In this document: in pieces, positions 1-64,000 of the stretch | Layout: each line of letters starts with the position of its first letter | Position numbering within the stretch: the stretch's first letter is position 1 | Source: a bacterium | Lineage (GTDB): Bacteria; Sumerlaeota; Sumerlaeia; SLMS01; JAHLLQ01 | Direction: 5' to 3' | Length of the DNA: 64,000 bases | Assembly: GCA_020444065.1 (NCBI GenBank) | Contig: JAHLLQ010000001.1 | Location: forward strand, 310,001-374,000 | Notes under the pieces: model-generated | What the model was told of the DNA's origin: nothing | Seen by the model: the letters and a program-made list of their open reading frames with translations, nothing else | The model's database searches: none | Program-made: the position numbers and the translations under genes

Positions 1-1275
1 ACGCTCGCCCGGATTCTGTCGGAACTGGGCGCCGAAGAAGACGCGGCGGAACTCCTTGATGAAGTTGGAATCGACTATTTGCGCGAGAATCCGCGAGCAC
101 TGGTCTGGGCCGAGCAATTCCTCCGCCGCCAGATTCGCGCAAATGCAGACGGCGGCCAGTACGACAAGGCCGTTGGGAACATCGAGCGTTTCCGCCTTCT
201 CAATCCAGAGGGCGCGGAAGGGCAGAAGGCGCTCGTCGCACTCTCCGAATCGGCCGCGGCCCGCGATCGCGATGACTACGAACGCGCCCTGCAGATCATC
301 GCTCAGGATCTCTGGCCGGAGGTCCCGGAGGTTGCCCGCAATCGTGCGCTCGTTACGTTGCGCCAACTGACCACCTGGGCCGAGTTCCACCAAGAGGAAC
401 GCAATGCACGGCGATGGCTCAAAACGTGGCTGGTTCCGATCATGCCGATCGAATCGCTCAGCGCCAGCAATCGTCTGATTCGCTCGGAAGCGGCGCGGTC
501 ACTCAACGATGGCGATGCGGGATGGGCGCTGCGGCTGTTGGAATCGGTCGACGAGGACACACGCACACCGGAGTTGAATCGCCTGCTCAATGCGGCCCAA
601 TTCGAAGTCAAGCAGGAGGAAGTCGATCCCGACGATCCGATCGCGCTGTTCGAGTTGGCGCAATGGGGCCTGGAACATGACCTGTTCGAACTGAGCCTTC
701 CGGTCTTCGAGCAGGTCCGTCAGAACGAGCAATTCCGTGAGATCGTGGATGAGCAACTCTCGGTCATGCGCGCCGAACGTGATATGGAACTCCTCGACCA
801 GGCGATCGAGGCCTACGACAAGGGTCTGCTGTTCGATGTGATCGAGATTTCAAACAAGATCGCGCTGAATCCCGATCACGAGACCCCGGTGCAGAAGCAG
901 GCCGTGGAACTGGCGGAAGCCGCCCGCAAAGAGATCGCGATGGAACAGCAGCGGCGGCCGTATCAGGCCGAGGCGTTCTACCAGCAGGCAGAGCGCGCGC
1001 ACTTCATGGACCACCCGCAGGAAGCCTGGAATCTGATCGACATGATCCTGACTCACTACGCCGAGACGCCGGCTGCTGAGCGAGCTGCTGCATTGCTTCC
1101 ATCCGTGGCGCGCCAATTCGAGATTCAGTTGCTCGAAGGCCGTCGTACACAGATCCCGGACTATGATGTCGCGATCTCTGAGGGAGCCCTCCAGCGCGCG
1201 GACATGCTGGGCGAAGAAATCCGCCGCCTCCTTCGTGAGATGGAGGCGGCGGAAGATTCAAACGCTTCAGATTGA
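1..1275 (+). CDS. TPR-like repeat protein, 5' end outside window
   Basis: The reading frame is open from the first base, so the N-terminus lies outside the window. At least 424 residues are visible. They are highly charged and almost entirely helical, rich in Ala, Glu, Arg and Leu, with repeated helix-pair patterns such as the stretch around FELAQWGLEHDLFELSLPVFEQV, which suggests tetratricopeptide-like repeats. No catalytic motif, membrane segment or signal is visible in this part. It converges on the ammonium transporter with only about 14 bases between the stop codons, so no separate terminator fits. A scaffold role is only an inference from the repeat type; function unknown. Confidence 0.75.
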   Translation, partial: TLARILSELGAEEDAAELLDEVGIDYLRENPRALVWAEQFLRRQIRANADGGQYDKAVGNIERFRLLNPEGAEGQKALVALSESAAARDRDDYERALQIIAQDLWPEVPEVARNRALVTLRQLTTWAEFHQEERNARRWLKTWLVPIMPIESLSASNRLIRSEAARSLNDGDAGWALRLLESVDEDTRTPELNRLLNAAQFEVKQEEVDPDDPIALFELAQWGLEHDLFELSLPVFEQVRQNEQFREIVDEQLSVMRAERDMELLDQAIEAYDKGLLFDVIEISNKIALNPDHETPVQKQAVELAEAARKEIAMEQQRRPYQAEAFYQQAERAHFMDHPQEAWNLIDMILTHYAETPAAERAAALLPSVARQFEIQLLEGRRTQIPDYDVAISEGALQRADMLGEEIRRLLREMEAAEDSNASD

Positions 1276-1289
1276 TTCTCAAGCTTCGA

Positions 1290-2507
1290 TCAGGCTGTGT
1301 CGTACGCGTGCTCTCCGTGCAGTTCCAGATCCAGTCCGAAGTCCTCGGCGGAATCGGAAACGCGAACCGGGGTGATGAAGCTGATCAGCTTCAGCATGCC
1401 GTAGGAGATGAAGAACGCGTAAGCGGCTGCGAAGATGATCGCGCCCATCTCCACGAGGAAGAAGTGCGTCCCGCCGTGGAAGAGTCCGTTCGCACCCGAG
1501 GGATTGACGGCGGTACTGGCAAACAGGCCCAGGCAAGTCACGCCCAGAACGCCACCGACGCCGTGCACGCCCCACACATCAAGCGCATCGTCCCACGCCA
1601 GCTTGTTCTTCATCTTCACCGCGAAGTAGCAAATCACGCCAGATAGAATACCGATGATTGCAGCGGCACTCATGCTGACGAAGCCGGCCGCCGGAGTGAT
1701 GGTCGCCAGGCCTGCTACGGCGCCAGTCAGGAGTCCGATGAACTTCGGCTTGCCCGTATCACGCCACTCAATGGCCAACCAAACGATCGCGGCGAATGAT
1801 GCGGCGATGTCCGTATTCAAGAACGCCAGGGCCGTAATCCCGTCGACGCGCAATTGGCTGCCGGCGTTGAAGCCATACCATCCGAACCAGAGCAATGCGG
1901 TGCCGGAGGCAATCAGCGGAATATTGTGCGGCCCGCTGGGCTTGGCGTGGCGCTTGCCGATGAAGAAGACCGAGGCAAGAGCTGCCATACCGGCGGTCGC
2001 GTGGACGACGATTCCGCCAGCAAAGTCCAGAACGCCCCACTGCGCCAGGATTCCGCCACCCCACACCATGTGCGTGAACGGGAAGTACACCAAGAGCAGC
2101 CAGGCAACCTGGAAAATCAGGTAGGCCTTGAACGTCACGCGATCCGCGAAGGCTCCCGTGATCAGCGCCGGCGTGATGACGGCGAACATCATCTGGTACG
2201 CGATAAATACGATCAGAGGGATGTTATTGGTCGGCGAAAGTGCATCCGAAAGGTTGACGCCCTGCAGGAAGGCCATGTCGAGGTTGCCGATGATTCCGCC
2301 GACATCGCCGCTGAAGCACAGCGAATATCCGACTGAGAACCAAAGGATTGTCGTGATGCCGAGCGAGACGAAGCTCTGCATCATGATTGTGATGACGTTG
2401 TTCCGTCCCACCAGCCCTCCGTAGAAGAAGGCCAATCCCGGCGTCATCAGCATTACCAGGCTGGTCGCAACCAGCATGAAAGCAGTACTGCCAGTATCGA
2501 ATCCCAT
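1290..2507 (-). CDS. amt: Ammonium transporter (Amt/MEP/Rh family)
   Basis: This is a 405-residue polytopic membrane protein that should conduct ammonium across the inner membrane. Family signatures are present: PGLAFFYGGLVGRNN near the N-terminus, PFTHMVWGGG carrying the first pore histidine and DVWGVHGVGG carrying the second. Length fits the family at about 11 membrane segments. I chose the ATG at 2507 because MGFDTG begins the mature-like N-terminus and a GGAGGG Shine-Dalgarno lies about 10 bases upstream; the longer upstream frame is not protein-like. No glnK/PII gene is adjacent, which is unusual for amt loci. A sigma-54-like promoter lies about 110 bases upstream, consistent with nitrogen control. 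The C-terminus is short and may lack an extended PII-binding tail. Confidence 0.95.
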   Translation of the reverse strand: MGFDTGSTAFMLVATSLVMLMTPGLAFFYGGLVGRNNVITIMMQSFVSLGITTILWFSVGYSLCFSGDVGGIIGNLDMAFLQGVNLSDALSPTNNIPLIVFIAYQMMFAVITPALITGAFADRVTFKAYLIFQVAWLLLVYFPFTHMVWGGGILAQWGVLDFAGGIVVHATAGMAALASVFFIGKRHAKPSGPHNIPLIASGTALLWFGWYGFNAGSQLRVDGITALAFLNTDIAASFAAIVWLAIEWRDTGKPKFIGLLTGAVAGLATITPAAGFVSMSAAAIIGILSGVICYFAVKMKNKLAWDDALDVWGVHGVGGVLGVTCLGLFASTAVNPSGANGLFHGGTHFFLVEMGAIIFAAAYAFFISYGMLKLISFITPVRVSDSAEDFGLDLELHGEHAYDTA

Positions 2508-2617
2508 TCGTGAAACTCCCTCCTTAGATTGAACAAACAAAAACGATTTCCAGGCGGGCGGTGGGTGTCCATACAAAACATAATGGAATTCAGGAAAAAT
2601 ATGACACAATGAATTCC

Positions 2618-2632
2618 GCAAGCCGGCCGCCA
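2618..2632 (-). promoter_or_regulatory. Sigma-54 (-24/-12) promoter candidate for amt
   Basis: Read on the minus strand the site is TGGC, seven bases (GGCCGGC), then TTGC. This is the exact core spacing of the sigma-54 consensus TGGCACG-N4-TTGC, with the invariant GG and GC in place. The inner ACG is not matched. Predicted transcription would start near 2606, leaving a leader of about 100 bases before the amt start. amt genes are classic sigma-54 targets, and a sigma-54 activator is encoded at 54563-55912. A sigma-70-like pair (TTGTGT / CATTAT, spacing 18, around 2580-2610) overlaps the downstream region, so dual promoters are possible. Confidence 0.5.
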
Positions 2633-2772
2633 GCCCCGACAACCGAGGAGGCCGACCGCAGAGCGATGAGGAGAGAACATCCCGACGCCAAGGGTCCCGT
2701 TGACAAACCACTGCTGACAGGAAACGCTCTCCCTCTGAGGGTTAGCCCTCTGAATTGACCGGGAGTGATCCA

Positions 2773-3900
2773 ATGGTGAGGCGTCTGTCTTTTCTTCTGA
2801 TCTTTGCAATGATGGCCGCGTCCGGCTGGAGCCAGGTGACGCGAATCGACTTCGCCTGGCCGGACCACGCGTCACTGGCGCCAGGCCAGGAATTCACGGT
2901 CCGCGCCAGCGTCGTGAATGCCGATGAGGCCGTCTACGGCTACGCATTCGATATCGTCTACGACAGCACATCGCTTGAAGTCACTGCCGCCAGTTCGGTT
3001 TCGGGTGGATTCTCCCTCTCTCCGACCGTCAGTCCGGCCCTGACATCCGATCCCAGAAATCCCGGCGTAACTGCCGACCGTGGGTACTCTGCCATCGATC
3101 TTTTTGGAACTCAGACGAAACTCGATCAGGATCTGGCGGATATTACATTCCGCGTTCTGGACTCCCCCGCTAACTCACAGGTGACCCTGACGCCTCGCAA
3201 GCGCATCAGCCCCGATTTCGGCGAGCAGCCGGCGATCACCTACAATCTGACAGAAGACGATGAAGCGATCGTAGCCGGCGAGAAGACTTACGACATCTCG
3301 GTCCCGGTCACTTTGGCGACGGCCCTCGTGTACGGCGATCCGTCATACAACAACTCGCCATTCACCGTCGCCATCGACATGTCGCAGGCGCCGGAAGACC
3401 TCGCCGAGGCCCACATCAAAGTAAGCGCCACAGAGAACTCCGTCGAGTTCCTCGGTGTCAGATCGGCAGAGTGGGCTCCTGATCAAGCGCCATCATTCGA
3501 ACCGGATCTCGGCAGCGCCCCGTTCAATGCCGGCGGATTCGACTATCGCTACGTGCATGCGGCGGACCTTCCAGGCTCGACAACGTTCTCGATGGGCCGC
3601 GCGATGTATCTTGACTTCCGAACATCGGCGACGATGAGCCAGACCTTCAGCATCGAACTGGGAGCATACGACAACACGCCTCCGAACTCGACGTTGGTCG
3701 GCCAGAGCCTCAACGTCTTCGATGTGGCGTTTGACAATTCTGCAACCCAGAACATCCTGGTCGAGCACTCTGCGATCGCCCGCAATGAAGCCGCCATGTT
3801 CCTGATCGGCATCATGCCGGGAGACGCCGAGTCCTATGACCTAAACACCGATGGCACTGCGGATGCCGGCGATGTGATCACCGCCCCGCCAACACAGTAG
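2773..3900 (+). CDS. Secreted cohesin-like domain protein with terminal half-dockerin
   Basis: This is a 375-residue exported protein with an N-terminal signal peptide (MVRRLSFLLIFAMMAAS, likely cleaved before Gln). Residues of about 25-160 have the pattern of a cohesin-like beta-sandwich: a PGQEF turn, YGYAFDIVYD, LEV and LADITFRVL. A second related sandwich follows. The C-terminus ends with one calcium-loop sequence, DLNTDGTADAGDV, which is half of a dockerin type I module. I chose ATG 2773, with GGGAG eight bases upstream, over an in-frame start 18 bases earlier. It lies 23 bases before trpB, so the two may share a transcript, though no functional link is evident. The triple-dockerin protein at 5427 is a plausible partner. 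Function as a surface scaffold is inferred. Confidence 0.75.
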   Translation: MVRRLSFLLIFAMMAASGWSQVTRIDFAWPDHASLAPGQEFTVRASVVNADEAVYGYAFDIVYDSTSLEVTAASSVSGGFSLSPTVSPALTSDPRNPGVTADRGYSAIDLFGTQTKLDQDLADITFRVLDSPANSQVTLTPRKRISPDFGEQPAITYNLTEDDEAIVAGEKTYDISVPVTLATALVYGDPSYNNSPFTVAIDMSQAPEDLAEAHIKVSATENSVEFLGVRSAEWAPDQAPSFEPDLGSAPFNAGGFDYRYVHAADLPGSTTFSMGRAMYLDFRTSATMSQTFSIELGAYDNTPPNSTLVGQSLNVFDVAFDNSATQNILVEHSAIARNEAAMFLIGIMPGDAESYDLNTDGTADAGDVITAPPTQ

Positions 3901-3923
3901 GATCGTAACGAAAGGGATTCCGC

Positions 3924-5132
3924 ATGACCAACACGACGCCGGCGCCCGCGCGCCCCGACGCGAACGGCAAGTACGGCCTGTTCGGCGGACGCTATGTGCC
4001 CGAGACATTGATGCAGACGCTGCTCGATCTGGAGGCGGAGTACGCCAAGGTGGCAAGCGATGCGCAGTTCCAGCGGGACCTGGAACAACTCCTGACCGAG
4101 TATGCCGGCCGACCGACTCCGCTGACGCGCGTGCGCCGGCTCGAAGAAGCTCTCGGCGGGCACTTCCGCATTTACCTGAAACGCGAGGATCTGCTCCACA
4201 CAGGCGCGCACAAGCTCAACAACACGCTGGGCCAGGCGCTGTTGGCAAAGCGCCTCGGCAAAAATCGTATCATTGCCGAGACAGGCGCGGGGCAGCACGG
4301 AGTTGCCACGGCAACGGCATGCGCACTGATGGGTCTGCAGTGCATCGTTTATATGGGTGCCGAGGACATCGAGCGTCAGCAATTGAACGTCTTCCGCATG
4401 AAGTTGCTCGGTGCCGAAGTGCGCGAAGTGACCAGCGGCAGTTCGACTTTGAAAGACGCAACAAACGAAGCGATGCGCGATTGGATGTCCAATTGCGACG
4501 ATACGCATTACATCATTGGCTCGTGCGTCGGTCCGCATCCCTTTCCGATGATGGTGCGCGACTTCCAATCGGTCATCGGCGAAGAAACGCGCGAACAGAT
4601 ACTGGAACGCGAAGATCGTCTGCCGGATCATGTGGTGGCGTGTGTCGGTGGCGGATCGAACAGCATGGGAATGTTCCATCCATTCTATAATGATGATGCG
4701 GTGAAATTCTGGGGAGTCGAAGCGGAAGGCTTTGGTCTCTCAACAGGTCAGCACGCCGTTTCAATCGGTTCCGGCAAAGTGGGTGTCTTCCACGGTTCCC
4801 GCAGTTTCGTCCTTCAGGATGAGGACGGCCAGATCACGCCGGCGCATTCCATCAGCGCCGGGCTGGACTATCCCGGCGTCGGGCCCGAGCACAGTATGTA
4901 TGCGCATACAGGACGGGCAAAGTATGTCAGCATCACGGATGATGCAGCCCTCGTTGCTCTTCGCCGAATCTCTGAACTGGAGGGGATTATCCCCGCCCTC
5001 GAAACGGCACACGCGGTTGCGCAAGTCATTCGCATGGCACCAGAAGTGAAGGCCGGTGAGGTCGTTGTCATTTGCTTCAGCGGCCGAGGCGATAAGGACA
5101 TGTTCAGTCTTCAGAAACACATCGACGTTTGA
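3924..5132 (+). CDS. trpB: Tryptophan synthase beta chain
   Basis: The 402-residue PLP enzyme condenses indole with L-serine to make tryptophan in the cytosol. The N-terminus has the family sequence [13 protein letters not shown]. The PLP-binding lysine is K97 in HTGAHKLNN, the phosphate-binding loop is GGGSNSMG, and ETAHA sits near the C-terminus. Length and motifs fit the TrpB1 type that works with TrpA, but trpA is not in this window. AAAGG lies about 8 bases before the ATG. A strong intrinsic terminator follows about 25 bases after the stop. Confidence 0.97.
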
Positions 5133-5157
5133 GCGATACTCCCAACAATCGATGAAT

Positions 5158-5187
5158 GACCCCGCTCCCTGAGCGGGGTCGTTTTCT
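5158..5187 (+). terminator. Intrinsic terminator after trpB
   Basis: A perfect 10-bp stem (GACCCCGCTC / GAGCGGGGTC) with a 3-base loop is followed by GTTTTCT. It lies 25 bases beyond the trpB stop and would end the cohesin-like/trpB transcript. The remaining 240 bases up to 5426 hold no convincing gene; they form the leader and promoter region of the dockerin protein. Confidence 0.85.
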
Positions 5188-5426
5188 ATGTCCCCCGGGG
5201 TTTTGTTGTAAAAACCCTCCTCCCGATCGCCATTAACAGTATGACAAAAAGTCCATCCAATCGATTTGTGGATGCCAAGCGGCAAGTAGGGTAGTCGCAG
5301 TGGGAATCTGGTCGATGCCGCATATATATATCGGGGTCTTGCAGCCATTTGCGCTGTTTCCAACCCCAGAATCGCACAGGTGATCGGCCGAACAGTACAA
5401 TGTCCTTCAGCGGAGGAGTTGTTGCC

Positions 5427-7586
5427 ATGAATTCAAGGTCTGATTCAAGATTCTGCTCCGGAGTGATTCGTTTTGCGTTAGCTGGCTTGATTATCGGCGC
5501 GACCCTGTCGGTCGGTGCATCGCACGCGGCGGCCCAGGAGAAGTTCCCAGCCATTACAGCATGGGACACCAATACCTACGGCGGTGGATTCGATATCCAC
5601 TGGGGCGATTTGAGCTCCAAGGGAAGCGTCGTCTTGCCCAATCCACTGGTCGGGAAGTTATCAAACAGCCTGGAAGATCCCTGGCTGCGCGTTCGCACTG
5701 AAGGGACGCTTTACTACAGTAATACGACGCGCTATGCGAACGGCCAGTATTCATCCGGCTACAGCACCACGCCAATTCTGTCGACAGAACCGCATTACTT
5801 CCAGCCGTACCTGAATGCGATTCCAACGGCTCCGCAAAACTACGAGCACCTTTACCAGCACCAGAGCATCACGTTGCCTGATTATGAGTACGCTCACTGG
5901 AAGGACGTCTTCCTTTCCAAGAATCTCCCCTACTATTGGGCGGACATCTCAGGCGATGTCTGGGGAACGGATCCCGATCCGGCAAGCCCGACATATGGGC
6001 AGATTATTTTGCAGCCATTCGATGATTGGTTCAGCGTGTTTCCAACCGATCCGGACTACTGGCATCCATATCTTCAATACGCATTCATCGATACGATCGA
6101 TCAACAGCCCCCGGCAGCGGATAAGTCGAACATGGCGCTTGTTCAGAGTCAGGCCGGCCAGACGCACAGCCGCGGATTGCTTTTCGTCGCAAACGATGTC
6201 GAATTCAAGGGCAACGCAAACCCTGTCGTGAACCAGGATATTCTCGATGCGGATGGGAATCCATTCGTCGTCATGCCGGACGGCACCGTTGCGCCCGATA
6301 CTACAATGTACATCAACCACCGTGGCTTCTTCCTGTCGTGGGGAGAAATCCAGACCTCCGGAAAGCGCACGGTCTACGGCGCAGTTTTCGGCGAACAGAA
6401 TTTCTCAGGTTCCGGTCTCCTCTCGGTCTGGTACGACTACCGCATCGAGGGCGAGATCAATGCGATCGATGTGCCCGTGGCCTACGTGTCGTTCGCCACA
6501 ACAACTTCGATGGTGAGTGAGTCGATTGGAACAACAACAGTCACGGTGACGCTCGATCACCCGGCAGACCCTCTGTGGACCTACGTGGACTACGCAGTGA
6601 TCGCGGGCGGGACAGCCGTCTCGCCGGACGATTACTCACTCCTCGGTACCGGCACACTGGAGTTCGCGCCGGGCGTCGTGACGCAGGATGTTCTGCTCTC
6701 CATCGTCGACGATTCTCTGTTGGAAAGTCCCGAGACGGTTCTTCTGCAACTCTCGAATCCCATAAACGCTCACATGGGTTCGCCGGACACACATACGTTG
6801 ACGATTATCGACAACGAGCCGACTCCAACACCGAGTCCATCTCCCACGCCGACTCCAAGTCTGACGCCCACCGACACTCCGACTGCGACTCCAACGCCGA
6901 CGCCTGTGTGCGATCAGCCGGGCGATGAGAATCACGACTGCGCAGTGGATCTGGGCGAAGTCAACCAGGCAATCCTCGCGTTCCGTGGCGAGATTCCGCC
7001 TCCATCCAGCGTCGATACGGATGGCAACGGAGTGGTCAGCGTTGATGAGCTTAACGCGGTGATCGGTAACTACCGCGGAGACATCCCGCCGGTTACCCCG
7101 GAGCCTTCGATTACTCCAACCCCGTCGCCGACACCGGCACCGACTCCAGCAGGTCCGTGCGATCTGCCTGGAGACGAGAATAACGACTGCGTGGTGGATC
7201 TGGATGAGATGACCGCCGTTCTGAATGCCTATCGCGATCCGGTCAGTTACCCGGCGCCCCCGAGCGCCGACACGGACGGCAATGGGGTCATCGACCAGGC
7301 GGAACTGGATGCGGTGCTCGATGCCTACAGCAACCCGCTGCCGACGCTGACTCCGGTCCCGACGCCGACGCCCTCGCCGTCCCCGACACCGACGCCCATT
7401 GGCGGCTGTGGAGTCCCGGGCGACGAGAATGGGGACTGCGTGATCGATCTCCAGGAGCTGAACGCGGTCGTCGCGGCCTATCGCTACGGTGACCCCGCTC
7501 CGCCCTCCGCCGATACGGACGGCAACGGGGTGATCAGCGTTTCGGAGTTGAACGCGGTAATGCTGGAGTATCGCGCAAACCTGTAA
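5427..7586 (+). CDS. Secreted Calx-beta protein with three C-terminal dockerin modules
   Basis: This is a 719-residue exported protein. The signal peptide runs to ASHAAAQ (about residue 35). Residues of about 40-345 form an unrecognised Tyr/Trp/Pro-rich domain. Residues of about 350-462 are a Calx-beta domain, with patterns such as VTLDHPADPLWTYVDYAVI and a closing TLTIIDNE. Three dockerin type I modules follow at about 495-555, 577-637 and 660-719. Each has GDEN-DC-VDL-E in loop one and DTDGNGV in loop two, and they are separated by Pro/Thr/Ser-rich linkers. I chose ATG 5427 because GGAGGAG lies upstream and the signal peptide starts there. Three dockerins would allow multivalent docking onto cohesins. 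The substrate of the N-terminal domain is unknown. Confidence 0.8.
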   Translation: MNSRSDSRFCSGVIRFALAGLIIGATLSVGASHAAAQEKFPAITAWDTNTYGGGFDIHWGDLSSKGSVVLPNPLVGKLSNSLEDPWLRVRTEGTLYYSNTTRYANGQYSSGYSTTPILSTEPHYFQPYLNAIPTAPQNYEHLYQHQSITLPDYEYAHWKDVFLSKNLPYYWADISGDVWGTDPDPASPTYGQIILQPFDDWFSVFPTDPDYWHPYLQYAFIDTIDQQPPAADKSNMALVQSQAGQTHSRGLLFVANDVEFKGNANPVVNQDILDADGNPFVVMPDGTVAPDTTMYINHRGFFLSWGEIQTSGKRTVYGAVFGEQNFSGSGLLSVWYDYRIEGEINAIDVPVAYVSFATTTSMVSESIGTTTVTVTLDHPADPLWTYVDYAVIAGGTAVSPDDYSLLGTGTLEFAPGVVTQDVLLSIVDDSLLESPETVLLQLSNPINAHMGSPDTHTLTIIDNEPTPTPSPSPTPTPSLTPTDTPTATPTPTPVCDQPGDENHDCAVDLGEVNQAILAFRGEIPPPSSVDTDGNGVVSVDELNAVIGNYRGDIPPVTPEPSITPTPSPTPAPTPAGPCDLPGDENNDCVVDLDEMTAVLNAYRDPVSYPAPPSADTDGNGVIDQAELDAVLDAYSNPLPTLTPVPTPTPSPSPTPTPIGGCGVPGDENGDCVIDLQELNAVVAAYRYGDPAPPSADTDGNGVISVSELNAVMLEYRANL

Positions 7587-7613
7587 AGCCCTGCTGGACA
7601 TTTGACGGCCGGT

Positions 7614-7648
7614 GCGCTCCGCTTGGTACAATTGGCCAAGCGGAGCGC
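7614..7648 (+). promoter_or_regulatory. 13-bp hairpin overlapping the ribosome site of the next gene
   Basis: A perfect 13-bp stem (GCGCTCCGCTTGG / CCAAGCGGAGCGC) has a 9-base loop. The only Shine-Dalgarno-like sequence for the ATG at 7655 is GGAG at 7642-7645, inside the 3' arm. The hairpin is followed by CCCTTT, a weak U-tract, so it could be a terminator for the dockerin gene, a translational gate for the next gene, or both. Confidence 0.6.
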
Positions 7649-7654
7649 CCCTTT

Positions 7655-8863
7655 ATGAGCGATCGTGACCGGACAGAACCGGGCGACCCCAAACCCTGCT
7701 TTCCTGAATGGCTTGTCCGCCGCGATCCCTTTCTGGCCGCGGCGGAAACGAACGGGCTATTCCAGGCGTTCCTGGTCCGCCGCCGTGCCGCCCGATTCCG
7801 GATGCCGAAGTTCGACGGAGGCGGCGCGGATGATGGAACCCCCGACATGCTGCCCTGGCTGGCCGGATTCCTGGTTCCCCTGATGATCGTCGCAACGATT
7901 GTGATGTTCTTCACACTTGGCTGCATCGGACTTCTGATCGGATCGTTCCTGACGATCGCGCTCCAGATTTATCGGAAGCGGAGAGTTGATCGCCGCATCG
8001 CTCTCCCCCGCTGGATCGATGGCGTGCTGGGTTCATCGCTTCATCGCCGGGCACTTCTGGATCTTGCGACGACTCCCGCCACGCCGTCGGAATATGCGGA
8101 GGCGTTGCTCCTTGAGAATCGCTACCGCAACTGGCGTTTCGGCAGCATCTGCTGGATCATCGTAGCCATCGCAGTGATGGCGCTGTATATCGCCGTCCGT
8201 TTGATTCTCGCATCCGGCGGCTTGACAGTGGGCGACTACGTGCTGCTGCTGGCAATGCTTGTTGTGATGATCGCCGCCCTTCCGTTCGTCTATTGGATGG
8301 GTGCCCGGAATGCCGCTCGAGAAGTAGCCGGTCGCATGCACGAGCTCTTCACGCTCTCGACGCTGGAATTGGCCGGCAAACGCGCCCTCACCGGTCTGCT
8401 CGTGATGATGGGAGTCACGTTGCTGAGCGTTGGCTGGCTGGTGGCTCTTGTGCTGGGAGCCGTGCTCTTTGTGAAGCTCGTCATCGCGCCCATCAATCAC
8501 GCCACGGGTTGGTTGAACTTACGGGGAATGCTGGGCGAGATCATCGCGGGGCATCTGCAGCAGAGTGTTCCTCAGTTGATCGTGGGTGTGCTCCTGATCG
8601 GCTTGGCGTTCCTGCTCGCAATGCTCGGTCGCTGGGCAAAGCAATCGTGGGAGCGCAACCGGCGCGATGCCATGCGAAAGGCGGAGTACGCGATTCCCTT
8701 CGTGCAAGCCTTCCTCGCCGGAGATGAAGTGGAGATGGAACGGCTGCGGTTGAGTCATCTGCGCCGTATTCATCCTCCAAAGGAGGTTGGCCCTCCTAGC
8801 TGCACCGAAATGCTTCGCAATGAATCACCGTCCTCGGCGGAGAAAGGGGCAGATGCGACATGA
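7655..8863 (+). CDS. Polytopic membrane protein of unknown function
   Basis: This 402-residue protein has a soluble N-terminus of about 65 residues, then roughly six hydrophobic segments. These include LAGFLVPLMIVATIVMFF, ICWIIVAIAVMALYIAV, YVLLLAMLVVMIAALPFVYW, ALTGLLVMMGVTLLSVGWLVALVLGAVL and LIVGVLLIGLAFLLAML. A charged cytoplasmic tail of about 70 residues follows. I do not recognise the family. The start ATG follows a hairpin that holds its presumed ribosome site. The stop overlaps the ATGA start of the protease gene, so the two are translationally coupled and may act together, for example in export or anchoring of the protease. That link is an inference. Confidence 0.75.
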   Translation: MSDRDRTEPGDPKPCFPEWLVRRDPFLAAAETNGLFQAFLVRRRAARFRMPKFDGGGADDGTPDMLPWLAGFLVPLMIVATIVMFFTLGCIGLLIGSFLTIALQIYRKRRVDRRIALPRWIDGVLGSSLHRRALLDLATTPATPSEYAEALLLENRYRNWRFGSICWIIVAIAVMALYIAVRLILASGGLTVGDYVLLLAMLVVMIAALPFVYWMGARNAAREVAGRMHELFTLSTLELAGKRALTGLLVMMGVTLLSVGWLVALVLGAVLFVKLVIAPINHATGWLNLRGMLGEIIAGHLQQSVPQLIVGVLLIGLAFLLAMLGRWAKQSWERNRRDAMRKAEYAIPFVQAFLAGDEVEMERLRLSHLRRIHPPKEVGPPSCTEMLRNESPSSAEKGADAT

Positions 8864-10998
8864 TGAGATTGTCTGCGGCGACACTCCTGCTTGCCATCCT
8901 CGCGACCTCTCCTGCTGAGAGCGAAGTGCTCTACAACGACAGCGATATCTCCGAGGCCGCTTTGACATATCCGAAAGCAGCCACCGCCGCAGAAGGAGAT
9001 CTCCTGATCGTTGAGCCTTCGTTCGGGGTCTCTCCGGATGTGCGGGCAAACATGAAGAGCGCCGGGCTGGATGTTATCGCGTACATCCCGAGGGGGGCGT
9101 TCCTCGTACGCGTCGCATCACCCACACGTGCGAACGAATGGCTGCGCACGACTCGTACCGCTATGACTCTCCAGCCGGAATGGAAGATCCAACCGGAGTT
9201 GCATGCCCTCTCCGAACTTAATCCGGAACTACCGATCCAATTGGTTATCGGACTTGTCGAAGATTCATCGACAGCCGAGAAGGCGGTCCTCTCCGCCGGC
9301 GGCAGGATCACAAATCGGTCAAATACGCCGGGCAAATATCGACTTGGAGTCACCGTGCCGGCCGGGGAACGCTCGGAGCTTCTCGCGTCTGTCAGCGCCG
9401 AGCGCGCGGTCTATACAATCGAACCAGGCGGCAGCGCGCGACTGCTGAATGACAACGCATCCCCTATAACGCAGGCAGGATCGCCGAGCGGGGGGAGGCC
9501 AATCTGGGATCGCGGGATCCACGGAGAAGGTCAGATTATCGCCATTCTCGATACGGGGCTTGATCCCGACAATTGCTATCACCGCGAAGCGGACATGAGC
9601 CTTCCTCCGACCGTGGAGGGCACGGGCACGGGCACTCCCGATCTGACGCGGCGCACTGTAATCATCTACGACTTTCTGTATTCCGGCGATTTCAATCCCG
9701 GGAACGGCGATTGGGATAGTCAGAATCATGGCACATGGGTTGCCGGAAACGCTTTGGGTGCATGGATCAATAACCCACTTGCGCGCAATGCCTCAAATGG
9801 TATGGCGCCGCTTGCCCAGTTGATCGTGCAAGATGGTGGTTATGCGGTGGACAATTGCGGAGATCTGCAGGCACTCGGATGTCCGGTCGTGGACCTCACG
9901 CCATTCCTGGATCAGGCTGTTGCCCAAGGTGCCAACATCCACAATAATAGTTGGGGCGATCGCGAGAACTACACTCCGCACAACACGTACACCTTTCCGA
10001 CCGCCGACATGGATGACGCGACGTGGCGAAATCCGGAATTCCTGATCTTCTGCGCCGCCGGAAACGATGGGCCCGCATCGGGTAGCGTTGGCAGTCCCTC
10101 CACGGCGAAGAACGTCGTGGCCGCGGGAGCGACTGAATCGCCGACCTTGTCCGGAAATGACTACGAGGATATAACCACGTGGTCCAGTCGCGGCCCGACA
10201 TCCGATGGACGCATCAAGCCTGATCTGACAGCTCCAGGCCAGACGCGCACAGCCCTGAACGACGACAATGCGGTGTCTGGGAATTGCGAGACAAGCATCG
10301 CCCAGGGCACCAGCATGGCCTCGCCCGTTTCCGCTGGAAGCGCGGCGCTTGTTCGTCAGTACTTCACCGAAGGCTGGTACCCCACGGGCACGAAGCAGCC
10401 CGAGAATGCTTTCACGCCCTCTGCTGCATTGATCAAGGCGACGTTGCTTGCGGGCGCAGTCAACATGACCAGCATCCCAATAGGTGGCTTTCCCCCGAAC
10501 AAGTACCAGGGCTGGGGACGCATTCACCTGGAGAATTCGCTGCAGTTCGAAGGCGACGATCGGCAACTGATCGTTGTTGATGAACGCAGGGGTTTCGCGG
10601 ACGCAGATGGCCCGGCGGACACATACTATATCGATGAGAGCAGCACTGCCGTTCTTCCGACGCGGATCATGCTCGTGTGGTCGGATTATCCGGCCGATCC
10701 TGCGGCGAGTCTCGCGCTCGTCAACGACCTCGATCTGACAGTCATCAACCTGTCGGACGGAACGACGTATCGCGGCAACAATTACGATGCGGCAACAGGT
10801 CTATCGCAGCCCGGGGGCGATGCGGATCGCATCAACAACGTCGAGGGGGTTACAATCCCCGCGGGGACACCCGGGATATTCGCCGTTCAAGTCACCGCAG
10901 AAACCATCGTTTATGGGCCCCAGGGCTATGCCATTGCGATCAGTGGAAGTGCCCAGGAATCCGATGGGCCGGCGATTTCCGGATGGACGTTTCGCTAG
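8860..10998 (+). CDS. Secreted subtilisin-like serine protease (family S8)
   Basis: This is a 712-residue exported endopeptidase. A signal peptide covers about residues 1-20, then comes a propeptide-like region to about 210. The catalytic triad is visible: D231 in IIAILDTGLD, H290 in NHGTWVAG and S485 in GTSMASPVSAG. The oxyanion Asn is N402 in AAGND. The TAPG segment precedes the Ser box. Residues of about 575-705 form a beta-rich C-terminal domain like the one in Kp43-type proteases. The protein ends in GWTFR, which loosely resembles the DWSIY and DWSLY ends of two other secreted proteins here. Its start overlaps the stop of the upstream membrane protein (ATGA). A small hairpin follows the stop. 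Confidence 0.93.
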   Translation: MMRLSAATLLLAILATSPAESEVLYNDSDISEAALTYPKAATAAEGDLLIVEPSFGVSPDVRANMKSAGLDVIAYIPRGAFLVRVASPTRANEWLRTTRTAMTLQPEWKIQPELHALSELNPELPIQLVIGLVEDSSTAEKAVLSAGGRITNRSNTPGKYRLGVTVPAGERSELLASVSAERAVYTIEPGGSARLLNDNASPITQAGSPSGGRPIWDRGIHGEGQIIAILDTGLDPDNCYHREADMSLPPTVEGTGTGTPDLTRRTVIIYDFLYSGDFNPGNGDWDSQNHGTWVAGNALGAWINNPLARNASNGMAPLAQLIVQDGGYAVDNCGDLQALGCPVVDLTPFLDQAVAQGANIHNNSWGDRENYTPHNTYTFPTADMDDATWRNPEFLIFCAAGNDGPASGSVGSPSTAKNVVAAGATESPTLSGNDYEDITTWSSRGPTSDGRIKPDLTAPGQTRTALNDDNAVSGNCETSIAQGTSMASPVSAGSAALVRQYFTEGWYPTGTKQPENAFTPSAALIKATLLAGAVNMTSIPIGGFPPNKYQGWGRIHLENSLQFEGDDRQLIVVDERRGFADADGPADTYYIDESSTAVLPTRIMLVWSDYPADPAASLALVNDLDLTVINLSDGTTYRGNNYDAATGLSQPGGDADRINNVEGVTIPAGTPGIFAVQVTAETIVYGPQGYAIAISGSAQESDGPAISGWTFR

Positions 10999-11010
10999 CT
11001 GGATGTCGCG

Positions 11011-11030
11011 TCACCGCAAGGCGGTGATTT
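11011..11030 (+). terminator. Weak hairpin terminator after the S8 protease gene
   Basis: A 7-bp stem (TCACCGC / GCGGTGA) with a 3-base loop is followed by TTTC. It lies 12 bases after the protease stop. The short U-tract makes termination only moderately likely. Confidence 0.45.
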
Positions 11031-11057
11031 CGGGAAGAAAAAAGTCGAAAACCGTGC

Positions 11058-11088
11058 TTGACGTAAGCCCCAAGGTACCTCGTATATT
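11058..11088 (+). promoter_or_regulatory. Sigma-70-type promoter candidate for tRNA-Glu
   Basis: TTGACG at 11058-11063 and TATATT at 11083-11088 are separated by 19 bases (18 if the shifted GTATAT is used). The site lies about 50 bases before the tRNA. Spacing is slightly long. Confidence 0.45.
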
Positions 11089-11136
11089 CCCCGTCCCTTG
11101 CGGCGGCTATCCGCCCTCGCCAAGGGAAAAGACCGT

Positions 11137-11214
11137 GACCCGTTCGTCTAGCCCGGTCTAGGACACCGCCCTTTCACGGCGGCAACACGAGTTCAAATCT
11201 CGTACGGGTCACCA
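11137..11214 (+). tRNA. tRNA-Glu (anticodon UUC), CCA encoded
   Basis: The full cloverleaf is visible. Acceptor GACCCGT pairs with ACGGGTC, then discriminator A and encoded CCA. The D arm starts TCGTCTAG. Anticodon stem CCGCC/GGCGG encloses CTTTCAC with anticodon TTC. T-stem ACGAG/CTCGT encloses TTCAAAT. Its 3' 24 bases plus one more are duplicated at 12565-12589, marking an integration site. The terminator that would normally follow closely now lies beyond the second copy. Confidence 0.97.
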
Positions 11215-11215
11215 C
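11191..11215 (+). repeat. Left attachment repeat (tRNA-Glu 3' end)
   Basis: This 25-bp sequence starts GTTCAAATCTCG and ends GGGTCACCAC. It spans the T-loop to CCA end of the tRNA plus one base. It is identical to 12565-12589. Confidence 0.93.
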
Positions 11216-11269
11216 TAAGTCTAGCAAAATCAGCTCTCTACAACAAAGACTTGAGCCAATTTACCGCCG

Positions 11270-11296
11270 ATCCCCCAGAGTGACCCTCTGGGGGAT
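11270..11296. other. Perfect 11-bp hairpin inside the mini-island
   Basis: Arms ATCCCCCAGAG and CTCTGGGGGAT enclose TGACC. There is no U-tract on either strand, so it is not a classic intrinsic terminator. It sits 55 bases inside the left repeat and might terminate the tRNA transcript weakly or be a recombination-protein arm site. Confidence 0.5.
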
Positions 11297-11412
11297 TCTC
11301 GGTGCAAGAACCCAATTCCATCGAGCGATAGACCCACAAGGGCGGTTTCAAGAACGTAATTGGGTATTAAACCAAATGCTTGGAGCCGGTAAGCAGTACC
11401 TGCCTACCCTCT

Positions 11413-12333
11413 TTAGAGATGGCGTCTCGGCAGTCTGTAGAGTACCCACTTACCATCATCCTGCAATACATAGAAGTATCGATGCAGCGGAGCATCAACC
11501 GAGATTTCCTTCACCGTATGTTCAAGGAAGAACGAATTCAGTAAGCGTGACAACTTCTCCTCATCCGGGTCACTAATATCCGAGTCAATCTTGAAGCCAA
11601 TTGAGTTGTGCGTGAGTCCCGTGGCTACAACACTCGTCTCAGAAATCGATTCTAAAAATTTGTGAAGCGCCCCCAAGAGAGTGACGTTCTCTTTGGTCCA
11701 CGGTCCCTCTGAGGTTTCGACGTTCAACGCTGCAGCGCTCGTTCGCCTTGAAGCAAGAACCTCTGAACGCAGCTCTTCTAGTGCGTTCTGAAATTTCGCC
11801 GCCAGAGCGTCTTCTCCTTTGACGGTAGCGGGGACGGCAGACATCTCTATCCCATAGTATTTCCAGATCGGATTTCCTTCCTTTCTAATCGCCTTGTCCC
11901 TTTCCAATCTCTCGCATATTGCTTGGACAGAGGCCTTGAGGGCTTGGGGGCGGAGGTTGCTGCTGTAATCACAGTATCCAATAGTCTTCACATCGAAAGG
12001 CGGCTCTTCTGTCTTGTCGTCCTTAAGAAGAGTAATCGACTTATTCAGCGCCGTCCGAATTCCCAATTCAAGATGAACATTCGGGTTCCACGCAGACATA
12101 TCGATTAGACAATGGTCAGCCTCGCAGAGCTGCCTGACAATTTCTGCGTTGATATTGACTGTTGTGTCTGCAGCGGGAGGTATGGGGAGGAACCCGGCCT
12201 TCTCCACCGCAGCGCAGTGGATGTACTCACAAACAAGCTTGAAGTGATCCTTATGTCCCCCATATTCTTCTAGCCTATGCTCAGGGACACTGATAGGCAT
12301 TACTATGAAACAGGTAGGTTTGTCGTCGCCCAT
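11413..12333 (-). CDS. TIR/nucleoside-deoxyribosyltransferase-like defence-type protein
   Basis: This 306-residue protein is the only gene in the tRNA-Glu mini-island. Residues 1-140 show the pattern of the TIR / nucleoside 2-deoxyribosyltransferase-like superfamily: CFIVMPI at 8-14, ADHCLIDMS at 72-80, and NPNVHLELGIR at 83-93 with candidate catalytic E89. Members of this superfamily often cleave NAD or nucleosides, and many act as abortive-infection effectors. Residues of about 150-306 form a mixed alpha/beta C-terminal region I do not recognise, possibly a sensor. There is no signal peptide or membrane segment. AGAGGGG lies 8 bases before the ATG. Lower GC and the flanking att repeats indicate horizontal transfer. 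The defence role is inferred from domain and context. Confidence 0.75.
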   Translation of the reverse strand: MGDDKPTCFIVMPISVPEHRLEEYGGHKDHFKLVCEYIHCAAVEKAGFLPIPPAADTTVNINAEIVRQLCEADHCLIDMSAWNPNVHLELGIRTALNKSITLLKDDKTEEPPFDVKTIGYCDYSSNLRPQALKASVQAICERLERDKAIRKEGNPIWKYYGIEMSAVPATVKGEDALAAKFQNALEELRSEVLASRRTSAAALNVETSEGPWTKENVTLLGALHKFLESISETSVVATGLTHNSIGFKIDSDISDPDEEKLSRLLNSFFLEHTVKEISVDAPLHRYFYVLQDDGKWVLYRLPRRHL

Positions 12334-12486
12334 TTCTCATCCCCTCTGAACAAAGATTCTCCAACGTGAACACGATCCCTGACGCTGTGCTGGAATCGAT
12401 TGCATACTGCTTCTGCCATTAGGAAACGACGAGACACAAGGCAAATGCTGACTGAGCCTCATTTTCGCAGATCAGGAGCGGAAACT

Positions 12487-12518
12487 TGAACCATTTTGAG
12501 CCGATTAAAATGGGTTCA
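12487..12518. repeat. Near-perfect inverted repeat by the right attachment site
   Basis: TGAACCATTTT (12487-12497) and AAAATGGGTTCA (12507-12518) pair with one bulged base around a 9-base loop. It lies about 46 bases inside the right att repeat and upstream of the TIR-like gene. It could be an operator for that gene, a recombinase arm site, or a transcript hairpin. Confidence 0.5.
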
Positions 12519-12564
12519 GGTGGCAAAAGCGCTGCAAATACAGGCTATTCCTCCCCAATGGTAC

Positions 12565-12589
12565 GTTCAAATCTCGTACGGGTCACCAC
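12565..12589 (+). repeat. Right attachment repeat
   Basis: This is an exact 25-bp copy of 11191-11215, but the bases upstream do not continue the tRNA sequence. It therefore represents the displaced original tRNA 3' end at the far side of the insertion. Confidence 0.93.
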
Positions 12590-12596
12590 CGAATTT

Positions 12597-12629
12597 GCGG
12601 TCCGGCCACAAGCCGGGCCGCTTTTTTTT
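12597..12629 (+). terminator. Strong terminator, originally belonging to tRNA-Glu
   Basis: A 10-bp stem with one G-T pair (GCGGTCCGGC / GCCGGGCCGC), a 5-base loop and a run of eight T bases. It starts 8 bases beyond the right att repeat, as expected for the native terminator of the tRNA before the island inserted. Confidence 0.9.
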
Positions 12630-12639
12630 GTCCATGTAA

Positions 12640-12673
12640 GAAGCCCCGGAGCGGAGGAACCGTCCGGGGCTTC
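12640..12673. terminator. Hairpin between tRNA island and glmS, probable glmS terminator
   Basis: Arms GAAGCCCCGGA and TCCGGGGCTTC (11 bp) enclose a 12-base loop. It lies 33 bases past the glmS stop on the minus strand. U-rich sequence is limited (GTTTGTTG on the plus side, TTAC on the minus side), so efficiency is uncertain. Confidence 0.55.
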
Positions 12674-12705
12674 GTTTGTTGTGGTTGATTCCTGCAGCAG
12701 CGCCT

Positions 12706-14550
12706 CTACTCCACCGTCACGCTCTTTGCGAGGTTTCGGGGCTTGTCAACGCTCAGGCCCTTCAGGCAGGCCGTGTAGTAGGCCAGCAGCTGAAGCGGCA
12801 CGACGGTCAGCAACGGCATCACCGGATCGCTGACGGATGGGACATAGAGCACGTGCTGGCAGATGTCTTCCAGTTCCGTGTTGCCATCGGTTGTCACGGC
12901 GATGATCTTCGCTTTGCGCGCCAGCAGTTCCTGGATGTTGTTCATTACCTTCTCGTAGATGCGATCCTTCGGCGCGATCACGACGACAGGCATGTTCTCG
13001 TCGATCAGTGCAATCGGACCGTGCTTCATCTCCGCAGCGGGATAGCCCTCCGCGTGGATGTAGCTGATCTCCTTCATCTTGAGAGCGCCTTCGAGCGCGA
13101 CCGGGAAGTTCACGCCGCGGCCGAGGTACAGAAAGTTCCGGACGCCCGAGTCGACGACCTCGGCGGCGATCTTCTCGATCTGCTCCAGGCACTCTTTTGC
13201 CAACATGTGATCGATCAGATTCGGCACCTTCAGCATGTCTTGAATGACGTCATCTGCGAAGTAGCTCGACATGTCGCGCTGCCGACCGACGTGTACGGTC
13301 AGCAACAGCAGCGTCACAACCTGGGCGGTGAATGCCTTTGTCGAAGCGACACCGATTTCGATGCCGGCGTGCGTGTAAATGCCGCTGTGAACTTCGCGAG
13401 CGATCGTGCTGTTCACGACGTTGCAAATGCCGAGCGTACGCGCGCCCTTACGCTTCAGTTCGCGCAACGCGGCCAGTGTATCCGCCGTCTCGCCGGACTG
13501 CGAAATAAAGATGGCGAGATCCTCGCCAGGACGGACGATCGGATTGCGATAGCGCAGCTCGGACGCGTACTCGACCTCGACGGGGATGCGCAGAATCTCT
13601 TCGATGAGATACTTACCGATCAGGGCCGCGTGCCAGGACGTTCCGCACGCAACGATGATCACACGGCGCAGGTTACGGATTTCATCGACAGTCAGACGAG
13701 CGCCGCCCAGGTGGACATCGCTGGCCTCTGGACGAACACGTCCGCGCATGGTGTTCGTGAGCGCGATCGGCTGGTCGAAGATCTCCTTCAGCATGTAGTG
13801 CTCGAAGTCGCCGAGGTAAATCGACTCCAGCTTCTGGTCGAGACTTTCGACCTTCGGCGTAATCGGCGTCTTGTCGAGCGAGAAGATCTCATAGCCCTCG
13901 GGAGATGCGGAGACGACTTCGCCGTCGTTCAAATAAACGACCTGGCTGGTGCGCGAAATCATTGCCGGCACGTCGGAGGCGAACACGTAGTGTCCCTGGC
14001 CGCCGATGCCGAGCACCAACGGGCTGCCCATTCGGGCGGCCACGATCTTCTCCGGCTCCTTCACACTGACAACAAGAATGCCGTAGGTGCCGCGCAGTTC
14101 TTTGCAGGAAAGACGAACGGCTTCGACCAGATCGCCTTCGTAGAAACGCGCGACCAGGTGAGCAATGATCTCGGTATCGGTTTCCGTTTGGAAGTCGACG
14201 CCTTCGGATTCCAGGGCAGTGCGCAGCGCCATGTGATTCTCGACGATGCCGTTGTGAACGACGGCGAACTCGCCCTTCGCATCCACATGCGGGTGCGCAT
14301 TCTTCTCGGTCACGCCACCATGAGTGGCCCAACGTGTATGAGCGATACCGACGGACCCGTGAGCGGGCAGCCGTCGGCCGTTGATTTCCAGGTTACGAAC
14401 CATTCCCACCGACTTGGAGACATGAAGTCCCTTCTCGTCGACAATGGCCATCCCAGCAGAATCGTAGCCCCGATACTCCAGAAGTTTCAGGCCGCCGATG
14501 AGGCAATTCCACGTGTCCTCAACGCCAACGCAGCCGACAATACCACACAT
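12706..14550 (-). CDS. glmS: Glutamine--fructose-6-phosphate aminotransferase (isomerizing)
   Basis: This 614-residue cytosolic enzyme makes glucosamine-6-phosphate from fructose-6-phosphate and glutamine, the first step toward UDP-GlcNAc for peptidoglycan and LPS. The N-terminal glutaminase domain begins MCGIVG, with nucleophile C2 after Met removal, then YRGYDSAG and RWATHGGV. Two SIS sugar-isomerase domains follow, with CGTSWHAALIGK, ISQSGETADT and STKAFTAQV. The C-terminus DKPRNLAKSVTVE is the canonical ending. GAGG lies 8 bases before the ATG. The 210 bases up to argF contain no recognisable ribozyme or gene. Confidence 0.98.
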   Translation of the reverse strand: MCGIVGCVGVEDTWNCLIGGLKLLEYRGYDSAGMAIVDEKGLHVSKSVGMVRNLEINGRRLPAHGSVGIAHTRWATHGGVTEKNAHPHVDAKGEFAVVHNGIVENHMALRTALESEGVDFQTETDTEIIAHLVARFYEGDLVEAVRLSCKELRGTYGILVVSVKEPEKIVAARMGSPLVLGIGGQGHYVFASDVPAMISRTSQVVYLNDGEVVSASPEGYEIFSLDKTPITPKVESLDQKLESIYLGDFEHYMLKEIFDQPIALTNTMRGRVRPEASDVHLGGARLTVDEIRNLRRVIIVACGTSWHAALIGKYLIEEILRIPVEVEYASELRYRNPIVRPGEDLAIFISQSGETADTLAALRELKRKGARTLGICNVVNSTIAREVHSGIYTHAGIEIGVASTKAFTAQVVTLLLLTVHVGRQRDMSSYFADDVIQDMLKVPNLIDHMLAKECLEQIEKIAAEVVDSGVRNFLYLGRGVNFPVALEGALKMKEISYIHAEGYPAAEMKHGPIALIDENMPVVVIAPKDRIYEKVMNNIQELLARKAKIIAVTTDGNTELEDICQHVLYVPSVSDPVMPLLTVVPLQLLAYYTACLKGLSVDKPRNLAKSVTVE

Positions 14551-14760
14551 ATTCGAACCTCATATTCGTTTAGAGTGCCTCGCCGCCGCTCTCCCGATCC
14601 TGCGCGGGCGCTTCCGGTCCGGTCTAGCGAACCCCCGCAGGCTGGAAGCCGGTTCCGGTCCAAATCAACATGAATTTCCAGGGATCAAAGGTCGCCCCCG
14701 GACTCCCTGATAAAAGGCCTGCTTGGACCGTCTTGCCAAATCCCGCTAAAACCTTTGGAA

Positions 14761-15705
14761 TCAGACCTTCACGCCAGAACACCAGCAAAGTGCGGCCTTG
14801 ATCGTGTGCATGCGATTCTCAGCTTGCTCGAAAGCCAGGCAGCGATCTCCGTCCAGCACGTCGTCGGTAATCTCCAGCCCGCGGCGTGCCGGCATGTCGT
14901 GCAACACCATCGCATTCGGCGCAGCGGCAGCAACCAGTTCGGAATTGATCTGGAAGCCCTGGAAGTCCTTCTCACGCTTGGCCTTCTCTTCTTCCTGGCC
15001 CATCGAAGCCCAAACGTCCGTGTACAGAATCTGGGCACCCTGGACAGCCTCCTTCGGATCGCGCACGATCTTCACCAGGTCGCGTGCCTTGGGATTCAGC
15101 TTCTCGCAAATCGCCCAGGCCCGCGGATCGGGGTCGTAGCCCTCCGGAATCGCCAGAGCCATCTCGTGACCCAGAATGCACGCCATCATCATCAAGGAAT
15201 GGGCGACATTGTTGCCGTCGCCGATCCAGGCCAGCTTGAGGCCATCGAATGAACCGCGGTGCTCCAGAATCGTCAGGTAGTCGGCCATGATCTGGGTCGG
15301 ATGCTCGAAATCCGACAGGCCGTTGATCACAGGAATCGAGGCCCACTTGGCGAGTTCGACGACGCCTTCGTGCGAGAACACGCGAGCCTGGATGATCTGG
15401 CACCAGCGCTCGAGGTTGCGGGCCAAATCGCTGATGCTCTCGCGTTGACCAAGGCGGCCGATTTCCGTGGCAGCCAGGTTGATCCCATGCCCGCCGAGTT
15501 GGAACATGCCGGCCTCGAAGGAGCATCGCGTACGCAACGAGGGCTTCTCGAAGATCATGGCAAGGACGCGTCCGTCCAGATGAGCCGGCTGGCGCCTGCC
15601 CGCGGCCAGGCCTTCTTTCCATTCCTTCTTGAGCTTGGCGGCGACGCCCAGGAACTCATCCACGTCGCTGCGTGTCAGATCGCCGATCGAAATCAAGTCG
15701 CGCAT
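14761..15705 (-). CDS. argF: Ornithine carbamoyltransferase (variant active-site motif)
   Basis: This 314-residue enzyme should transfer carbamoyl from carbamoyl phosphate to ornithine to make citrulline in arginine biosynthesis. The carbamoyl-phosphate motif is KPSLRTRCSFE, where STRTR is more common. The lid region holds MPARRGLEITDDV. The usual HCLP ornithine-contact motif reads HDMP here, so the Cys is replaced by Asp. Length and overall pattern still fit OTCases. I chose ATG 15705 with GGAG nine bases upstream; the longer frame adds 29 unlikely residues. A related transcarbamylase with another substrate is possible given the changed motif. Confidence 0.88.
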   Translation of the reverse strand: MRDLISIGDLTRSDVDEFLGVAAKLKKEWKEGLAAGRRQPAHLDGRVLAMIFEKPSLRTRCSFEAGMFQLGGHGINLAATEIGRLGQRESISDLARNLERWCQIIQARVFSHEGVVELAKWASIPVINGLSDFEHPTQIMADYLTILEHRGSFDGLKLAWIGDGNNVAHSLMMMACILGHEMALAIPEGYDPDPRAWAICEKLNPKARDLVKIVRDPKEAVQGAQILYTDVWASMGQEEEKAKREKDFQGFQINSELVAAAAPNAMVLHDMPARRGLEITDDVLDGDRCLAFEQAENRMHTIKAALCWCSGVKV

Positions 15706-15810
15706 GGTCGGATACTCCACGAAATAGTGTTCATCAATCGCCCCGTCAAGCCGGGAAGCAGTGGTCTGAGGGACGAGGGGCCGCGGTGGCAACCCCGATT
15801 AGGACTCCGC

Positions 15811-15849
15811 CCAAAAACCAAGCCCGCCGGCACTGGCCGACGGGCTTGG
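15811..15849 (-). terminator. Intrinsic terminator of the metzincin gene
   Basis: On the minus strand CCAAGCCCG pairs with CGGGCTTGG (with further imperfect pairing inside), followed by TTTTTGG. It lies 27 bases after the metalloprotease stop. Confidence 0.8.
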
Positions 15850-15875
15850 GGGTCTGTCTCTGAGCAGAGCTCGGG

Positions 15876-17234
15876 TCAGTAGATCGACCAGTCTTCAACG
15901 TCATTCGGACTATTGACGATCGTGACCGTGAACATGTTTGCAAATCCGGCGGTAATGAGGGTCCCACCGGTTGGGGTTCCGAGGATGATCACAAATCTCT
16001 CGTCGTTCTCTCCGTAGTCGGTGTCGGGAGTCACTTCGACCGTGATATACTCGACGCGATCGCCGGCGGTGAATGTCAACGGCGAGGGAGTGATGACATT
16101 GAAATCCGTTCCTTCTTCGGCTCCATCGGTGGTTGTCGGGGTGATTGTGAATGGAACCGTCACCGTTCCGGATGGAGGTGCGCCCAGGAGAACGGGAATC
16201 TGGACCGTGGTATCGCCGGCGTTGGAGTCTTCGTAGATATCCACGGATTGGGCAGAGACGTTGCGGGGGAAACTGACGTCGGGCGAAGCGCTGTCCGCCT
16301 GCACCCAACCAATGTCCTCGAAGGCTTCGACGGCATAGCCCGGATCGTGGATGCCCTGGCCGTTGGTGAGTGCGGGTTCCATCATCTCGTTCGGGCTGAA
16401 GCTGGTATCCCAGTGCGAGACACTCGAGCCAGGTTCAAAGGAACTGGGAGCGTACATCTCGCCGGGAACCCCATAGTAACCCACCATTGCGGGAGCCAGG
16501 TCGGGCGTTCCGTTGCCGTCAACATCGGGCACCCCCCAGTAGAGGTTGGTGCTTCGGATGGCAGAGTAACGCTGGCCATTCGTCATTGAGGTCAGCGGCG
16601 TGTAAGTGTCCACACCATCATACTCTGTCAGCATCCGGTCATAGATTCCCGGAAGTCCTGCGGCCCAGGCACCAGTGGTGTCGTTGATCAAGTCCGAGAA
16701 ACCGAGACCGTGGCCGATCTCGTGCATGCAGACTGTGATGAGGTCAAACTCGTTGGAAGCGGGATTCCCATCGGTGCCGTAGTACCAGGAGAATCCAGGA
16801 ACGGCGCCGGCGTCGATATCGGAGTTGAAGACAATGTAGATTTCCGGAGTGCTACCATTCATGTCTGAGCCGGAGATCGCTTTGGCCAGGGACGGGCCGT
16901 AGAGTGTGCTGGGCTCGCCGCTGGCAATCTGGTAGTAGCTGCTGCCGGAGGTGGCGTAGCCGAGAATACCGCCGCCACCCAGGGGATTGAACTGAGCCTG
17001 GACAACGATGGAGACGTTGTTCGGGCCTTCGAGAATGTCAGACCAATTGGCCAGAGCTGTTTCAAATGCAGTCTTGCGGGAAGCACCATAGGTAGCGTCA
17101 TTGAAGCCTTCGCTGGCGCCTTCCGTGGAGTAATCTGCGGACAGAGTCACCGCGGACGAGGAAGCGGGCAGGGCAAGGACGCCCGCGCAGAGGAGACCGG
17201 CTCCAAGAATAGTGAGATTCTTCAGCGTCTTCAT
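15876..17234 (-). CDS. Secreted metzincin-type metalloprotease with Calx-beta domain
   Basis: This is a 452-residue exported protein. A signal peptide covers about residues 1-28. The catalytic domain (about 30-330) has the zinc motif HEIGHGLGFSD, giving H171, E172, H175 and probably D181 as third ligand. The HExxHxxGxxD form is known from metzincins such as snapalysin. Residues of about 345-440 are a Calx-beta domain rich in Thr and acidic residues. The last residues are VEDWSIY, close to the DWSLY end of the protein at 44620. ATG 17234 overlaps the upstream stop (ATGA), and GAGGAG lies upstream, so the two genes are coupled. Peptide target unknown. Confidence 0.85.
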   Translation of the reverse strand: MKTLKNLTILGAGLLCAGVLALPASSSAVTLSADYSTEGASEGFNDATYGASRKTAFETALANWSDILEGPNNVSIVVQAQFNPLGGGGILGYATSGSSYYQIASGEPSTLYGPSLAKAISGSDMNGSTPEIYIVFNSDIDAGAVPGFSWYYGTDGNPASNEFDLITVCMHEIGHGLGFSDLINDTTGAWAAGLPGIYDRMLTEYDGVDTYTPLTSMTNGQRYSAIRSTNLYWGVPDVDGNGTPDLAPAMVGYYGVPGEMYAPSSFEPGSSVSHWDTSFSPNEMMEPALTNGQGIHDPGYAVEAFEDIGWVQADSASPDVSFPRNVSAQSVDIYEDSNAGDTTVQIPVLLGAPPSGTVTVPFTITPTTTDGAEEGTDFNVITPSPLTFTAGDRVEYITVEVTPDTDYGENDERFVIILGTPTGGTLITAGFANMFTVTIVNSPNDVEDWSIY

Positions 17235-18124
17235 TCGGCGTTCTCCTCGGTGGTGGTGTGCTGGTGGCGGCATTCGTATGCCTCGGCCTCGCCCTTGTTC
17301 GTGACACAACTGAACGATGCGTTGCCGTTCTTGTCGATATCGACGACGGCGAAGTTGACGAGACTTCCCTCGGGAAGACGGTGCTCGATCACGCCGTCGG
17401 GACGCTCGATGATCTCGACTTCACCAAACTGGCGCCAGTTCGGGGCAACCTCGCGGATCATGTCTTCGAACTTCGCATCGCCCATGCGCTTACGAAGCTC
17501 CTGCTCGGCCTCTTCGGTGAAGGCGGCGCGCATGCCGGCCGACGCAATCACGGGACGGGCGCGGAAGCCCTTGGAGAGATCGGCGGGATCGGCGGCTTCG
17601 ACGGAGGCGAAATTGAGCTGCGGGCCCTCAACAGAGGCCAGCGCTTCGCGGATTGCAGCAACCTGATCGGCGGAGGGCTCGGCCACGTTGCCTTCGGCAT
17701 CCACGAACGTCCAGATACCGGCAGAAGCGTGCGAGACAGTCGACTTGGTGCACTTGCTGGCGTCGCAGGTGCCAGAGCAGTCCTTCTGCCCAGCGTGCTC
17801 GCCGCACTTAGCGGGGTCCATGCCTTCGCATCCAGCCTTGGCGTGGCCTTCGCAGGCGCCTTCCGCTTTGCCTTCACCTTCGCAGTGCGAGGCAGACTTG
17901 GCCTTGGCATGGCCGTCGCAGTTCGCGGTCGACTTGGTTTCCATAGAACAGCCGGATTTGGCTTCCGACTTTGCCTGGGCGGCAGTGAAGGGACAGGCAG
18001 CCTTCGTTTCGGTGGCCGCGCCTTCTGCCTTCATGGTGCTCGGGCACTGTGCCGAAGCGGTCGCGGCGAAGCCCAGTGTCAGACCGGCTAAAGCCAGTCC
18101 CATTAACAGAGAACTCTTGCGCAT
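17231..18124 (-). CDS. Exported Cys/His-rich low-complexity protein
   Basis: This is a 297-residue protein with a signal peptide ending near ATASAQ. Residues of about 25-135 are a Lys/Ala/Gly/Glu-rich tract with a Cys about every ten residues (AKAGCEG, PAKCGEHAG, KDCSGTCDASKC). This suggests metal binding or disulfide cross-linking. Residues of about 140-297 form a more ordered acidic domain with two further Cys near the end. I do not recognise the family. AAGGAG lies 8 bases before ATG 18124. Its stop overlaps the start of the metalloprotease gene, so it may be a substrate, inhibitor, chaperone or metal donor for that protease; this is inference. Confidence 0.75.
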   Translation of the reverse strand: MRKSSLLMGLALAGLTLGFAATASAQCPSTMKAEGAATETKAACPFTAAQAKSEAKSGCSMETKSTANCDGHAKAKSASHCEGEGKAEGACEGHAKAGCEGMDPAKCGEHAGQKDCSGTCDASKCTKSTVSHASAGIWTFVDAEGNVAEPSADQVAAIREALASVEGPQLNFASVEAADPADLSKGFRARPVIASAGMRAAFTEEAEQELRKRMGDAKFEDMIREVAPNWRQFGEVEIIERPDGVIEHRLPEGSLVNFAVVDIDKNGNASFSCVTNKGEAEAYECRHQHTTTEENAE

Positions 18125-18386
18125 TGGGTGACTCCTTAAACGGGTGTTTTGGGTTAGGAAGCGGAACAGCAGAGTATCTGAAGTTCCGAATATCGTTTTC
18201 CCCAACTTCCTAATCAGGGTGCATGGGTATGCAAGTCAGATTCCTATGACAAGCCAAATTGCCCGCATTTCGGCCCATTTCAACGAAGCACAGAGTCTGC
18301 AATCGGGTCATCGTCTCAGGGGATTCCCGTCTTCCAGGTTGAATAACCGGTGTCGACGGCCGTAAGAGACTCCAGAGGCCCGATCG

Positions 18387-18809
18387 ATGGAAGACCAAGA
18401 GTCAATAGAGCTCGAATCCGTTCCCGTGGACTGCGATGCTGAATCCAGAGTCCGGTTTCGTGCGGAAACAGAGGCCAGGGTTTATTCAGGCGTCGATCCA
18501 CTGGATCAGATCAAAGCCCAGGGCGAATTTCTCCACGAAATCCGGAATCGGCATTACCCCGTTTGGATTATCATTCTTGCCTGGCTGTTCGTCACCCCAT
18601 TCGCCGGTATGTGGATACACATGGCAATCACCGGGATTGTCGACAGTCTCTCTTCCGGCAAAGATATGCCCTTCAATCTCCTGATGGGATCGATGGCGGT
18701 GCTGGGCGCTCTTCTGGTGATCGCGTACCCGGTCAAGATGACGTACAATGCTCTTCTGTGTTGGCGGATGAATCGGAAGAGAATCACGGAGGGAGTCCGG
18801 CATGGCTGA
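18387..18809 (+). CDS. Small membrane protein, paralogue of the next gene without zinc ribbon
   Basis: This 140-residue protein has an acidic N-terminus of about 50 residues and two hydrophobic segments (PVWIIILAWLFVTPFAGMWI and FNLLMGSMAVLGALLVIAYPVKM). The segment YSGVDPLDQIKAQGEFLHEI aligns with YATIDPIKRIHAGGFFLSRL of the next gene, and both end in a similar second membrane helix followed by basic residues. The Cys pairs of the neighbour are absent here. The stop overlaps the start of the next gene by 8 bases. Family and function unknown. Confidence 0.7.
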   Translation: MEDQESIELESVPVDCDAESRVRFRAETEARVYSGVDPLDQIKAQGEFLHEIRNRHYPVWIIILAWLFVTPFAGMWIHMAITGIVDSLSSGKDMPFNLLMGSMAVLGALLVIAYPVKMTYNALLCWRMNRKRITEGVRHG

Positions 18810-19209
18810 TATGCCCATCTGCTACAACTGCCTGGCTGAGAACGAACCGGATCGGGATATGTGCTGGAAGTGCAATGCCCCGCTCACGGCCTACGCGACG
18901 ATCGATCCGATCAAGCGAATTCACGCCGGTGGCTTCTTCCTTTCGCGCCTTGTCGCCAGACGCCCATCCCTGCCGGTGCTTCTGTTGGCTTGGTGTTCAT
19001 TCGGGGGCTTCGCGCTTGGTCACCTGTGTGCCGCAGGAATGACGATCATTGGCACAAGGATCTCGAACTTCGGCGAACTGCTGATAATTGGAGCGTCCTG
19101 TCTCTTCTTCCTGTTCTGGGCCGTCCTTATCCTTGCGATCCCGATTCGTATGACGGTGGCCTATCGCCGCTCCCCTGCCAGCAACGAAGGGACCGGCCAG
19201 AAGGCCTGA
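18802..19209 (+). CDS. Zinc-ribbon membrane protein
   Basis: This 135-residue protein starts with a short zinc ribbon (CYNCLAENEPDRDMCWKC, two CxxC knuckles 11 residues apart). A DPIKRI segment and two or three hydrophobic helices follow (LLLAWCSFGGFALGHLCAAG, LIIGASCLFFLFWAVLILAI). It is paralogous to the gene immediately upstream, with overlapping reading frames. Cytosolic ribbon plus membrane anchor suggests a small sensor or adaptor; no function can be assigned. Confidence 0.75.
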   Translation: MADMPICYNCLAENEPDRDMCWKCNAPLTAYATIDPIKRIHAGGFFLSRLVARRPSLPVLLLAWCSFGGFALGHLCAAGMTIIGTRISNFGELLIIGASCLFFLFWAVLILAIPIRMTVAYRRSPASNEGTGQKA

Positions 19210-19245
19210 CCGGTCCAGCATAGCTGATTCGAGATAGGCCTTCGC

Positions 19246-20460
19246 TCAAACAGCGGCAGGAGATTGCCGCCGTGTTCCCCGGAAAATCTCCACCATGTCG
19301 TCGACTGTCACGGGACCGGCCGCGGAGATCGACTCGCCGTCTCCGTAAGCCTCCGCCGCGTAGCGCGCCGCAGGTTCGAAGGCATCCTCCGGCACACCGG
19401 CGTCGACAAGCGATTCGTACAAGCCAACGGATTCGAGCCAGCGAGAAAAGCAATCGATGAACTCGGCGGCCGCGATACGATCGTCGGTCGCACCAACATC
19501 GAACATTTCCCGGCCCAGGCGTGCGAAACGATCGACTGCTCGCCCGTGCCCGATCATCCAACGGAAGTAAGAGGGATACAGCACCGCCAGCCCGCGGCCG
19601 TGAGCGAGATCCGGCACCTGTCCGGAGAGGGCGTGTTCCATATTGTGCATCGGGAAGCCGGACGGTGCACGGCCGACGCCCTGCATGCCGTTGAGCGCCA
19701 ACGTCGCGGCCCACTGCAGATCGCCGCGTGCATTCAGGTCGCCCGGATCGTCGATCGCGGCTGGTGTCGCTTCCAGCACTGTCTTCAACACCGATTCCGT
19801 GTAGCGATCAGCAAGGATCGAATCGTTTCCGCCGGCGATGTAGTTTTCGAAGACGTGACTCATGATGTCGGCCGCACCATCCACCGTGGTCTTCTCCGGC
19901 AGCGACGTGTGGAGTTCCGGATCGAGAATCGCCACCATGGGCTTGACCTTCTCATGGGCCATCGGGGCCTTGCCCTTGATGTCTTCGTTCGAGAGCACGG
20001 CAAAGGGCGTCACTTCGCTGGCAGTGGCAGCGGTCGTTGGAATTGCGATGATCGGCAGCGGGTCGCCGACCTTTCCCTCGTTTGGCTGCCGCGAGGTCAG
20101 ACTCCACGAGTCGGTCTCCGGCTGCTTCGCCAAGACGGCGACGAACTTCGAGGCATCCATCACGGAGCCACCGCCCAGCGCCACGATCAGATCAACGCCC
20201 TCGGCGTAGGCCAGCTTGCCCGCCTTGTTCACTGTCGTGTGCCGTGGGTTCGGCTCGATTCCTTCGAAGACGGTCGATTCGATGCCGGCGGACGTCAGGC
20301 TGGCCTGCACCTTGTCCAGCGCGCCGATGCGCTTCACGGAGCCGCCCCCGATCACGATGAGGGCTTTCTTCCCGAGGTCGCTTGCGATCTTGCCAACCTC
20401 GAGGATTCGCCCCGGACCGAACTTGATCCGGGTCGGGATGTAAACTTCAAAAGGTTGCAT
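19246..20460 (-). CDS. Iron-containing alcohol dehydrogenase
   Basis: This 404-residue NAD(P)-dependent oxidoreductase is of the YqhD/butanol dehydrogenase type. The nucleotide-binding GGGSVKRIG and GGGSVMDASK motifs are visible. The metal site is formed by D in DGAADIMSHVFE and His residues in HNMEHALSG and LAHGRGLAVLYP. GGGAGG lies 6 bases before the ATG. A CDGSH iron-sulfur gene ends 15 bases upstream on the same strand, so they likely form an operon. The substrate aldehyde or alcohol cannot be told from sequence. Confidence 0.93.
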   Translation of the reverse strand: MQPFEVYIPTRIKFGPGRILEVGKIASDLGKKALIVIGGGSVKRIGALDKVQASLTSAGIESTVFEGIEPNPRHTTVNKAGKLAYAEGVDLIVALGGGSVMDASKFVAVLAKQPETDSWSLTSRQPNEGKVGDPLPIIAIPTTAATASEVTPFAVLSNEDIKGKAPMAHEKVKPMVAILDPELHTSLPEKTTVDGAADIMSHVFENYIAGGNDSILADRYTESVLKTVLEATPAAIDDPGDLNARGDLQWAATLALNGMQGVGRAPSGFPMHNMEHALSGQVPDLAHGRGLAVLYPSYFRWMIGHGRAVDRFARLGREMFDVGATDDRIAAAEFIDCFSRWLESVGLYESLVDAGVPEDAFEPAARYAAEAYGDGESISAAGPVTVDDMVEIFRGTRRQSPAAV

Positions 20461-20475
20461 TGCTCGCCTCCCAGG

Positions 20476-20712
20476 TCAGAGCTTGTTGTGAGAGCCGTCG
20501 CAGAAGGGCGCCTTCTCGGAGTGCTTGCATCCGCACCAGGCAACCTTGCACGCCTCGTCGAGTTGAACCATCATCGGGCGCTTTCCAGTTCCCGCGTGGG
20601 AACCATCGCAGTAGGGCTGTTTGGCGGAAAGGCCACATGAACACCAGGCCTTGCGGCCGGGCTCTTCATCGATCACGTAAGGAGCTTTCTGGGGGACTTT
20701 TTCGGGAGCCAT
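20476..20712 (-). CDS. Double CDGSH iron-sulfur protein
   Basis: This 78-residue protein has two CDGSH domains. Each has CxC, a short spacer, then PYCDGSH or PFCDGSH, giving 3 Cys and 1 His for a [2Fe-2S] cluster (CSC...CDGSH and CGC...CDGSH). It has no signal or membrane anchor and is expected to act in the cytosol as an electron or cluster carrier. I chose the ATG at 20712 with AAAGGAAG upstream over an in-frame start ten codons earlier. It lies between folP and the alcohol dehydrogenase on the same strand. Confidence 0.9.
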   Translation of the reverse strand: MAPEKVPQKAPYVIDEEPGRKAWCSCGLSAKQPYCDGSHAGTGKRPMMVQLDEACKVAWCGCKHSEKAPFCDGSHNKL

Positions 20713-20776
20713 TTGAGACTTCCTTTCCAGGAGGATGAGCATGCCCGCTGCCGAAGTGCAAAATCCAGGCCGCGTG

Positions 20777-21649
20777 CTATGCCGGATGTTGAGAAAGCAT
20801 CACCCACAGGCGCAACGCGTCCCGAGTGGCCTGAACATCATGCGTGCGGATGACGCGCACTCCGTGGTTGGCGCACCAGATCGCCCCAGCGAGCGACCCT
20901 GGCAGACGATCGGATGCCTGCTTCCGGCCCAACAGGTGGCCAATAAACGACTTGCGCGAAACAGACACAAGCTGAGGAAAACCAAGGGTATTGAGTTCGC
21001 GAAGATGCTGGAGAACATCCATATCCCAATCGTACCAGGGGACCGGCTGACTGCGGAAGAACCCAATCCCCGGATCGATTACAATATGTTCCTTCGGAAT
21101 CCCCGCCTTGCGTGCGCGCTCGGCAGCGTCGGCCAGAATCGTTCGGACAACCTGGTGAGGAGGCGCCGCATCCGGTCCCTCGATGACGCGGTCTTCGTTC
21201 GCCATCAGGATCACGCCGGCGCCGCGCTTTGCAGCCAGTTCCGCCATCTCAGGGTCCCCTGCCAAACCGGAGACGTCGTTGATGATCGTTGCACCGGCAG
21301 TGAGTGCCGCTGCGGCCACCGACGCCCTTGCCGTATCTGCTGAGATTGGCAGGCCAGAAGCCTCACGGGCTGCTTCAATGGCCTCGACCAGACGCTCGGC
21401 TTCCTGTTCGGCGGTTACGAAGGTCTCCTTATACGGAGCGGTCGACATCGCGCCGATGTCGAGAATGTCGGCTCCCTCGTTCGCAGCCTGCTCGGCGCGA
21501 TCGCGGACGGCCTGGCGCCCGAGCGCCACCGAGCCGGGATAGAACGACTCCGGGCTGACGTTGATAATCGCGAGCAGCCGAACAGGGTCCTTGGGCCCGA
21601 TTCGAACTGTTCCGAGTCGAAACGTCGCAGGCTCGGTATTGGCGGTCAT
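20777..21649 (-). CDS. folP: Dihydropteroate synthase, archaeal-like subtype
   Basis: This 290-residue TIM-barrel enzyme should join 4-aminobenzoate to dihydropterin pyrophosphate in folate synthesis. Motifs are NVSPESF (30-36), DIGAMST (64-70), IINDVSG, DPGIGFF and SRKSFIG. The canonical bacterial forms are N-TPDSF and DIGGESTRPG. The variants seen here, including STAPY in place of STRPG, resemble archaeal-type enzymes. I chose ATG 21649 with AGGAG upstream; the longer frame adds about 70 low-quality residues. It is divergent from dnaB across a region with DnaA-box-like repeats. Confidence 0.85.
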   Translation of the reverse strand: MTANTEPATFRLGTVRIGPKDPVRLLAIINVSPESFYPGSVALGRQAVRDRAEQAANEGADILDIGAMSTAPYKETFVTAEQEAERLVEAIEAAREASGLPISADTARASVAAAALTAGATIINDVSGLAGDPEMAELAAKRGAGVILMANEDRVIEGPDAAPPHQVVRTILADAAERARKAGIPKEHIVIDPGIGFFRSQPVPWYDWDMDVLQHLRELNTLGFPQLVSVSRKSFIGHLLGRKQASDRLPGSLAGAIWCANHGVRVIRTHDVQATRDALRLWVMLSQHPA

Positions 21650-21659
21650 CTGGGGCTCC

Positions 21660-21703
21660 TGTGGATAACTCTGGGGAAAACTCTGTGGAGAACATGTGGG
21701 TCG
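21660..21703 (-). promoter_or_regulatory. Array of DnaA-box-like repeats between folP and dnaB
   Basis: The plus strand shows TGTGGATAA at 21660-21668, the exact complement of the DnaA box TTATCCACA. Related TGGGGAAAA (21672-21680) and TGTGGAGAA (21684-21692) follow at 12-base intervals, and a weaker TGTGGGTCG starts at 21695. No AT-rich unwinding region is obvious nearby. DnaA control of dnaB or folP is more likely than a replication origin. Confidence 0.55.
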
Positions 21704-21857
21704 AAGGTGAATCCCTGGGGAGAGGTTCGGCAACAAGGATTTTCCTGCCACTGGAGGCCCACTCCGGCTTGACGAGACGCGTTCGCACTTCCTATCCCAA
21801 CGGCTGCCGCCACACAACGGCCCTCCCATCACAGATTCTCTTTCAAGGCTGCCGGTC

Positions 21858-23261
21858 ATGTCCGAACCTGTTCCCGCCCACTCGTCCAGCCCACGCCCCG
21901 AGCGCCAGCATCCTCACAATCTGGATGCCGAGCGCGCGGTCCTCGGTGCCGTCTTGCTCGATAACGACGTACTCGGCGAGATCAGTCGCTTTCTGAAGAT
22001 CGAAGACTTCTACCAGCCCGGTCACCAGATCATCTACACCTCGATGCTGGAGCTGCACAACGCGGGCAAGCCGGTTGAACTGACGATGCTGGCGGACATG
22101 CTGCGGCGCGAAGGAAAGCTCGACCAGGTCGGCAATTACGTTTATCTGGCCAACCTCGAGCAGTTTGTCCTCTCGACAAGTGCCGCGCCTGAGCACGCGC
22201 GCCTTGTTCAGGAGAAGTCCATCCTGCGCCGTCTGATGAGCGCCGCCGATACGATTCTGCATGAGTCGTCGGAGGAGCGCCGCGAGGTTCTCGAGCAGAT
22301 CGAGATGGCTGAGAAGCTGATCTTCGAGGTCAGCCAGGAAACACACTCCGGCCGCTTCCAGTCGGTCGAGAAGCTGATGGAAGATACCATCGGCGAGATC
22401 ATGCACCTGTACGAGACGAAGCAGCCCAAGGCGGGCCTGCCGACCTACTTCAAGGACCTGGATAAACTGATCGGTGGGCTCGAGCCTTCCGCCTTGGCAA
22501 TTCTTGCTGCCCGTCCCTCCATCGGCAAGACAGCGCTTGCGCTGAACATCGTGCGGAACGTCGCAGCGGTCGGCAATCGACCCGTCGCGATGTTCTCACT
22601 CGAAATGGGCGCGGAGCAGTTGAACATGCGCCTTCTCTGCAGCGAAGCCCGCGTGCCCAGCCATCGCGTTCGCAAGGGACAGATCAAGGAGCGCGAATGG
22701 GAGACGCTGCGCGAGACGGCGTCTCATATGATGGACCTCCCGATCTACATCGACGATACGGCGGCCATTTCCATCATGCAGTTGCGATCGCGAGCCCGCC
22801 GTCTCAAGGCCCAGCGTCCAGATCTGGCGTTGATCGTTGTAGACTATCTGCAGCTCATGCAAGGTCCCGAGCGGCGCGGTCGCGACATGAACCGACAGCA
22901 GGAAGTCAGTGAAATCTCGCGCGGACTGAAGGCGCTGGCGAAGGAATTGAACGTCCCGGTTCTGGCGCTCAGTCAGCTTTCCCGAAACATCGAATCTCGA
23001 AGCGGCAAGGAGAAGTCGGCCCGCCCGATGCTGAGCGATCTGCGCGAGTCCGGCGCCATCGAGCAGGACGCCGACATCGTCATGTTCGTGCACCGCGATC
23101 GCGTCGAAGTGCAGAAGGACGAGGACGGTCGGATGCCCGACAAGTCGCTTCCCATCCCCACCGAACTGATCATCGGCAAGAACCGCAACGGCCCGATCGG
23201 AACGGTTGACGTGCTCTTCCTGGCGGACTTCACGCTGTTTGTGGATGCGTTGAGAGACTGA
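21858..23261 (+). CDS. dnaB: Replicative DNA helicase
   Basis: This 467-residue hexameric helicase unwinds DNA at the replication fork. The N-terminal domain starts with PHNLDAERAVLGAVL. The RecA-like domain has Walker A ARPSIGKT at 218-225 (GRPSMGKT is more common), Walker B LIVVDYLQLM, an arginine-rich DLRESGAIEQDAD segment and IIGKNRNGP near the C-terminus. No intein is present. The start ATG has only a weak ribosome site. The stop abuts the convergent coiled-coil gene. Confidence 0.97.
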   Translation: MSEPVPAHSSSPRPERQHPHNLDAERAVLGAVLLDNDVLGEISRFLKIEDFYQPGHQIIYTSMLELHNAGKPVELTMLADMLRREGKLDQVGNYVYLANLEQFVLSTSAAPEHARLVQEKSILRRLMSAADTILHESSEERREVLEQIEMAEKLIFEVSQETHSGRFQSVEKLMEDTIGEIMHLYETKQPKAGLPTYFKDLDKLIGGLEPSALAILAARPSIGKTALALNIVRNVAAVGNRPVAMFSLEMGAEQLNMRLLCSEARVPSHRVRKGQIKEREWETLRETASHMMDLPIYIDDTAAISIMQLRSRARRLKAQRPDLALIVVDYLQLMQGPERRGRDMNRQQEVSEISRGLKALAKELNVPVLALSQLSRNIESRSGKEKSARPMLSDLRESGAIEQDADIVMFVHRDRVEVQKDEDGRMPDKSLPIPTELIIGKNRNGPIGTVDVLFLADFTLFVDALRD

Positions 23262-23615
23262 TCAGAATTCCGCTTCGCCAAGGACATCCTTGATCTGCAT
23301 ATCGGCGAGTTCGGCTTCGGTTTGCTGCTGCTCGCTTGAGAGGCGATTCAGTTCGCGCCGCAAGCGATCGGTTTCTTCTTCCGCCTGCTCGGCACGGCGC
23401 ATGGCCGCGCGCACTTCCGCTTTGAGGGCAATGTCACCCGTTGGCATTGATGCGTCGCCGGACAGCGGCGTGTCGCCGGGCAATGGAAGCGGAGCGTAAC
23501 TGCGCCACGCATAGCCCCCCGCCACTGCAAGAACCATCAGCAGCAATACACCAATGACGGGGAAGAAAAGCCCGCGGGAGGATGTCTTTGAGGAACGTTT
23601 GCGACGCTTAGCCAT
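23262..23615 (-). CDS. Small membrane-anchored coiled-coil protein
   Basis: This 117-residue protein has a basic N-terminus (MAKRRKRSSKTSSR), one membrane helix (FFPVIGVLLLMVLAVAGGYAW), and a heptad-rich coiled coil of about 45 residues (RRAEQAEEETDRLRRELNRL). N-in topology would put the coil in the periplasm. GGAAGGGG precedes the ATG. No family recognised; the architecture recalls small division or envelope scaffold proteins, but that is only a resemblance. Confidence 0.7.
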   Translation of the reverse strand: MAKRRKRSSKTSSRGLFFPVIGVLLLMVLAVAGGYAWRSYAPLPLPGDTPLSGDASMPTGDIALKAEVRAAMRRAEQAEEETDRLRRELNRLSSEQQQTEAELADMQIKDVLGEAEF

Positions 23616-23672
23616 ACGGCCCCTTCCGGAATCCGATTCTTGATTCCTGAAAGCCCGACGATGGCTACAACG

Positions 23673-24197
23673 TCAAGTTTGATTCTGTTCCTGGAGCGCG
23701 ATTTCGGCGGCGCGAGCCCTCATGACACGGCAGACAACAACGCACGCCGCTAACAGTGCGAATGGAAGCGAAATGAATCCCATCGCGGCCAATGTCGTCA
23801 GGTAGAGGTCGGGGAAGCAATTCAGCCAGGACTGATACACTTCTGCTGAAGAGAGGAATGGGGAACGGATCAACAGCCCGCCAGAGATGCCGGCGATCAG
23901 GAAGCAACTGTGGAAGTAAACGCCGTTTACCCGCGCAGCCTCGTCCCGCGGAAGTTCGCGCAGATCGATGATGGAGGTGCAGGAGATCAGCGCCCACCAC
24001 GTGATGATGACCAAAACCGCGGGGCCGCCAAGGGAACTGATCGCACCCATGCCCAGGATCGCGCCGAAGACGGCGATCAACAGCAAGACATCAGGGAATG
24101 CCTTGGGGTAGTTCCGCCTCAACACGGCCCCGGCCAGGAGCCATATCAGAATCAGCCCAAGGAAGAATGGGATGACACCCGGATGCACGAGATTCAT
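23673..24197 (-). CDS. Integral membrane protein, unknown
   Basis: This 174-residue protein has about five hydrophobic segments (IPFFLGLILIWLLAGAVL, VLLLIAVFGAILGMGAI, AVLVIITWWALISC, YFHSCFLIAGISGGLLI, LAAMGFISLPFALLAACVVV). I chose ATG 24197; a TTG five codons earlier is possible, and neither has a strong ribosome site. It lies 57 bases beyond the coiled-coil gene on the same strand. Family not recognised. Confidence 0.65.
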   Translation of the reverse strand: MNLVHPGVIPFFLGLILIWLLAGAVLRRNYPKAFPDVLLLIAVFGAILGMGAISSLGGPAVLVIITWWALISCTSIIDLRELPRDEAARVNGVYFHSCFLIAGISGGLLIRSPFLSSAEVYQSWLNCFPDLYLTTLAAMGFISLPFALLAACVVVCRVMRARAAEIALQEQNQT

Positions 24198-24379
24198 CGG
24201 GATTGCCGCCAAAAGAGTATCGTCATACTTGACTAAAACTGAGTCTCTTAGCCCCCAGTTTACCCCGTCAAGCGCTGAGGCGGGGATCCGCAGGATTTCC
24301 CTGTCATTTACCCTTGCCTACAAAGAATTGCCACTGCGAGGTTTACATCCCTCAACGCAAACTCCCGGGAGTCATCGCC

Positions 24380-25762
24380 GTGACCGCCAGATGCTTCACT
24401 ATTTCCGCCATCCTGCTGCTGTTTCTCGCCTCATTCGGCTGGGCTGGAGAGACATTCGAATATCAGGGCCGCCTGGAAGAAGACGGTCAGCCCTATTCAG
24501 GGATGGCCCGATTCTACTTCGGTATCTACCAGCAGAATGGAACCGATCAGACGTTCCTGTGGACGAACTCAGGTGCCCCCAACGCCGAGCTGCCCCCCGA
24601 ACAGGGAGTTCCGGTTGAGGTGAAGGATGGGGAGTTCCTTGTCGAAATTGGCGATGTCACCCTGAGCAATATGAATCCGCTGCCCGGCTTTCTGTCGGAT
24701 GAGGAATTCCCACTCCAAATGCGTGTCTGGGTAGATGTCGGCGAAGGGATTCAGCAACTTCCGTCGGACCGACCTGTACATGTCCCGCGTGCGTTCGAGG
24801 AAGCAGAGGGTGACGATATTATCCTCTACGTAGACCCGATCACGGGGGATGACAATAATACGGGCAAAGCCCCGCATCGCGCAAAGAAGACGATTCAGGC
24901 AGCGGTGGATGCGCTCCCTCCGGTCATTCGCCAGACAACGAGAATCCAACTGGCAGATGGAGTCTACCAGGAGCGCGTTACGCTCCGAAACAACGTGATC
25001 CTGGGGGATCGAATCTACGTCCATATCGAGAAGAACCCCGATTCGACGGGCGAAGCTGTCTTGCGGCCAGCGGGCACCGAGCAGAGCGAGGCGTTTGTTC
25101 TCGAGGGGGTCTCCGTGGGAGTGAATTTCCGAGGACTTCGTTTTGAGGGATTCAGCAAGTCTGCAATCCGATCAGTATTCTCCCGGATGAACGTAGTCGA
25201 CTGCGAGTTCGAAGGAAACCGGTACGGGATCAAGGCCGAACGGAATAGCGCTCCCTCCGTGGTTCGATGCCGGTTCATTGGAAACGAAACAAGCATCCTG
25301 GTATCCACCAGTTCTTCCGGCTACCTTGCTGACTGTAAGATCAAAGACTCGACGGGATCAGGGCTCAACGTCATGTATGGAAGCCAGCTCATGATGCGGA
25401 ACACAACCATCGAGGGGTCGGCGCTGCACGGGCTCCAGTTAGAGAGCTCTACTGCTCGTCTTTATGAATGCAATCTGTTCAACAACGGGAACAAGGTTTA
25501 CGGAAGCGGTCTCACGTGCTCGGTGGGCTCACAGGCAAAGGTCACTCTGGGGCACTTCCACGGAAACGGCGAGGCCGGCGTCTACGCGACACGCGGGTCC
25601 TATATCCATCTGGGGGATGGAACCCATTCGATCGTCGACAACAAGATTGGGATTCTCGTCGAACTCAACAGCGGCGTTGAGTATCAGAGGGACAGAGTCA
25701 GATTCCAGGGCAATGGAACCGAAACGGATGTGGACAGTTCCTCGTCGCTTTTTGCGCGTTGA
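24380..25762 (+). CDS. Secreted right-handed beta-helix protein
   Basis: This 460-residue exported protein starts at a GTG with GGGAG eight bases upstream. A signal peptide covers about residues 1-23 (ISAILLLFLASFGWAG). Residues of about 25-140 are a beta-rich N-terminal domain starting FEYQGRLEEDGQPYSG. From about 150 on, short strands repeat at 20-24 residue intervals (VDCEFEGNRYGI, VRCRFIGNETSI, ADCKIKDSTGSGL, NTTIEGSALHGL), the pattern of a parallel beta-helix. Such folds bind or cleave polysaccharides. No catalytic signature was identified. Surface glycan binding is a reasonable inference only. Confidence 0.8.
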   Translation: MTARCFTISAILLLFLASFGWAGETFEYQGRLEEDGQPYSGMARFYFGIYQQNGTDQTFLWTNSGAPNAELPPEQGVPVEVKDGEFLVEIGDVTLSNMNPLPGFLSDEEFPLQMRVWVDVGEGIQQLPSDRPVHVPRAFEEAEGDDIILYVDPITGDDNNTGKAPHRAKKTIQAAVDALPPVIRQTTRIQLADGVYQERVTLRNNVILGDRIYVHIEKNPDSTGEAVLRPAGTEQSEAFVLEGVSVGVNFRGLRFEGFSKSAIRSVFSRMNVVDCEFEGNRYGIKAERNSAPSVVRCRFIGNETSILVSTSSSGYLADCKIKDSTGSGLNVMYGSQLMMRNTTIEGSALHGLQLESSTARLYECNLFNNGNKVYGSGLTCSVGSQAKVTLGHFHGNGEAGVYATRGSYIHLGDGTHSIVDNKIGILVELNSGVEYQRDRVRFQGNGTETDVDSSSSLFAR

Positions 25763-25915
25763 GTTCGGGATCGACAGCAACTCGAATGTAAACTCAGTCA
25801 GTCCCCCGAAGTGCTTTTCCGCTTGATTGCGGAGTGGCTTTGTCGACATTGCGATTCGCCCGGACGCGATTGCTCTCGGGCGAATCTCACATTTCGGCGA
25901 GGCCATCATCCACCA

Positions 25916-26296
25916 GTGGAAGTCAATCCCTGCATCACCTGCGGCGCGTGCTGCGCCCATTTCAGAGCCTCATTCTATTGGCGAGAGGCCAGCGACGAAA
26001 CGCCCGGCGGAGTCCCGGTGGAAATGACCGAAGACCTGACGCCAGTCTATCGCGTGATGAAAGGCACCAACCAGTCTTCGCCACGATGCATCGCTTTGCA
26101 GGGCGAGATCGGAACGGCGGTGTTCTGCTCGATCCATCCGAATCGGGCCAATGTCTGTCGCGACTTCCCTCCATCCTTCCTGGATGGTATCCACAATCCG
26201 CGCTGCGACCAGGCCCGTGCCGCGCACAATCTCCCTCCTCTGACTCTTGCAGACTGGCGCCCCGCCCCGGATGACGACATCACCCCTGCGGCATAG
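25916..26296 (+). CDS. YkgJ-type Cys-rich metal-binding protein
   Basis: This protein of about 126 residues has the family core NPCITCGACCAHF followed by CSIHPNRANVCRDFPPS. These Cys residues probably chelate zinc or an iron-sulfur cluster. The start is uncertain: the GTG at 25916 gives the usual short N-terminus, while the frame is open from 25811 with a longer, less conserved N-terminus. Family role is unknown. It is preceded by about 150 bases with no clear gene after the beta-helix protein. Confidence 0.75.
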   Translation: MEVNPCITCGACCAHFRASFYWREASDETPGGVPVEMTEDLTPVYRVMKGTNQSSPRCIALQGEIGTAVFCSIHPNRANVCRDFPPSFLDGIHNPRCDQARAAHNLPPLTLADWRPAPDDDITPAA

Positions 26297-26404
26297 AAAT
26301 CGCGTTGCCCCTGTTGCACTTGAATGATTGGAATCCGTTATTGCTCGCACTATCCATAGACGGATGTAGAAAAGGCTTGTATCGACGGGAGTCTATGATC
26401 TAGC

Positions 26405-27400
26405 ATGCAATCGAGTCCCAACAATGGGAAGATACCCGTGGCGAATGACGGACCGATGCAGCGAGACGAGCAAGACCTGGACTCTAGAATCGAACGGGTC
26501 GTCGCTGCCCAGAAATCCTATTTGGGTCCTGCAGCGACCAGCCTGTTCCTTTACGCCCTGTGCTTCCTGCCGGGTCTGCTCTTCAACCTTGTCTGGCTGC
26601 GCGAGGCTCGCCGTGCCGAAGACATCGCCGGACGCCAGCCTGCCGGGATGGGATGTCTGTATCTTGCGTTGATGTTTGGAACCGGCGGCTGGGTTGTTAT
26701 TCTCATCGTTGCTCTGACCCTGGGCCTTTCCAGGCCGGACCTCTTCTCGAACGAGTCGCCTTCTCCTTCGGCGGCAGCGGCCCCGGCCCACATCCGCCAG
26801 TCGACTCCCATTGCGTCGCTTCCCCGCTCGACGTCATTCCGTAGGCCGACGATTGAGATTCTGGAACCTGTGGCTCCGGAACCGCAAGGTGTGGCCGTCG
26901 AAAATGGAGAACCCGAGACGACTCCCCCACCGCCCACTGGTCTGGCGATTCTGGATGATGCCTCTTTCGAGATTCTGAATCACGTGGAAGAAGCGAACAC
27001 GCCGAATCAATACATCCAGGTACTGCTGCACAATGAAGACCCGGAAGAGGTCTCACGCATTCATCGTGCGATTCTTTCTCAATGGGGGACTCCCGATGCG
27101 CTCGTTCGCGTTCACTATATCGACACGACGCGCGTGCAGCCCTGGTTATCTCTGGAGGGATACTACCTGGATCCGGGAAAGCCGATCCAGGTAAACGGCA
27201 AGCTGCTGGATCCGCTACCGACAGAAATCGAGGATCACGTATTGTACCGAGGCTATGGGATTTCGCTGTTCTTCAACGATTGGCGGCAGCGTCTCAGCCT
27301 GACGGGAAACCCGGTCGTCATCAACGAGAACGGATTGCCCGAACCGCGCAACATGGAAATGATCCGGGAGTACCTGCGCCAGCGCTCGGTTCTCAATTAG
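26405..27400 (+). CDS. Membrane protein with periplasmic-type C-terminal domain, unknown
   Basis: This 331-residue protein has two hydrophobic segments (AATSLFLYALCFLPGLLFNLVWL and CLYLALMFGTGGWVVILIVALTL). A Pro/Ser/Ala-rich linker of about 60 residues follows, then a folded C-terminal region of about 150 residues. No recognised motif. The last 8 bases overlap the 3' end of the convergent efflux adaptor gene, so the two genes cannot have separate terminators. Confidence 0.7.
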   Translation: MQSSPNNGKIPVANDGPMQRDEQDLDSRIERVVAAQKSYLGPAATSLFLYALCFLPGLLFNLVWLREARRAEDIAGRQPAGMGCLYLALMFGTGGWVVILIVALTLGLSRPDLFSNESPSPSAAAAPAHIRQSTPIASLPRSTSFRRPTIEILEPVAPEPQGVAVENGEPETTPPPPTGLAILDDASFEILNHVEEANTPNQYIQVLLHNEDPEEVSRIHRAILSQWGTPDALVRVHYIDTTRVQPWLSLEGYYLDPGKPIQVNGKLLDPLPTEIEDHVLYRGYGISLFFNDWRQRLSLTGNPVVINENGLPEPRNMEMIREYLRQRSVLN

Positions 27401-28724
27401 CGATCACGCTGACAGACTGCTGGTCCTTCATGGAAGCATCGGGCGTCTCGACAATTCGATCATCCGCCGAGAGGCCCTTCACGACTTCCATTTCCAGATC
27501 ATTTCGCAACCCAACCTCCACGGTCGTCTGGGCGAGTTTTCCTCCGACAATCCGGTAAACATAGTAGCTGCCATCGGCAGCCTGCAGAACGCTGTAGCGC
27601 GGCACGATCAAAGCTCCATCCTTCTGTCCCGTGAAGAATCGTGCCTGCAGGCGATAGCCAGCCCCAAGATTCGTCGAAGCATCCTCCAGCGAGACGATCA
27701 CGTTCACGCGCTGCTGCTCGACGCCGAGCGATGACAGTTTCGTAAAGCCCGCCGGCTCGATGCGTTTGACTTTGCCTTTGATCGTTTCTTTCTGTCCGGA
27801 TGCCGTGAGTTCCACCCTCGCTTCAGGCTCCAGTTTCATCGCGTCCTGCGTCAGCACATCCGCAATGACCTCCAGGTCGTCCATGTTGCCGAGTGTCAGC
27901 AGCACTTGTCCGGCCGCGAATGCCTGATCGCCCTGCTGGTGGCGCTGCAGAACGACTCCATCGATTGGCGAGCGAATCTCGGCGAGTGCCAGGGTGTGCT
28001 TCGCGCTCTCAAGCCTTGCGCGTGCCTGCTCCAGACGATGCGTCGTCTCGATCTTGCGCAGTTCCTTCTGGCTCATCCAGTCGCGGATGTAGCGCGGGCC
28101 GGATTCCACGGCGGTCATCAGCGCATTCATCGCGGCGCGCTTGAACTGCTCGCTGCGATAGGAAATCAGCGCCGTCTCGGCTTCGAGTTCCGCGTCGTCA
28201 AGTTCGCTCTGCGAAATGGCCTGGTCATCGGCCAACGCCTTCATGCGATCCAGTTGTTTAGCGGCTCGCTCGTGGCGTGCCCGCTGCGCATCCGTTTCCT
28301 CATCCGCTGCCTTCAGCATCTCCTTCGAAGCATCGACGGTCGCCTGCGTCTCAACCATTGCGGTCTTTTCAAGACTGTTGTCTTCCTGCACATTGAGGCG
28401 CGCTTCTAATTCGGAAACGGCAGCGGTGGATTCGCGCACGGCGAGTTCCAGCGGCACGCGATCGAACTCGACGAGAATATCTCCCTTCCGCACCGGGTCG
28501 CCGGGCTCCAGTTCGATCCTGCCAATGCGTCCATCGACAGGCATCGAGATCGGATACAGGTTTTCCAGGCGTGTGCGTGCTGGTTCGGAGAACGACTGGC
28601 GGATCGTCCCTTCCCGTGGCGCGATGGCAGTGACGTCAGGGCCGGGATTGCACGCCGACAGACAGAGCAGGATGGCGCATGCAAGAGCACTCAGCAATAC
28701 GCGGCGAATCGCAGGGTAATTCAT
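27393..28724 (-). CDS. HlyD/MacA-type periplasmic adaptor lipoprotein
   Basis: This 443-residue adaptor links an inner-membrane transporter to an outer-membrane channel. The signal peptide ends in lipobox LSAC with lipidated C25. A biotinyl-lipoyl half (PVDGRIGRIELEPGDPVRKGD), a long coiled-coil hairpin of about 130 residues rich in Ala/Glu/Arg, the second half (IRSPIDGVVLQRHQQGD) and beta-barrel domains follow. AAGGAG precedes the ATG. It sits 4 bases after the permease stop and completes an ATPase-permease-adaptor operon. Substrate unknown: macrolides, peptides and lipids are all known for such systems. Confidence 0.9.
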   Translation of the reverse strand: MNYPAIRRVLLSALACAILLCLSACNPGPDVTAIAPREGTIRQSFSEPARTRLENLYPISMPVDGRIGRIELEPGDPVRKGDILVEFDRVPLELAVRESTAAVSELEARLNVQEDNSLEKTAMVETQATVDASKEMLKAADEETDAQRARHERAAKQLDRMKALADDQAISQSELDDAELEAETALISYRSEQFKRAAMNALMTAVESGPRYIRDWMSQKELRKIETTHRLEQARARLESAKHTLALAEIRSPIDGVVLQRHQQGDQAFAAGQVLLTLGNMDDLEVIADVLTQDAMKLEPEARVELTASGQKETIKGKVKRIEPAGFTKLSSLGVEQQRVNVIVSLEDASTNLGAGYRLQARFFTGQKDGALIVPRYSVLQAADGSYYVYRIVGGKLAQTTVEVGLRNDLEMEVVKGLSADDRIVETPDASMKDQQSVSVIAN

Positions 28725-28728
28725 CGGT

Positions 28729-31110
28729 CTACTCCTTCACTTTCAGCACTTCCAGCCAGTTCAAGCGCCGGACAAGACGGAAGATGATAAGCTGTGCGAG
28801 GCTGACGAACAGAATCATCAGCCCAGCACCCTCGAAGAATCGAATCGGCAAGATAACCGTAGGGAAGCGATAGAGTTCGGTGTTATAGGCCATACTCATC
28901 AAGTGAGCCAGGCCGACCCCAGCAAGAAGTCCAAGCGCAATCCCGACACCGTTCAGCGCAAGGCTCTCGCCCGCGAAGATGCGCGCGATCTGATTCGGCA
29001 TATACCCAAGGACGCGGAATGTGCCGATGTCTCGATGGCGTTCGCTGAGGGCAACCAGTGCAGCATTGAAGACGCTCCCGAACGCGATTGCTCCCGAGAA
29101 GAGCACGAGTATCGACAGGATCGCTCCCATGCTGGCTGCGAATGTGGCGTCGATCTGGTGCAGCGCACGCAGGCGACTGGACATACCCACGACTGCTGGA
29201 CGGCGACGCAATTCCCGGACGAGTCCATCCCTTCCATCGCCGTGCTCGGTCTTCAGAAGAAGCGAGTTGGAAACCCACTCTTCGCCAATCAGTCGCGACA
29301 GGTAGCGCATATCGGCGTATGCCCCAAGCCCGAGATACGAATCCACGATCTGCACGACGGGCGCAGTCGTTTCCTGGCGGGTTCCAATCAACGGACGCAA
29401 ACGCACGCGATCGCCGGCCTTCAAATCAAGGATCTCCGCCAATTTCTTTGTCAGTACAAGTCCCGATTCCGGGATCGGCACCGGATTGTCGTGTGCATCC
29501 AACGGCGTATGCAGCCGCGCTCCGGGCAAGATCCCGGTGATGGAAGTGCGCTTGTCCAACGGCCCATTTGAGAGGTCACAGACGATGCCGAGCTCCGGTT
29601 CGGATTGAACGACGCCGGGCAGGGTCTGTGCTTCCTCCAGGACCTCGCGTCCGACGGGATCGCGCAATCCCGCAGTGACATCCTGGTGCATGACCTGCAC
29701 AAACTCACGTGTTACAATGAGGTCGAGTGCATCGACCATCGAGAGCGTGGAGAGAATGAGTGCTGTCGCGATAATCGATGCAAGAATTCCGACAAGACTT
29801 CGGAATGGGTTCCGGAAGAGATCGCGCAGCATCATCTTCGTCTGGAACGGCAAACGCCGCCAGAGCGGCCCAATGCGCTCGATCAGGATCGGCCGCACGC
29901 GTTCGGGCGGTGCAGGGCGCATTGCCTCCGCAGGCGACAATCGAGCCGCGTACCGCACGCCGCGAATGGTCCCCAGAATCGCGAACACGATGCTGATCAA
30001 TACACCGGCGCAGATATTCACGGAGTACACGTGCAGCCGCATGTCGGGCAGATTATAGAAGCCACGATAGATCCCCAGCATTCCCGCTTGGATCAACACG
30101 CCTCCGGCGGCTCCGAGCAAGCCACCCAGCGCTCCGATCGTCAGGCCATAAGCCATGTAGTGCAGAGAGACGCTAGATCGCGAGTATCCGATGGCCCGAA
30201 GCGTCCCGATGATTGAACGCTGCTGCACGACCATCCGCCCCAGCATGACGTTCAAAATCAGCGCCGCCACGCCCAGGAAAATGCTCGGCATGATCGTGGC
30301 CGAGACTTTCAGACCTCTCAATTCATCCGCCAGAAATCGCACGGATGGCTGGTCGATTGCGCGAATCGTGTTCAGCACACCGAATGAATCGAGATGACGA
30401 GAAATGTTGTCCAGTGTATTGTCCAACGCAACGTCGCGCGTATCATGTACCTTGCCGAGAACTTGATTGTAGGCACCTTCCATGTCCGCTGCACGGCGCA
30501 GGAGGGGCTCCGAAAGGTACAGCACGCCGAAGCGCGCGGGATCGGGGGCAATGCCCCCACTGGGCGGAAGCAGGTAAACGAATTCCGGCGACATGGCGGT
30601 CCCGACAATCAGCAGATCGTGTTGCTTGTCGAGGAGCAGAACCTTCAAGCGATCTCCGGGGCGAAGGTTGTTTGCAGAGGCAAACGCATCGTTTAGAATG
30701 ACTTCCTCTGCTTCACGCGACGAGAACCACGTTCCGCGCTTCAGCATCAGATCGTTCAAGACCGGCCTGGGTTCCTCGGGAATAGAAATCGCCGTGCCCG
30801 AGAGGGGTTCCTGCACGCTCGGAAGATCGAGGCGAGCGGCGACGGCCACTCGACCGTACACTTCGCGCACATTCGGCAGGCTTTCGAGGGCTTTCACTGA
30901 CGAGGCCGGTGCGCGCTTCATGTCCACGACGAAGTCGGTCAAACGATACTTGGAGTAATAGCGCGCGCGTGCACCGTCCAAGTCGCGCCAAACCGACGTC
31001 ATGCCGATGAAGACCGCGACGCCGATCGTCGAGATCGCGATCAACGTAATCAAGGCGCCCTTCCGCTGGAAGAGATCGCGCCTGATCTTCTTGCGGAGAA
31101 TTCCGATCAC
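28729..31110 (-). CDS. FtsX/MacB-type ABC transporter permease
   Basis: This 793-residue inner-membrane protein has an N-terminal helix (LITLIAISTIGVAVFIGM), a large periplasmic domain, an FtsX domain with three helices near 275-390, a central helix near 430, another periplasmic region, and a second FtsX domain at about 670-790. The duplicated layout matches the larger FtsX-family permeases rather than single-unit MacB. The GTG start overlaps the TGA of the ATPase gene (GTGA). It would couple ATP hydrolysis to periplasmic substrate extrusion. Confidence 0.9.
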   Translation of the reverse strand: MIGILRKKIRRDLFQRKGALITLIAISTIGVAVFIGMTSVWRDLDGARARYYSKYRLTDFVVDMKRAPASSVKALESLPNVREVYGRVAVAARLDLPSVQEPLSGTAISIPEEPRPVLNDLMLKRGTWFSSREAEEVILNDAFASANNLRPGDRLKVLLLDKQHDLLIVGTAMSPEFVYLLPPSGGIAPDPARFGVLYLSEPLLRRAADMEGAYNQVLGKVHDTRDVALDNTLDNISRHLDSFGVLNTIRAIDQPSVRFLADELRGLKVSATIMPSIFLGVAALILNVMLGRMVVQQRSIIGTLRAIGYSRSSVSLHYMAYGLTIGALGGLLGAAGGVLIQAGMLGIYRGFYNLPDMRLHVYSVNICAGVLISIVFAILGTIRGVRYAARLSPAEAMRPAPPERVRPILIERIGPLWRRLPFQTKMMLRDLFRNPFRSLVGILASIIATALILSTLSMVDALDLIVTREFVQVMHQDVTAGLRDPVGREVLEEAQTLPGVVQSEPELGIVCDLSNGPLDKRTSITGILPGARLHTPLDAHDNPVPIPESGLVLTKKLAEILDLKAGDRVRLRPLIGTRQETTAPVVQIVDSYLGLGAYADMRYLSRLIGEEWVSNSLLLKTEHGDGRDGLVRELRRRPAVVGMSSRLRALHQIDATFAASMGAILSILVLFSGAIAFGSVFNAALVALSERHRDIGTFRVLGYMPNQIARIFAGESLALNGVGIALGLLAGVGLAHLMSMAYNTELYRFPTVILPIRFFEGAGLMILFVSLAQLIIFRLVRRLNWLEVLKVKE

Positions 31111-31808
31111 CAGACGACGTCCTCGGGGGCCGTTGGGTTCTTGTTCTTCTCGATCGAGTAAATCCCGCCGTCGCGCATGTGAGCCACACGATCGGCAATT
31201 CCCGCGATGGCATTGTTGTGCGTAATCAGGACTACCGTCTTACCCATCTCGTTGCGCAGGCGAAGAAGCAGCGTCAGAACCTGGCGACTCGTTTCCAAAT
31301 CAAGGGCACCGGTCGGCTCGTCGCAAAGAAGCAATGGCGGATTGCTCGCCAGTGCGCGGGCGATCGCAACACGCTGCTGCTCGCCACCGCTCATCTGTGA
31401 AGGGAAATGTCCGGCCCGTTCCTTCAAGCCAACGCGCTCAAGCGCCTCGGTCGGATCGATTGGTTCCTGGGCAATCTCTACGGCGACTTCGACATTTTCC
31501 CAGGCCGTCAATGTTGGGACCAGATTGTAGAACTGGAACACGAAACCGATCTGGTTTCGCCGATAGAGCGTCAGATCGCGGTCGACGGCAGTGGTCAGAT
31601 CCTGGTCGCGAAAATGCACAGTCCCAGTGGTCGGGCGGTCCATCCCGCCGATGAGATTGAGGAGGGTGCTTTTGCCTGAGCCGCTCGGACCGACCACGAC
31701 GAGGAATTCGCCCTCCTCGATTTCGATGGAAGCATCCTTCAAGGCATGCACATCCACCTCGCCCATGCGATAGACGCGGCTGGCGTTGCGAACGGATATC
31801 AATGACAT
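31107..31808 (-). CDS. ABC transporter ATP-binding protein (MacB/LolD type)
   Basis: This 233-residue ATPase has Walker A GPSGSGKST, Q-loop FVFQFYNLVPTLTAWENV, signature MSGGEQQRVAIARA, Walker B LLLCDEPTGALD and switch His in VLITHN. I chose ATG 31808 because the conserved N-terminus MSLISVRNASRVY starts there. It is the first gene of the operon with permease and adaptor and is divergent from the SLC13-type transporter. Confidence 0.95.
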   Translation of the reverse strand: MSLISVRNASRVYRMGEVDVHALKDASIEIEEGEFLVVVGPSGSGKSTLLNLIGGMDRPTTGTVHFRDQDLTTAVDRDLTLYRRNQIGFVFQFYNLVPTLTAWENVEVAVEIAQEPIDPTEALERVGLKERAGHFPSQMSGGEQQRVAIARALASNPPLLLCDEPTGALDLETSRQVLTLLLRLRNEMGKTVVLITHNNAIAGIADRVAHMRDGGIYSIEKNKNPTAPEDVVW

Positions 31809-31971
31809 CGAAGGCCAATCCCGAGATTCTACAGTAGAAGGGATAGTCCCGGGCACGGCCAAGAGGCACAACCGGAATCCCGGTTTCTCCATGACGCAGT
31901 TCGGCATGGCGTTGACACCGTCCGTCGTTCAACCTCCTATCGCATTGATAGGACTTCAGCAAGGATCCACA

Positions 31972-33738
31972 ATGAGCGTCGAGATTGCCATCACTCTCGG
32001 GACAGTCGTCGCCATCTTCGGCGCGTTGACTCTCACACGTCTTGCGCCCGACCTGATCCTGCTTGGCGGCCTGACGGTTCTGCTGGCCTTGCGGATCGTT
32101 GATCCCCAGCAGGCCCTGACCGGCTTCGCAAACCAGGGTATGATTACCGTCGGCGTGCTCTTCGTCGTGGCCGCAGGGATGCGCGAAACAGGCGGGGTCT
32201 GGTACCTGGTCAATGGGCTCTTGGGTCGGCCGAAGTCGCTCCCTGCTGCACAGGTGCGCATGATGGCACCTGTCGCCTTCTTCAGCGGCTTCTTGAACAA
32301 CACGCCGATCGTGGCGATGATGATGCCGGCCGTGATGGACTGGGCAAAGAAACTCCGCCTTCCCGTCTCGAAGCTCCTGATTCCGCTCAGCTACGCGGCC
32401 ATTCTCGGTGGTCTTTGCACGTTGATCGGCACCAGCACAAACCTGGTCGTGAATGGCCTGCTAATCGAGCAAACCGGGGAAAGCCTCGGCATGTTCACGA
32501 TCACGAAGATCGGCCTGCCCATCGCGATCATCGGCTTCTGCTTCATGTTGCTACTGAGCAGGTGGCTGCTTCCGGACCGCCAGCCCCCGGTCAGCGCTCT
32601 GGACGATCCGCGTCAGTACGTTCTCGAGATGCTGGTCGAACACGGCAGTCCCGTGATCGGCAAGACCATCGAGCAGGCCGGACTCCGCCACTTGCCGAAT
32701 ATGTTCCTGATGGAGATCGAACGAAAGGGCCGTACGATCCCGGCGGTTGCTCCTGTCGAAGTCCTGGAAGAGGGCGATCGCCTGTTCTTCGTTGGAGTGG
32801 TCGACTCTGTGTTGGAACTTCAGAAGATACCCGGCCTGAAGCCGGCCACGAATCAGCTCTTCAAACTGAGCGGACATTCCCGAGAACGAATCCTCGTCGA
32901 AGCAGTGATCTCACACACCTCGCCATTGATCGGCCAGAGTGTCCGCGAAGGGCGCTTCCGCACGCATTACAATGCCGTCGTCATCGCCGTCGCAAGAAAC
33001 GGCGAGCGCATCCGCAAGAAGATCGGCGACATTATCCTGAAGCCTGGCGACACGCTCCTCCTGGAAGCCCTTCCGTCATTCATGGACCAGCGCCGACACT
33101 CTCTCGACTTCTATCTCGTCAGCCGCGTCGAGGGATACACGCCGCCACGACATGAGCGCTCGTGGCTGGCGTTCGGGATTCTTGGCGCAATGGTACTCAG
33201 CGTCACCGTTGGCTTCTTCTCGATGCTGGAAGCGAGCCTCCTCGCGGCCGCCGCGATGCTCCTCACTGGCTGCACGTCGATGGATAATGCCCGCCAGAAC
33301 ATTGAATGGTCCGTGCTCCTGGCAATTGCTGCTGCCTTCGGAATAGGCCAGGCGATCGACGCCAGCGGAACGGCCGACCTCGTCGCAGATTTTATGATCA
33401 AGCTCGGCGGATCCAGCCCGTGGCTGACGATGATTGCGATCTATGTCCTGACGGCAGTCTTCACGGAGTTGTTGACGAATAACGCGGCTGCCGTGCTCGT
33501 CTTCCCAATCGCGATGGCCGCGGCGGAACGTCTCGGCGTCAGCCATATGCCGTTTGTGATGGCGATCATCGTGGCGGCATCGGCCAGCTTCATCACGCCG
33601 ATCGGCTATCAGACGAACCTGATGGTCTTTGGTCCTGGTGGTTATCGTTTCAGCGATTTCATCAAGATCGGGGTGCCGTTGGCCCTCGGAGTCGGAGCGC
33701 TCGCGATCGTCCTGATCCCGTTCTGGTGGGCCTTCTGA
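31972..33738 (+). CDS. SLC13/DASS-type transporter with two TrkA-C domains
   Basis: This 588-residue inner-membrane protein has an N-terminal half of about six helices with GTSTNLVVNGL, two central RCK_C/TrkA-C-like regulatory domains (around residues 200-290 and 300-375), and a C-terminal half with TPIGYQTNLMVFGPGGY. This layout is typical of sodium:sulfate/dicarboxylate-type carriers annotated as SLC13 family. The substrate is not determinable. I chose ATG 31972 with AAGGA seven bases upstream; the frame extends 62 codons further without signs of coding. It converges directly on mqnC. Confidence 0.9.
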   Translation: MSVEIAITLGTVVAIFGALTLTRLAPDLILLGGLTVLLALRIVDPQQALTGFANQGMITVGVLFVVAAGMRETGGVWYLVNGLLGRPKSLPAAQVRMMAPVAFFSGFLNNTPIVAMMMPAVMDWAKKLRLPVSKLLIPLSYAAILGGLCTLIGTSTNLVVNGLLIEQTGESLGMFTITKIGLPIAIIGFCFMLLLSRWLLPDRQPPVSALDDPRQYVLEMLVEHGSPVIGKTIEQAGLRHLPNMFLMEIERKGRTIPAVAPVEVLEEGDRLFFVGVVDSVLELQKIPGLKPATNQLFKLSGHSRERILVEAVISHTSPLIGQSVREGRFRTHYNAVVIAVARNGERIRKKIGDIILKPGDTLLLEALPSFMDQRRHSLDFYLVSRVEGYTPPRHERSWLAFGILGAMVLSVTVGFFSMLEASLLAAAAMLLTGCTSMDNARQNIEWSVLLAIAAAFGIGQAIDASGTADLVADFMIKLGGSSPWLTMIAIYVLTAVFTELLTNNAAAVLVFPIAMAAAERLGVSHMPFVMAIIVAASASFITPIGYQTNLMVFGPGGYRFSDFIKIGVPLALGVGALAIVLIPFWWAF

Positions 33739-34851
33739 TCAACCGATTAGCGTCGGCTCCGGCTGCAGTTCGTAGAAGAAATTGCGCCGGCGCGGTGTGA
33801 ATCCCGCCTCCGAGATCAAATTGCGCAACGTTTCCTCCGTCATGCGGAACTCCGCACCGGCTGCGCGGACGACGTTTTCCTCGATCATGATCGATCCCAT
33901 GTCGTCGCAGCCGTAGAAGAGGCTGATCTGTCCGACGCGGCCACCCTGCGTGACCCAGGAGGCCTGCACGTGCTGGATGTTATCCAGATACAGCCGTGCG
34001 ATGGCCGTCGTGCGCAGGTAATCCCAGGAGCCGACCTCGCGGATGTTTCGCTCAGCGCCGAGCTTCGTGTTTTCCGTCTGGAACGTCCAATCGATAAATG
34101 CGGTGAATCCGCCCGTCTCATCCTGCAGTTCCCGAACGTGGCGGAAGTGCTCGATGCGCTCTTCCAGTGACTCCACGTGCCCGAACATCATCGTGGCAGT
34201 TGATCGTCCGCCCAGGCGATGCCAGGTGCGGTGGACCTCGAGCCATTCTTCGGTGCTGCACTTACCGCGCGTGATTTCGTTACGCACGCGATCGCTCAGG
34301 ATCTCCGCTCCCCCGCCGGGAATCGAGTCGAGCCCCGCCTCGCGGAGGCGCCCAAGGACTTCCTCATAGCCGATCCGGTTGATGCGCGAGAAAGCATGAA
34401 TCTCCGGTGCACTGAATGCGTGCAGATGAATGCCGAACTCCTTCTTGATGAAGCCCAGCATCTCCTCGTACCACTCCAGTTTGAGCCGCGGATGCATGCC
34501 GCCCTGGAGCAGAATCTGATCGCCGCCCAGGTCCTGGGTCTCAGCGATCTTCTGGCCGAGTTCCTCGTGCGAGAGGACATAGGCTTCAGGGTCGTTGAGC
34601 TTGCGGAAGAACGCGCAAAAGTCGCAGTCGGCCAGACAGACGTTCGTGTAGTTGACATTCCGATCCACGATGTAGGTGACAATCGGATCGGGATTCATGC
34701 GCCGGCGCACCGCCGAGGCCGCCACGGAAAGCTCCGGAAGTTGGGCGTGCTGGAACAGAACGAGCGCTTCCTCGTCCGTAATCCGCCGCTCTCCCTTGTT
34801 GCAGATCGCCAGAATCTCATCAATCTGTGCCTGGATGCTCGCTACCGTCAT
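33739..34851 (-). CDS. mqnC: Cyclic dehypoxanthinyl futalosine synthase
   Basis: This 370-residue radical SAM enzyme closes the ring of dehypoxanthinyl futalosine in the futalosine route to menaquinone. The cluster motif is CLADCDFCAF. Other family patterns are GGDQILLQGGMHP, SIPGGGAEIL and ATMMFGHVE. The related CofH and MqnE enzymes are less good fits. No other mqn gene is in the window. It overlaps no neighbour but abuts the SLC13 stop. Confidence 0.92.
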   Translation of the reverse strand: MTVASIQAQIDEILAICNKGERRITDEEALVLFQHAQLPELSVAASAVRRRMNPDPIVTYIVDRNVNYTNVCLADCDFCAFFRKLNDPEAYVLSHEELGQKIAETQDLGGDQILLQGGMHPRLKLEWYEEMLGFIKKEFGIHLHAFSAPEIHAFSRINRIGYEEVLGRLREAGLDSIPGGGAEILSDRVRNEITRGKCSTEEWLEVHRTWHRLGGRSTATMMFGHVESLEERIEHFRHVRELQDETGGFTAFIDWTFQTENTKLGAERNIREVGSWDYLRTTAIARLYLDNIQHVQASWVTQGGRVGQISLFYGCDDMGSIMIEENVVRAAGAEFRMTEETLRNLISEAGFTPRRRNFFYELQPEPTLIG

Positions 34852-35077
34852 TTTGAGGTCCCATTCTTCCTGGATTCTTGCCTGGAGGCCGGTTTTCCGG
34901 CTGCATGCCCTTGACCCCGTTGCCGGGGCCCGTGTTTTCTAAGGGCACTAGCAGGAGCGAGGCCAGGGAAAAGGCAATTTCGCATTGGCGCCGGATGCCC
35001 GTGCTGGCAGGATTTCGTGCGTCGTCAGGCATGAATCGCCCTCGCTTCCAAGATCGATCGGCAGAAGAGCACGCCCT

Positions 35078-35932
35078 ATGGCACACCGCAGTCTCACAGC
35101 CCTGGTTTTCAGCGGATTCACGCCCACGACGTCCGCCACGATCATCTCGATGCTCGGTGACGATGGGCTGCCGGGCGATATTCGGATCGTCCAGGAATTG
35201 ACAGACCAGCCCTGGCGCACCAGCCGCTCGGGCCTGCTCGTGATGAGCATGGACCCGAATACCGACCTGGCAAAGGTGTCTCACTACATCCAGGACCGCA
35301 CGACCTGGTGGGAAGTGGTCGTGTGCCTGACCGAGAGCATCTGGGCATACGAGCCTGCCTTGCTGGCCCAGGGAGCGGTCAAGGTCATCCCCCACCCGGA
35401 GGATGAGCTGAGCCGTTGTCGCGACGAGCTCCGCAACCTGCTCTCAATCCTCTCGATGCACATGACCGACATCCTGGGGCTGGAGCTGGCGGATCTACTG
35501 CAGCTTTACGGCGACAAGCGCGTTCCGAAGACGATCCGAATCTGCGGCGAAGGCGTGATCGGTTCGATTTACATGCGCAATGGGAACATTGTTCATGCCG
35601 AGACGATCGACGAAATTGAAGGCGTGAAAGCCTTCAATCGGCTGTTCGCCGTCAAGGCCCCCGAGATTCGTGTTCACAACGGCTGCCTGACGTCGAAGAA
35701 CACCGTGAATCAGCCGGTCATGTCTGTCATGCTCGAGGGCGCCCGGATTAACGATGAGGTCGAGCGGGATTCCATCGAGTTCATGGGCCAACCGGAGGCG
35801 CCGACTGCTGAAGACGTCAGCCAATCGCTCTCGGAGATTTTCGAAGAACTCGACATCCCCGTTTCGGGCGAAGTCTCAAAGTCGGATGTGGACTCGGACT
35901 TCGACTCGGATCTCGATGAATTGGATTTCTGA
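35078..35932 (+). CDS. Receiver-like plus DUF4388 (PATAN-type) protein
   Basis: This 284-residue cytosolic protein starts with about 125 residues of alternating strand and helix (TALVFSGFTPTTSATIISML, VVVCLTESIWAYEPALLAQGAVKVIPHP) resembling a receiver domain without clear phospho-acceptor context. A DUF4388 domain follows (ADLLQLYGDKRVPKTIRI, GSIYMRNGNIVHAETIDEIEGVKAFNRLF). The acidic tail has Ser-Asp repeats (DVDSDFDSDLDELDF). DUF4388 proteins occur in signalling and motility contexts. The start ATG has a weak ribosome site. Confidence 0.8.
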   Translation: MAHRSLTALVFSGFTPTTSATIISMLGDDGLPGDIRIVQELTDQPWRTSRSGLLVMSMDPNTDLAKVSHYIQDRTTWWEVVVCLTESIWAYEPALLAQGAVKVIPHPEDELSRCRDELRNLLSILSMHMTDILGLELADLLQLYGDKRVPKTIRICGEGVIGSIYMRNGNIVHAETIDEIEGVKAFNRLFAVKAPEIRVHNGCLTSKNTVNQPVMSVMLEGARINDEVERDSIEFMGQPEAPTAEDVSQSLSEIFEELDIPVSGEVSKSDVDSDFDSDLDELDF

Positions 35933-35960
35933 TTTCAACCCCCACCGCCGGAGGCCGACT

Positions 35961-36431
35961 GTGGCGATTCTGAGAACCGCAATCCTGGGAATTCTTGTGC
36001 TTTGGGCAACAGGCTGTGCCTCGATGCCAACCGCAGGAAAGGTCGCGCTGACTCCACTGACCGGAGTCCGCGACATCGTGGATGCGCCATTGATGTCGCT
36101 CACGAACGTCTTTGAGATGTGGGCGGATGCAAGCAACCCCAACCCAACGCCGGGGGCGAACATTGGCTGGACCTGGCGCGGAGGATTCGACGCCGGAATC
36201 GGCCTGAATGTCAGCTACCTGCTGTTCAAAGGCCTGTCCGGCATTTTCGGCGTCGTCGACTACATCCCCTGCCGTTCGCTCTATCCGAATTTCGCCAAGG
36301 GCGTCAGTCCGTGGAAGAAGCCCGACCAGACGTGGGGCAGCATGTACTTCCCGAACTCGAAGGCCCTGTGGGCGGAACCGCCGCCCGAGGATGACCCACC
36401 GCCGCCTCCTCCACAGGCGCGCCAGGATTGA
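35961..36431 (+). CDS. Small lipoprotein, unknown
   Basis: This 156-residue protein starts at GTG with GGAGG six bases upstream. The signal peptide ends in lipobox ATGC with C19. The mature part has VRDIVDAPLMSLTNVFEMW and LLFKGLSGIFGVVDYIPCRSLYP, patterns seen in exosortase-independent envelope lipoproteins of uncultured lineages, and a Pro-rich end. It lies 28 bases after the DUF4388 gene and may be cotranscribed. Confidence 0.8.
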   Translation: MAILRTAILGILVLWATGCASMPTAGKVALTPLTGVRDIVDAPLMSLTNVFEMWADASNPNPTPGANIGWTWRGGFDAGIGLNVSYLLFKGLSGIFGVVDYIPCRSLYPNFAKGVSPWKKPDQTWGSMYFPNSKALWAEPPPEDDPPPPPPQARQD

Positions 36432-36535
36432 CAACCGACAAAATCACTGCTGAGATAGCTCCGCAGGATCGCTTGATGCGCTGCGGTTAGGGTAATCGTA
36501 TTCCTTGCCGCGCCACACCACGACCGGGGGACGGG

Positions 36536-38215
36536 GTGCTCGCAATCTCAGCCAGCGACAAAGCCTACTTCCGCCGCCTGTGGCAATACTGGCGCGATCG
36601 CCACGATAATCCGATGGTGATGTATGGGGTTATTAGCGGCAGAAGTCTCGGCCATCGTGCGCTGAATATCAAACTGCTCACGATTACATCGGTCCTCGGC
36701 TTCTCCATTCCGCTCGTCTTCCTCCTGTACCGAATCAACATGTCAGTATCCCGACTGCTGGAGCACTTCACGCTTCTGAGTCTCCTTCTCTCACCTGTAG
36801 TATCAATCCTGCCTGCGATCAGTCTGCACACATTCGCGCCCGGGCGTCGCTGCGAACACCTTCTCTCGGAACTCCGTACAACGAACACATCCTCAGGCGA
36901 GTTGGCATTTGGCGCTGTCTGGCTGGGGTTGCGGTCCCACCTGATCGTCATGCTCCCGCTCTTTCTGGGCTATGCAGCGGCAGCGATGATCGTCCTCTCC
37001 AGCGCTCATGATTCCATGCTCGCTCGTTATTATTTCGAGGACCGATGGATGAATACGGAGCGACTGGTCATGCTGGTGCTCGCAACGACCGCCATGTGGA
37101 TCTGGGCGTTGCTGATCGCAATTCGATGCTGGCTGGTATGGAAGGATCGGCTTGTAGAGAGCATCCTGATTCCTCCGATCGTCGCGTTCTGTCGCATGTT
37201 TGTAGGCCTTGCCGTCTTATTCGCGACCTTCAGCGGCCCTGCCGTGTTCCTCCAGGAATTCATGGACTTTCCATCTGAGTCTGCCGAATTGGTTGGCGGA
37301 TTCATAACCATTGTTGTGCTGGTGATCCTGCTGGCTGCCACGATCCGCGACGGATTGCGGGAGGTGGGACGTCACTCCGGCGCCAAATTCCTCTACGCGG
37401 TCGATCAAGTCGAATTGCAGGATCGTTCATGGCTGGAGAACGAAGCCGCAAGTCGACTGGAAAAGGCCGAGAGACGCGCCGCGCTGAAGGAGCAGGGGAA
37501 GCGACTCCACTTGTCGCCCACAATGATTACCGCATCGCTTGGCCTGTCGATGGTCCTGATCGGTCTGCTCGCCATCCTGATGCACAAGGCCGCCTTGCCG
37601 CCCGAGGTCCCGTCGGCGAATGGCCGCAGCTGGTCCTTTGGAGACTACGAACTCCTCGCGATTTTCGCCTTCGCCGTTCAGGCGGTTCTCCCGTCGCTGT
37701 TCTTTGCAATCACGATGGCAGCCGTACACATCAAGGGGCGCTCCATCCCTCTCGTCTCCGGTGCTTTGATCGGAGGCACAAGCAACCTTGCCATGCGCTT
37801 CCTCCTTTGGGCGCAAATCCCCTCGCTGCTTTGCGCGGGAATCACGATCTTCGCTGTTGTGCCAACCTACCAGTGGAGAGTTTTCCTCTTCCTATTCGAG
37901 GGAATTCTGTCTCTTCTCTTTCAAATCCTGTTCCTGCTCCTTACGTCGCTCTGCTGGCTGCGCTGGAGGAGCTCGCTGATCTTTCTGCCTTTTCTCTTAT
38001 CCTTCTCCGCATCATTTCTGTTAGTGATCGAGTTCTTTACGGTGGGCGCAGGCGGGTACTCGGATCGCGAGATCCTCATGCTCGTTTCCGCACCGACATT
38101 GATCGGCCTGCTGGCTCTCTACTTCTCCGTCTTCCGCCTGTGGGATTGGCTTCAAGAAGTACACGATCGGCACCTGCGCGGGGTTCCGCGTCACACCATC
38201 GCGGAGATCGAGTGA
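36536..38215 (+). CDS. Tandem membrane paralogue 1 of 4 (ABC-2-permease-like)
   Basis: This 559-residue polytopic protein starts at GTG after a GGGGGAC ribosome site. The cytosolic N-terminus is FRRLWQYWRDRHDNPMVMYG, followed by roughly 12 hydrophobic helices in two halves. Between the halves is the cytosolic motif LQDRSWLENEAASRLEKAERR, and the end is WDWLQEVHDRHLRGVPRHTIAEIE. The DNPMV..G..R..G start recalls NP-xx-E-RxRxR starts of ABC-2 permeases, but no ATPase gene is adjacent. It is the first of four paralogues in one operon. Function unknown. Confidence 0.8.
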   Translation: MLAISASDKAYFRRLWQYWRDRHDNPMVMYGVISGRSLGHRALNIKLLTITSVLGFSIPLVFLLYRINMSVSRLLEHFTLLSLLLSPVVSILPAISLHTFAPGRRCEHLLSELRTTNTSSGELAFGAVWLGLRSHLIVMLPLFLGYAAAAMIVLSSAHDSMLARYYFEDRWMNTERLVMLVLATTAMWIWALLIAIRCWLVWKDRLVESILIPPIVAFCRMFVGLAVLFATFSGPAVFLQEFMDFPSESAELVGGFITIVVLVILLAATIRDGLREVGRHSGAKFLYAVDQVELQDRSWLENEAASRLEKAERRAALKEQGKRLHLSPTMITASLGLSMVLIGLLAILMHKAALPPEVPSANGRSWSFGDYELLAIFAFAVQAVLPSLFFAITMAAVHIKGRSIPLVSGALIGGTSNLAMRFLLWAQIPSLLCAGITIFAVVPTYQWRVFLFLFEGILSLLFQILFLLLTSLCWLRWRSSLIFLPFLLSFSASFLLVIEFFTVGAGGYSDREILMLVSAPTLIGLLALYFSVFRLWDWLQEVHDRHLRGVPRHTIAEIE

Positions 38216-38310
38216 GTCCCCATGCGCCTTCTCTCCGAAGAAGATGGAGCCTACTTCCGTCGCCTGTGGCAATACTGGCGCGATCGCCACGATAATCCGA
38301 TGGTGATGTA
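38162..38310 (+). repeat. Junction repeat A between membrane paralogues 1 and 2
   Basis: This 149-bp block spans the 3' end of paralogue 1, the 6-base spacer and the 5' end of paralogue 2. It matches 39845-39993 at roughly 95% including silent sites. The 5' part also matches about 60 bases at 36561-36624. Confidence 0.85.
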
Positions 38311-39898
38311 CGCGAAACTCCGCGGCCGTCGTCTTGGACATCACATCCTGAACATCAAGATGCTGAGCATCACCTCGGCGATCGGCTTGTGCCTTCCGTT
38401 CGCAGCATCGATAACACTGTGGCGAAAAGGTTCCTATGATTATCTCCAGTGGTTTGCGCTGCTGAGTATGGCCGTACTTGCGTTCAGTCTGCTCGTGCCG
38501 ATTCTCATATTGCGCGTCTTCTCACCCGGTCGAAATGAGAAGGCCCTTTTGTCCGAGTTGTACCTGACACGAACCTCTGCGGACGAGATTGCCTTCGGTG
38601 CCCTCTGGTACGGGCTGCGCGCGTACGTGTTGCTTCTCATCCCGATTCTGCTGGGATACCTGATCGTCGCCATCCTTGCTTTTTCCCATCTCAGTGCAAA
38701 CAGGGGGAATCCCTACTATGTCTGGATGATGTGGAGACATGGAACGCGCGTATTGCTGTGGACCATCGGAATACTAGTAGGATGCACTTGGGGGTTGTTG
38801 AACGCGGCCAGGTGCTGGCTTGGATGGACGCAGTCCTGGTGGAAAGCCCTTCTCATCTCGACTGTGGTGACAGTCATATGGATATCCGTTGGGTGGCTGC
38901 TTGGAATCATCGTTCTCTCCGCCACGACAACCACGTTCCGGGTTGCTTACGACGTCACAGATGTAGTCCAGGTTGCCGTTCCAATGCTCATTGTTACCGG
39001 CGTCCTGATGATCCTTTCTCTTGTCATGGCCTGCCGCATGATTCGCAGCGCCGGGAGAAACGCGGGCGCGAAATTCTTCCGAGGGGTCAGTGAGGAGAAC
39101 CTCCAGGACGCCTCCTGGTTCGCGAATGAAGCCGCCGGACGCCTCGAACCGCTCAAACGGCGCACAGCCAGCAGAGAACTCCAACGCCGACTCCACATCA
39201 CGTTTGGCTCTGAAACGATTGCAGTGATTCTCTCTGCCGTTCTGATCCTGCTCTGCACCTGGGTGATTCGAAAGGGGCTTCTCATCCCTGCTCTGCTCGT
39301 GAATAAGGAATCATTCGTGCTCCTGGAGGCATCGGATCGCCAGATCCTCAACGGTGCGCAAACAGTCTGGGCGCCGGTCGCTTTGCTGCTTCTTCTGGAA
39401 TGGAGAAGATGCCGGAAGCAGCCTATCGCCATCATCGCCGGTGGACTTCTCCAGACCATCCTTCGCCTTGCTCTTCCAATCATGCCGCCTATCGCTATCT
39501 TGATCGCGATTGGATCCTACTTCTCGATGGAAGAACCCGCCGCGGGCATGGCAACGCACTTCTACATCCTCTGGGGTGCAGGCGCTATCGGCTTCCTCGG
39601 ACTTCAGCTCGTTCTCACCTGCAGTGCGGCGGTATTCTGGCTGCGCTTCCATCAAAGCCGTTGGTTTCTCCCCTACGCCATCCTACTCACACTCGTGACT
39701 CTGGCAATGACGCAAGCCGACGTCCAGATGGCCTACCCACGGCTGCTGCCGTGGCCGAATATCCTCTTCTCGGCACTGCCACTGGCCGGTTTCTGGATCT
39801 ACTACCTCTCTGTTTTCCGCCTCTGGGATTCCCTGCAGGACATCCACGACCGGCACCTGCGCGGGGTTCCGCGTCACACCATCGTGGAGATCGAGTGA
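38222..39898 (+). CDS. Tandem membrane paralogue 2 of 4 (ABC-2-permease-like)
   Basis: This 558-residue polytopic protein lies 6 bases after paralogue 1. It shares the N-terminal FRRLWQYWRDRHDNPMVMY, AFGALWYGLRAYVLLLIP, the mid-loop LQDASWFANEAAGRLEPLKRR and the end HDRHLRGVPRHTIVEIE. Its membrane helices are diverged from those of copy 1. The start codon region is almost identical in DNA to that of copy 3. No ATP-binding or catalytic motif is visible. Confidence 0.8.
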   Translation: MRLLSEEDGAYFRRLWQYWRDRHDNPMVMYAKLRGRRLGHHILNIKMLSITSAIGLCLPFAASITLWRKGSYDYLQWFALLSMAVLAFSLLVPILILRVFSPGRNEKALLSELYLTRTSADEIAFGALWYGLRAYVLLLIPILLGYLIVAILAFSHLSANRGNPYYVWMMWRHGTRVLLWTIGILVGCTWGLLNAARCWLGWTQSWWKALLISTVVTVIWISVGWLLGIIVLSATTTTFRVAYDVTDVVQVAVPMLIVTGVLMILSLVMACRMIRSAGRNAGAKFFRGVSEENLQDASWFANEAAGRLEPLKRRTASRELQRRLHITFGSETIAVILSAVLILLCTWVIRKGLLIPALLVNKESFVLLEASDRQILNGAQTVWAPVALLLLLEWRRCRKQPIAIIAGGLLQTILRLALPIMPPIAILIAIGSYFSMEEPAAGMATHFYILWGAGAIGFLGLQLVLTCSAAVFWLRFHQSRWFLPYAILLTLVTLAMTQADVQMAYPRLLPWPNILFSALPLAGFWIYYLSVFRLWDSLQDIHDRHLRGVPRHTIVEIE

Positions 39899-39993
39899 GT
39901 CCCCATGCGCCTTCTCTCCGAAGAAGATGGAGCCTGCTTTCGCCGCCTGTGGCAATACTGGCGCAATCGCCGCGATAATCCGATGGTGATGTA
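39845..39993 (+). repeat. Junction repeat B between membrane paralogues 2 and 3
   Basis: This is the 149-bp partner of 38162-38310, same length, with only about seven or eight differences across coding and spacer bases. Confidence 0.85.
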
Positions 39994-41572
39994 TGGTCAG
40001 ATACGTGGGCGACGGGTCGGGCTTCGCGTGATTGGGATCGTGCTGGTCCTTCTTTCGATCGTGCTTGGCTTCTTGTATCCGCTGGGCAGATTAGCCTATG
40101 ATGCGATAACATTCGAACCGACGATGTGGTTGCCGTCGCCAGTTCTTCTGGTCAACGCCGCCGAATCGAAAGCCGTCCTCTTCCTGCTCCTTGCGGGCCT
40201 ATTCTTGCCACCCCTTTGTCTCTCCCTCTACGGCATCAACATAAGTCGGGAAGATGGTTTGGCCGAATTGGACCTTTCCGCATTTTCCCGGGAGGAACTT
40301 GCATTCGGCGCGATCGTGCCAGCCGTCGAGAGACTGATTGTGCTGGTCTTTCCAGCATTCCTAACCATCGCATCTTGCGCTGTTCTGAGGCCTGCCTTTG
40401 GTCTAAAGGACAGCATTGCATCGCCCCTGGTCGCGGCCGTTCTTTCCTTGATCATCTCTGGGAGTGCAGGGGCAGTTTGTTCGATTTGGGCCCTATGTAT
40501 TGCTGTCAGAATCTGGCCTACAAATCGTGATCGCTCCTGGGTGACTTTCCTGACAACATCTGCGATAATGTTAGCCTGGGTCTCCCTCCTGCTCTTCTTG
40601 AACATTGCGTGCTCCGTGATGATAAGGGCCCTGCTCCCCCGCGATCCGAGCAGCCTATTCTTCCAGCCATTTATTCCTGCGATTATTGGGATAGTCCTCC
40701 CCGCGATCGCCATTACGCCGCGCGTAGTTTGTGGAGCGTGCCGCAATGCGGGCAGCAAGTACTTCCGTCAAGTAGATCCGGAGGGACTACAGGATCGATC
40801 CTGGATCGCCAACGAGATCGCCGGCCGCCGAGAGCGCAAGCAGCGTCGCGTGGACTTAGCGAAGATCCTCCAGCCTGCACGTCCTTCTCCAATCAGAACA
40901 CTCATCCTCACGATGCTAGTCCTCGCAGTACTGGCAGGATTCCAGGTTTTTGTCATGCGCCTCTACCATCCATACGCGTTTGGCCAGCCCAAACCTCATT
41001 GGTTCGCATGCCTCGCGCTTGCGCCGATGATGGCATTTCTGGCTTCCGCTCTTAGCAACAAACTGAGAGGTCAACAGTCTGTACTGCTCGTTGGCGGCCT
41101 GATTCCGTCGATTTCCCATCGGGCCGAACGCTACTGGCTCTATGCGGCTTTCCCAACAGCTTGCTGGATTGCATTCTGGTACGGCGTTCCTGCGTGGCAT
41201 GAACCGCGGATGATCATTCGTATCGTGTTCTGTTCGCTTGCTATCCTGGCCGCCCAGGCGCTCCTGCTCTTCCTCGCCGCCGTTGTGTGGCATCGCAATG
41301 GTCTGAATATCCAATCCGTCGCAATCTGGTTCGGAGTTCTCCTGGCGGGACTTGGACCCTCCGCATCTGATCCTCTCCTGGGAATGCCGTTATTCTCCTC
41401 CTCGACAGGTAGCCACGGATGGCTGATCTCCTTCCTGATCGAGTTGCCGACTTCGATCCTGATGGCCTGGGTATACTACCTCTTCGTCTTCCGCCTGTGG
41501 GATTGGCTGCAGGACATCCATGATCTCCATTTGCGCGGCAGACCGAGGCATGAAATTGTGACGCTCGATTGA
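39905..41572 (+). CDS. Tandem membrane paralogue 3 of 4 (ABC-2-permease-like)
   Basis: This 555-residue polytopic protein lies 6 bases after paralogue 2. Family landmarks are FRRLWQYWRNRRDNPMVMYG, AFGAIVPAVERLIVLVFP, LQDRSWIANEIAGRRERKQRR and WDWLQDIHDLHLRGRPRHEIVTLD. The N-terminal residues MRLLSEEDGACF are the same as in copy 2 apart from one residue. The rest has diverged, with about 12 predicted helices. No partner ATPase nearby. Confidence 0.8.
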   Translation: MRLLSEEDGACFRRLWQYWRNRRDNPMVMYGQIRGRRVGLRVIGIVLVLLSIVLGFLYPLGRLAYDAITFEPTMWLPSPVLLVNAAESKAVLFLLLAGLFLPPLCLSLYGINISREDGLAELDLSAFSREELAFGAIVPAVERLIVLVFPAFLTIASCAVLRPAFGLKDSIASPLVAAVLSLIISGSAGAVCSIWALCIAVRIWPTNRDRSWVTFLTTSAIMLAWVSLLLFLNIACSVMIRALLPRDPSSLFFQPFIPAIIGIVLPAIAITPRVVCGACRNAGSKYFRQVDPEGLQDRSWIANEIAGRRERKQRRVDLAKILQPARPSPIRTLILTMLVLAVLAGFQVFVMRLYHPYAFGQPKPHWFACLALAPMMAFLASALSNKLRGQQSVLLVGGLIPSISHRAERYWLYAAFPTACWIAFWYGVPAWHEPRMIIRIVFCSLAILAAQALLLFLAAVVWHRNGLNIQSVAIWFGVLLAGLGPSASDPLLGMPLFSSSTGSHGWLISFLIELPTSILMAWVYYLFVFRLWDWLQDIHDLHLRGRPRHEIVTLD

Positions 41573-41585
41573 ACGTCCCCGAGGG

Positions 41586-43310
41586 GTGATCCCAGTGTTC
41601 GTACCGAATGCGGAAGATAGGGCCTACCTGCGGCGCCTGCATGGGTACTGGCGCGACCGGCATGACAATCCGCTGGTCATCTATGGGCGCGCGCGCAGCC
41701 GCAGTCTTGGATCGCGAACGCTCTTCTTCCTTCTCTTCTGCGCAACGGCATTGGGCGGCCTGATCCTCCCTTGGGGCGGCTGGCTTCTGGCGATGATTTT
41801 CAGCACCGGCAGCAGCTACTCGCAGCTCTGGAACACGCTGATGCCACTTGCGGTCTACATGTTCTTCGGGGTCATGGGGTCGTCGCTGGTCGTGCCATAC
41901 TTGAGCCTCGTTCTGTTCGCGCACGGCTGTCGGGACGCGGATCAACTGACCGATCTGGCCGTCACGTCGATGTCGCGGGATGAAATCGCATTCGGCGCCG
42001 TGTGGAATGGGACAAAGGCCTTCATCATCCTGATGATTCCGCCGTTGATCGGCCTGACGCTCTCGGCCGCCTCGATTCCGATCGCGTACATCGTCGAGGA
42101 AGGTCTCGACAATGATGCCGAGATCCTGCTGGCGATTATCCCGGTCGTTTTGATGTTCTACATTGCGGCGACTGTAACTTGCGCCTGGACGTTTCTGGCG
42201 GTCGTTCGCTGCTGGCTCTGCTGGCGCAAGAAACTTGTCCGGCTCTTCTTCCTGCCTCCCATGATCGCTTCCTTGTGGCTTGGCATCCCATGGATGGTTG
42301 GGTTTGCTTGCATCCTGGGACCGGCCTTCTTCCTGTTGGAAGTTGTCAATGCCGCCAATCGCCATGAGGAGTACGTGTTCATCGGCACTCTGAACTTCGC
42401 CCTGCTCGTGGAAATCGTTCTGGTGGCCTTGCTCTCGATCCGGATACTGCGAGGGGCAGGGTTTCTGGCCGGCGAAAAATACTTCCGATCCCTCGAGCCC
42501 GTCGAGTTGCAAGAGAAGTCCTGGCTGGCGAACGAAGCGGCCTGTCGAGTTGAAGCGGGTCTGCGACGTGCGGCTAACAAGGAACTCCACGCCCGCACCG
42601 GCCGCTCTTACTTCCCGTTCTTCTCTTCCCTGCTGGGAACGGGCGGGTTCCTGCTACTGATTGCACTCGCGCAGACACAACTCTTTGAGCATTTCCGAGA
42701 TGGCGAGTTCCTGGTCATCTTCATCACCAATCTGACAATCTGGCCCGCCATGGCGTTGGCCGTATATGGATTCACGCAGGCGAGACAGGATCGATTGGCT
42801 GCCATTGCCGGCGGCCTGATCCCTACGATTCGTCGATTCGCGCTCCCATTCCTCCTATACTCGCTCATTCCCACGACGCTCATTATCGGTTTCTCACTGG
42901 CTCGCAGTATCTTCAACATCGAAGAGTTCATCGTTGTCACGCTGGCCACTCTCTTAGGAACGATCTCCAGTCAGGCGGTACTGCTCATTATCTGCGCCGC
43001 GGTTTTGCTCCGGTATCGAGGTGCCCTTTGGGTTGCAATCCTGTGGTGGTGCCTCTCGCTCATTTTCGTTCTCTCCCTCTCCATGCTTGTTCATGGCGAC
43101 TCCAGCAATTCAGATGGGCTACTGTTCTGGGCGTGGGTGTTGTTGTTCATTCCGGGAGTCACGCTGAACAGCATCATCGGCTTTCGTTTCTGGAATTGGA
43201 TGCAAGCAATCCACGATCGCCACTTGCGCGACCATCCAAAACATGCGGTTTTGTCTATTCTCAGGGAAGACTCAGTCGAGAGCGTTCTCGAATTCGACGG
43301 CGACGCCTAA
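41586..43310 (+). CDS. Tandem membrane paralogue 4 of 4 (ABC-2-permease-like)
   Basis: This 574-residue protein is the most divergent of the array. It lies 13 bases after paralogue 3. Landmarks are YLRRLHGYWRDRHDNPLVIYG, AFGAVWNGTKAFIILMIPP, LQEKSWLANEAACRVEAGLRR and WNWMQAIHDRHLRDHPKHAVL, with an extra acidic tail of about 20 residues (SVESVLEFDGDA). Its DNA at the ends does not share the junction repeats, so it has escaped homogenisation. The last bases overlap the 3' end of the convergent TatD gene. Confidence 0.8.
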   Translation: MIPVFVPNAEDRAYLRRLHGYWRDRHDNPLVIYGRARSRSLGSRTLFFLLFCATALGGLILPWGGWLLAMIFSTGSSYSQLWNTLMPLAVYMFFGVMGSSLVVPYLSLVLFAHGCRDADQLTDLAVTSMSRDEIAFGAVWNGTKAFIILMIPPLIGLTLSAASIPIAYIVEEGLDNDAEILLAIIPVVLMFYIAATVTCAWTFLAVVRCWLCWRKKLVRLFFLPPMIASLWLGIPWMVGFACILGPAFFLLEVVNAANRHEEYVFIGTLNFALLVEIVLVALLSIRILRGAGFLAGEKYFRSLEPVELQEKSWLANEAACRVEAGLRRAANKELHARTGRSYFPFFSSLLGTGGFLLLIALAQTQLFEHFRDGEFLVIFITNLTIWPAMALAVYGFTQARQDRLAAIAGGLIPTIRRFALPFLLYSLIPTTLIIGFSLARSIFNIEEFIVVTLATLLGTISSQAVLLIICAAVLLRYRGALWVAILWWCLSLIFVLSLSMLVHGDSSNSDGLLFWAWVLLFIPGVTLNSIIGFRFWNWMQAIHDRHLRDHPKHAVLSILREDSVESVLEFDGDA

Positions 43311-44612
43311 CTCCGTCCCTAGTTTTCGCATGGCGTCGGCATCGACGTCATCAGCGTCCAGGCAGGTGATTGCGATGTCGTCGAAGTGCGGCTTCGCGTG
43401 CGTAATGAATTGCAGGATGGCCTCGAAGGCGGATGCGGCTTCCCCGGGGTGACAGAAGCGTGCGTAGCTTTCGGCGTCGTGGGCGTTCAGCACGACACGC
43501 AGAGCATCGACGCAGTCCGATGCGATTCGAAAGTCGAGTGGTTCGCGCAGGTGCTGCTCGGCCAAACCGTCGGCACGAACGGCGACGCGCTTGCCGGCAT
43601 CGCGGAGCGCCTTGCCGACTTCGGCGATCGTATCGATGCGAACGAACGGCTCTCCTGCCTCGCAGAATACGACTTCGCTACAGGCAGCGAAGTCTTCGCG
43701 ACCCAGCTTCGGGATGATTTCACTCGAACGCAGAACACGTTCGAGGCGATGGCCGCGTTTCTCCGGGCACATTGCTGTCAGGTGAATGCACAACGCATCC
43801 CCACGAACTTCCAGCGGCATCAGCCGCGCGGATTTCGGCAGGCGGAATGCGCCCGTGGCATTGCACCAGGTCAAGTGGGCGATGTCGCGTAGGTCCAATC
43901 CAAAAAGATCAGCCAGCCCCTGGGCCGTATGAACGACGTGCGCCGGTTCATTGCGTTTGCCGCGTCTCGGTTGCGGCGACAGGTATGGGCTATCGGTCTC
44001 GATGATCAGATGATCGATGCCGATTGTCCTCAGGATCGCGCGAATGTCGTCGGATTTCGGGAAGGTCGAGGTTCCGCCCACCCCCAGTGCAAATCCCATG
44101 TCGACGAGCGCTTTCGCCTCGTCCATCGTTCCGCCAAAGCAGTGCGCAACGCCGCCGATTTCTTCGCCGCGCTCCGCACGCAGATCCTCGATCAGATCCG
44201 CATAGCAGCCTTCGCCGCGGCAGTGCATCGAGACGGGTAGCCTCAACTCGCGCGCCATGCCAAGCTGGCGTCGGAAGATGTCGCGTTGGAAGTTGCGCTC
44301 GAATTTGTCCCAGTAGTAATCGAGCCCGATCTCGCCGTAGACAACGACTTGGGGGTCTTCGGCCAGTTGCATCAGGCCCTTGGCTTCAGCCTCCGACCAC
44401 GCGTCGAGATCGGTTGGGTGAACGCCAACGGCCGCGAGGCAGTCACGGTGCTTGTGGGCGAGTTCCACGACCTCGCGACTGTCCGCCAGTCGTGTCCCGA
44501 GATTCAGGATCCTTCGTACGCCGGCCATGCGCGCTCGAGCCAGAACCGCCTCGCGATCGGCGGCAAACTTCTCGTTCTGCACATGGGCGTGCGTGTCGAA
44601 GAAGAATGGCAT
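43272..44612 (-). CDS. TatD-family nuclease fused to a degenerate radical-SAM-like domain
   Basis: This 446-residue fusion has a TatD metal-dependent hydrolase at residues 1-262, with metal ligands H8, H10, E94, H130, H157 and D207 visible in DTHAH, GEIGLDYY, SMHC, AHCFGG and ETDSPYL. Residues 263-446 resemble the TatD-associated radical SAM family (EVVFCEAGEPFVRID, LNAHDAESYARFCHPGEAASAFEAI). The Cx3Cx2C cluster motif expected near LTAMCPEKRGH is reduced to one Cys, so it cannot bind the 4Fe-4S cluster in the usual way. It lies 7 bases after the secreted protein at 44620. It overlaps the convergent paralogue 4 by 39 bases. Confidence 0.85.
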   Translation of the reverse strand: MPFFFDTHAHVQNEKFAADREAVLARARMAGVRRILNLGTRLADSREVVELAHKHRDCLAAVGVHPTDLDAWSEAEAKGLMQLAEDPQVVVYGEIGLDYYWDKFERNFQRDIFRRQLGMARELRLPVSMHCRGEGCYADLIEDLRAERGEEIGGVAHCFGGTMDEAKALVDMGFALGVGGTSTFPKSDDIRAILRTIGIDHLIIETDSPYLSPQPRRGKRNEPAHVVHTAQGLADLFGLDLRDIAHLTWCNATGAFRLPKSARLMPLEVRGDALCIHLTAMCPEKRGHRLERVLRSSEIIPKLGREDFAACSEVVFCEAGEPFVRIDTIAEVGKALRDAGKRVAVRADGLAEQHLREPLDFRIASDCVDALRVVLNAHDAESYARFCHPGEAASAFEAILQFITHAKPHFDDIAITCLDADDVDADAMRKLGTELGVAVEFENALD

Positions 44613-44619
44613 CGATGGA

Positions 44620-45396
44620 TCAGTAAAGGCTCCAGTCGGAGACGCTCGCCGCCGAGGGTGCGCCGTAGTTTACTGCAACGATCGTATCCAGATCGAACCC
44701 GGCTGTCGGAGGACCGGCCAAGGTCAGCCCCGAATCGTAAATCGGTTCGCCGTTTGTACCGGACATCTCGGACGAAGCCCCGGGCGTGCCAGTGTCGGTC
44801 AACCGGACGTAACGCGCCCAGCCCAGACCGACATCCGCCAGGTCAAACGCGTCTCCCCCGCTGACGCTCGGATCTCCGGGATCGATCCCATTCGAGTTGG
44901 TCACAAGCGTCGGCTGCGTGCCTGCCAGCCCTTCGTAGTTCTCCGCCAGCAGCGGAATCGCGAAAGGATCGCCTGAATCGAAGCCATCCGGGGGAAGAAA
45001 GTTGAACGGGAACAGCGTCCAACTGATGCCATCCTGGCTGACCTCGACCGTCGCGGTTTCGATGAAGGGAACGCTGTCGCCGTTGTTCACGAGGACGTTC
45101 TCGAAAACCGTGAAATCCTCGTCCGGTCCGTTGACGATCACGTTGTCGGCAGGCCAGGCCAAAACGATCGAGCCGCCATCGCCGAGAGAGAGCAGATCTT
45201 CGGCGGAATCGTTCGGCACGTTAGGCGGCAGGTCTCCGCCGTGCGGGCCAGTCAACACGTTGCCTGGGAAGTAGGCTCCACCGAAGCCGGCATTCGTCCC
45301 AGAGGTAAAATCGTCCACGGCCACCGGCAACAACCCGCCGGCGCTGGCGATCAGCGGAAAGATGAGAATGAGAATGAGGAGTCCTGCTCGCTTCAT
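44620..45396 (-). CDS. Secreted cell-surface protein ending in DWSLY
   Basis: This 258-residue exported protein has a signal peptide of about 20 residues (LLILILIFPLIASAGG). The body is rich in Gly, Asp, Asn and Pro with beta-type patterns (GSIVLAWPADNVIVNGPDEDFTVFENVL, ATVEVSQDGISWTLFPFNF), typical of surface proteins that bind calcium or glycans. The end SVSDWSLY matches the end of the metzincin at 15876. ATG 45396 has AGGA upstream. Function unknown. Confidence 0.8.
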   Translation of the reverse strand: MKRAGLLILILIFPLIASAGGLLPVAVDDFTSGTNAGFGGAYFPGNVLTGPHGGDLPPNVPNDSAEDLLSLGDGGSIVLAWPADNVIVNGPDEDFTVFENVLVNNGDSVPFIETATVEVSQDGISWTLFPFNFLPPDGFDSGDPFAIPLLAENYEGLAGTQPTLVTNSNGIDPGDPSVSGGDAFDLADVGLGWARYVRLTDTGTPGASSEMSGTNGEPIYDSGLTLAGPPTAGFDLDTIVAVNYGAPSAASVSDWSLY

Positions 45397-45440
45397 AGCG
45401 GCCGTTGTCCTGCGTGAGTCTGGTCTTTGCAAGCATGGAA

Positions 45441-45466
45441 ACGCCCCCCTGAGAAGCGGGGGGCGT
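45441..45466 (-). terminator. Intrinsic terminator of the ferredoxin gene
   Basis: A perfect 9-bp stem (ACGCCCCCC / GGGGGGCGT) with an 8-base loop. On the minus strand it is followed by TTCC. It lies 31 bases past the ferredoxin stop. Confidence 0.7.
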
Positions 45467-45496
45467 CATCCAACTTGCAGGGGGCAATCGAGATGC

Positions 45497-45730
45497 TTAC
45501 TCGCCGTCGTCGCCGATAGCCTCGGTCGGGCAGCCTTCCATGGCTTCGATGCACAGTTGCAGTTCGGCGTCGTTCGCCGGCTGCTTGCTGACGTAGGAGT
45601 AACCCTGCTCCTCGTCGCGCTCGAAGTTGTCAGGTGCTGTCGCACGGCACGCATCGCAATCGATGCACTGGTCATCTACATAGAACTTTCCCGCAGCATT
45701 TTCGGGAAGTTTTGCGTCCTTGTCAGCCAT
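45497..45730 (-). CDS. [4Fe-4S] ferredoxin
   Basis: This 77-residue electron carrier has ligands CIDCDACRATAPDNF (CxxCxxC) and a distal C in MEGCPTEAI, for one [4Fe-4S] cluster. It is acidic overall. I chose ATG 45730, preceded by GGAGG, over a start five codons earlier. The partner enzyme is not identifiable from the neighbours; the RND pump next to it is an unlikely one. Confidence 0.92.
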   Translation of the reverse strand: MADKDAKLPENAAGKFYVDDQCIDCDACRATAPDNFERDEEQGYSYVSKQPANDAELQLCIEAMEGCPTEAIGDDGE

Positions 45731-45911
45731 TGGATCGGCCTCCAAATATGGTCATAATATTGGGGTTTTGGCCCTTCTTACGAAGCTCCCTTGCCTCGCT
45801 CGGACGTACCCTTCCACCCGAGGCGATGTGGGGCAACAGGGAATTTCGACAGGTTTCGAGCGACATCCATGCCGGAATCGACATGGAGCAAGCGATCCGA
45901 TTCTAGCGTTC

Positions 45912-48900
45912 TCAGCCGCCGCTCTCGGGCTCGGCGGGAGGCTGTGAAACCGATGCGCTGGAAGCACCGTTTGCCAGTTGATGCCGGCCGCGCCAGCCCC
46001 GAACGATCCGCAACGCGGAGTCCAGATAGCTCTGACATACCGGGATCACGATCAACGTCAAGACCGTCGAGGAAACCAGGCCGCCGAGCACAGCGATCGC
46101 CATCGCCTGGCGAAGCTCCGCCCCCTGGCCAACGCCCAGCGCCAGCGGAAGAAGTCCCAGCAGCGTCGTCGCCGTCGTCATCAGCACGGGGCGCAGCCGA
46201 CGCTCACATCCGATGACCAACGACTCGCGCGAATCGATGCCGGGGTGCTGGCGCACCTGGTTCACGCAATCGAGCAACACGATCGCGTTGTTCACGACAA
46301 TTCCGCCGAGCATGACAACGCCGATCAGGCCCATGACATTCAAGGTCTGGCCCGTCAGGATGAACCCGCCGACGACGCCGACACCGGCCAATGGGATGGT
46401 GAACATGATCAGCAGTGGTTGCAGGAAGCTCTCGAAGATCGATGCCATCACCATGTAAACAAGCATGATCGAAAGCATCAGGGCGAAGGCGAGTCGCTCG
46501 AAGGCCTCCGCGCGTTGCTCCTCCTCGCCTGTGAATCGCAAACTGTAGCCCACCGGCCGATGCATATCGTCGAGTGCCGCGCGGGCGCGGGCGATGCCTT
46601 CGGAAAGCTTGATGTTATCGAGGTCCGTCATAACCTGGGCGACGCGTTCCTGGCCACGACGCACGATCTCGCGCGGTCCGCGCTCGATACGGAAATCCGC
46701 GATGGTCCGCAGCGGTACCGTCGCGCCTGTTGGCGTCTTCAGAATGATGTCGCCAAGCGTATCGAGTGTTTCTGTGCCGTAGTCGACTTCGACATGGAGA
46801 TCCACATCGCCGGATTCGCGCTTGATCTGGCCGGCGACTTCACCATCGATCCGACGCCGCAGCGCCGCTGCAACGCCTTCGACCTCGAGTCCCAGGCGGG
46901 CCAACTGCGTCTTGTCCAAACGCAGGCGGACCTCCGGCGAGCCCTGCAGGATATTCGTGCGGACGTTCAGCAAGCCGTCAGTGTGTTCGAGGCGCTGCTT
47001 GGCATCCTCGGCGAGACGCGTCAACTGCTCGATTTCCTCGCCGCTGATTTCGATGAGCAGCGGCGCCTTCGACGAGCCGATCAGGTCCAACACAGAGCCT
47101 TGCTGCAGGCGGAACTCGGCTTTCAGATCGGGAATCGATTCCAGACCCGGCTTCAGGGCATCGATCAGCTCGGTCGAACGGAAATTGCCAAGTCCCGCAG
47201 CCAGCGCGACCGTCGTCGGGCGATCCCAATTGTGCAGCGTCACGTAAATGTCCGCCGTGTTAGGGCCGTCCGGATCTTCGGTGTTGGCGTTGACGTCTCC
47301 CTCGCTTTCGCCCACCCGGGCGTAGACGTTCGGAATGGCCTCTTCGTACTGAGAAACCTGACCGAGAACATTTTCAACGACCTGCTCGGTTGCCTCGATC
47401 GGCGTGCCGCTCGGCATGACGAGGCGAATTCCAATCTGGCGCTGTTCCGTGCGCGGCAGGAATTCCTGCGGGATTTGCTGCAATAGCACCCAGGTAATTC
47501 CGAGCGAACCAAATGCCAGAAGCAGCACGAGCCATCGCACCTTGAGCGCCAACCTCAGTACGCCCGTGTACCAGTTCCGGCGGGCTTGCGGCATGTCCTC
47601 TGTCCCGGCATCGGACGTCATCAGGTTCTTCGGTGGTGACGAGAGAAAACGCGACGCAAGCATCGGAATCAGCAGCAGCGCCACGATCAGCGATGCCACC
47701 AGCGAGTATGCGACGGTCAGGGCTTGCTCTTTGAAGAGCAGACCCGCGACGCCCTTCACATAAACGATCGGCAGGAAGACAACGACCGTTGTCAGCGTCG
47801 AGGCGATGATTGCGCCGGAGACTTGCTTGGCGCCCTCGCCGGCGGAGTGCTTCGCGTCTTTTCCTTCCTGGCGTAATCGGAAGATGTTCTCCAGCACAAC
47901 GATCGCGTTGTCCACCAACATACCGGTGCCCAAGGCGAGGCCGCCCAACGTCATCAGATTCAGCGTCAGGCCCTGGAAGTACATCAGGTTGAACGTAGCG
48001 ATAATCGAGACGGGGATCGCGATAGCGATAATCAGGGTCGTGCGAATGTCGCGCAGGAACAGCAGCAAAACGGCGACGGCCAGAAGACCGCCCAGGATGG
48101 CGTTGTTGCGAACTTCGCGAATGGCCGCACGGATGAATTCCGACTGATCGTTGGAGACAATCAGCGACGTGTCCGGCGGAAGAATTGTGCTGGTCTGCTG
48201 CATGGCCATCATGCCGGGACCGCCCGGTCCCATCCCGCCGCGACGCGGCTGCTTGGGTGCGTCGCGTTCTTCGGGCGTGGCCCAGCCCTGCAGTGTGCGA
48301 ATCTCGCCCTTGACGCGATCCGCCACGGCGACGGTGTTGCTCTCCGCCTCGCGATAGAAGGACAGGCCGATTCCTTTGCGCCCGTTCACGAGCACAATGC
48401 CCTTTGGTTCCTTCGGCTCGAGAGTCACGTGGGCAACGTCTTCGAGCAGAATCGCCGTCTCACCCTGGCGGGAAACAACAACGGAGCGGACGTCCTCCAG
48501 GTCTTGGAACTCGCCGACGGTCTTGAGGAGGAAACGGCGCGTGCCCTCGGACACGTAGCCTCCGGAAGCGTTCACATTCGATTGTCGCAGCGCATTCGCC
48601 ACGGTCTGGACATCGATCCCGTAAGTCAAAAGGAGCGTCTGATCGAGCGCGATGCGGATCTCGCGCTGCACGCCGCCGGAGACGACGACGTTCGCAACGC
48701 CTTCGAGGCGTTCAAATCGGGGTTTGAGAGTCTGTTCTGCCAGGCGCCGCAGGTCTTCCAGGTCGGAACCCTTCGGCCCGACGAGGCCGACGGTCATGAC
48801 TGGCGCCGCATTCGGATCGTAACGCAGGACCGAGACGCTCTCGATCTCCTGCTGGCGGTCGCGCTGCAGGTCCGCAACGGCCTTCTTCACATCCAGGAAG

Positions 48901-49211
48901 GCGAAATCCAGGGGCGTGTCCCAGGTGAACTCCGTGATGATGACGGCGCTGTCTGAACGGGCAATCGTCTCGACGTCCACGACGCCGCGGATGGTGTAGA
49001 GTTGGCGCTCCAGCGGCTCGTTGATTCGCCGCTCGACCTCGACCGGGGAGAGCCCCTGAGTCCGGATCGTGGTCGTGACCTTCGGCGCACGAATGTCCGG
49101 AAACAGGTTCGTGGGCAGACGCGTCATGGAAATGTAGCCGAGCAGCAGCACGGCCACGAAGATCATGGTGACTTTGACGGGAGCAGCGACAGCGAATTTG
49201 GTCAGCGACAT
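45912..49211 (-). CDS. RND-family efflux transporter, inner-membrane subunit
   Basis: This 1099-residue proton-driven exporter has 12 helices and two large periplasmic loops. The N-terminus SLTKFAVAAPVKVTMIFVAV and RLPTNLFPDI are typical of AcrB/CusA relatives. The proton-relay helix reads GMLVDNAIVVLENIF, with one Asp where AcrB has two. The first periplasmic loop holds a Met/Gly-rich insert (GGMGPGGPGMMAMQQ) that could contact metal or a partner. No adaptor or outer-membrane channel gene is adjacent, so those subunits come from elsewhere. The ribosome site is weak. Confidence 0.93.
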   Translation of the reverse strand: MSLTKFAVAAPVKVTMIFVAVLLLGYISMTRLPTNLFPDIRAPKVTTTIRTQGLSPVEVERRINEPLERQLYTIRGVVDVETIARSDSAVIITEFTWDTPLDFAFLDVKKAVADLQRDRQQEIESVSVLRYDPNAAPVMTVGLVGPKGSDLEDLRRLAEQTLKPRFERLEGVANVVVSGGVQREIRIALDQTLLLTYGIDVQTVANALRQSNVNASGGYVSEGTRRFLLKTVGEFQDLEDVRSVVVSRQGETAILLEDVAHVTLEPKEPKGIVLVNGRKGIGLSFYREAESNTVAVADRVKGEIRTLQGWATPEERDAPKQPRRGGMGPGGPGMMAMQQTSTILPPDTSLIVSNDQSEFIRAAIREVRNNAILGGLLAVAVLLLFLRDIRTTLIIAIAIPVSIIATFNLMYFQGLTLNLMTLGGLALGTGMLVDNAIVVLENIFRLRQEGKDAKHSAGEGAKQVSGAIIASTLTTVVVFLPIVYVKGVAGLLFKEQALTVAYSLVASLIVALLLIPMLASRFLSSPPKNLMTSDAGTEDMPQARRNWYTGVLRLALKVRWLVLLLAFGSLGITWVLLQQIPQEFLPRTEQRQIGIRLVMPSGTPIEATEQVVENVLGQVSQYEEAIPNVYARVGESEGDVNANTEDPDGPNTADIYVTLHNWDRPTTVALAAGLGNFRSTELIDALKPGLESIPDLKAEFRLQQGSVLDLIGSSKAPLLIEISGEEIEQLTRLAEDAKQRLEHTDGLLNVRTNILQGSPEVRLRLDKTQLARLGLEVEGVAAALRRRIDGEVAGQIKRESGDVDLHVEVDYGTETLDTLGDIILKTPTGATVPLRTIADFRIERGPREIVRRGQERVAQVMTDLDNIKLSEGIARARAALDDMHRPVGYSLRFTGEEEQRAEAFERLAFALMLSIMLVYMVMASIFESFLQPLLIMFTIPLAGVGVVGGFILTGQTLNVMGLIGVVMLGGIVVNNAIVLLDCVNQVRQHPGIDSRESLVIGCERRLRPVLMTTATTLLGLLPLALGVGQGAELRQAMAIAVLGGLVSSTVLTLIVIPVCQSYLDSALRIVRGWRGRHQLANGASSASVSQPPAEPESGG

Positions 49212-49513
49212 GGGTTCACACGGCGTCCGGGACTGAAGGGAGCCGCAGGCGGCACCTCTTGCTCCCGGTTATACGCGGCCATGCGAGAAACCTTCGCCGC
49301 TCACTCTAATCTTTGCGGGCATAGCGCAGACCACTGATTTCCTTATATTGTTTCTCCATGACATTCTAAATCGGGGGGTGGCTGATGGTTGCGTTATTTC
49401 CATTGAGTTCGACTTGTGAACAGGAAGAGAAGCGTCATAGATGTGAAACGCAGCTGGAGCCCGATGCGAGGAATCGCAGCATTGGAGTATATGCCCCCTT
49501 GGGAGGATGTATT
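49212..49513. other. Intergenic region between RND pump and DUF4365 gene
   Basis: This stretch of about 300 bases lies between divergent genes. The right half is AT-richer, in line with the accessory gene. I see no further gene, clear promoter pair or repeat. If the upstream ATG at 49385 is used, its last 130 bases are coding. Confidence 0.5.
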
Positions 49514-50251
49514 GTGACCCACCAAGATCTGCCCAAACGTCCAGCGAGTCACGTCACAGGGGAAAATGCCGTGCAGATACTTCGGTCCACACTTCCGCCC
49601 CACTGGATCCTGAGGATACTGCAACCTGATTATGGGATCGATTGTGAGATTGAAATCGTCGAGGATACGTCCGTGACCGGTGCGCTGATCAAGGCACAGA
49701 TCAAGGGGACAGCGGGAAAAAGCGCTCGTGAAAGGCAAGTGGTCCACGTCAAGTCGGCGAGCGTGCGTTACTGGCTACTATCGCCCGTGCCAGTGATCCT
49801 GGTAGAAGTCGACGAAGCCAAGCAAGTAGTCAGATGGCTAGATGTTCGGGAGTATCTTCTAGCGAAGGGGTTCCTGGATGGCGACCGGATGATGAGAGCT
49901 GCACGAATCCCGTTCGACTTCAAACACTCATTCCTACTACCGGACAATGTCAGTGAGTTAAGGGAGATAGCACTGGAGCACCAAGCCGGAGTAATGAGGA
50001 AGTGGGAAGAAGATCAGGCATGGCTAACACGAAGCTACATAGCCTTTCACTACCTGATAATCCTGTACAATGGCGACATTGACTCGTACATTGAATACAT
50101 GCGGAAGAACGGATCTATGGAGCAAATGCAGGAGGACTTACCTCTTCTGTTTTCCATCCGCGAGCAACTGGCGGATGACCCTGAGCTCATCCATCGGATC
50201 AGGAGGCTGGTAGAAGAGGGTTTGTCGGATGACCAAGAATGGGACATGTGA
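49514..50251 (+). CDS. DUF4365-domain putative PD-(D/E)XK nuclease, accessory gene
   Basis: This 245-residue protein has DYGIDCEIEI (D43) followed by IKAQIKGT (Q62-x-K64), the D...QxK pattern of DUF4365, a suspected nuclease fold common in defence islands. The C-terminal 100 residues are helical and acidic. I chose GTG 49514 with GGGAGG seven bases upstream; the frame is open to an ATG at 49385. The region is lower in GC than neighbours and lies between core genes, which suggests lateral gain. It ends 3 bases from the convergent thioesterase gene. A role in antiphage defence is inferred from the family only. Confidence 0.75.
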   Translation: MTHQDLPKRPASHVTGENAVQILRSTLPPHWILRILQPDYGIDCEIEIVEDTSVTGALIKAQIKGTAGKSARERQVVHVKSASVRYWLLSPVPVILVEVDEAKQVVRWLDVREYLLAKGFLDGDRMMRAARIPFDFKHSFLLPDNVSELREIALEHQAGVMRKWEEDQAWLTRSYIAFHYLIILYNGDIDSYIEYMRKNGSMEQMQEDLPLLFSIREQLADDPELIHRIRRLVEEGLSDDQEWDM

Positions 50252-50254
50252 CGT

Positions 50255-50722
50255 TCAGGTCCTCATGAATTTCGCCTCGCCGGTCGCCATCACGCGGTCG
50301 CCGATGCGGATGTCGGACCTCAGGCGATAGAGCCTCGGGTTGGCGGAGGTGATCCAGCCGCGGATCGTTACGATCGCATCGTGGGGGATAGAGTGGCGGA
50401 ATCGCACGTTCAACTCCGCTGTCACGGCGCGGATCCCCTTGTGAAAGAGGCAATGAGTCATGGCCGCGTCCAGCAGGGCCGAAACAACGCCGCCGTGCTG
50501 GATGCCGGTGTAGCCCTGTAGGCGTTCCTCGCAATGGAACTCCGCTCGGACACAGTCGACCGACTCCGGCTTGAACGACAGATGCAATGAGGAGGGATTC
50601 TTCTCTCCGCACATGATGCACCAGTCGTGACCGAACTTGCAACTCAGCGAAGTGCTCTCGTCCGTCTCTTTGCCATTCTTCAACTGATGCCTCCCATCGG
50701 GTTCGGAGTGTTGCGGACTCAC
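50255..50722 (-). CDS. PaaI-type hotdog thioesterase
   Basis: This 155-residue protein has the hotdog-fold core QHGGVVSALLDAAMTHCL and strands ELNVRFRHSIP and VTIRGWITSAN, typical of small acyl-CoA thioesterases. A Cys-containing N-terminal region (CIMCGEKNPSSLHLSF) is a form seen in some PaaI-like proteins. The start overlaps the upstream radical SAM stop by 4 bases, so it is probably the last gene of that operon. Substrate unknown. Confidence 0.88.
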   Translation of the reverse strand: MSPQHSEPDGRHQLKNGKETDESTSLSCKFGHDWCIMCGEKNPSSLHLSFKPESVDCVRAEFHCEERLQGYTGIQHGGVVSALLDAAMTHCLFHKGIRAVTAELNVRFRHSIPHDAIVTIRGWITSANPRLYRLRSDIRIGDRVMATGEAKFMRT

Positions 50723-51702
50723 TGACCTGTCGGCTTTCGCAAGTCACAGGAACTCGGCCGCCGTTCAGCGACGTAATAGGCCCGCCCGTCGGTTTCTTTG
50801 ATCTGGATCTCGCCGTCGTCGATCAACGCGTCGATGATCTTCAGGACTTCGATGAAGTGTACGCCGATCCCGGCCGCGATGTCATCCGAAGTACATGGTC
50901 GTCGGCGCAGCAGCGCCAGAACTTCATCGCGAAAGTCGGCGGAACATTCTGCCGGCGTTGGGGCATGATCGAAGTCCTTGCGGATGACTTCCGTCGGCAG
51001 ATCAAAGAACGACTTCAACGCTTCAAGGTCCATAGCGGAAACGCGCCGCGCCGACTTCTCCGAGGCCGGGCGCGTTGCGGTGTTTAGTTGAACGCGATCC
51101 GGTGCAATTCGATTCACGATCTCGGCGATCTTCTTCACCTCGGAGGGCAGTCCCGTGATACCGGCAAGTAGCATGACCTCGAGCCACGTCTTGCCGTTGA
51201 ACTGCTGAACGAACCCCGCCATCCCGTCGATCACTGCATCGAAATGGAGATCCGGGTGCGGGCGATTGACGAGGCGGAAAGTCTCCTCATCTCCGGCATC
51301 GAGCGATGGCAGGACCAAATTGGCCCGCCGCAGATCGCTCTGCACGTCGCGATCGCCCAGCAGAGTGCCGTTCGTCAGCACGGCCACAAGCGTGTCTGTA
51401 AGGTTCTTGATTCCATCGATCAGTTCGCCGATGCCCGAATTCAGCGTCGGCTCACCGGATCCGGAGAGCGTGACGTAGTCCAACGCCATCGGCTTCGAGA
51501 GTTTCTCCTCGAGTTCTTCGAGGATATCGCGAATCGGCAAGTACTCGCGCCGCTCCATGGTCAGGAGTGTCGTCCGGCCGATCTGGCAGTAGATGCAGTC
51601 GAAATTGCAGACCTTGTGCGGCACGACATCGACGCCGAGGGAACTGCCCAGGCGCCGCGAGTACACGGGGCCGTAAAGATATCGGTATTCTGTGCGTGGC
51701 AT
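50719..51702 (-). CDS. Radical SAM protein with C-terminal winged-helix-like domain
   Basis: This 327-residue protein has cluster motif CNFDCIYCQ near residue 30, then TLSGSGEPTLNSG and LTNGTLL, typical of COG0731-like radical SAM enzymes. Residues of about 245-310 (LRRRPCTSDDIAAGIG, EVLKIIDALIDDGEIQIKE) form a winged-helix-like module. I chose ATG 51702, preceded by GGAGG. It is 103 bases downstream of the FmdB-like gene, and its stop overlaps the thioesterase start. Reaction unknown. Confidence 0.88.
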   Translation of the reverse strand: MPRTEYRYLYGPVYSRRLGSSLGVDVVPHKVCNFDCIYCQIGRTTLLTMERREYLPIRDILEELEEKLSKPMALDYVTLSGSGEPTLNSGIGELIDGIKNLTDTLVAVLTNGTLLGDRDVQSDLRRANLVLPSLDAGDEETFRLVNRPHPDLHFDAVIDGMAGFVQQFNGKTWLEVMLLAGITGLPSEVKKIAEIVNRIAPDRVQLNTATRPASEKSARRVSAMDLEALKSFFDLPTEVIRKDFDHAPTPAECSADFRDEVLALLRRRPCTSDDIAAGIGVHFIEVLKIIDALIDDGEIQIKETDGRAYYVAERRPSSCDLRKPTGQ

Positions 51703-51805
51703 GATCCTAACCTCCACAGGAGGAATGCCCGCACCTCTCGTCCCGGCCACAGCAAGTCCGGCCTGTCTGCTCGAATGAACAGCTCTCCCCCACCCCAGCG
51801 GAGCC

Positions 51806-51952
51806 TCACATGATGATGCCGGCTCCGCCGCTGACCAGGCGCTCGGGCTTTCCGCCGCATGTCGGGCAGCTTTCGGGGCCCGAAGCGCTCATGGAGTGAC
51901 TGACCTCAAACACGTTCCCACAAGACTTGCACCTGTACTCGTAGAGAGGCAC
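51806..51952 (-). CDS. FmdB-type small zinc-ribbon protein
   Basis: This 48-residue protein reads MPLYEYRCKSCGNVFEV, then a Ser/Gly spacer and ESCPTCGGKPERLV. Two CxxC pairs form a zinc ribbon. The start is GTG 51952, with AAAGGAG six bases upstream. This family is often annotated as a putative regulatory protein. It lies 16 bases after the DUF302 stop, so it belongs to the NifX-TrmO-DUF89-DUF302 operon. Confidence 0.9.
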   Translation of the reverse strand: MPLYEYRCKSCGNVFEVSHSMSASGPESCPTCGGKPERLVSGGAGIIM

Positions 51953-51968
51953 GCGGCGCTCCTTTCAT

Positions 51969-52463
51969 TTATTCCAGGCAACTGAGAATTCGAGCCTCGT
52001 CAGCGGAGACTCTGCCGCCCATGACTTCGGCGATCGTTCCGCCGAACATCTTTCCCATCAAGCCCGTGTTCATTCCGCTGACGTAGACTTTGCCCTGGTT
52101 TTCATATACCGCGAAGGCGCACGGCATAAGTGTCGCCACCTCGGGATTGCTTTGCAGGACTTCGCGGGCGTACTCCGCCTTGCAGAGTTCCACAATTCGC
52201 ACGGGCGATTCCATCTGGACGCCTTCCTTGCTCATCGCATTGTTCATGTTGCGGACGGCGGGCGAACTCCAACCGTTTGCCTCGATCGATTCTGTCAGGC
52301 GCGTGCAGGTTTCATCGATGCTGTATGGACTTTCGTGAACGGTCAGCATCATGGACGGCATCAGCATCCACGCGGCAAGTCCGATGATAACGATTCCAAC
52401 GAGAGTTCCCGCGGAGAATACTCCCCCGCAAATGAGCCAACCCTTTCTTGATGTGCAATTCAT
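51969..52463 (-). CDS. Membrane-anchored DUF302 protein
   Basis: This 164-residue protein has an N-terminal membrane helix (LVGIVIIGLAAWMLMP) after a short Cys-containing start. A DUF302 domain of about 110 residues follows (TRLTESIEANGWSSPAVRNM, VRIVELCKAEYA, LMPCAFAVYENQGKVYVSGMN). The domain faces the periplasm if the helix is N-in. DUF302 function is unsettled. The ATG overlaps the DUF89 stop (ATGA), indicating coupling. Confidence 0.88.
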   Translation of the reverse strand: MNCTSRKGWLICGGVFSAGTLVGIVIIGLAAWMLMPSMMLTVHESPYSIDETCTRLTESIEANGWSSPAVRNMNNAMSKEGVQMESPVRIVELCKAEYAREVLQSNPEVATLMPCAFAVYENQGKVYVSGMNTGLMGKMFGGTIAEVMGGRVSADEARILSCLE

Positions 52464-53341
52464 TGAGTGACGGTGCCTCCTCTTGGCATGTGATTCTTGT
52501 TCTTCACCAGAATGTGGGCTCCGAGCGGTAGTCCCGCATGGTCCGCAATGACCGGGCACTTCGCCTTGAACAGGAAGTAAAGCGGCCCGTGTTCTTCACT
52601 CAGCGTTTCGTAGTTTCCCTGCCCCTTGGCGATAATCAGGTCCGCGCTATCGAATCTCTCGCGGAACTGTGGACTGCAATCGCTGAGGATCGTTCCCGGG
52701 GCGTCCGATCCATTGTCGATGATCTCCGCCAAACGATCCAACCCGATGGCCTTCGCGTCCTCGTGTGTTGCATCGTTGATGATCGGTGCGCCGCGGACGG
52801 CAACTGTAGTCTTGCCGGGCGGAAAGTGTTCGATCAGCAAGCGATCGAAGACGATTTCTCCGGCATTATCTGCCAGGAACAGGATGTCCTTTGCGCTCTC
52901 AACAACTCGTCGGAATGCATCGATGTCTCCGACAAAGACGCCTTTCAAAGAACGCTGCACGGCGGTGCGCACGGCGCCATCCGACAACAGAGGATCGAAA
53001 GCGAGATCGATGCTGTTTCCTGCCGCTGCGAGGCGAACAGCGAACTCGAACGCATTGCCTCTGAAGGCATCCTCCCGGACTTCGTCGAGAATTCGAAGTG
53101 CCATGCGGTTCTGGCGCTCCTTCGCTTCACGATAGGGATCGTCCTGAGCGATGAGTTCTCGGAGACGACGGTGAATGCGCTGTCCAAGTTCCGGCGGCGA
53201 TTGATTCAGATCCATCTCGCTGGTCCAGCGGAGGATCTCGCGAAGCATGCGCTCCTGGGTTTCAGGATCGGCGCTCACTTCTCGGGTCGCTTGCAGAGTC
53301 TGGCGAACGAAGCAGGGAATACAGTCGAGGAAAGTCTTCAC
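52460..53341 (-). CDS. DUF89/ARMT1-like metal-dependent phosphatase-type protein
   Basis: This 293-residue protein starts MKTFLDCIPCFVRQ. Core motifs are FLADNAGEIVFDRLL (metal-binding Asp/Asn), GAPIINDATHEDA and KGQGNYETLSEE. DUF89 proteins are metal-dependent phosphatases implicated in removing damaged phosphometabolites. The GTG start overlaps the TrmO stop (GTGA). It is the third gene of the sigma-54-type operon. Confidence 0.9.
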   Translation of the reverse strand: MKTFLDCIPCFVRQTLQATREVSADPETQERMLREILRWTSEMDLNQSPPELGQRIHRRLRELIAQDDPYREAKERQNRMALRILDEVREDAFRGNAFEFAVRLAAAGNSIDLAFDPLLSDGAVRTAVQRSLKGVFVGDIDAFRRVVESAKDILFLADNAGEIVFDRLLIEHFPPGKTTVAVRGAPIINDATHEDAKAIGLDRLAEIIDNGSDAPGTILSDCSPQFRERFDSADLIIAKGQGNYETLSEEHGPLYFLFKAKCPVIADHAGLPLGAHILVKNKNHMPRGGTVTQ

Positions 53342-53832
53342 GTGGCGACGTAACCTCGTTTGCCCCTGAGTTGTGCGGTTTGTTCATCCACTTCGTCCTG
53401 CCAACCGTTGCGCGTGTTTGGAATACAATCGAACTTCGCGGTGTAGGGCTTGATGTCGAGCAGGGGCGTTCTATCCAGAACATCAAGTCGATCGACGTGC
53501 AGTTTGTTTCCGTCGCGACCGAGCAATTCAACGATGCTGATTCCGATTCCGCTCGGGCGTGCCGGGGCTCGTGTTGAGAAGAGGCCGCGCTCGACGTCCT
53601 GAAGAAACGGCTTCAGGATAAGTCTCGGGGTGTCTGCGCGGTCGAAGTGGTAGATGAGGTAGATGTGTGAGAAGCCATCAAGATCGCGGAGTCCCTCGGC
53701 GAATTCTTCGGAGACTTCGACGACTCCGACGCAGCCTTTCGCGTATGCGGGCTGCACGGGAGTGGATTCCGGAGTGCTATGCTCGCTGTGAATGATCCCG
53801 ATCGACTGGCAAACGTACTCGCTACAGCTCAT
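53338..53832 (-). CDS. trmO: TrmO-like tRNA threonylcarbamoyladenosine methyltransferase
   Basis: This 164-residue protein has the TrmO/TsaA fold pattern: IGIIHSEHSTPESTPVQ, VEVSEEFAEGLRDLDGFSHIYLIYHF, LFSTRAPARPSGIGISIVELL and LDVLDRTPLLDIKPY. TrmO methylates N6 of t6A37 in some tRNAs using SAM. In operons like this one, TrmO-like proteins may act on other molecules. It overlaps the NifX-like gene by 11 bases. Confidence 0.85.
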   Translation of the reverse strand: MSCSEYVCQSIGIIHSEHSTPESTPVQPAYAKGCVGVVEVSEEFAEGLRDLDGFSHIYLIYHFDRADTPRLILKPFLQDVERGLFSTRAPARPSGIGISIVELLGRDGNKLHVDRLDVLDRTPLLDIKPYTAKFDCIPNTRNGWQDEVDEQTAQLRGKRGYVAT

Positions 53833-54391
53833 CGATCAGAACTCCTGCGATGCGGGTCATTGGCATCCCGCACTCCGGGCACATTCGCCCAGAGTGCGGG
53901 ACGCCGCGCTGGTGAAGCTCCGTGTGTCCGCAATGCGTGCACACGCAGATCGTTTCGGCAGTCCCTCCATCTCCACACTGCCGATTCCAGTAACCCCTTC
54001 GCCCGCGGCCGGGTTCCTCCTCGCCTCCTCCAAGGCGACGACGCTGCGGTTTCCCACAGCAACCCGGCATAGCGAAGCGCTCCTCCTCCAGCCTCCCCTC
54101 CTGCCATGCCTCCACGACGTCCGGCAGGTCTCCCGCGATGAACGCGATGACCTGAACCCCTGCGCTCTGAATCACCTGAAACAGAGTCCGAGAGATCGCA
54201 CCGCACACCAACGTTTCGATACCCAGCCCGAGCAGTCGATTCGCTCTTTGAAGAGGCACTTCCTCCCGAAGTGCCTCCTGCGACTCGGCCACGACATCTC
54301 CAGAACTCATCTGAACGATGTGGAGCTGTCGGGCCGTGTCGAACACGGGTGCGATGCGATTCTCCCAGATGGCAAAGGCTGCCGTCGTCAT
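53822..54391 (-). CDS. NifX/NifB-like metallocluster-binding protein with zinc ribbon
   Basis: This 189-residue protein has a NifX/FeMo-cofactor-binding-like domain at about 1-115 (TAAFAIWENRIAPVFDTARQ, LGIETLVCGAISRTLF, VQVIAFIAGDLPDVVEAW). A Cys-rich loop MPGCCGKP and a C-terminal zinc ribbon (CVCTHCGH, CPECGMPM) follow. Domain relatives bind Mo/Fe or Mo/Cu clusters, for example the orange protein of Desulfovibrio. ATG 54391 has GGAGG eight bases upstream. It is the first gene after a sigma-54-like promoter next to a sigma-54 activator. There are no nitrogenase genes nearby, so a nitrogen-fixation role is unlikely. Confidence 0.85.
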   Translation of the reverse strand: MTTAAFAIWENRIAPVFDTARQLHIVQMSSGDVVAESQEALREEVPLQRANRLLGLGIETLVCGAISRTLFQVIQSAGVQVIAFIAGDLPDVVEAWQEGRLEEERFAMPGCCGKPQRRRLGGGEEEPGRGRRGYWNRQCGDGGTAETICVCTHCGHTELHQRGVPHSGRMCPECGMPMTRIAGVLIDEL

Positions 54392-54425
54392 GGGTGTCCC
54401 CTCCAGGGCTGGCAGCCTGGATAGC

Positions 54426-54441
54426 TGCAAGGATGAGACCA
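54426..54441 (-). promoter_or_regulatory. Sigma-54 (-24/-12) promoter candidate for the NifX-like operon
   Basis: Minus strand TGGTCTCATCCTTGCA matches the 16-base sigma-54 layout: GG at -24 and TTGCA at -12 with correct spacing. The C after TGG is T here. Predicted start near 54415 leaves a 24-base leader holding the GGAGG site. Two dyads that could bind the activator lie 77-125 bases upstream. Confidence 0.7.
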
Positions 54442-54517
54442 TACAAAACGGCAGCCTGCAGCATCACGTACATGATTGTAAGTATTGATGATAGCAAACT
54501 CAGAGAGCAGACGCAGA

Positions 54518-54533
54518 GTAGCCAAAAGGCTAC
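54518..54533. promoter_or_regulatory. Dyad 1, candidate activator binding site
   Basis: GTAGCC, four bases AAAA, GGCTAC: perfect 6-bp arms. It lies 77 bases upstream of the -24 element. It shares GTAGC-N6-GCTAC with dyad 2, 33 bases apart start-to-start, about three helical turns, as expected for paired enhancer sites. Confidence 0.65.
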
Positions 54534-54550
54534 CATGGGAAAGGCCCGGA

Positions 54551-54566
54551 GTAGCGCGATCGCTAC
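54551..54566. promoter_or_regulatory. Dyad 2, candidate activator binding site
   Basis: GTAGCG, four bases CGAT, CGCTAC: perfect 6-bp arms. It overlaps the last codon and stop of the activator gene by 4 bases. Same outer bases and size as dyad 1. Confidence 0.65.
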
Positions 54567-55912
54567 CGTGGTTTCGAGCGACCGTCCTTCGTCGGAAGCT
54601 CAATCCCGAGCCGCTTGATGCGCCGGAACAGCGTCGTTTTGTGGATGCCCAATTCGCGCGCGGCCGCCAGACGATTGAAGTCGTTTCGCTCCAGCGCCGC
54701 CCGGATCGCTTCCGCGTCCAGCATATCGTGCGCTGTCTGAACGTCGGGCGAATCCTGGCGCTTCGTCGATCGCGCCGTCAGGTCTTCCGGAAGGTGCTCG
54801 ATGCGAATCACGCCGTCCGAACAGAGAATGAAGGCGCGTTCGATGACGTTCTCCAACTGTCGGATGTTGCCCGGCCAATCGTAAGCCATCAGGAGTGATA
54901 ACGCCTCGCCATCAAGTCCTTCGATGGCCTTCTGCTGGATGCTGTTGAAGCGCTGCACGAATGCCTCGGCCAGCATCGGAATGTCTTCCTTGCGATGCCG
55001 CAGCGGCGGAAGATCGACGCTCACGACATTCACGCGGTAGAATAAGTCCTCGCGGAACGTCTCGTCGCGAACCTGCGCAGCCAGGTCGCGGTTTGTCGCC
55101 ACGATGATCCGCGCGTCGGTTCGTTCGGTCTGCGTGCTGCCGAGCGGTTCGAATGTGCGTTCCTGCAAGACGCGCAGCAGTCGTACCTGAAGGGCTGGGC
55201 TGACTTCGCCGATTTCATCGAGGAAGATCGTTCCGCCGCGCGCGATCGCGAAGCGTCCCGGCTTGTCTCGCTGCGCTCCGGTGAAGGCACCGGCCTTGTA
55301 GCCAAAGAGTTCGGACTCCAGCAGCGTATCCGGCAAAGCACCACAATTGACGGCCACAAACGGGCCATTGCTCCGTGGGCCGAGTGAGTGAATCGTCCGC
55401 GCGACGACTTCCTTTCCCGTTCCGGTTTCGCCGAGAATCAGTACCGTGCTCGGGCTGGCGGCGATGGCAGGGAGAACCTCGAAGACACGCTGCATTGCGG
55501 GACTGCGGCTCGACAAGTCGCCGACATGGAAGCGGCCTTCCAATTCCTGGCGAAGCGTCTCCACTTCCGTCAGGTCGCGGAACGTCTCTGCGCCGCCGGA
55601 GATACTCCCCTTAGCATCTCGAAGAACTGCGGTTGAGATGCTGATCGGAATGCGATTCCCCTCCGCATCAATGATGTATGCCGACGCCCCCACGATTGGG
55701 CGACCATTCATCATCGTCTTCTGGAGCGCACAATCGGCTCCACAGAGACTCGAGCGGAAGACTTCGGAGCAGAACCGCCCGATTGCCTCTTCACGCGGGA
55801 CACCAGTAATCGTCTCCGCCGCACGATTGAACGACGTAATCCGCCAGTTCTCGTCCACGGTAAAGACCCCGTCTGAGATGCTTTCGAGAATCGCTTCGGT
55901 CAAATCGTCCAT
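54563..55912 (-). CDS. Sigma-54-dependent transcription activator (PAS-AAA+-Fis)
   Basis: This 449-residue enhancer-binding protein has a PAS domain at about 1-115 with three Cys (C48, C57, C61 in CSEVFRSSLCGADC), a possible redox or metal sensor. The AAA+ domain has Walker A GETGTGKE (161-168), sigma-54 contact loop GAFTGA (208-213) and Walker B GTIFLDEI (227-234). A C-terminal Fis-type helix-turn-helix covers about 405-440 (RLAAARELGIHKTTLFRRIKRL). I chose ATG 55912, with GGAGG ten bases upstream. It should activate the -24/-12 promoter just downstream. Confidence 0.95.
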   Translation of the reverse strand: MDDLTEAILESISDGVFTVDENWRITSFNRAAETITGVPREEAIGRFCSEVFRSSLCGADCALQKTMMNGRPIVGASAYIIDAEGNRIPISISTAVLRDAKGSISGGAETFRDLTEVETLRQELEGRFHVGDLSSRSPAMQRVFEVLPAIAASPSTVLILGETGTGKEVVARTIHSLGPRSNGPFVAVNCGALPDTLLESELFGYKAGAFTGAQRDKPGRFAIARGGTIFLDEIGEVSPALQVRLLRVLQERTFEPLGSTQTERTDARIIVATNRDLAAQVRDETFREDLFYRVNVVSVDLPPLRHRKEDIPMLAEAFVQRFNSIQQKAIEGLDGEALSLLMAYDWPGNIRQLENVIERAFILCSDGVIRIEHLPEDLTARSTKRQDSPDVQTAHDMLDAEAIRAALERNDFNRLAAARELGIHKTTLFRRIKRLGIELPTKDGRSKPR

Positions 55913-56040
55913 GCAGGGCGTGCCTCCGTGCTCCAAGAATCCGGAAATGCCTCTTCCGATTCAAGTCGAATGGCGTTGCAGGTGGGAATAACAGTCGCCT
56001 ATGCTCTCCGAAGTGCCAAAGGCGCGATCAGAGGAGAACC

Positions 56041-56445
56041 GTGATCTCAGAGGTACGAGAAGTGAGCACACGCCACTCCATCGTCGATAAGCAATTCAAC
56101 AAGTTCCTCATCGCTGCGGGGATTGTGGGAGTGCTGATGGTGATAGGGTGGCCCATCATTTACTTCTCCATCGATGGCTCCGATGCCCACAAGCAACTGG
56201 AGGCGATGCTGGTCGGTCGCGAGTTCCCGGAGACTGGCATCGTGCAAGAAGTGTCTGTCTCACCGTTCGGTATCATGGGTTTCTCGAAAGGATCCGGCAT
56301 GAGCACGCGTGCCGAGAGAACGCATTTTGTCGCGGTGGCGAAAGGGCCCAAGGGGAAGAAGCGCATCAAAGTCCGACTGGAACGCTACTTCGGCGAGAAG
56401 CAGTGGGACCTTGTGCGGAGCGATCCTCCGATTCCTGAGAAATGA
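56041..56445 (+). CDS. Single-helix membrane protein, unknown
   Basis: This 134-residue protein starts at GTG with AGAGGAG five bases upstream. One membrane helix (FLIAAGIVGVLMVIGWPIIYFSI) follows a charged N-terminus. The remaining 85 residues look like a small beta-rich domain (FPETGIVQEVSVSPFG, KGKKRIKVRLERYFGEKQWDLV). Family unknown. A shared terminator separates it from the convergent pnp. Confidence 0.7.
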   Translation: MISEVREVSTRHSIVDKQFNKFLIAAGIVGVLMVIGWPIIYFSIDGSDAHKQLEAMLVGREFPETGIVQEVSVSPFGIMGFSKGSGMSTRAERTHFVAVAKGPKGKKRIKVRLERYFGEKQWDLVRSDPPIPEK

Positions 56446-56446
56446 A

Positions 56447-56474
56447 CGGCCCGGCAGACGAATCTGCCGGGCCG
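56447..56474. terminator. Bidirectional terminator between the 56041 gene and pnp
   Basis: Perfect 12-bp stem (CGGCCCGGCAGA / TCTGCCGGGCCG) with a CGAA tetraloop. The plus side is followed by ATTGCTTTCC and the minus side by TTCATTTC. Confidence 0.8.
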
Positions 56475-56502
56475 ATTGCTTTCCTGCTACTTCGCGGGGC
56501 GA

Positions 56503-58791
56503 TTATTCGCCGTCGCGATCCTTGCGCGGAGGACGCGGACGACGCTGGCGACGATCGTCGCCACCGCTGCGGCTGCCGCCACCACGCGGTCCACGGTTTC
56601 CACGATCGCCACGATCGCCACGGCCTCGGTTGCCGCCCTCGTCAGAGGATGCGGCACCTTCCGGTGCTTCGATCAGAGCCTTGCGGCTCAGGCGAATGCG
56701 GCCGCGGGCCTTGTCGACGTCCAGAACCTTCACGGTGACTTCGTCGCCGACGTTCACGACGTCCTCGACCTTGTCCACGCGGTGGTGTTCCAGTTCGCTG
56801 ATGTGGATCATGCCGTCCTTCTTCGGCCCAAGCTGCACGATGGCGCCCGAGTCGATTACACGGAAGACCTTGCCCGTGATGACTTCGCCCGGCTCGATTT
56901 CGCGGACGATCTCGTCGATCATCTGAATGGCCGCGTCCGAAGACTCGCCACTCGTCGCGGTCACGTAGACCGTGCCGTCGTCTTCGATATCGATGCGCGC
57001 ACCAGTCTCTTCCTGGATGCCGCGAATCGTCGAGCCACCACCACCGATGATCTCGCGGATCTTCTCGGTCGGGACCTTGAGGATCGTCATGCGAGGCGTA
57101 TGCGGCTTCAGCTCTTCGCGGTGCTCGCCAATGGACTCATTCATCTTGTCCAGGATGTGCAGGCGACCGGCGCGAGCCTGGTCGAGAGCGCGGGCCAGCA
57201 TGTCGCTGGTCACGCCATCGATCTTGATGTCCATCTGCAGCGCCGTGATGCCCTCGGTCGTACCGCAGACCTTGAAGTCCATGTCGCCGCAGTGATCTTC
57301 GATGCCCTGGATGTCGCTGAGGATCGCCAACTCATCGTCGCTCTCGCCCGCGATCAGGCCCATCGCAATGCCGCCGACCGGACGCGAGACGGGGACGCCG
57401 GCGTCCATCAGCGCCATCGAGCTGGAGCAAACCGTTGCCATCGAGGAGGAGCCGTTGGACTCCAGAATCTCGACAACCAGGCGGATCGTGTACGGGAAGT
57501 TTTCCTTGTCGGGAAGGATGGCTTCGACGGCACGCTCGGCGAGGGCACCGTGACCGATTTCACGACGACCCGGGCCGCGCGGAGGACGAGCCTCGCCGAC
57601 CGAGAACGACGGGAAGTTGTAGTGCAGGTAGAAACGCTTCCAGCCCACACCGGACATTTCGTCGACCATCTGCTGGTCATCGGTGGTGCCAAGGGTACAG
57701 ACGGCAAGCGCCTGGGTCTGGCCACGCGTGAAAATCGCCGAGCCGTGAACGGACGGCAGCGTATCAATCTCGGACCAGATTGGGCGGATTTCCGTCGGCT
57801 TACGGCCGTCGGCACGAATGCCTTCGGCGAGAACGCGGCGGCGCATCGCCGTCTCGTCGATTTCGCCGAAGATAGAGGCGACTTCGCCAGCGCGCTCTGC
57901 GTAGTCCTCGCCCAATTCTTCCAGAATCTCCTCAATGGCCTGCTTGAAGCGATTGTCGCGGGCTTTCTTCTCGTGCGTCGCCTGGATTTCCTTGATGTGC
58001 GGGGCGGCTAGCTTCTCGACCTTCGCAACCAGGTCCGCATCCGCTTCGGGCTCGACGTATTCGATCTTCGGCTTACCCGTCTTATCGCGCAGGGCATCGA
58101 TGCCTTCGGTGATCGTGCGGATGTTCGAGTGAGCCAACTCGAGGCCGGCAACGATGTCCGCCTCGGAGACTTCCTTCGAGCCCGCCTCGACCATATTGAT
58201 GGCCTCGCGATGGCCAGCGACGATCAGGTTCATATCCAGCTTCTCGATCTGCTCGAAGCTGGGGTTCACGACGAATTCACCATCAAGACGGCCAACACGC
58301 ACGCCGGCGATGGGCTTCTTGAACGGGATGTCGCTGATGTGAATGGCGGCACTGGCGGCGCACATGGCGACGAGTTCCGCGGGGTGTTCCTGGTCAAGCG
58401 CCAGGATGGTGATGAAGACCATCACCTCGTACTTGAAGCCCTTCGGGAAAAGGGGACGCAGCGTGCGGTCGATCAGGCGAGCACGCAAGCTCTCCTTATC
58501 GCCGGGGCGGCCTTCGCGCTTGAAGAAGCTGCCGGGAATACGGCCCGCGGCGTAGAACTTCTCGCGATAGTCGACCATCAGCGGAAAGAAGTCTTTGTCC
58601 GTGGGCTTGTCGCTCATGACGGCAGCGGCAAGCACAACCGTGCCACCGATCTTCGCCAGCACGGCGCCGTTGGCCTGCTTCGCGACCTTACCGGTGCTCA
58701 GTTCCAACTCGGTGCCCTCGCCAAACGGGACGTGGGCGATTGTCTCGACGAAGTTCAAACCTTCGCGTTGTTCGATCTTTGTGACGCTCAT
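56503..58791 (-). CDS. pnp: Polyribonucleotide nucleotidyltransferase
   Basis: This 762-residue trimeric 3'-5' exoribonuclease degrades RNA by phosphorolysis. Two RNase PH domains are present, with catalytic-region motifs FFPLMVDYREK, RPLFPKG, GTTDDQQMV, LHYNFPSFSVGE and GIAMGLI. A KH domain (IREIIGGGGSTIRGIQEETGARI) and an S1 domain (VIDSGAIVQLGPKKDGMIHISEL) follow. The last 50 residues are an Arg/Gly/Asp-rich tail (GGNRGRGDRGDRGNRG), longer than the E. coli form. GGAG lies about 12 bases before the ATG. rpsO lies upstream in the usual order. Confidence 0.98.
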   Translation of the reverse strand: MSVTKIEQREGLNFVETIAHVPFGEGTELELSTGKVAKQANGAVLAKIGGTVVLAAAVMSDKPTDKDFFPLMVDYREKFYAAGRIPGSFFKREGRPGDKESLRARLIDRTLRPLFPKGFKYEVMVFITILALDQEHPAELVAMCAASAAIHISDIPFKKPIAGVRVGRLDGEFVVNPSFEQIEKLDMNLIVAGHREAINMVEAGSKEVSEADIVAGLELAHSNIRTITEGIDALRDKTGKPKIEYVEPEADADLVAKVEKLAAPHIKEIQATHEKKARDNRFKQAIEEILEELGEDYAERAGEVASIFGEIDETAMRRRVLAEGIRADGRKPTEIRPIWSEIDTLPSVHGSAIFTRGQTQALAVCTLGTTDDQQMVDEMSGVGWKRFYLHYNFPSFSVGEARPPRGPGRREIGHGALAERAVEAILPDKENFPYTIRLVVEILESNGSSSMATVCSSSMALMDAGVPVSRPVGGIAMGLIAGESDDELAILSDIQGIEDHCGDMDFKVCGTTEGITALQMDIKIDGVTSDMLARALDQARAGRLHILDKMNESIGEHREELKPHTPRMTILKVPTEKIREIIGGGGSTIRGIQEETGARIDIEDDGTVYVTATSGESSDAAIQMIDEIVREIEPGEVITGKVFRVIDSGAIVQLGPKKDGMIHISELEHHRVDKVEDVVNVGDEVTVKVLDVDKARGRIRLSRKALIEAPEGAASSDEGGNRGRGDRGDRGNRGPRGGGSRSGGDDRRQRRPRPPRKDRDGE

Positions 58792-59012
58792 TAGCTCTTT
58801 GTCACTCCTTGATTCAATGTGCCGAATCGGAGGAGCCGGAATCCAAGCGACACGGGGCGTCTTCCTCGGAATTTACATTCGCCATCGAAGAATCTGTTCG
58901 CCGATGGAGCATGAAAATCCCGAGACCATTCCCCGGGCGATTCCCTAGCGGCTCCGATCCGGAAGTCTGTGTCGAGGGTTAGGGGTGAATGCTCCTGTCT
59001 TGAAAATAGCAA
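58792..59012 (-). other. pnp leader region
   Basis: This stretch between rpsO and pnp holds no gene. CCATCG and CGATGG pair near 58890-58916, and GGAGCCG near 58830 can pair with CGGCTCC near 58948, so the pnp mRNA leader can fold. A role in autoregulation, known for pnp in E. coli, is possible but not shown. Confidence 0.4.
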
Positions 59013-59046
59013 GGTGCGCCTCGGTCCCCGAAGGGAGAGGCGCACC
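59003..59046 (-). terminator. Hairpin terminator after rpsO
   Basis: A 10-bp stem (GGTGCGCCTC / GAGGCGCACC) with a 14-base loop, followed on the minus strand by TTGCTATTTTC. It separates rpsO from pnp by partial or full termination. Confidence 0.7.
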
Positions 59047-59187
59047 GGTTATCCGTTCCGCTTTGCCGCTGGCGTCCATGTGCAATCCGACACCACTCCG
59101 CATGCCGCCAAAGCGTGGCGCGCGCCGTGCCGATGGACTGGCACTGTATTGCTGGGTGTGGGAGGGAATGCGGACTCCAAGGCTCTT

Positions 59188-59457
59188 TTACTTACGCAGT
59201 CCAAGTCGGGCAATCAGAGCGCGGTAGCGCGCGATTTCGGTGTTGCGCAGGTAGTCCAGAAGGCTCTTGCGCTTACCAACCATCTTCAGCAGGCCGCGAC
59301 GGCTGTGGAAGTCCTTCTGATTGACCTTCAGATGCTCGGTCAGATTGTTGATGCGCTCGGTCAACACGGCCACCTGGACTTCCGGCGAACCCGTGTCGTT
59401 TTCCTTTACGCCATACTCTTTGATCAATTCGGCCTTACGTTCTGCGGTAATCGACAT
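59188..59457 (-). CDS. rpsO: 30S ribosomal protein S15
   Basis: This 89-residue ribosomal protein binds 16S rRNA. Family sequence: [56 protein letters not shown]. The ATG at 59457 starts the canonical MSITAERK; the upstream extension in frame is not S15. GGAG lies 11 bases upstream. rpsO-pnp order is widespread in bacteria. Confidence 0.98.
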
Positions 59458-59713
59458 CTTTTCACTGTCTCCAAAGTGAGAATCTTGTCCATGCCCCCAG
59501 GATGCGGCCGGAGAAAGCCGACACCCGAGCAGCAGGCGACCCGGAGAGTCCTCGCACTCCCCCGCCGTGTCAAGGGTCTTGTGAACGCGTGTGCGGGGCT
59601 CTCCCAGGCTCGATGGAGCAAGGATTCGGCCACGCCCTCCGTCAGATCGCACTTGATACGCTCGCGGGGCGCTCATACATCCGTTGAAGCTCGCTCACAA
59701 GAGGCGCACTTCC

Positions 59714-60478
59714 ATGATCAACCTGCCGACAGACGTCCCCATCCAGCACATCGATTCGCCGATCGACCAGGCCGACTTCGAGAGGTTCGAGGCGGACATC
59801 GCGGCCTTTGTTGAGGCGCGCGATTCGATCTACTGCCACATTCCGCAGAAAGGCGGGTGGCATTCCTTCCTGCCCGATCGCGAGAAACTCCTCGAATACT
59901 ACCTGACGATGCAGGCGATTCAGTTCGGCCCGAAGTCGGTCTACATGGATGTCGCCAGTTGCATGAGTCTTTTCCCGAACTACGTGGCCGAGCGATTCGG
60001 TTCAACGGTCATTCGGCAGGATCTCTTCTACGAGCCCGGTCTGCAGTTTGTCGACTATCCCCGGATCGACCAATCGAGTACAAAGGACGACGTGCGCATT
60101 GCGGCGCTCGGCTCCAACGGGTCGGAGATGTCATTGGCATCGGACAGCATCGACGCCATCACTCTGCATTGCTCCTTCGAGCACTTTGAGGGGGATTCGG
60201 ACAGCCGATTCATGCAGGAGGCACTGCGTATCTTGCGCCCGGGCGGGAGAATCCTGGTGATTCCTTTCTACATCGGCGGAGAACACCAGGAAATCGTTCA
60301 GCAGGATCAAGTCTCCGGCTGCCAGTTCCACCGCTACTACAGCTACCAGTCGTTTGTGGATCGCGTGCTGAGTAAGCTCGACGCCGACATTCGGATCGAG
60401 TTTCTGTACTACCCGAATCACAAGGAGATCGATCCGGCGTTCTACTGCTGCTACTCGATGTGCATCGTGAAGCAGTAG
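59714..60478 (+). CDS. SAM-dependent methyltransferase-like protein
   Basis: This 254-residue protein has a class I methyltransferase pattern: YMDVASCMSLFPNYVAERFG (motif I area, degenerate for the Gly-rich loop), SDSIDAITLHCSFEHFEGD (motif IV) and EALRILRPGGRILVIPFY (motif VI). A Cys-rich end (YCCYSMCIVKQ) is notable. Similar proteins sit in polysaccharide and LPS clusters. ATG 59714 has GAGG upstream. It ends 10 bases from the convergent glycosyltransferase gene. Substrate unknown. Confidence 0.8.
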   Translation: MINLPTDVPIQHIDSPIDQADFERFEADIAAFVEARDSIYCHIPQKGGWHSFLPDREKLLEYYLTMQAIQFGPKSVYMDVASCMSLFPNYVAERFGSTVIRQDLFYEPGLQFVDYPRIDQSSTKDDVRIAALGSNGSEMSLASDSIDAITLHCSFEHFEGDSDSRFMQEALRILRPGGRILVIPFYIGGEHQEIVQQDQVSGCQFHRYYSYQSFVDRVLSKLDADIRIEFLYYPNHKEIDPAFYCCYSMCIVKQ

Positions 60479-60488
60479 CCCGTAGCGA

Positions 60489-62993
60489 TCAGTTCATCGA
60501 CAGCTCAATCACATCGTCCGGATCGTCCATGTCGACGTACGTCGCCCGGTCGTAAACCTGGCCTGTGGTGTCGAGCGCTTCGACTTCAAAAAGATAGGGC
60601 GTGATGCTCGCAACGGCAAAGCCGACTTTGTTGGTTGATCCGGCCTCGCGCTCGGGATCTGGCGGCAATGGCTCCTTCTCGGTGCTGCATCCGTTCCCCA
60701 CAATCACTTGTACCAGTCCCGGCTCGACCCGGCGGCGCTCGTACATGTGATCGTGACCGGACAGAATAAAATCCACGTCGTGCTCCCCCGTCAGAATGGG
60801 CATCAGGATACGCGCATTTCCCCTGTCGGCTCCATGAGAGATCTTGCTCGCGGAAATCGGGTGATGCATCAGCAGAACCTTCCACTTCGAGTCGCAATTC
60901 GCGAGAGAAGTTCGCAACCACTGAACCTGCTCCGGATGGCGTTCGAGCCGTTCGGAATTGATCACAAAGAAGGTCACCAGGTCGTCGCCAAATGTCTTGG
61001 CGTAGTGATCCTGACCCTGCATGTTAAAGCCTGGAAAGTCGAGGATGTCCCTCTCCATTCCGTCGCGCTGATCATGATTTCCCAAAACCATGAGGGTTTC
61101 AATGTCGCGATCTAGAACAGGCTTGAAGGGAACAAGAAACTCGTCCTGCAACACATTCTTGAAACCCTTGTCGCCTTCGAGAATATCGCCAAGAAGGAAG
61201 TAGGCATCAATCGGCTCCACGTCGTGATATTCGGCGACCTCATTCTGAACGCTGGAGTTCTCATCTTCCGCGTACGCTGTGTCGCCGGCAAATGCAATCT
61301 GGATTGAACTCTTGGCAGGCTCAACGGCTGCGTTCGGGTCTCGCAAGAATACCCACAGCAGATCGGACGAGGAAACTTCGTGGAAGGCCTCGATGAAACC
61401 ATTCGCCTTCAGTTCGTCGAAGGGAACATCCTTTCGATCGTCTTCTTCAAGGACAACAACCTGCGGCAAATCCGGATCGTCCAGGTAGGCTTGATCGAAG
61501 TGTGAATAGGACTTCACAGAGTAGTCGCCGTAGACATGGAACTCCGGTTTGGCAGCATCGTCAAATGCGGCAACAACAGGTGGTACACCTTCGGTTTGCG
61601 CCAGAGAAGCCAGCCGCGCTGCGAATGCGCGTGTCGAGCTTTGCGGATCGGTGGACGGCTTCACGATCGTGTAATTCGCCAATCCGAGCAACAGTACAAA
61701 GCCCACCGATCCGTAGATCACATGAGTCAGGTGTGCCCGATGCCGCAACGACCAAACCCCAACGGCAACGGCGGCAATACCGATCCCGGCCATTGCAATC
61801 GTGTTCGGCACACGGAGGTAGAAATACACGGACCAGAAGAGGTCCTGGCGAAAGGCTGCAAGGACGGCCGCCGCGAAGAGCAGCCCGCCCGTTACAATCT
61901 CCAGTATGGAGATCGCAAACGACACGCGCGGGAAGCGTTGACCTTCGGAAACTGCTCGATCGAGCCACCATCCGACAACGAGCGCCATTCCCGGCATCAA
62001 CGGCAGCATGTAGGCGTTCCGTTTTCCGTGCGCGATGCTGAGTACGATGAACGGAATCACAATCCATCCGACAATTCCGGCCATTCCGGTCGGCCATTTG
62101 CCGCGTGTGCGCCACAGGATGATTCCAGCAGGAATCAACAGGATCCCCCATGGTACGAAGATGCTCGTACACAAGTGCGTAAGGTAAAAGTAGAATGGAG
62201 CGCCGTGAGAGCCATTCAGGAAACGTTCGACCGTTTGCTCGTGGATCTGACTGAGGATGAACTCCAATCCGTTCGCGTGAATCAACATCACGAGAACCAG
62301 CGCGATGCCCGCAGCCAGAACAGCCACTCCACCGAGCAGACGAGTCTCACGCACTGGTCTCAGAGACCGTTCCGCGATCGATTCGGCGATGATGGGAGAA
62401 ACGAAGATAATCAGCGCCAGGGGTCCCTTGATGAATGTCGCGGCCACCAGGGCAGCCCACATCACCAAGGCTCGGGCGAGCGGAATGACTTTCTCGCGCG
62501 ATCTCGTCAGCAGGATCGCCATCGCGATCATCAAGGCCCCGGTGAACATCATGTCCAACTGGGCCTTTGGTGCGTCATCCAGGACCTGACCGGTTGTCAT
62601 CAGCACAAGCGCCGCCATCAGCCCGGCCCGATAGCCAAATAACCGGCGGCCAATGACGAAGGAGAGCACAACTGCCAGAACACCAAAGAGTATCGAAGGA
62701 ATTCGGAGGGTCCAGGTGGAGACCTTGCCGCCACTGAGCTTCAACATCCCCGCGAGGAACCAGAATGGCAGGGGCGATTTCTCGTCGTAGGGCTGACCGT
62801 AAATGGTCAGTTGAAACGGGCTGCGGCCCTGGCCCACTTCCTTGGCTACCTGGACATAGCGGCCTTCATCCGGCCCGCGCAGATCCCAGAGCCCAGCGGT
62901 CCCAATCCAGACTAGAGCACAGATCCCGGCCAGAAGCCCGATCGTCCTCCAATCCCGCCGTCCCCAAGCGAGCAACCTGTTTTCTTGAATCAT
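60489..62993 (-). CDS. ArnT-like glycosyltransferase fused to calcineurin-like phosphoesterase
   Basis: This 834-residue fusion has residues 1-450 as a GT39/83-type membrane glycosyltransferase: GPDEGRY at 40-46 with the conserved acidic pair D42/E43, QLDMMF at 145-150 and about 12 helices. It would use a lipid-phosphate sugar in the periplasm. Residues 565-834 are a metallophosphoesterase, with metal ligands in GDT (D571), GDI (D603), GNHD (639-641), HH (710-711) and GHDH (746-749). The phosphatase follows a soluble linker on the periplasmic side. The first motif lacks the His of the common DxH, as in acid-phosphatase-like members. Joint action on a lipid carrier or glycolipid phosphate is an inference. 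Confidence 0.88.
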   Translation of the reverse strand: MIQENRLLAWGRRDWRTIGLLAGICALVWIGTAGLWDLRGPDEGRYVQVAKEVGQGRSPFQLTIYGQPYDEKSPLPFWFLAGMLKLSGGKVSTWTLRIPSILFGVLAVVLSFVIGRRLFGYRAGLMAALVLMTTGQVLDDAPKAQLDMMFTGALMIAMAILLTRSREKVIPLARALVMWAALVAATFIKGPLALIIFVSPIIAESIAERSLRPVRETRLLGGVAVLAAGIALVLVMLIHANGLEFILSQIHEQTVERFLNGSHGAPFYFYLTHLCTSIFVPWGILLIPAGIILWRTRGKWPTGMAGIVGWIVIPFIVLSIAHGKRNAYMLPLMPGMALVVGWWLDRAVSEGQRFPRVSFAISILEIVTGGLLFAAAVLAAFRQDLFWSVYFYLRVPNTIAMAGIGIAAVAVGVWSLRHRAHLTHVIYGSVGFVLLLGLANYTIVKPSTDPQSSTRAFAARLASLAQTEGVPPVVAAFDDAAKPEFHVYGDYSVKSYSHFDQAYLDDPDLPQVVVLEEDDRKDVPFDELKANGFIEAFHEVSSSDLLWVFLRDPNAAVEPAKSSIQIAFAGDTAYAEDENSSVQNEVAEYHDVEPIDAYFLLGDILEGDKGFKNVLQDEFLVPFKPVLDRDIETLMVLGNHDQRDGMERDILDFPGFNMQGQDHYAKTFGDDLVTFFVINSERLERHPEQVQWLRTSLANCDSKWKVLLMHHPISASKISHGADRGNARILMPILTGEHDVDFILSGHDHMYERRRVEPGLVQVIVGNGCSTEKEPLPPDPEREAGSTNKVGFAVASITPYLFEVEALDTTGQVYDRATYVDMDDPDDVIELSMN

Positions 62994-63137
62994 GGGGTAA
63001 CCTTGCCCATCCCAAATGACCCCGATCGTGAATGTTTTTTACGCTTAGTCGAGGCCAGGGACCGTCCTGCGGCCCCAGAGGATCAGGGAGAGCAATTACC
63101 GGGCTCAGATGACCAGCCATGCTTCGAAGACAATGTA

Positions 63138-63470
63138 TCAGAACAGAGGCGACAGTCTTGCGCGCTCCTTCCAGATTGGCTCGCCGCCGATCATTCCCTG
63201 AACATCCTCCATGACGATGAGGGGCTTGGGGGATCTGGGGACGATGAAGGACCCGTACGGATAGACACTGCCGTCGTCCTTGGGCTGTTTTCTATCGATC
63301 CAGCCTGTCTGGTGAGTCTTCGGATCGGATGTTACAGAAACTCGGTCTGCCGATTCCTCGATGGAGGCGACCCGAATTTCTACGCAATTGAAGGACTTAC
63401 CCAGGACTATGGCCAGGACCATGTAGTTCTCGAAGTCCACGACCGGGCATTCGAGCGGATTCATGTACAT
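63138..63470 (-). CDS. PrcB-like domain protein, possibly 5'-frameshifted
   Basis: This 110-residue frame reads PVVDFENYMVLAIVLGKSFN and GSFIVPRSPKPLIV, resembling the PrcB C-terminal domain (protease-complex associated). ATG 63470 has GGAGG eight bases upstream. The homologous pattern seems to extend upstream as SPEEYN, and a signal-peptide frame lies at 63520-63591 in another frame. So this is either a short cytosolic protein or the body of an exported protein broken by one frameshift. Confidence 0.55.
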   Translation of the reverse strand: MYMNPLECPVVDFENYMVLAIVLGKSFNCVEIRVASIEESADRVSVTSDPKTHQTGWIDRKQPKDDGSVYPYGSFIVPRSPKPLIVMEDVQGMIGGEPIWKERARLSPLF

Positions 63471-63519
63471 ATTGTACTCCTCCGGCGATGGCCCACCTTT
63501 GTGTCCGAGTCGCTGGCTG

Positions 63520-63591
63520 CTATGCGAATATCACAACTCCTGAGAGTGTGCAGAAGGCCACAATAGTCAGGATTGCCCCAACTCGTTTCAT
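63520..63591 (-). pseudogene. Orphan signal-peptide frame upstream of PrcB-like gene
   Basis: ATG 63591 opens a frame of 23 residues starting MKRVGAILTIVAFC and ending VVIFA before TAG. A GAGG sequence lies about 13 bases upstream. It has the charge and hydrophobicity of a signal peptide but no mature part. A one-base shift near 63525 would join it to the PrcB-like frame. Confidence 0.5.
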
Positions 63592-63626
63592 GTCACGCAT
63601 CCTCGATAGGAGGGTTGCCAAAGACC

Positions 63627-64000
63627 CTAGTCATTTAGCGAATCAGCCGCCCGGGTCAGTTCCTGTTCAAGCGCAGGATTGGACTCAATGGCCGCCTGCA
63701 GTTCACGCCGCGCGACTTCCAGGTGCCCCTCGCGGCGGGCGATCTCTGCGCGCAGGACGTGGGCGCGGGCGGGATCGCCGAGGCGAACGACCTCACCGAT
63801 GGCTGGCTCGGCGGCCTCGTAGTCTCCGGCAGCGATCGCCAACTCGGCTCGCAGGACCCAGTAGCGCCCGTACCGCGGTCCTTCCTGCCGGCCCGCGCTA
63901 TCGAGAGAATCCGCCGCCTGGTCGAGACGACCCAGGCGGATCGCCAGATAGGCATGCGCCAGGCGCCCGCGCGTTGAGGGCAAGCCTGCTTCCTCCAGCT
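63627..64000 (-). CDS. TPR protein, 5' end outside window
   Basis: About 124 C-terminal residues are visible; the frame continues beyond the last base. TPR-like helix pairs are clear (AHAYLAIRLGRLDQAADSLDSAG, YWVLRAELAIAAGDYEAAEPAIGEVV, AHVLRAEIARREGHLEVARRELQAAI). The C-terminus is RAADSLND. Role unknown; likely a scaffold or assembly protein. Confidence 0.85.
   Translation of the reverse strand, partial: LEEAGLPSTRGRLAHAYLAIRLGRLDQAADSLDSAGRQEGPRYGRYWVLRAELAIAAGDYEAAEPAIGEVVRLGDPARAHVLRAEIARREGHLEVARRELQAAIESNPALEQELTRAADSLND

Follow-up and report, generated by a model that had tools for sequence, protein, structure and literature searches.

The window, the 64,000-nt stretch of Candidatus Sumerlaeota DNA (genome G000) that we analysed, carries a tandem array of four genes for large polytopic membrane proteins that belong to a family new in sequence, although the general kind is already known. 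The proteins combine conserved boxes, predicted to be cytosolic, with strongly diverged helices. Our tentative explanation for the whole, to which we give somewhat less than an even chance, is that they are full-length ABC-2-like permeases, highly diverged and perhaps powered in trans by a shared ATPase.

Architecture of the four-gene array

A preliminary description of this DNA had proposed an operon of tandem paralogs, and the array is indeed made up of four adjacent ORFs of 555-574 residues on one strand (36536-43310), separated by 6, 6 and 13 nt and 28-35% identical to one another in pairwise comparison:

36536..38215, + strand: copy 1, complete ORF, GTG start, 559 aa, about 12 TM
38222..39898, + strand: copy 2, complete ORF, ATG start, 558 aa, used for the AF2 model
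39905..41572, + strand: copy 3, complete ORF, ATG start, 555 aa
41586..43310, + strand: copy 4, complete ORF, GTG start, 574 aa

Over their full length, copies 2, 3 and 4 are 35, 30 and 32% identical to copy 1. A protein search of the same genome with copy 2 returned the family copies at E values of 3e-83 to 1e-44 and no fifth copy, the sole extra being a stray 44-residue match. Upstream on the same strand (35078-36431) lie a DUF4388 gene and a gene for a small lipoprotein-like product, the latter ending 104 nt 5' of copy 1; neither was found beside family members in relatives.

All four copies contain the three boxes described earlier, an N-terminal YWR[DN]R[HR]DNP[ML]V[MI]Y, a central LQ[DE]xSW[LFI]xNE[AI]A and a C-terminal HD[RL]HLR[GD]xP[RK]H, and a fourth box missing from that list, SxxE[LI]AFGA, lies between TM2 and TM3. 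In copy 1 they are placed as follows:

36569..36646, + strand: N-terminal cytosolic "elbow" box, FRRLWQYWRDRHDNPMVMYG...
36851..36919, + strand: TM2-TM3 coupling-type box, LLSELRTTNTSSGELAFGA, in register with EKEKKTFDFLRVTTIT...G of ABC-2 when aligned
37379..37480, + strand: central cytosolic box, LQDRSWLENEAA...
38132..38194, + strand: C-terminal cytosolic box, FRLWDWLQEVHDRHLRGVPRH

The elbow box starts near 38255, 39938 and 41628 in copies 2-4, and its NP is invariant in 17/17 aligned members. The predicted topology has 12 TM, with both termini and every box in the cytosol, and positive charges sit on the would-be inside loops throughout, in keeping with that prediction. An AF2 model of copy 2 built from nine sequences (pLDDT 69.7, pTM 0.48) begins with short helices, TM1-2, a short coupling-box helix and TM3-6, and continues with helices in the cytosol and TM7-12; another prediction, guided by a relative, was worse (pLDDT 58.9) and was discarded. 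The first half is predicted to be a six-TM unit with a cytosolic elbow and, linking TM2 to TM3, a coupling segment, and predicted secondary structure together with the positive-inside loops gives the ABC-2 order of elements. Half-size, six-TM family members exist (L031 and L035), which would follow from a first half that forms a unit; a comparison between the two halves gave no clear sequence signal of duplication. The MacB/FtsX-type hallmark, four TM per subunit and a large periplasmic domain, is absent, the family proteins instead having about 12 TM and short loops on the outside.

The preliminary description had also set conserved cytosolic boxes against diverged helices, which agrees with an identity of 51% in the boxes, all predicted to lie inside, versus 22% in the helices of the window copies. 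Within each of four arrays, identity is 44-58% in the cytosolic boxes and 22-25% in the helices; because the difference is found within all four, the contrast is real and recurrent.

Probable relationship to ABC-2 permeases

A clear match to a characterised family had been named at the outset as an outcome that would refute the preliminary description, and Pfam, NCBIfam and PADLOC HMMs gave none. Curated ABC-2 Pfam models matched 0/17 members, and a search for sequence relatives in the PDB returned chance matches only. The same genome encodes a single-copy ABC-2 permease, L087 (G000:C11:35499-37025), that begins with a DNPILTRELRRRMRG box followed by EKEKKTFDFLRVTTITPWMYIMG and that, with its orthologs (the A5 family), matches ABC-2 Pfam models. 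Profile-profile comparison of our family with A5 gave an E value of 0.0018, in register across the elbow (NP) and coupling boxes, and 0.0008 when just the first halves were aligned; with hhalign, the probability was just 15-24% and the alignment covered the first ~150 residues only. The second half of the family proteins showed no similarity.

A control set the family profile against 142 multi-TM proteins of the fetched loci, each in forward and reversed form (284 comparisons). The best 10/284 were all A5-type ABC-2 permeases, eight of them aligned from the NP box through to the coupling box and two at the coupling box alone, and the genome's other ABC-2 permeases did not reach high ranks. The A5 hits are mutually dependent, so they amount to a single hit at the level of the family, placed above roughly a hundred other proteins. 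Foldseek with the copy 2 model gave non-significant matches, those of highest probability including ABCG5/G8 (0.77) and NosY (0.60), at E values of 0.3 or more and TM-scores ≤0.40, and no PDB fold match had an E value below 0.19. The profile data lean towards the ABC-2-like look noted earlier: the E value is about 0.001 and A5 heads the control ranking, yet the probability is low and the similarity is confined to the N-terminal 150 residues.

These data suggest ABC-2 membership, short of proof. The absence of a family match, an hhalign probability below 25%, a second half without similarity and the lack of a significant fold match would suit a polytopic family peculiar to this lineage and not related to ABC-2, its NP and E-L-T-S-G boxes alike by chance or convergence. 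We think this improbable, since a single ABC-2 type takes all ten top ranks of the control, mostly in the same register, and half-size six-TM members occur. ABC-2 origin is the better-supported reading, and we regard homology of the family to ABC-2 permeases as probable, if weakly supported.

Linked and unlinked ATPases

At ~20 family loci, no dedicated ABC ATPase adjoins any copy, single or tandem. Three ABC ATPases occur within about 10 kb of these loci (the MacB-type ATPase of the window, which has its own permease, one in L033, and an RND-ABC fusion in L034), none of them conserved across family loci, and relatives have no conserved neighbour gene except through shared synteny between close relatives. 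Single copies in relatives, where a neighbouring ABC ATPase would have spoken against the preliminary description, have no ATPase of their own there.

A survey of the same genome, run stretch by stretch, gave 54 ABC ATPase matches, and the search for a distant, co-occurring ATPase proposed in the preliminary description led to L148 (G000:C2:427385-428311), a lone DrrA/GldA-class ATPase for which DrrA and GldA are the top-scoring models, albeit below their cut-offs. Orthologs of L148 (64-68% identity) adjoin an L087-type permease in other families (G013, G014, G019, G021 and G022); in the order to which our genome belongs, the L087-type permease and the L148-type ATPase are on different contigs. 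Since an ABC-2 permease can be unlinked from its ATPase in this lineage, the absence of a neighbouring ATPase is no argument against ABC-2. The earlier statement that the four proteins are "without a partner" accordingly holds for a linked ATPase but may otherwise mean only that the partner is unlinked, as is that of the A5 permease itself in this order. L087 or L148 is present in 12/12 carriers of the family, and G005 and G006, of the same order, lack the family, L087 and L148. This co-occurrence is suggestive only: the Fisher value of 5e-6, which concerns the ATPase, is inflated by shared ancestry because 10/12 carriers belong to two taxonomic families. G019 speaks against the explanation that we favour, since it has a family member although ATPase and A5 permease remain neighbours there.

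Two other candidates were set aside. An orphan DrrA/GldA-class ATPase, G000:C1:1227576-1228529 (L152:2574-3530, - strand), which adjoins a site-2-protease-like gene and has no permease beside it, is found in 36/39 genomes and is thus unspecific; in G007 and G008, the ATPases that immediately precede the A5 permease looked like partners at first but are nearest to another ATPase of our genome (L117, 61-67%). Directly upstream of the L148 ATPase, on the same strand, lies a gene for a weakly PilZ-like protein (L148:1936-2748; E 5e-4, below the cut-off).

In the explanation that we tentatively favour, each protein would consist of two predicted six-TM halves, the first with the cytosolic elbow box, TM1-2, the coupling box and TM3-6, and the second with the central cytosolic box, TM7-8, a second coupling-type loop and TM9-12. 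The ancestor was most likely common with the "DNPILTRELRRRMRG"-type ABC-2 export permease (L087). The conserved cytosolic boxes probably make up a shared docking face where an ATPase encoded elsewhere would bind, the unlinked L148 being the best candidate motor; diverging helices would alter what is handled, copy number would shift through tandem duplication and loss, and gene conversion would keep the array ends alike. Energisation in trans by L148 itself is a possibility that we hold as doubtful, and a change of substrate among the copies is rather unlikely; the hetero-oligomers and substrate diversification suggested in the preliminary description are guesses. More speculative is the combined picture of a modular export set in which amplified ABC-2-like permeases plug into one shared, unlinked ATPase via homogenised cytosolic ends while their cores diversify fast by tandem duplication; we judge it unlikely.

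The same proteins could be ABC-2-derived and have lost their ATPase for good, serving without ATP as membrane scaffolds or channels, or within some other complex that binds the boxes. No ATPase is linked at about 20 loci, the helices diverge very fast and conserved boxes could bind any partner; yet the boxes, the coupling-type one included, remain conserved and in ABC-2 register, and the nearest true ABC-2 permease is unlinked here too while its ATPase persists, leaving permanent loss an improbable account.

The earlier statement that no ATPase lies nearby stands for a dedicated partner and fails for an unrelated system upstream:

31107-31802, opposite strand to the array: MacB/LolD-type ATPase, 4.7 kb upstream of the array
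28729-31110, opposite strand to the array: FtsX-like permease, partner of the MacB/LolD-type ATPase

It is highly improbable that the four proteins are permease subunits of this system, for all that the distance is just 4.7 kb, given an ATPase that is on the opposite strand, is already paired with the FtsX-like permease and has no conserved counterpart near family members in relatives.

Other ABC genes were seen along the way. Two adjacent PF12679 ABC-2 permeases (G000:C9:137647-139094; L085, L086) have no ATPase that we found beside them. Single ORFs of about 1500 residues in two Sumerlaeota families (L116:7100-11644, - strand, at about 147100-151644 of G000:C2; L034:10787-15232, + strand) are RND-ABC fusions, in which a full AcrB-type RND pump (ACR_tran, E 4e-181 or better) precedes an ABC ATPase domain (E about 1e-26).

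Array evolution, distribution and known systems

In a tree of 18 members, the copies of each multi-copy genome cluster together (support 100/98 for the window, 100/98 for G008, 100/99 for G007 and 96/96 for G003); the G003 clade encloses one G001 gene, and a G004 gene falls just outside. The arrays of four genomes are separate clades and arose or were homogenised separately; branches are long, so the tree speaks to separate origin or homogenisation and gives no timing. One syntenic site holds four copies in G003 and one in G001. At the DNA level, the gene junctions of the window are alike:

38119..38342, + strand: DNA repeat spanning the junction of copies 1 and 2, which shares 85% identity with 39802-40025 over 224 nt
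39802..40025, + strand: DNA repeat at the copy 2/copy 3 junction, pairing with 38119-38342

Where copies 1 and 2 have the same amino acid, they share the codon at 38/54 positions at the ends versus 48/127 mid-gene (p 8e-5), and similar sharing is seen at the C-terminal end of G003 copies 3-4 and G008 copies 1-2; these pairs were chosen after inspection, and other pairs show a weaker effect or none. Such likeness suggests, as its simple reading, that the junctions underwent gene conversion or unequal exchange; alternatively, the alike ends might reflect constraint on the RNA.

The named relatives in the collection are Candidatus Sumerlaeia/Sumerlaeota MAGs. The family is present in 12/39 genomes of the class: 5/5 of the host's own family, 5/7 of the order's other family and two weaker cases elsewhere. 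It was found in 0/22 genomes outside the class. Within the reach of the tools, the family is lineage-restricted; the genome-contig scans depended on short patterns, which distant members could escape, and an initial scan with the four paralogs alone gave no matches.

If one ATPase is shared, an ABC exporter can diversify by copying its membrane part alone, which would explain "orphan" permease arrays and would caution against judging ABC systems from gene neighbourhood alone. The several separate arrays offer a natural set for mapping the cytosolic residues that such a shared motor would need.

Of known systems, "DNPILTRELR"-type ABC-2 permeases (A5; Pfam PF12679/PF12698/PF01061) have in common with our family an N-terminal cytosolic DNP box, TM1-2, an E...T...L..T.....G coupling-type box before TM3, a length of about 510-570 residues and many TM helices. 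Our family differs in matching no ABC-2 model, in its diverged second half, in having VxY where A5 has the RELR tail, and in being tandemly amplified without a linked ATPase. In GldA/DrrA-powered ABC-2 exporters, permeases are normally encoded close to the ATPase; the candidate L148 is of the same class as those ATPases, and the permeases differ. Mce transporters resemble the arrangement proposed here, in that several permeases are encoded apart from one shared, unlinked ATPase, MceG, for which a common cytosolic loop of the permeases has been proposed as the binding site (PMC9947336). The Mce permeases themselves, of YrbE type, belong to another family, and the sharing of a distant ATPase, which has been shown for Mce, is one that we only infer for the Sumerlaeota arrays.

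Follow-up and report, generated by a model that had tools for sequence, protein, structure and literature searches.

The window analyzed here, a 64,000-nucleotide stretch of a Sumerlaeota genome, carries a four-gene tandem array (genes A to D, arranged head to tail on the + strand at positions 36536-43310) in which some of the junctions between neighboring genes are nearly identical at silent and non-coding positions, whereas the coding bodies are highly diverged. This pattern is most probably the product of homologous recombination over short tracts, either by gene conversion or by unequal crossing-over, between the resident paralogues, surviving only where the gene ends are still alike. Such recombination between resident copies is supported by the silent-site identity, the identity of the spacers, the confinement of the similarity to gene ends, and its recurrence in related genomes.

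An unclassified family of membrane proteins

Gene A (36536..38215, + strand) has a GTG start and encodes a polytopic membrane protein of 559 amino acids. It is followed on the same strand by its paralogues, genes B (38222..39898; 558 amino acids), C (39905..41572; 555), and D (41586..43310; 574), giving a range of 555 to 574 residues for the array; the protein bodies of B to D are 31-35% identical to that of A, and the protein ends are among the best-conserved parts in all four genes. These genes are the only family members in their genome, a 5.2-Mb draft of 14 contigs, and the array lies inside a 1.26-Mb contig. A candidate fifth copy on contig C6 proved to be a chance match of 44 residues in an unrelated frame. 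Upstream of the array, positions 34985-36431 of the window contain two overlapping frames, one with a DUF4388 domain and the other coding for a small protein whose tail is rich in proline and for which no family match was found.

No Pfam or NCBIfam assignment was found for gene A or for the array family as a whole, and a scan of the genome contigs for named relatives of the array found none. Membership in known groups of anti-phage defense proteins was rejected, as PADLOC profiles matched none of the 17 family members at E<=0.01; the MSEP-CTERM profile (TIGR04286) was also rejected, with a match to 1 of the 17 members at 24.7 bits against a curated cut-off of 150. Among solved structures, a sequence search produced a single match, which is not credible (E=0.63). 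In an hhalign comparison, the alignment of the 17 members with eight ABC-2 permeases detected by PF12679 spans 107 columns at the N terminus (E=0.0066; probability of 5.7%), a likeness too faint to establish a relationship, and it covers only 16 columns with the four window genes alone. Permeases of ∼510 residues that were found with PF12679 and start near a DNPIL motif are present in relatives and in the same genome (loci L158-L166). The AlphaFold model of protein A, for which four sequences served as input, is of low quality (pLDDT 54.5, pTM 0.38); in this low-confidence model the protein appears to be nearly all helix. A limited literature search on Sumerlaeota did not find an earlier report on this family, and the terms "paralog" and "gene conversion" are absent from PMC8092238, as judged by a term search.

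Homogenized gene ends in the array and in related genomes

Junction block J1 (38162..38310, + strand) comprises the tail of gene A, a 6-nt spacer, and the head of gene B, and junction block J2 (39845..39993, + strand) comprises the tail of B, the spacer, and the head of gene C. At an offset of 1683, the two blocks share 142 of 149 bases (95.3%), including the entire spacer (GTCCCC). All seven differences are transitions, and a 50-base identical run crosses the stop codon, the spacer, and the start codon, with identity dropping on either side. The head of gene A (36563..36625, + strand) is a further, third version of the block's start portion, matching B at 61 and C at 59 of the 63 positions. 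Where degenerate codons encode the same amino acid, the codon itself is shared in 34 of 37 cases within the block versus 72 of 214 in the bodies (48/127 for A-B and 24/87 for B-C; Fisher p=1.2e-11), where silent sites are saturated (pS of ∼0.4-1.05 per 20-codon window). Silent divergence along the array is thus clearly unequal, contrary to the equality that the first-pass annotation named as refuting its reading, and that annotation was correct in describing 149-bp blocks that are ∼95% alike even at silent and non-coding bases and are flanked by far more different coding bodies. Its characterization of the events as recent holds only relative to those bodies: 3 of the 37 same-amino-acid codons within the block already differ, so that the events, although young when set against the saturated bodies, are not evidently strain-level.

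When silent identity was scanned along the genes with a shuffle test, the best segment fell at the C terminus for A-B (14/14 codons; p=0.0072), whereas it fell at the N terminus for both B-C (19/21, p=0.0002) and A-C (12/12, p=0.0010). Given the 16 pairs tested, for which the Bonferroni limit is 0.0031, A-B does not pass when taken by itself. Gene C shares its head with A and B but not its tail, which has only 3 of 11 same codons with the B tail over the last 17 codons, and gene D is homogenized at neither end; the C/D junction (41513..41672, + strand), which serves as an internal control, shows no homogenization by alignment. Since the C tail and both D ends do not share the sequence, the homogenizing events touched the tails of A and B, the heads of B and C, and the head of A. 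The C head (39905-39993 of the window) carries four changes private to C as compared with A and B, three of which (Y to C, D to N, and H to R) affect residues that are kept, or nearly so, in A, B, and D. Among the four array genes, C also lies on the longest branch, and it may be under relaxed constraint.

Of 40 genomes of the phylum that were searched with the family profile, 11 gave a match, counting the genome of the window. Multi-gene arrays were found in the window genome and in the genomes designated G003 (four genes), G008 (three), and G007 (two); a further one in G004 was deduced at a contig edge, where the second gene is represented by ∼13 codons. The silent-segment test covered 16 within-array pairs from four of these five arrays, and in 5 of them the best segment had p<0.0075, each time at a gene end. 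The Bonferroni limit was passed by four pairs, namely the heads of A-C and B-C, the tails of G003 genes 3 and 4 (24/24 codons), and the tails of G008 genes 1 and 2 (42/46). Same-codon counts at the C terminus agree with this result, both for the G008 pair (35/39 versus 61/146; Fisher p=2.9e-8) and for the G003 pair (25/28 versus 66/142; Fisher p=1.6e-5). In G004, a stretch of 111 nt ahead of gene 1 recurs with 88% identity ahead of the next gene start, up to the contig edge; its upstream part is probably a non-coding leader. Neither same-codon counts nor the shuffle test detected a homogenized end in the two-gene array of G007. In G009, an in-frame TAG disrupts the family member at L133 3-1352, which is a possible pseudogene.

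Origin of the junction similarity

One alternative to recombination is that the junctions are kept alike by purifying selection on the nucleotide sequence itself, through an RNA structure, translational coupling, a ribosome site, or a promoter. The short spacers and a GGAG at the end of the upstream gene, by which a ribosome site may fall within the block, would suit this explanation. However, the block copies lack a stable or shared fold (z-scores of -1.04 and +0.45, with differing structures), no Rfam match was found, and gene D lies in the same array without the block. Moreover, the common ends vary from genome to genome: the tail of the third G003 gene (G003_3) has 72% protein identity to that of G003_4 versus 25% to that of G001_2 from a congeneric genome. 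Taken together, these observations make nucleotide constraint very unlikely.

A second alternative is cassette exchange, in which the ends would act as fixed recombination arms and the bodies would be swapped in from divergent donors. Like ends combined with unlike bodies fit such a scheme, as does the 149-bp direct repeat that flanks the body of B. The trees of gene bodies point the other way. The A-D bodies form one clade (support of 98/99 in the body-only tree and 100/100 in its repeat), the G008 (98/96) and G007 (100/100) bodies cluster by genome, and the G003 bodies cluster with the congener's G001_2 (93/94 in the repeat tree). The first body-only tree contained 21 rows, with G003_1 and G003_5 trimmed at the wrong place, and the repeat tree used 11 of the 21 rows with correct trims. 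With bodies clustering by genome or genus and signs of import absent, body import is not supported, cassette exchange has very little probability, and the module swapping proposed in the first-pass annotation finds no backing. Body trees place G003_3 with G001_2 (91/87 in the first body-only tree and 69/79 in another tree) and the C body outside A, B, and D. The direction of these placements conflicts with the similarity of the ends, but only weakly and without significance (AU p=0.22 for G003_3+G003_4 and 0.16 for A+B+C). The position of gene C shifts once the ends are removed from the tree, a warning that whole-gene trees of such arrays blend two histories.

Conservation of the protein ends could, together with codon bias, also yield identical DNA, and the ends are indeed among the most conserved protein parts of all four genes. 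This explanation is extremely unlikely: in a 40-codon stretch with a conserved internal motif (around LQDxSW), the codon is the same in only 9/21 and 9/22 cases, so that block identity is not explained by protein conservation, the heads of D and B share 11 of 19 same codons, and the spacer is identical as well. The internal-motif and gene D controls likewise rule out chance or codon bias. An assembly artefact, conceivable in a draft of 14 contigs, can be dismissed as next to impossible, as 7 sites distinguish the two copies, the short repeat is placed well within a large contig, and other assemblies show the same pattern at gene ends.

Recombination between the resident copies would have proceeded as follows. 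Genes A to D appear to be old tandem paralogues, and recombination between neighbors, presumably of the RecA type, would have copied the tail, spacer, and head of one junction onto the next, with the head of the block also copied onto gene A. The tracts are probably confined to gene ends because these encode the most conserved residues and thereby retain uninterrupted identity long enough to permit strand exchange; the bodies, in contrast, may be too diverged or their conversion may be selected against; selection would also keep the bodies different. RecA and MutS are both encoded in the genome, and MutS limits exchange to near-identical stretches. Conversion and unequal crossing-over, both named in the first-pass annotation, leave the same footprint and are indistinguishable here; recombination at the junctions as such is well supported by silent divergence and recurrence.

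The suggestion that recombination at the junctions may be a mechanism of copy-number change stands in part. At a syntenic locus in the congeneric genomes G001 (contig 33) and G003 (contig 117), one family gene corresponds to four; on one side the flanks correspond in each gene, a ParA-like and a ParB-like one (76% and 67% identity, respectively), and the loci also agree in the stretch beyond the array. Holding the four G003 genes together in the tree is disfavored, albeit not rejected (AU p=0.08). Genomes G002 and G004 have common flanks with one copy versus at least two, the latter count being the one deduced at the contig edge. Copy-number change within a genus is therefore indirectly supported, with the junction as a candidate crossover site. 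The genes adjoining the family locus in G001 and G003 (L131 2402-4295 and L021 385-2204) resemble parA and parB, and L131 2439-2527 contains two parS-like GTTTCACGTGAAAC sites. For the window, MqnC (33742-34851), encoded near the array, is 75% identical to its counterparts in two "Candidatus Sumerlaeota" metagenome-assembled genomes (L051 and L052) and at most 59% identical to those at the other 78 loci kept in the scan, which places the genome probably within or close to that phylum; family members were not found in L051 or L052, but the L052 sequence has its first base within MqnC and does not cover the side in question. In each of the six relatives searched, TatD, a neighbor of the array, and the family members occupy different contigs, which leaves the window locus without an ortholog for comparison.

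Comparison with known recombining paralogues

According to PMC9484751, the type VII secretion system immunity genes esaG and tipC form arrays of tandem non-identical paralogues with homology blocks of ∼55-100 nt, which include the gene end and the intergenic region in esaG and are located at the 5' and 3' ends in tipC; recombination between the blocks alters copy number, and strain comparisons show such change for esaG. The A-D array resembles these systems in having homology blocks at the gene ends and spacers of tandem paralogues. It differs in that its genes encode large membrane proteins of an unclassified family and its events are inferred, whereas strain-level events have been seen for the immunity genes and a central block recombines too in esaG. 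That the homogenized junctions are recurrent recombination sites at which whole, cleanly bounded genes are gained or lost while the bodies diversify under selection, maintaining an adaptive repertoire like that of the immunity-gene arrays, is a rather doubtful extension.

The bab adhesin paralogues of Helicobacter pylori, as described in PMC4552749, have N- and C-terminal homology regions and a variable middle, with gene conversion between loci. Homologous ends with a differing middle are common to both cases, but the bab genes are located at separate loci and their products are phase-variable outer-membrane proteins, in contrast to the contiguous array of polytopic membrane proteins seen here. 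Long-lasting concerted evolution in prokaryotes, in which paralogues are alike at both silent and replacement sites, has been read as gene conversion (PMC6053082); there, almost the entire gene is involved, with partial-sequence cases left by the authors for future work, whereas in A-D only the ends are affected. The process is thus a known one in a new gene family: an unclassified membrane-protein family of a little-studied lineage joins the bacterial arrays with end-only marks of recombination, and in this new example the pattern recurs in relatives and copy number differs within a genus.
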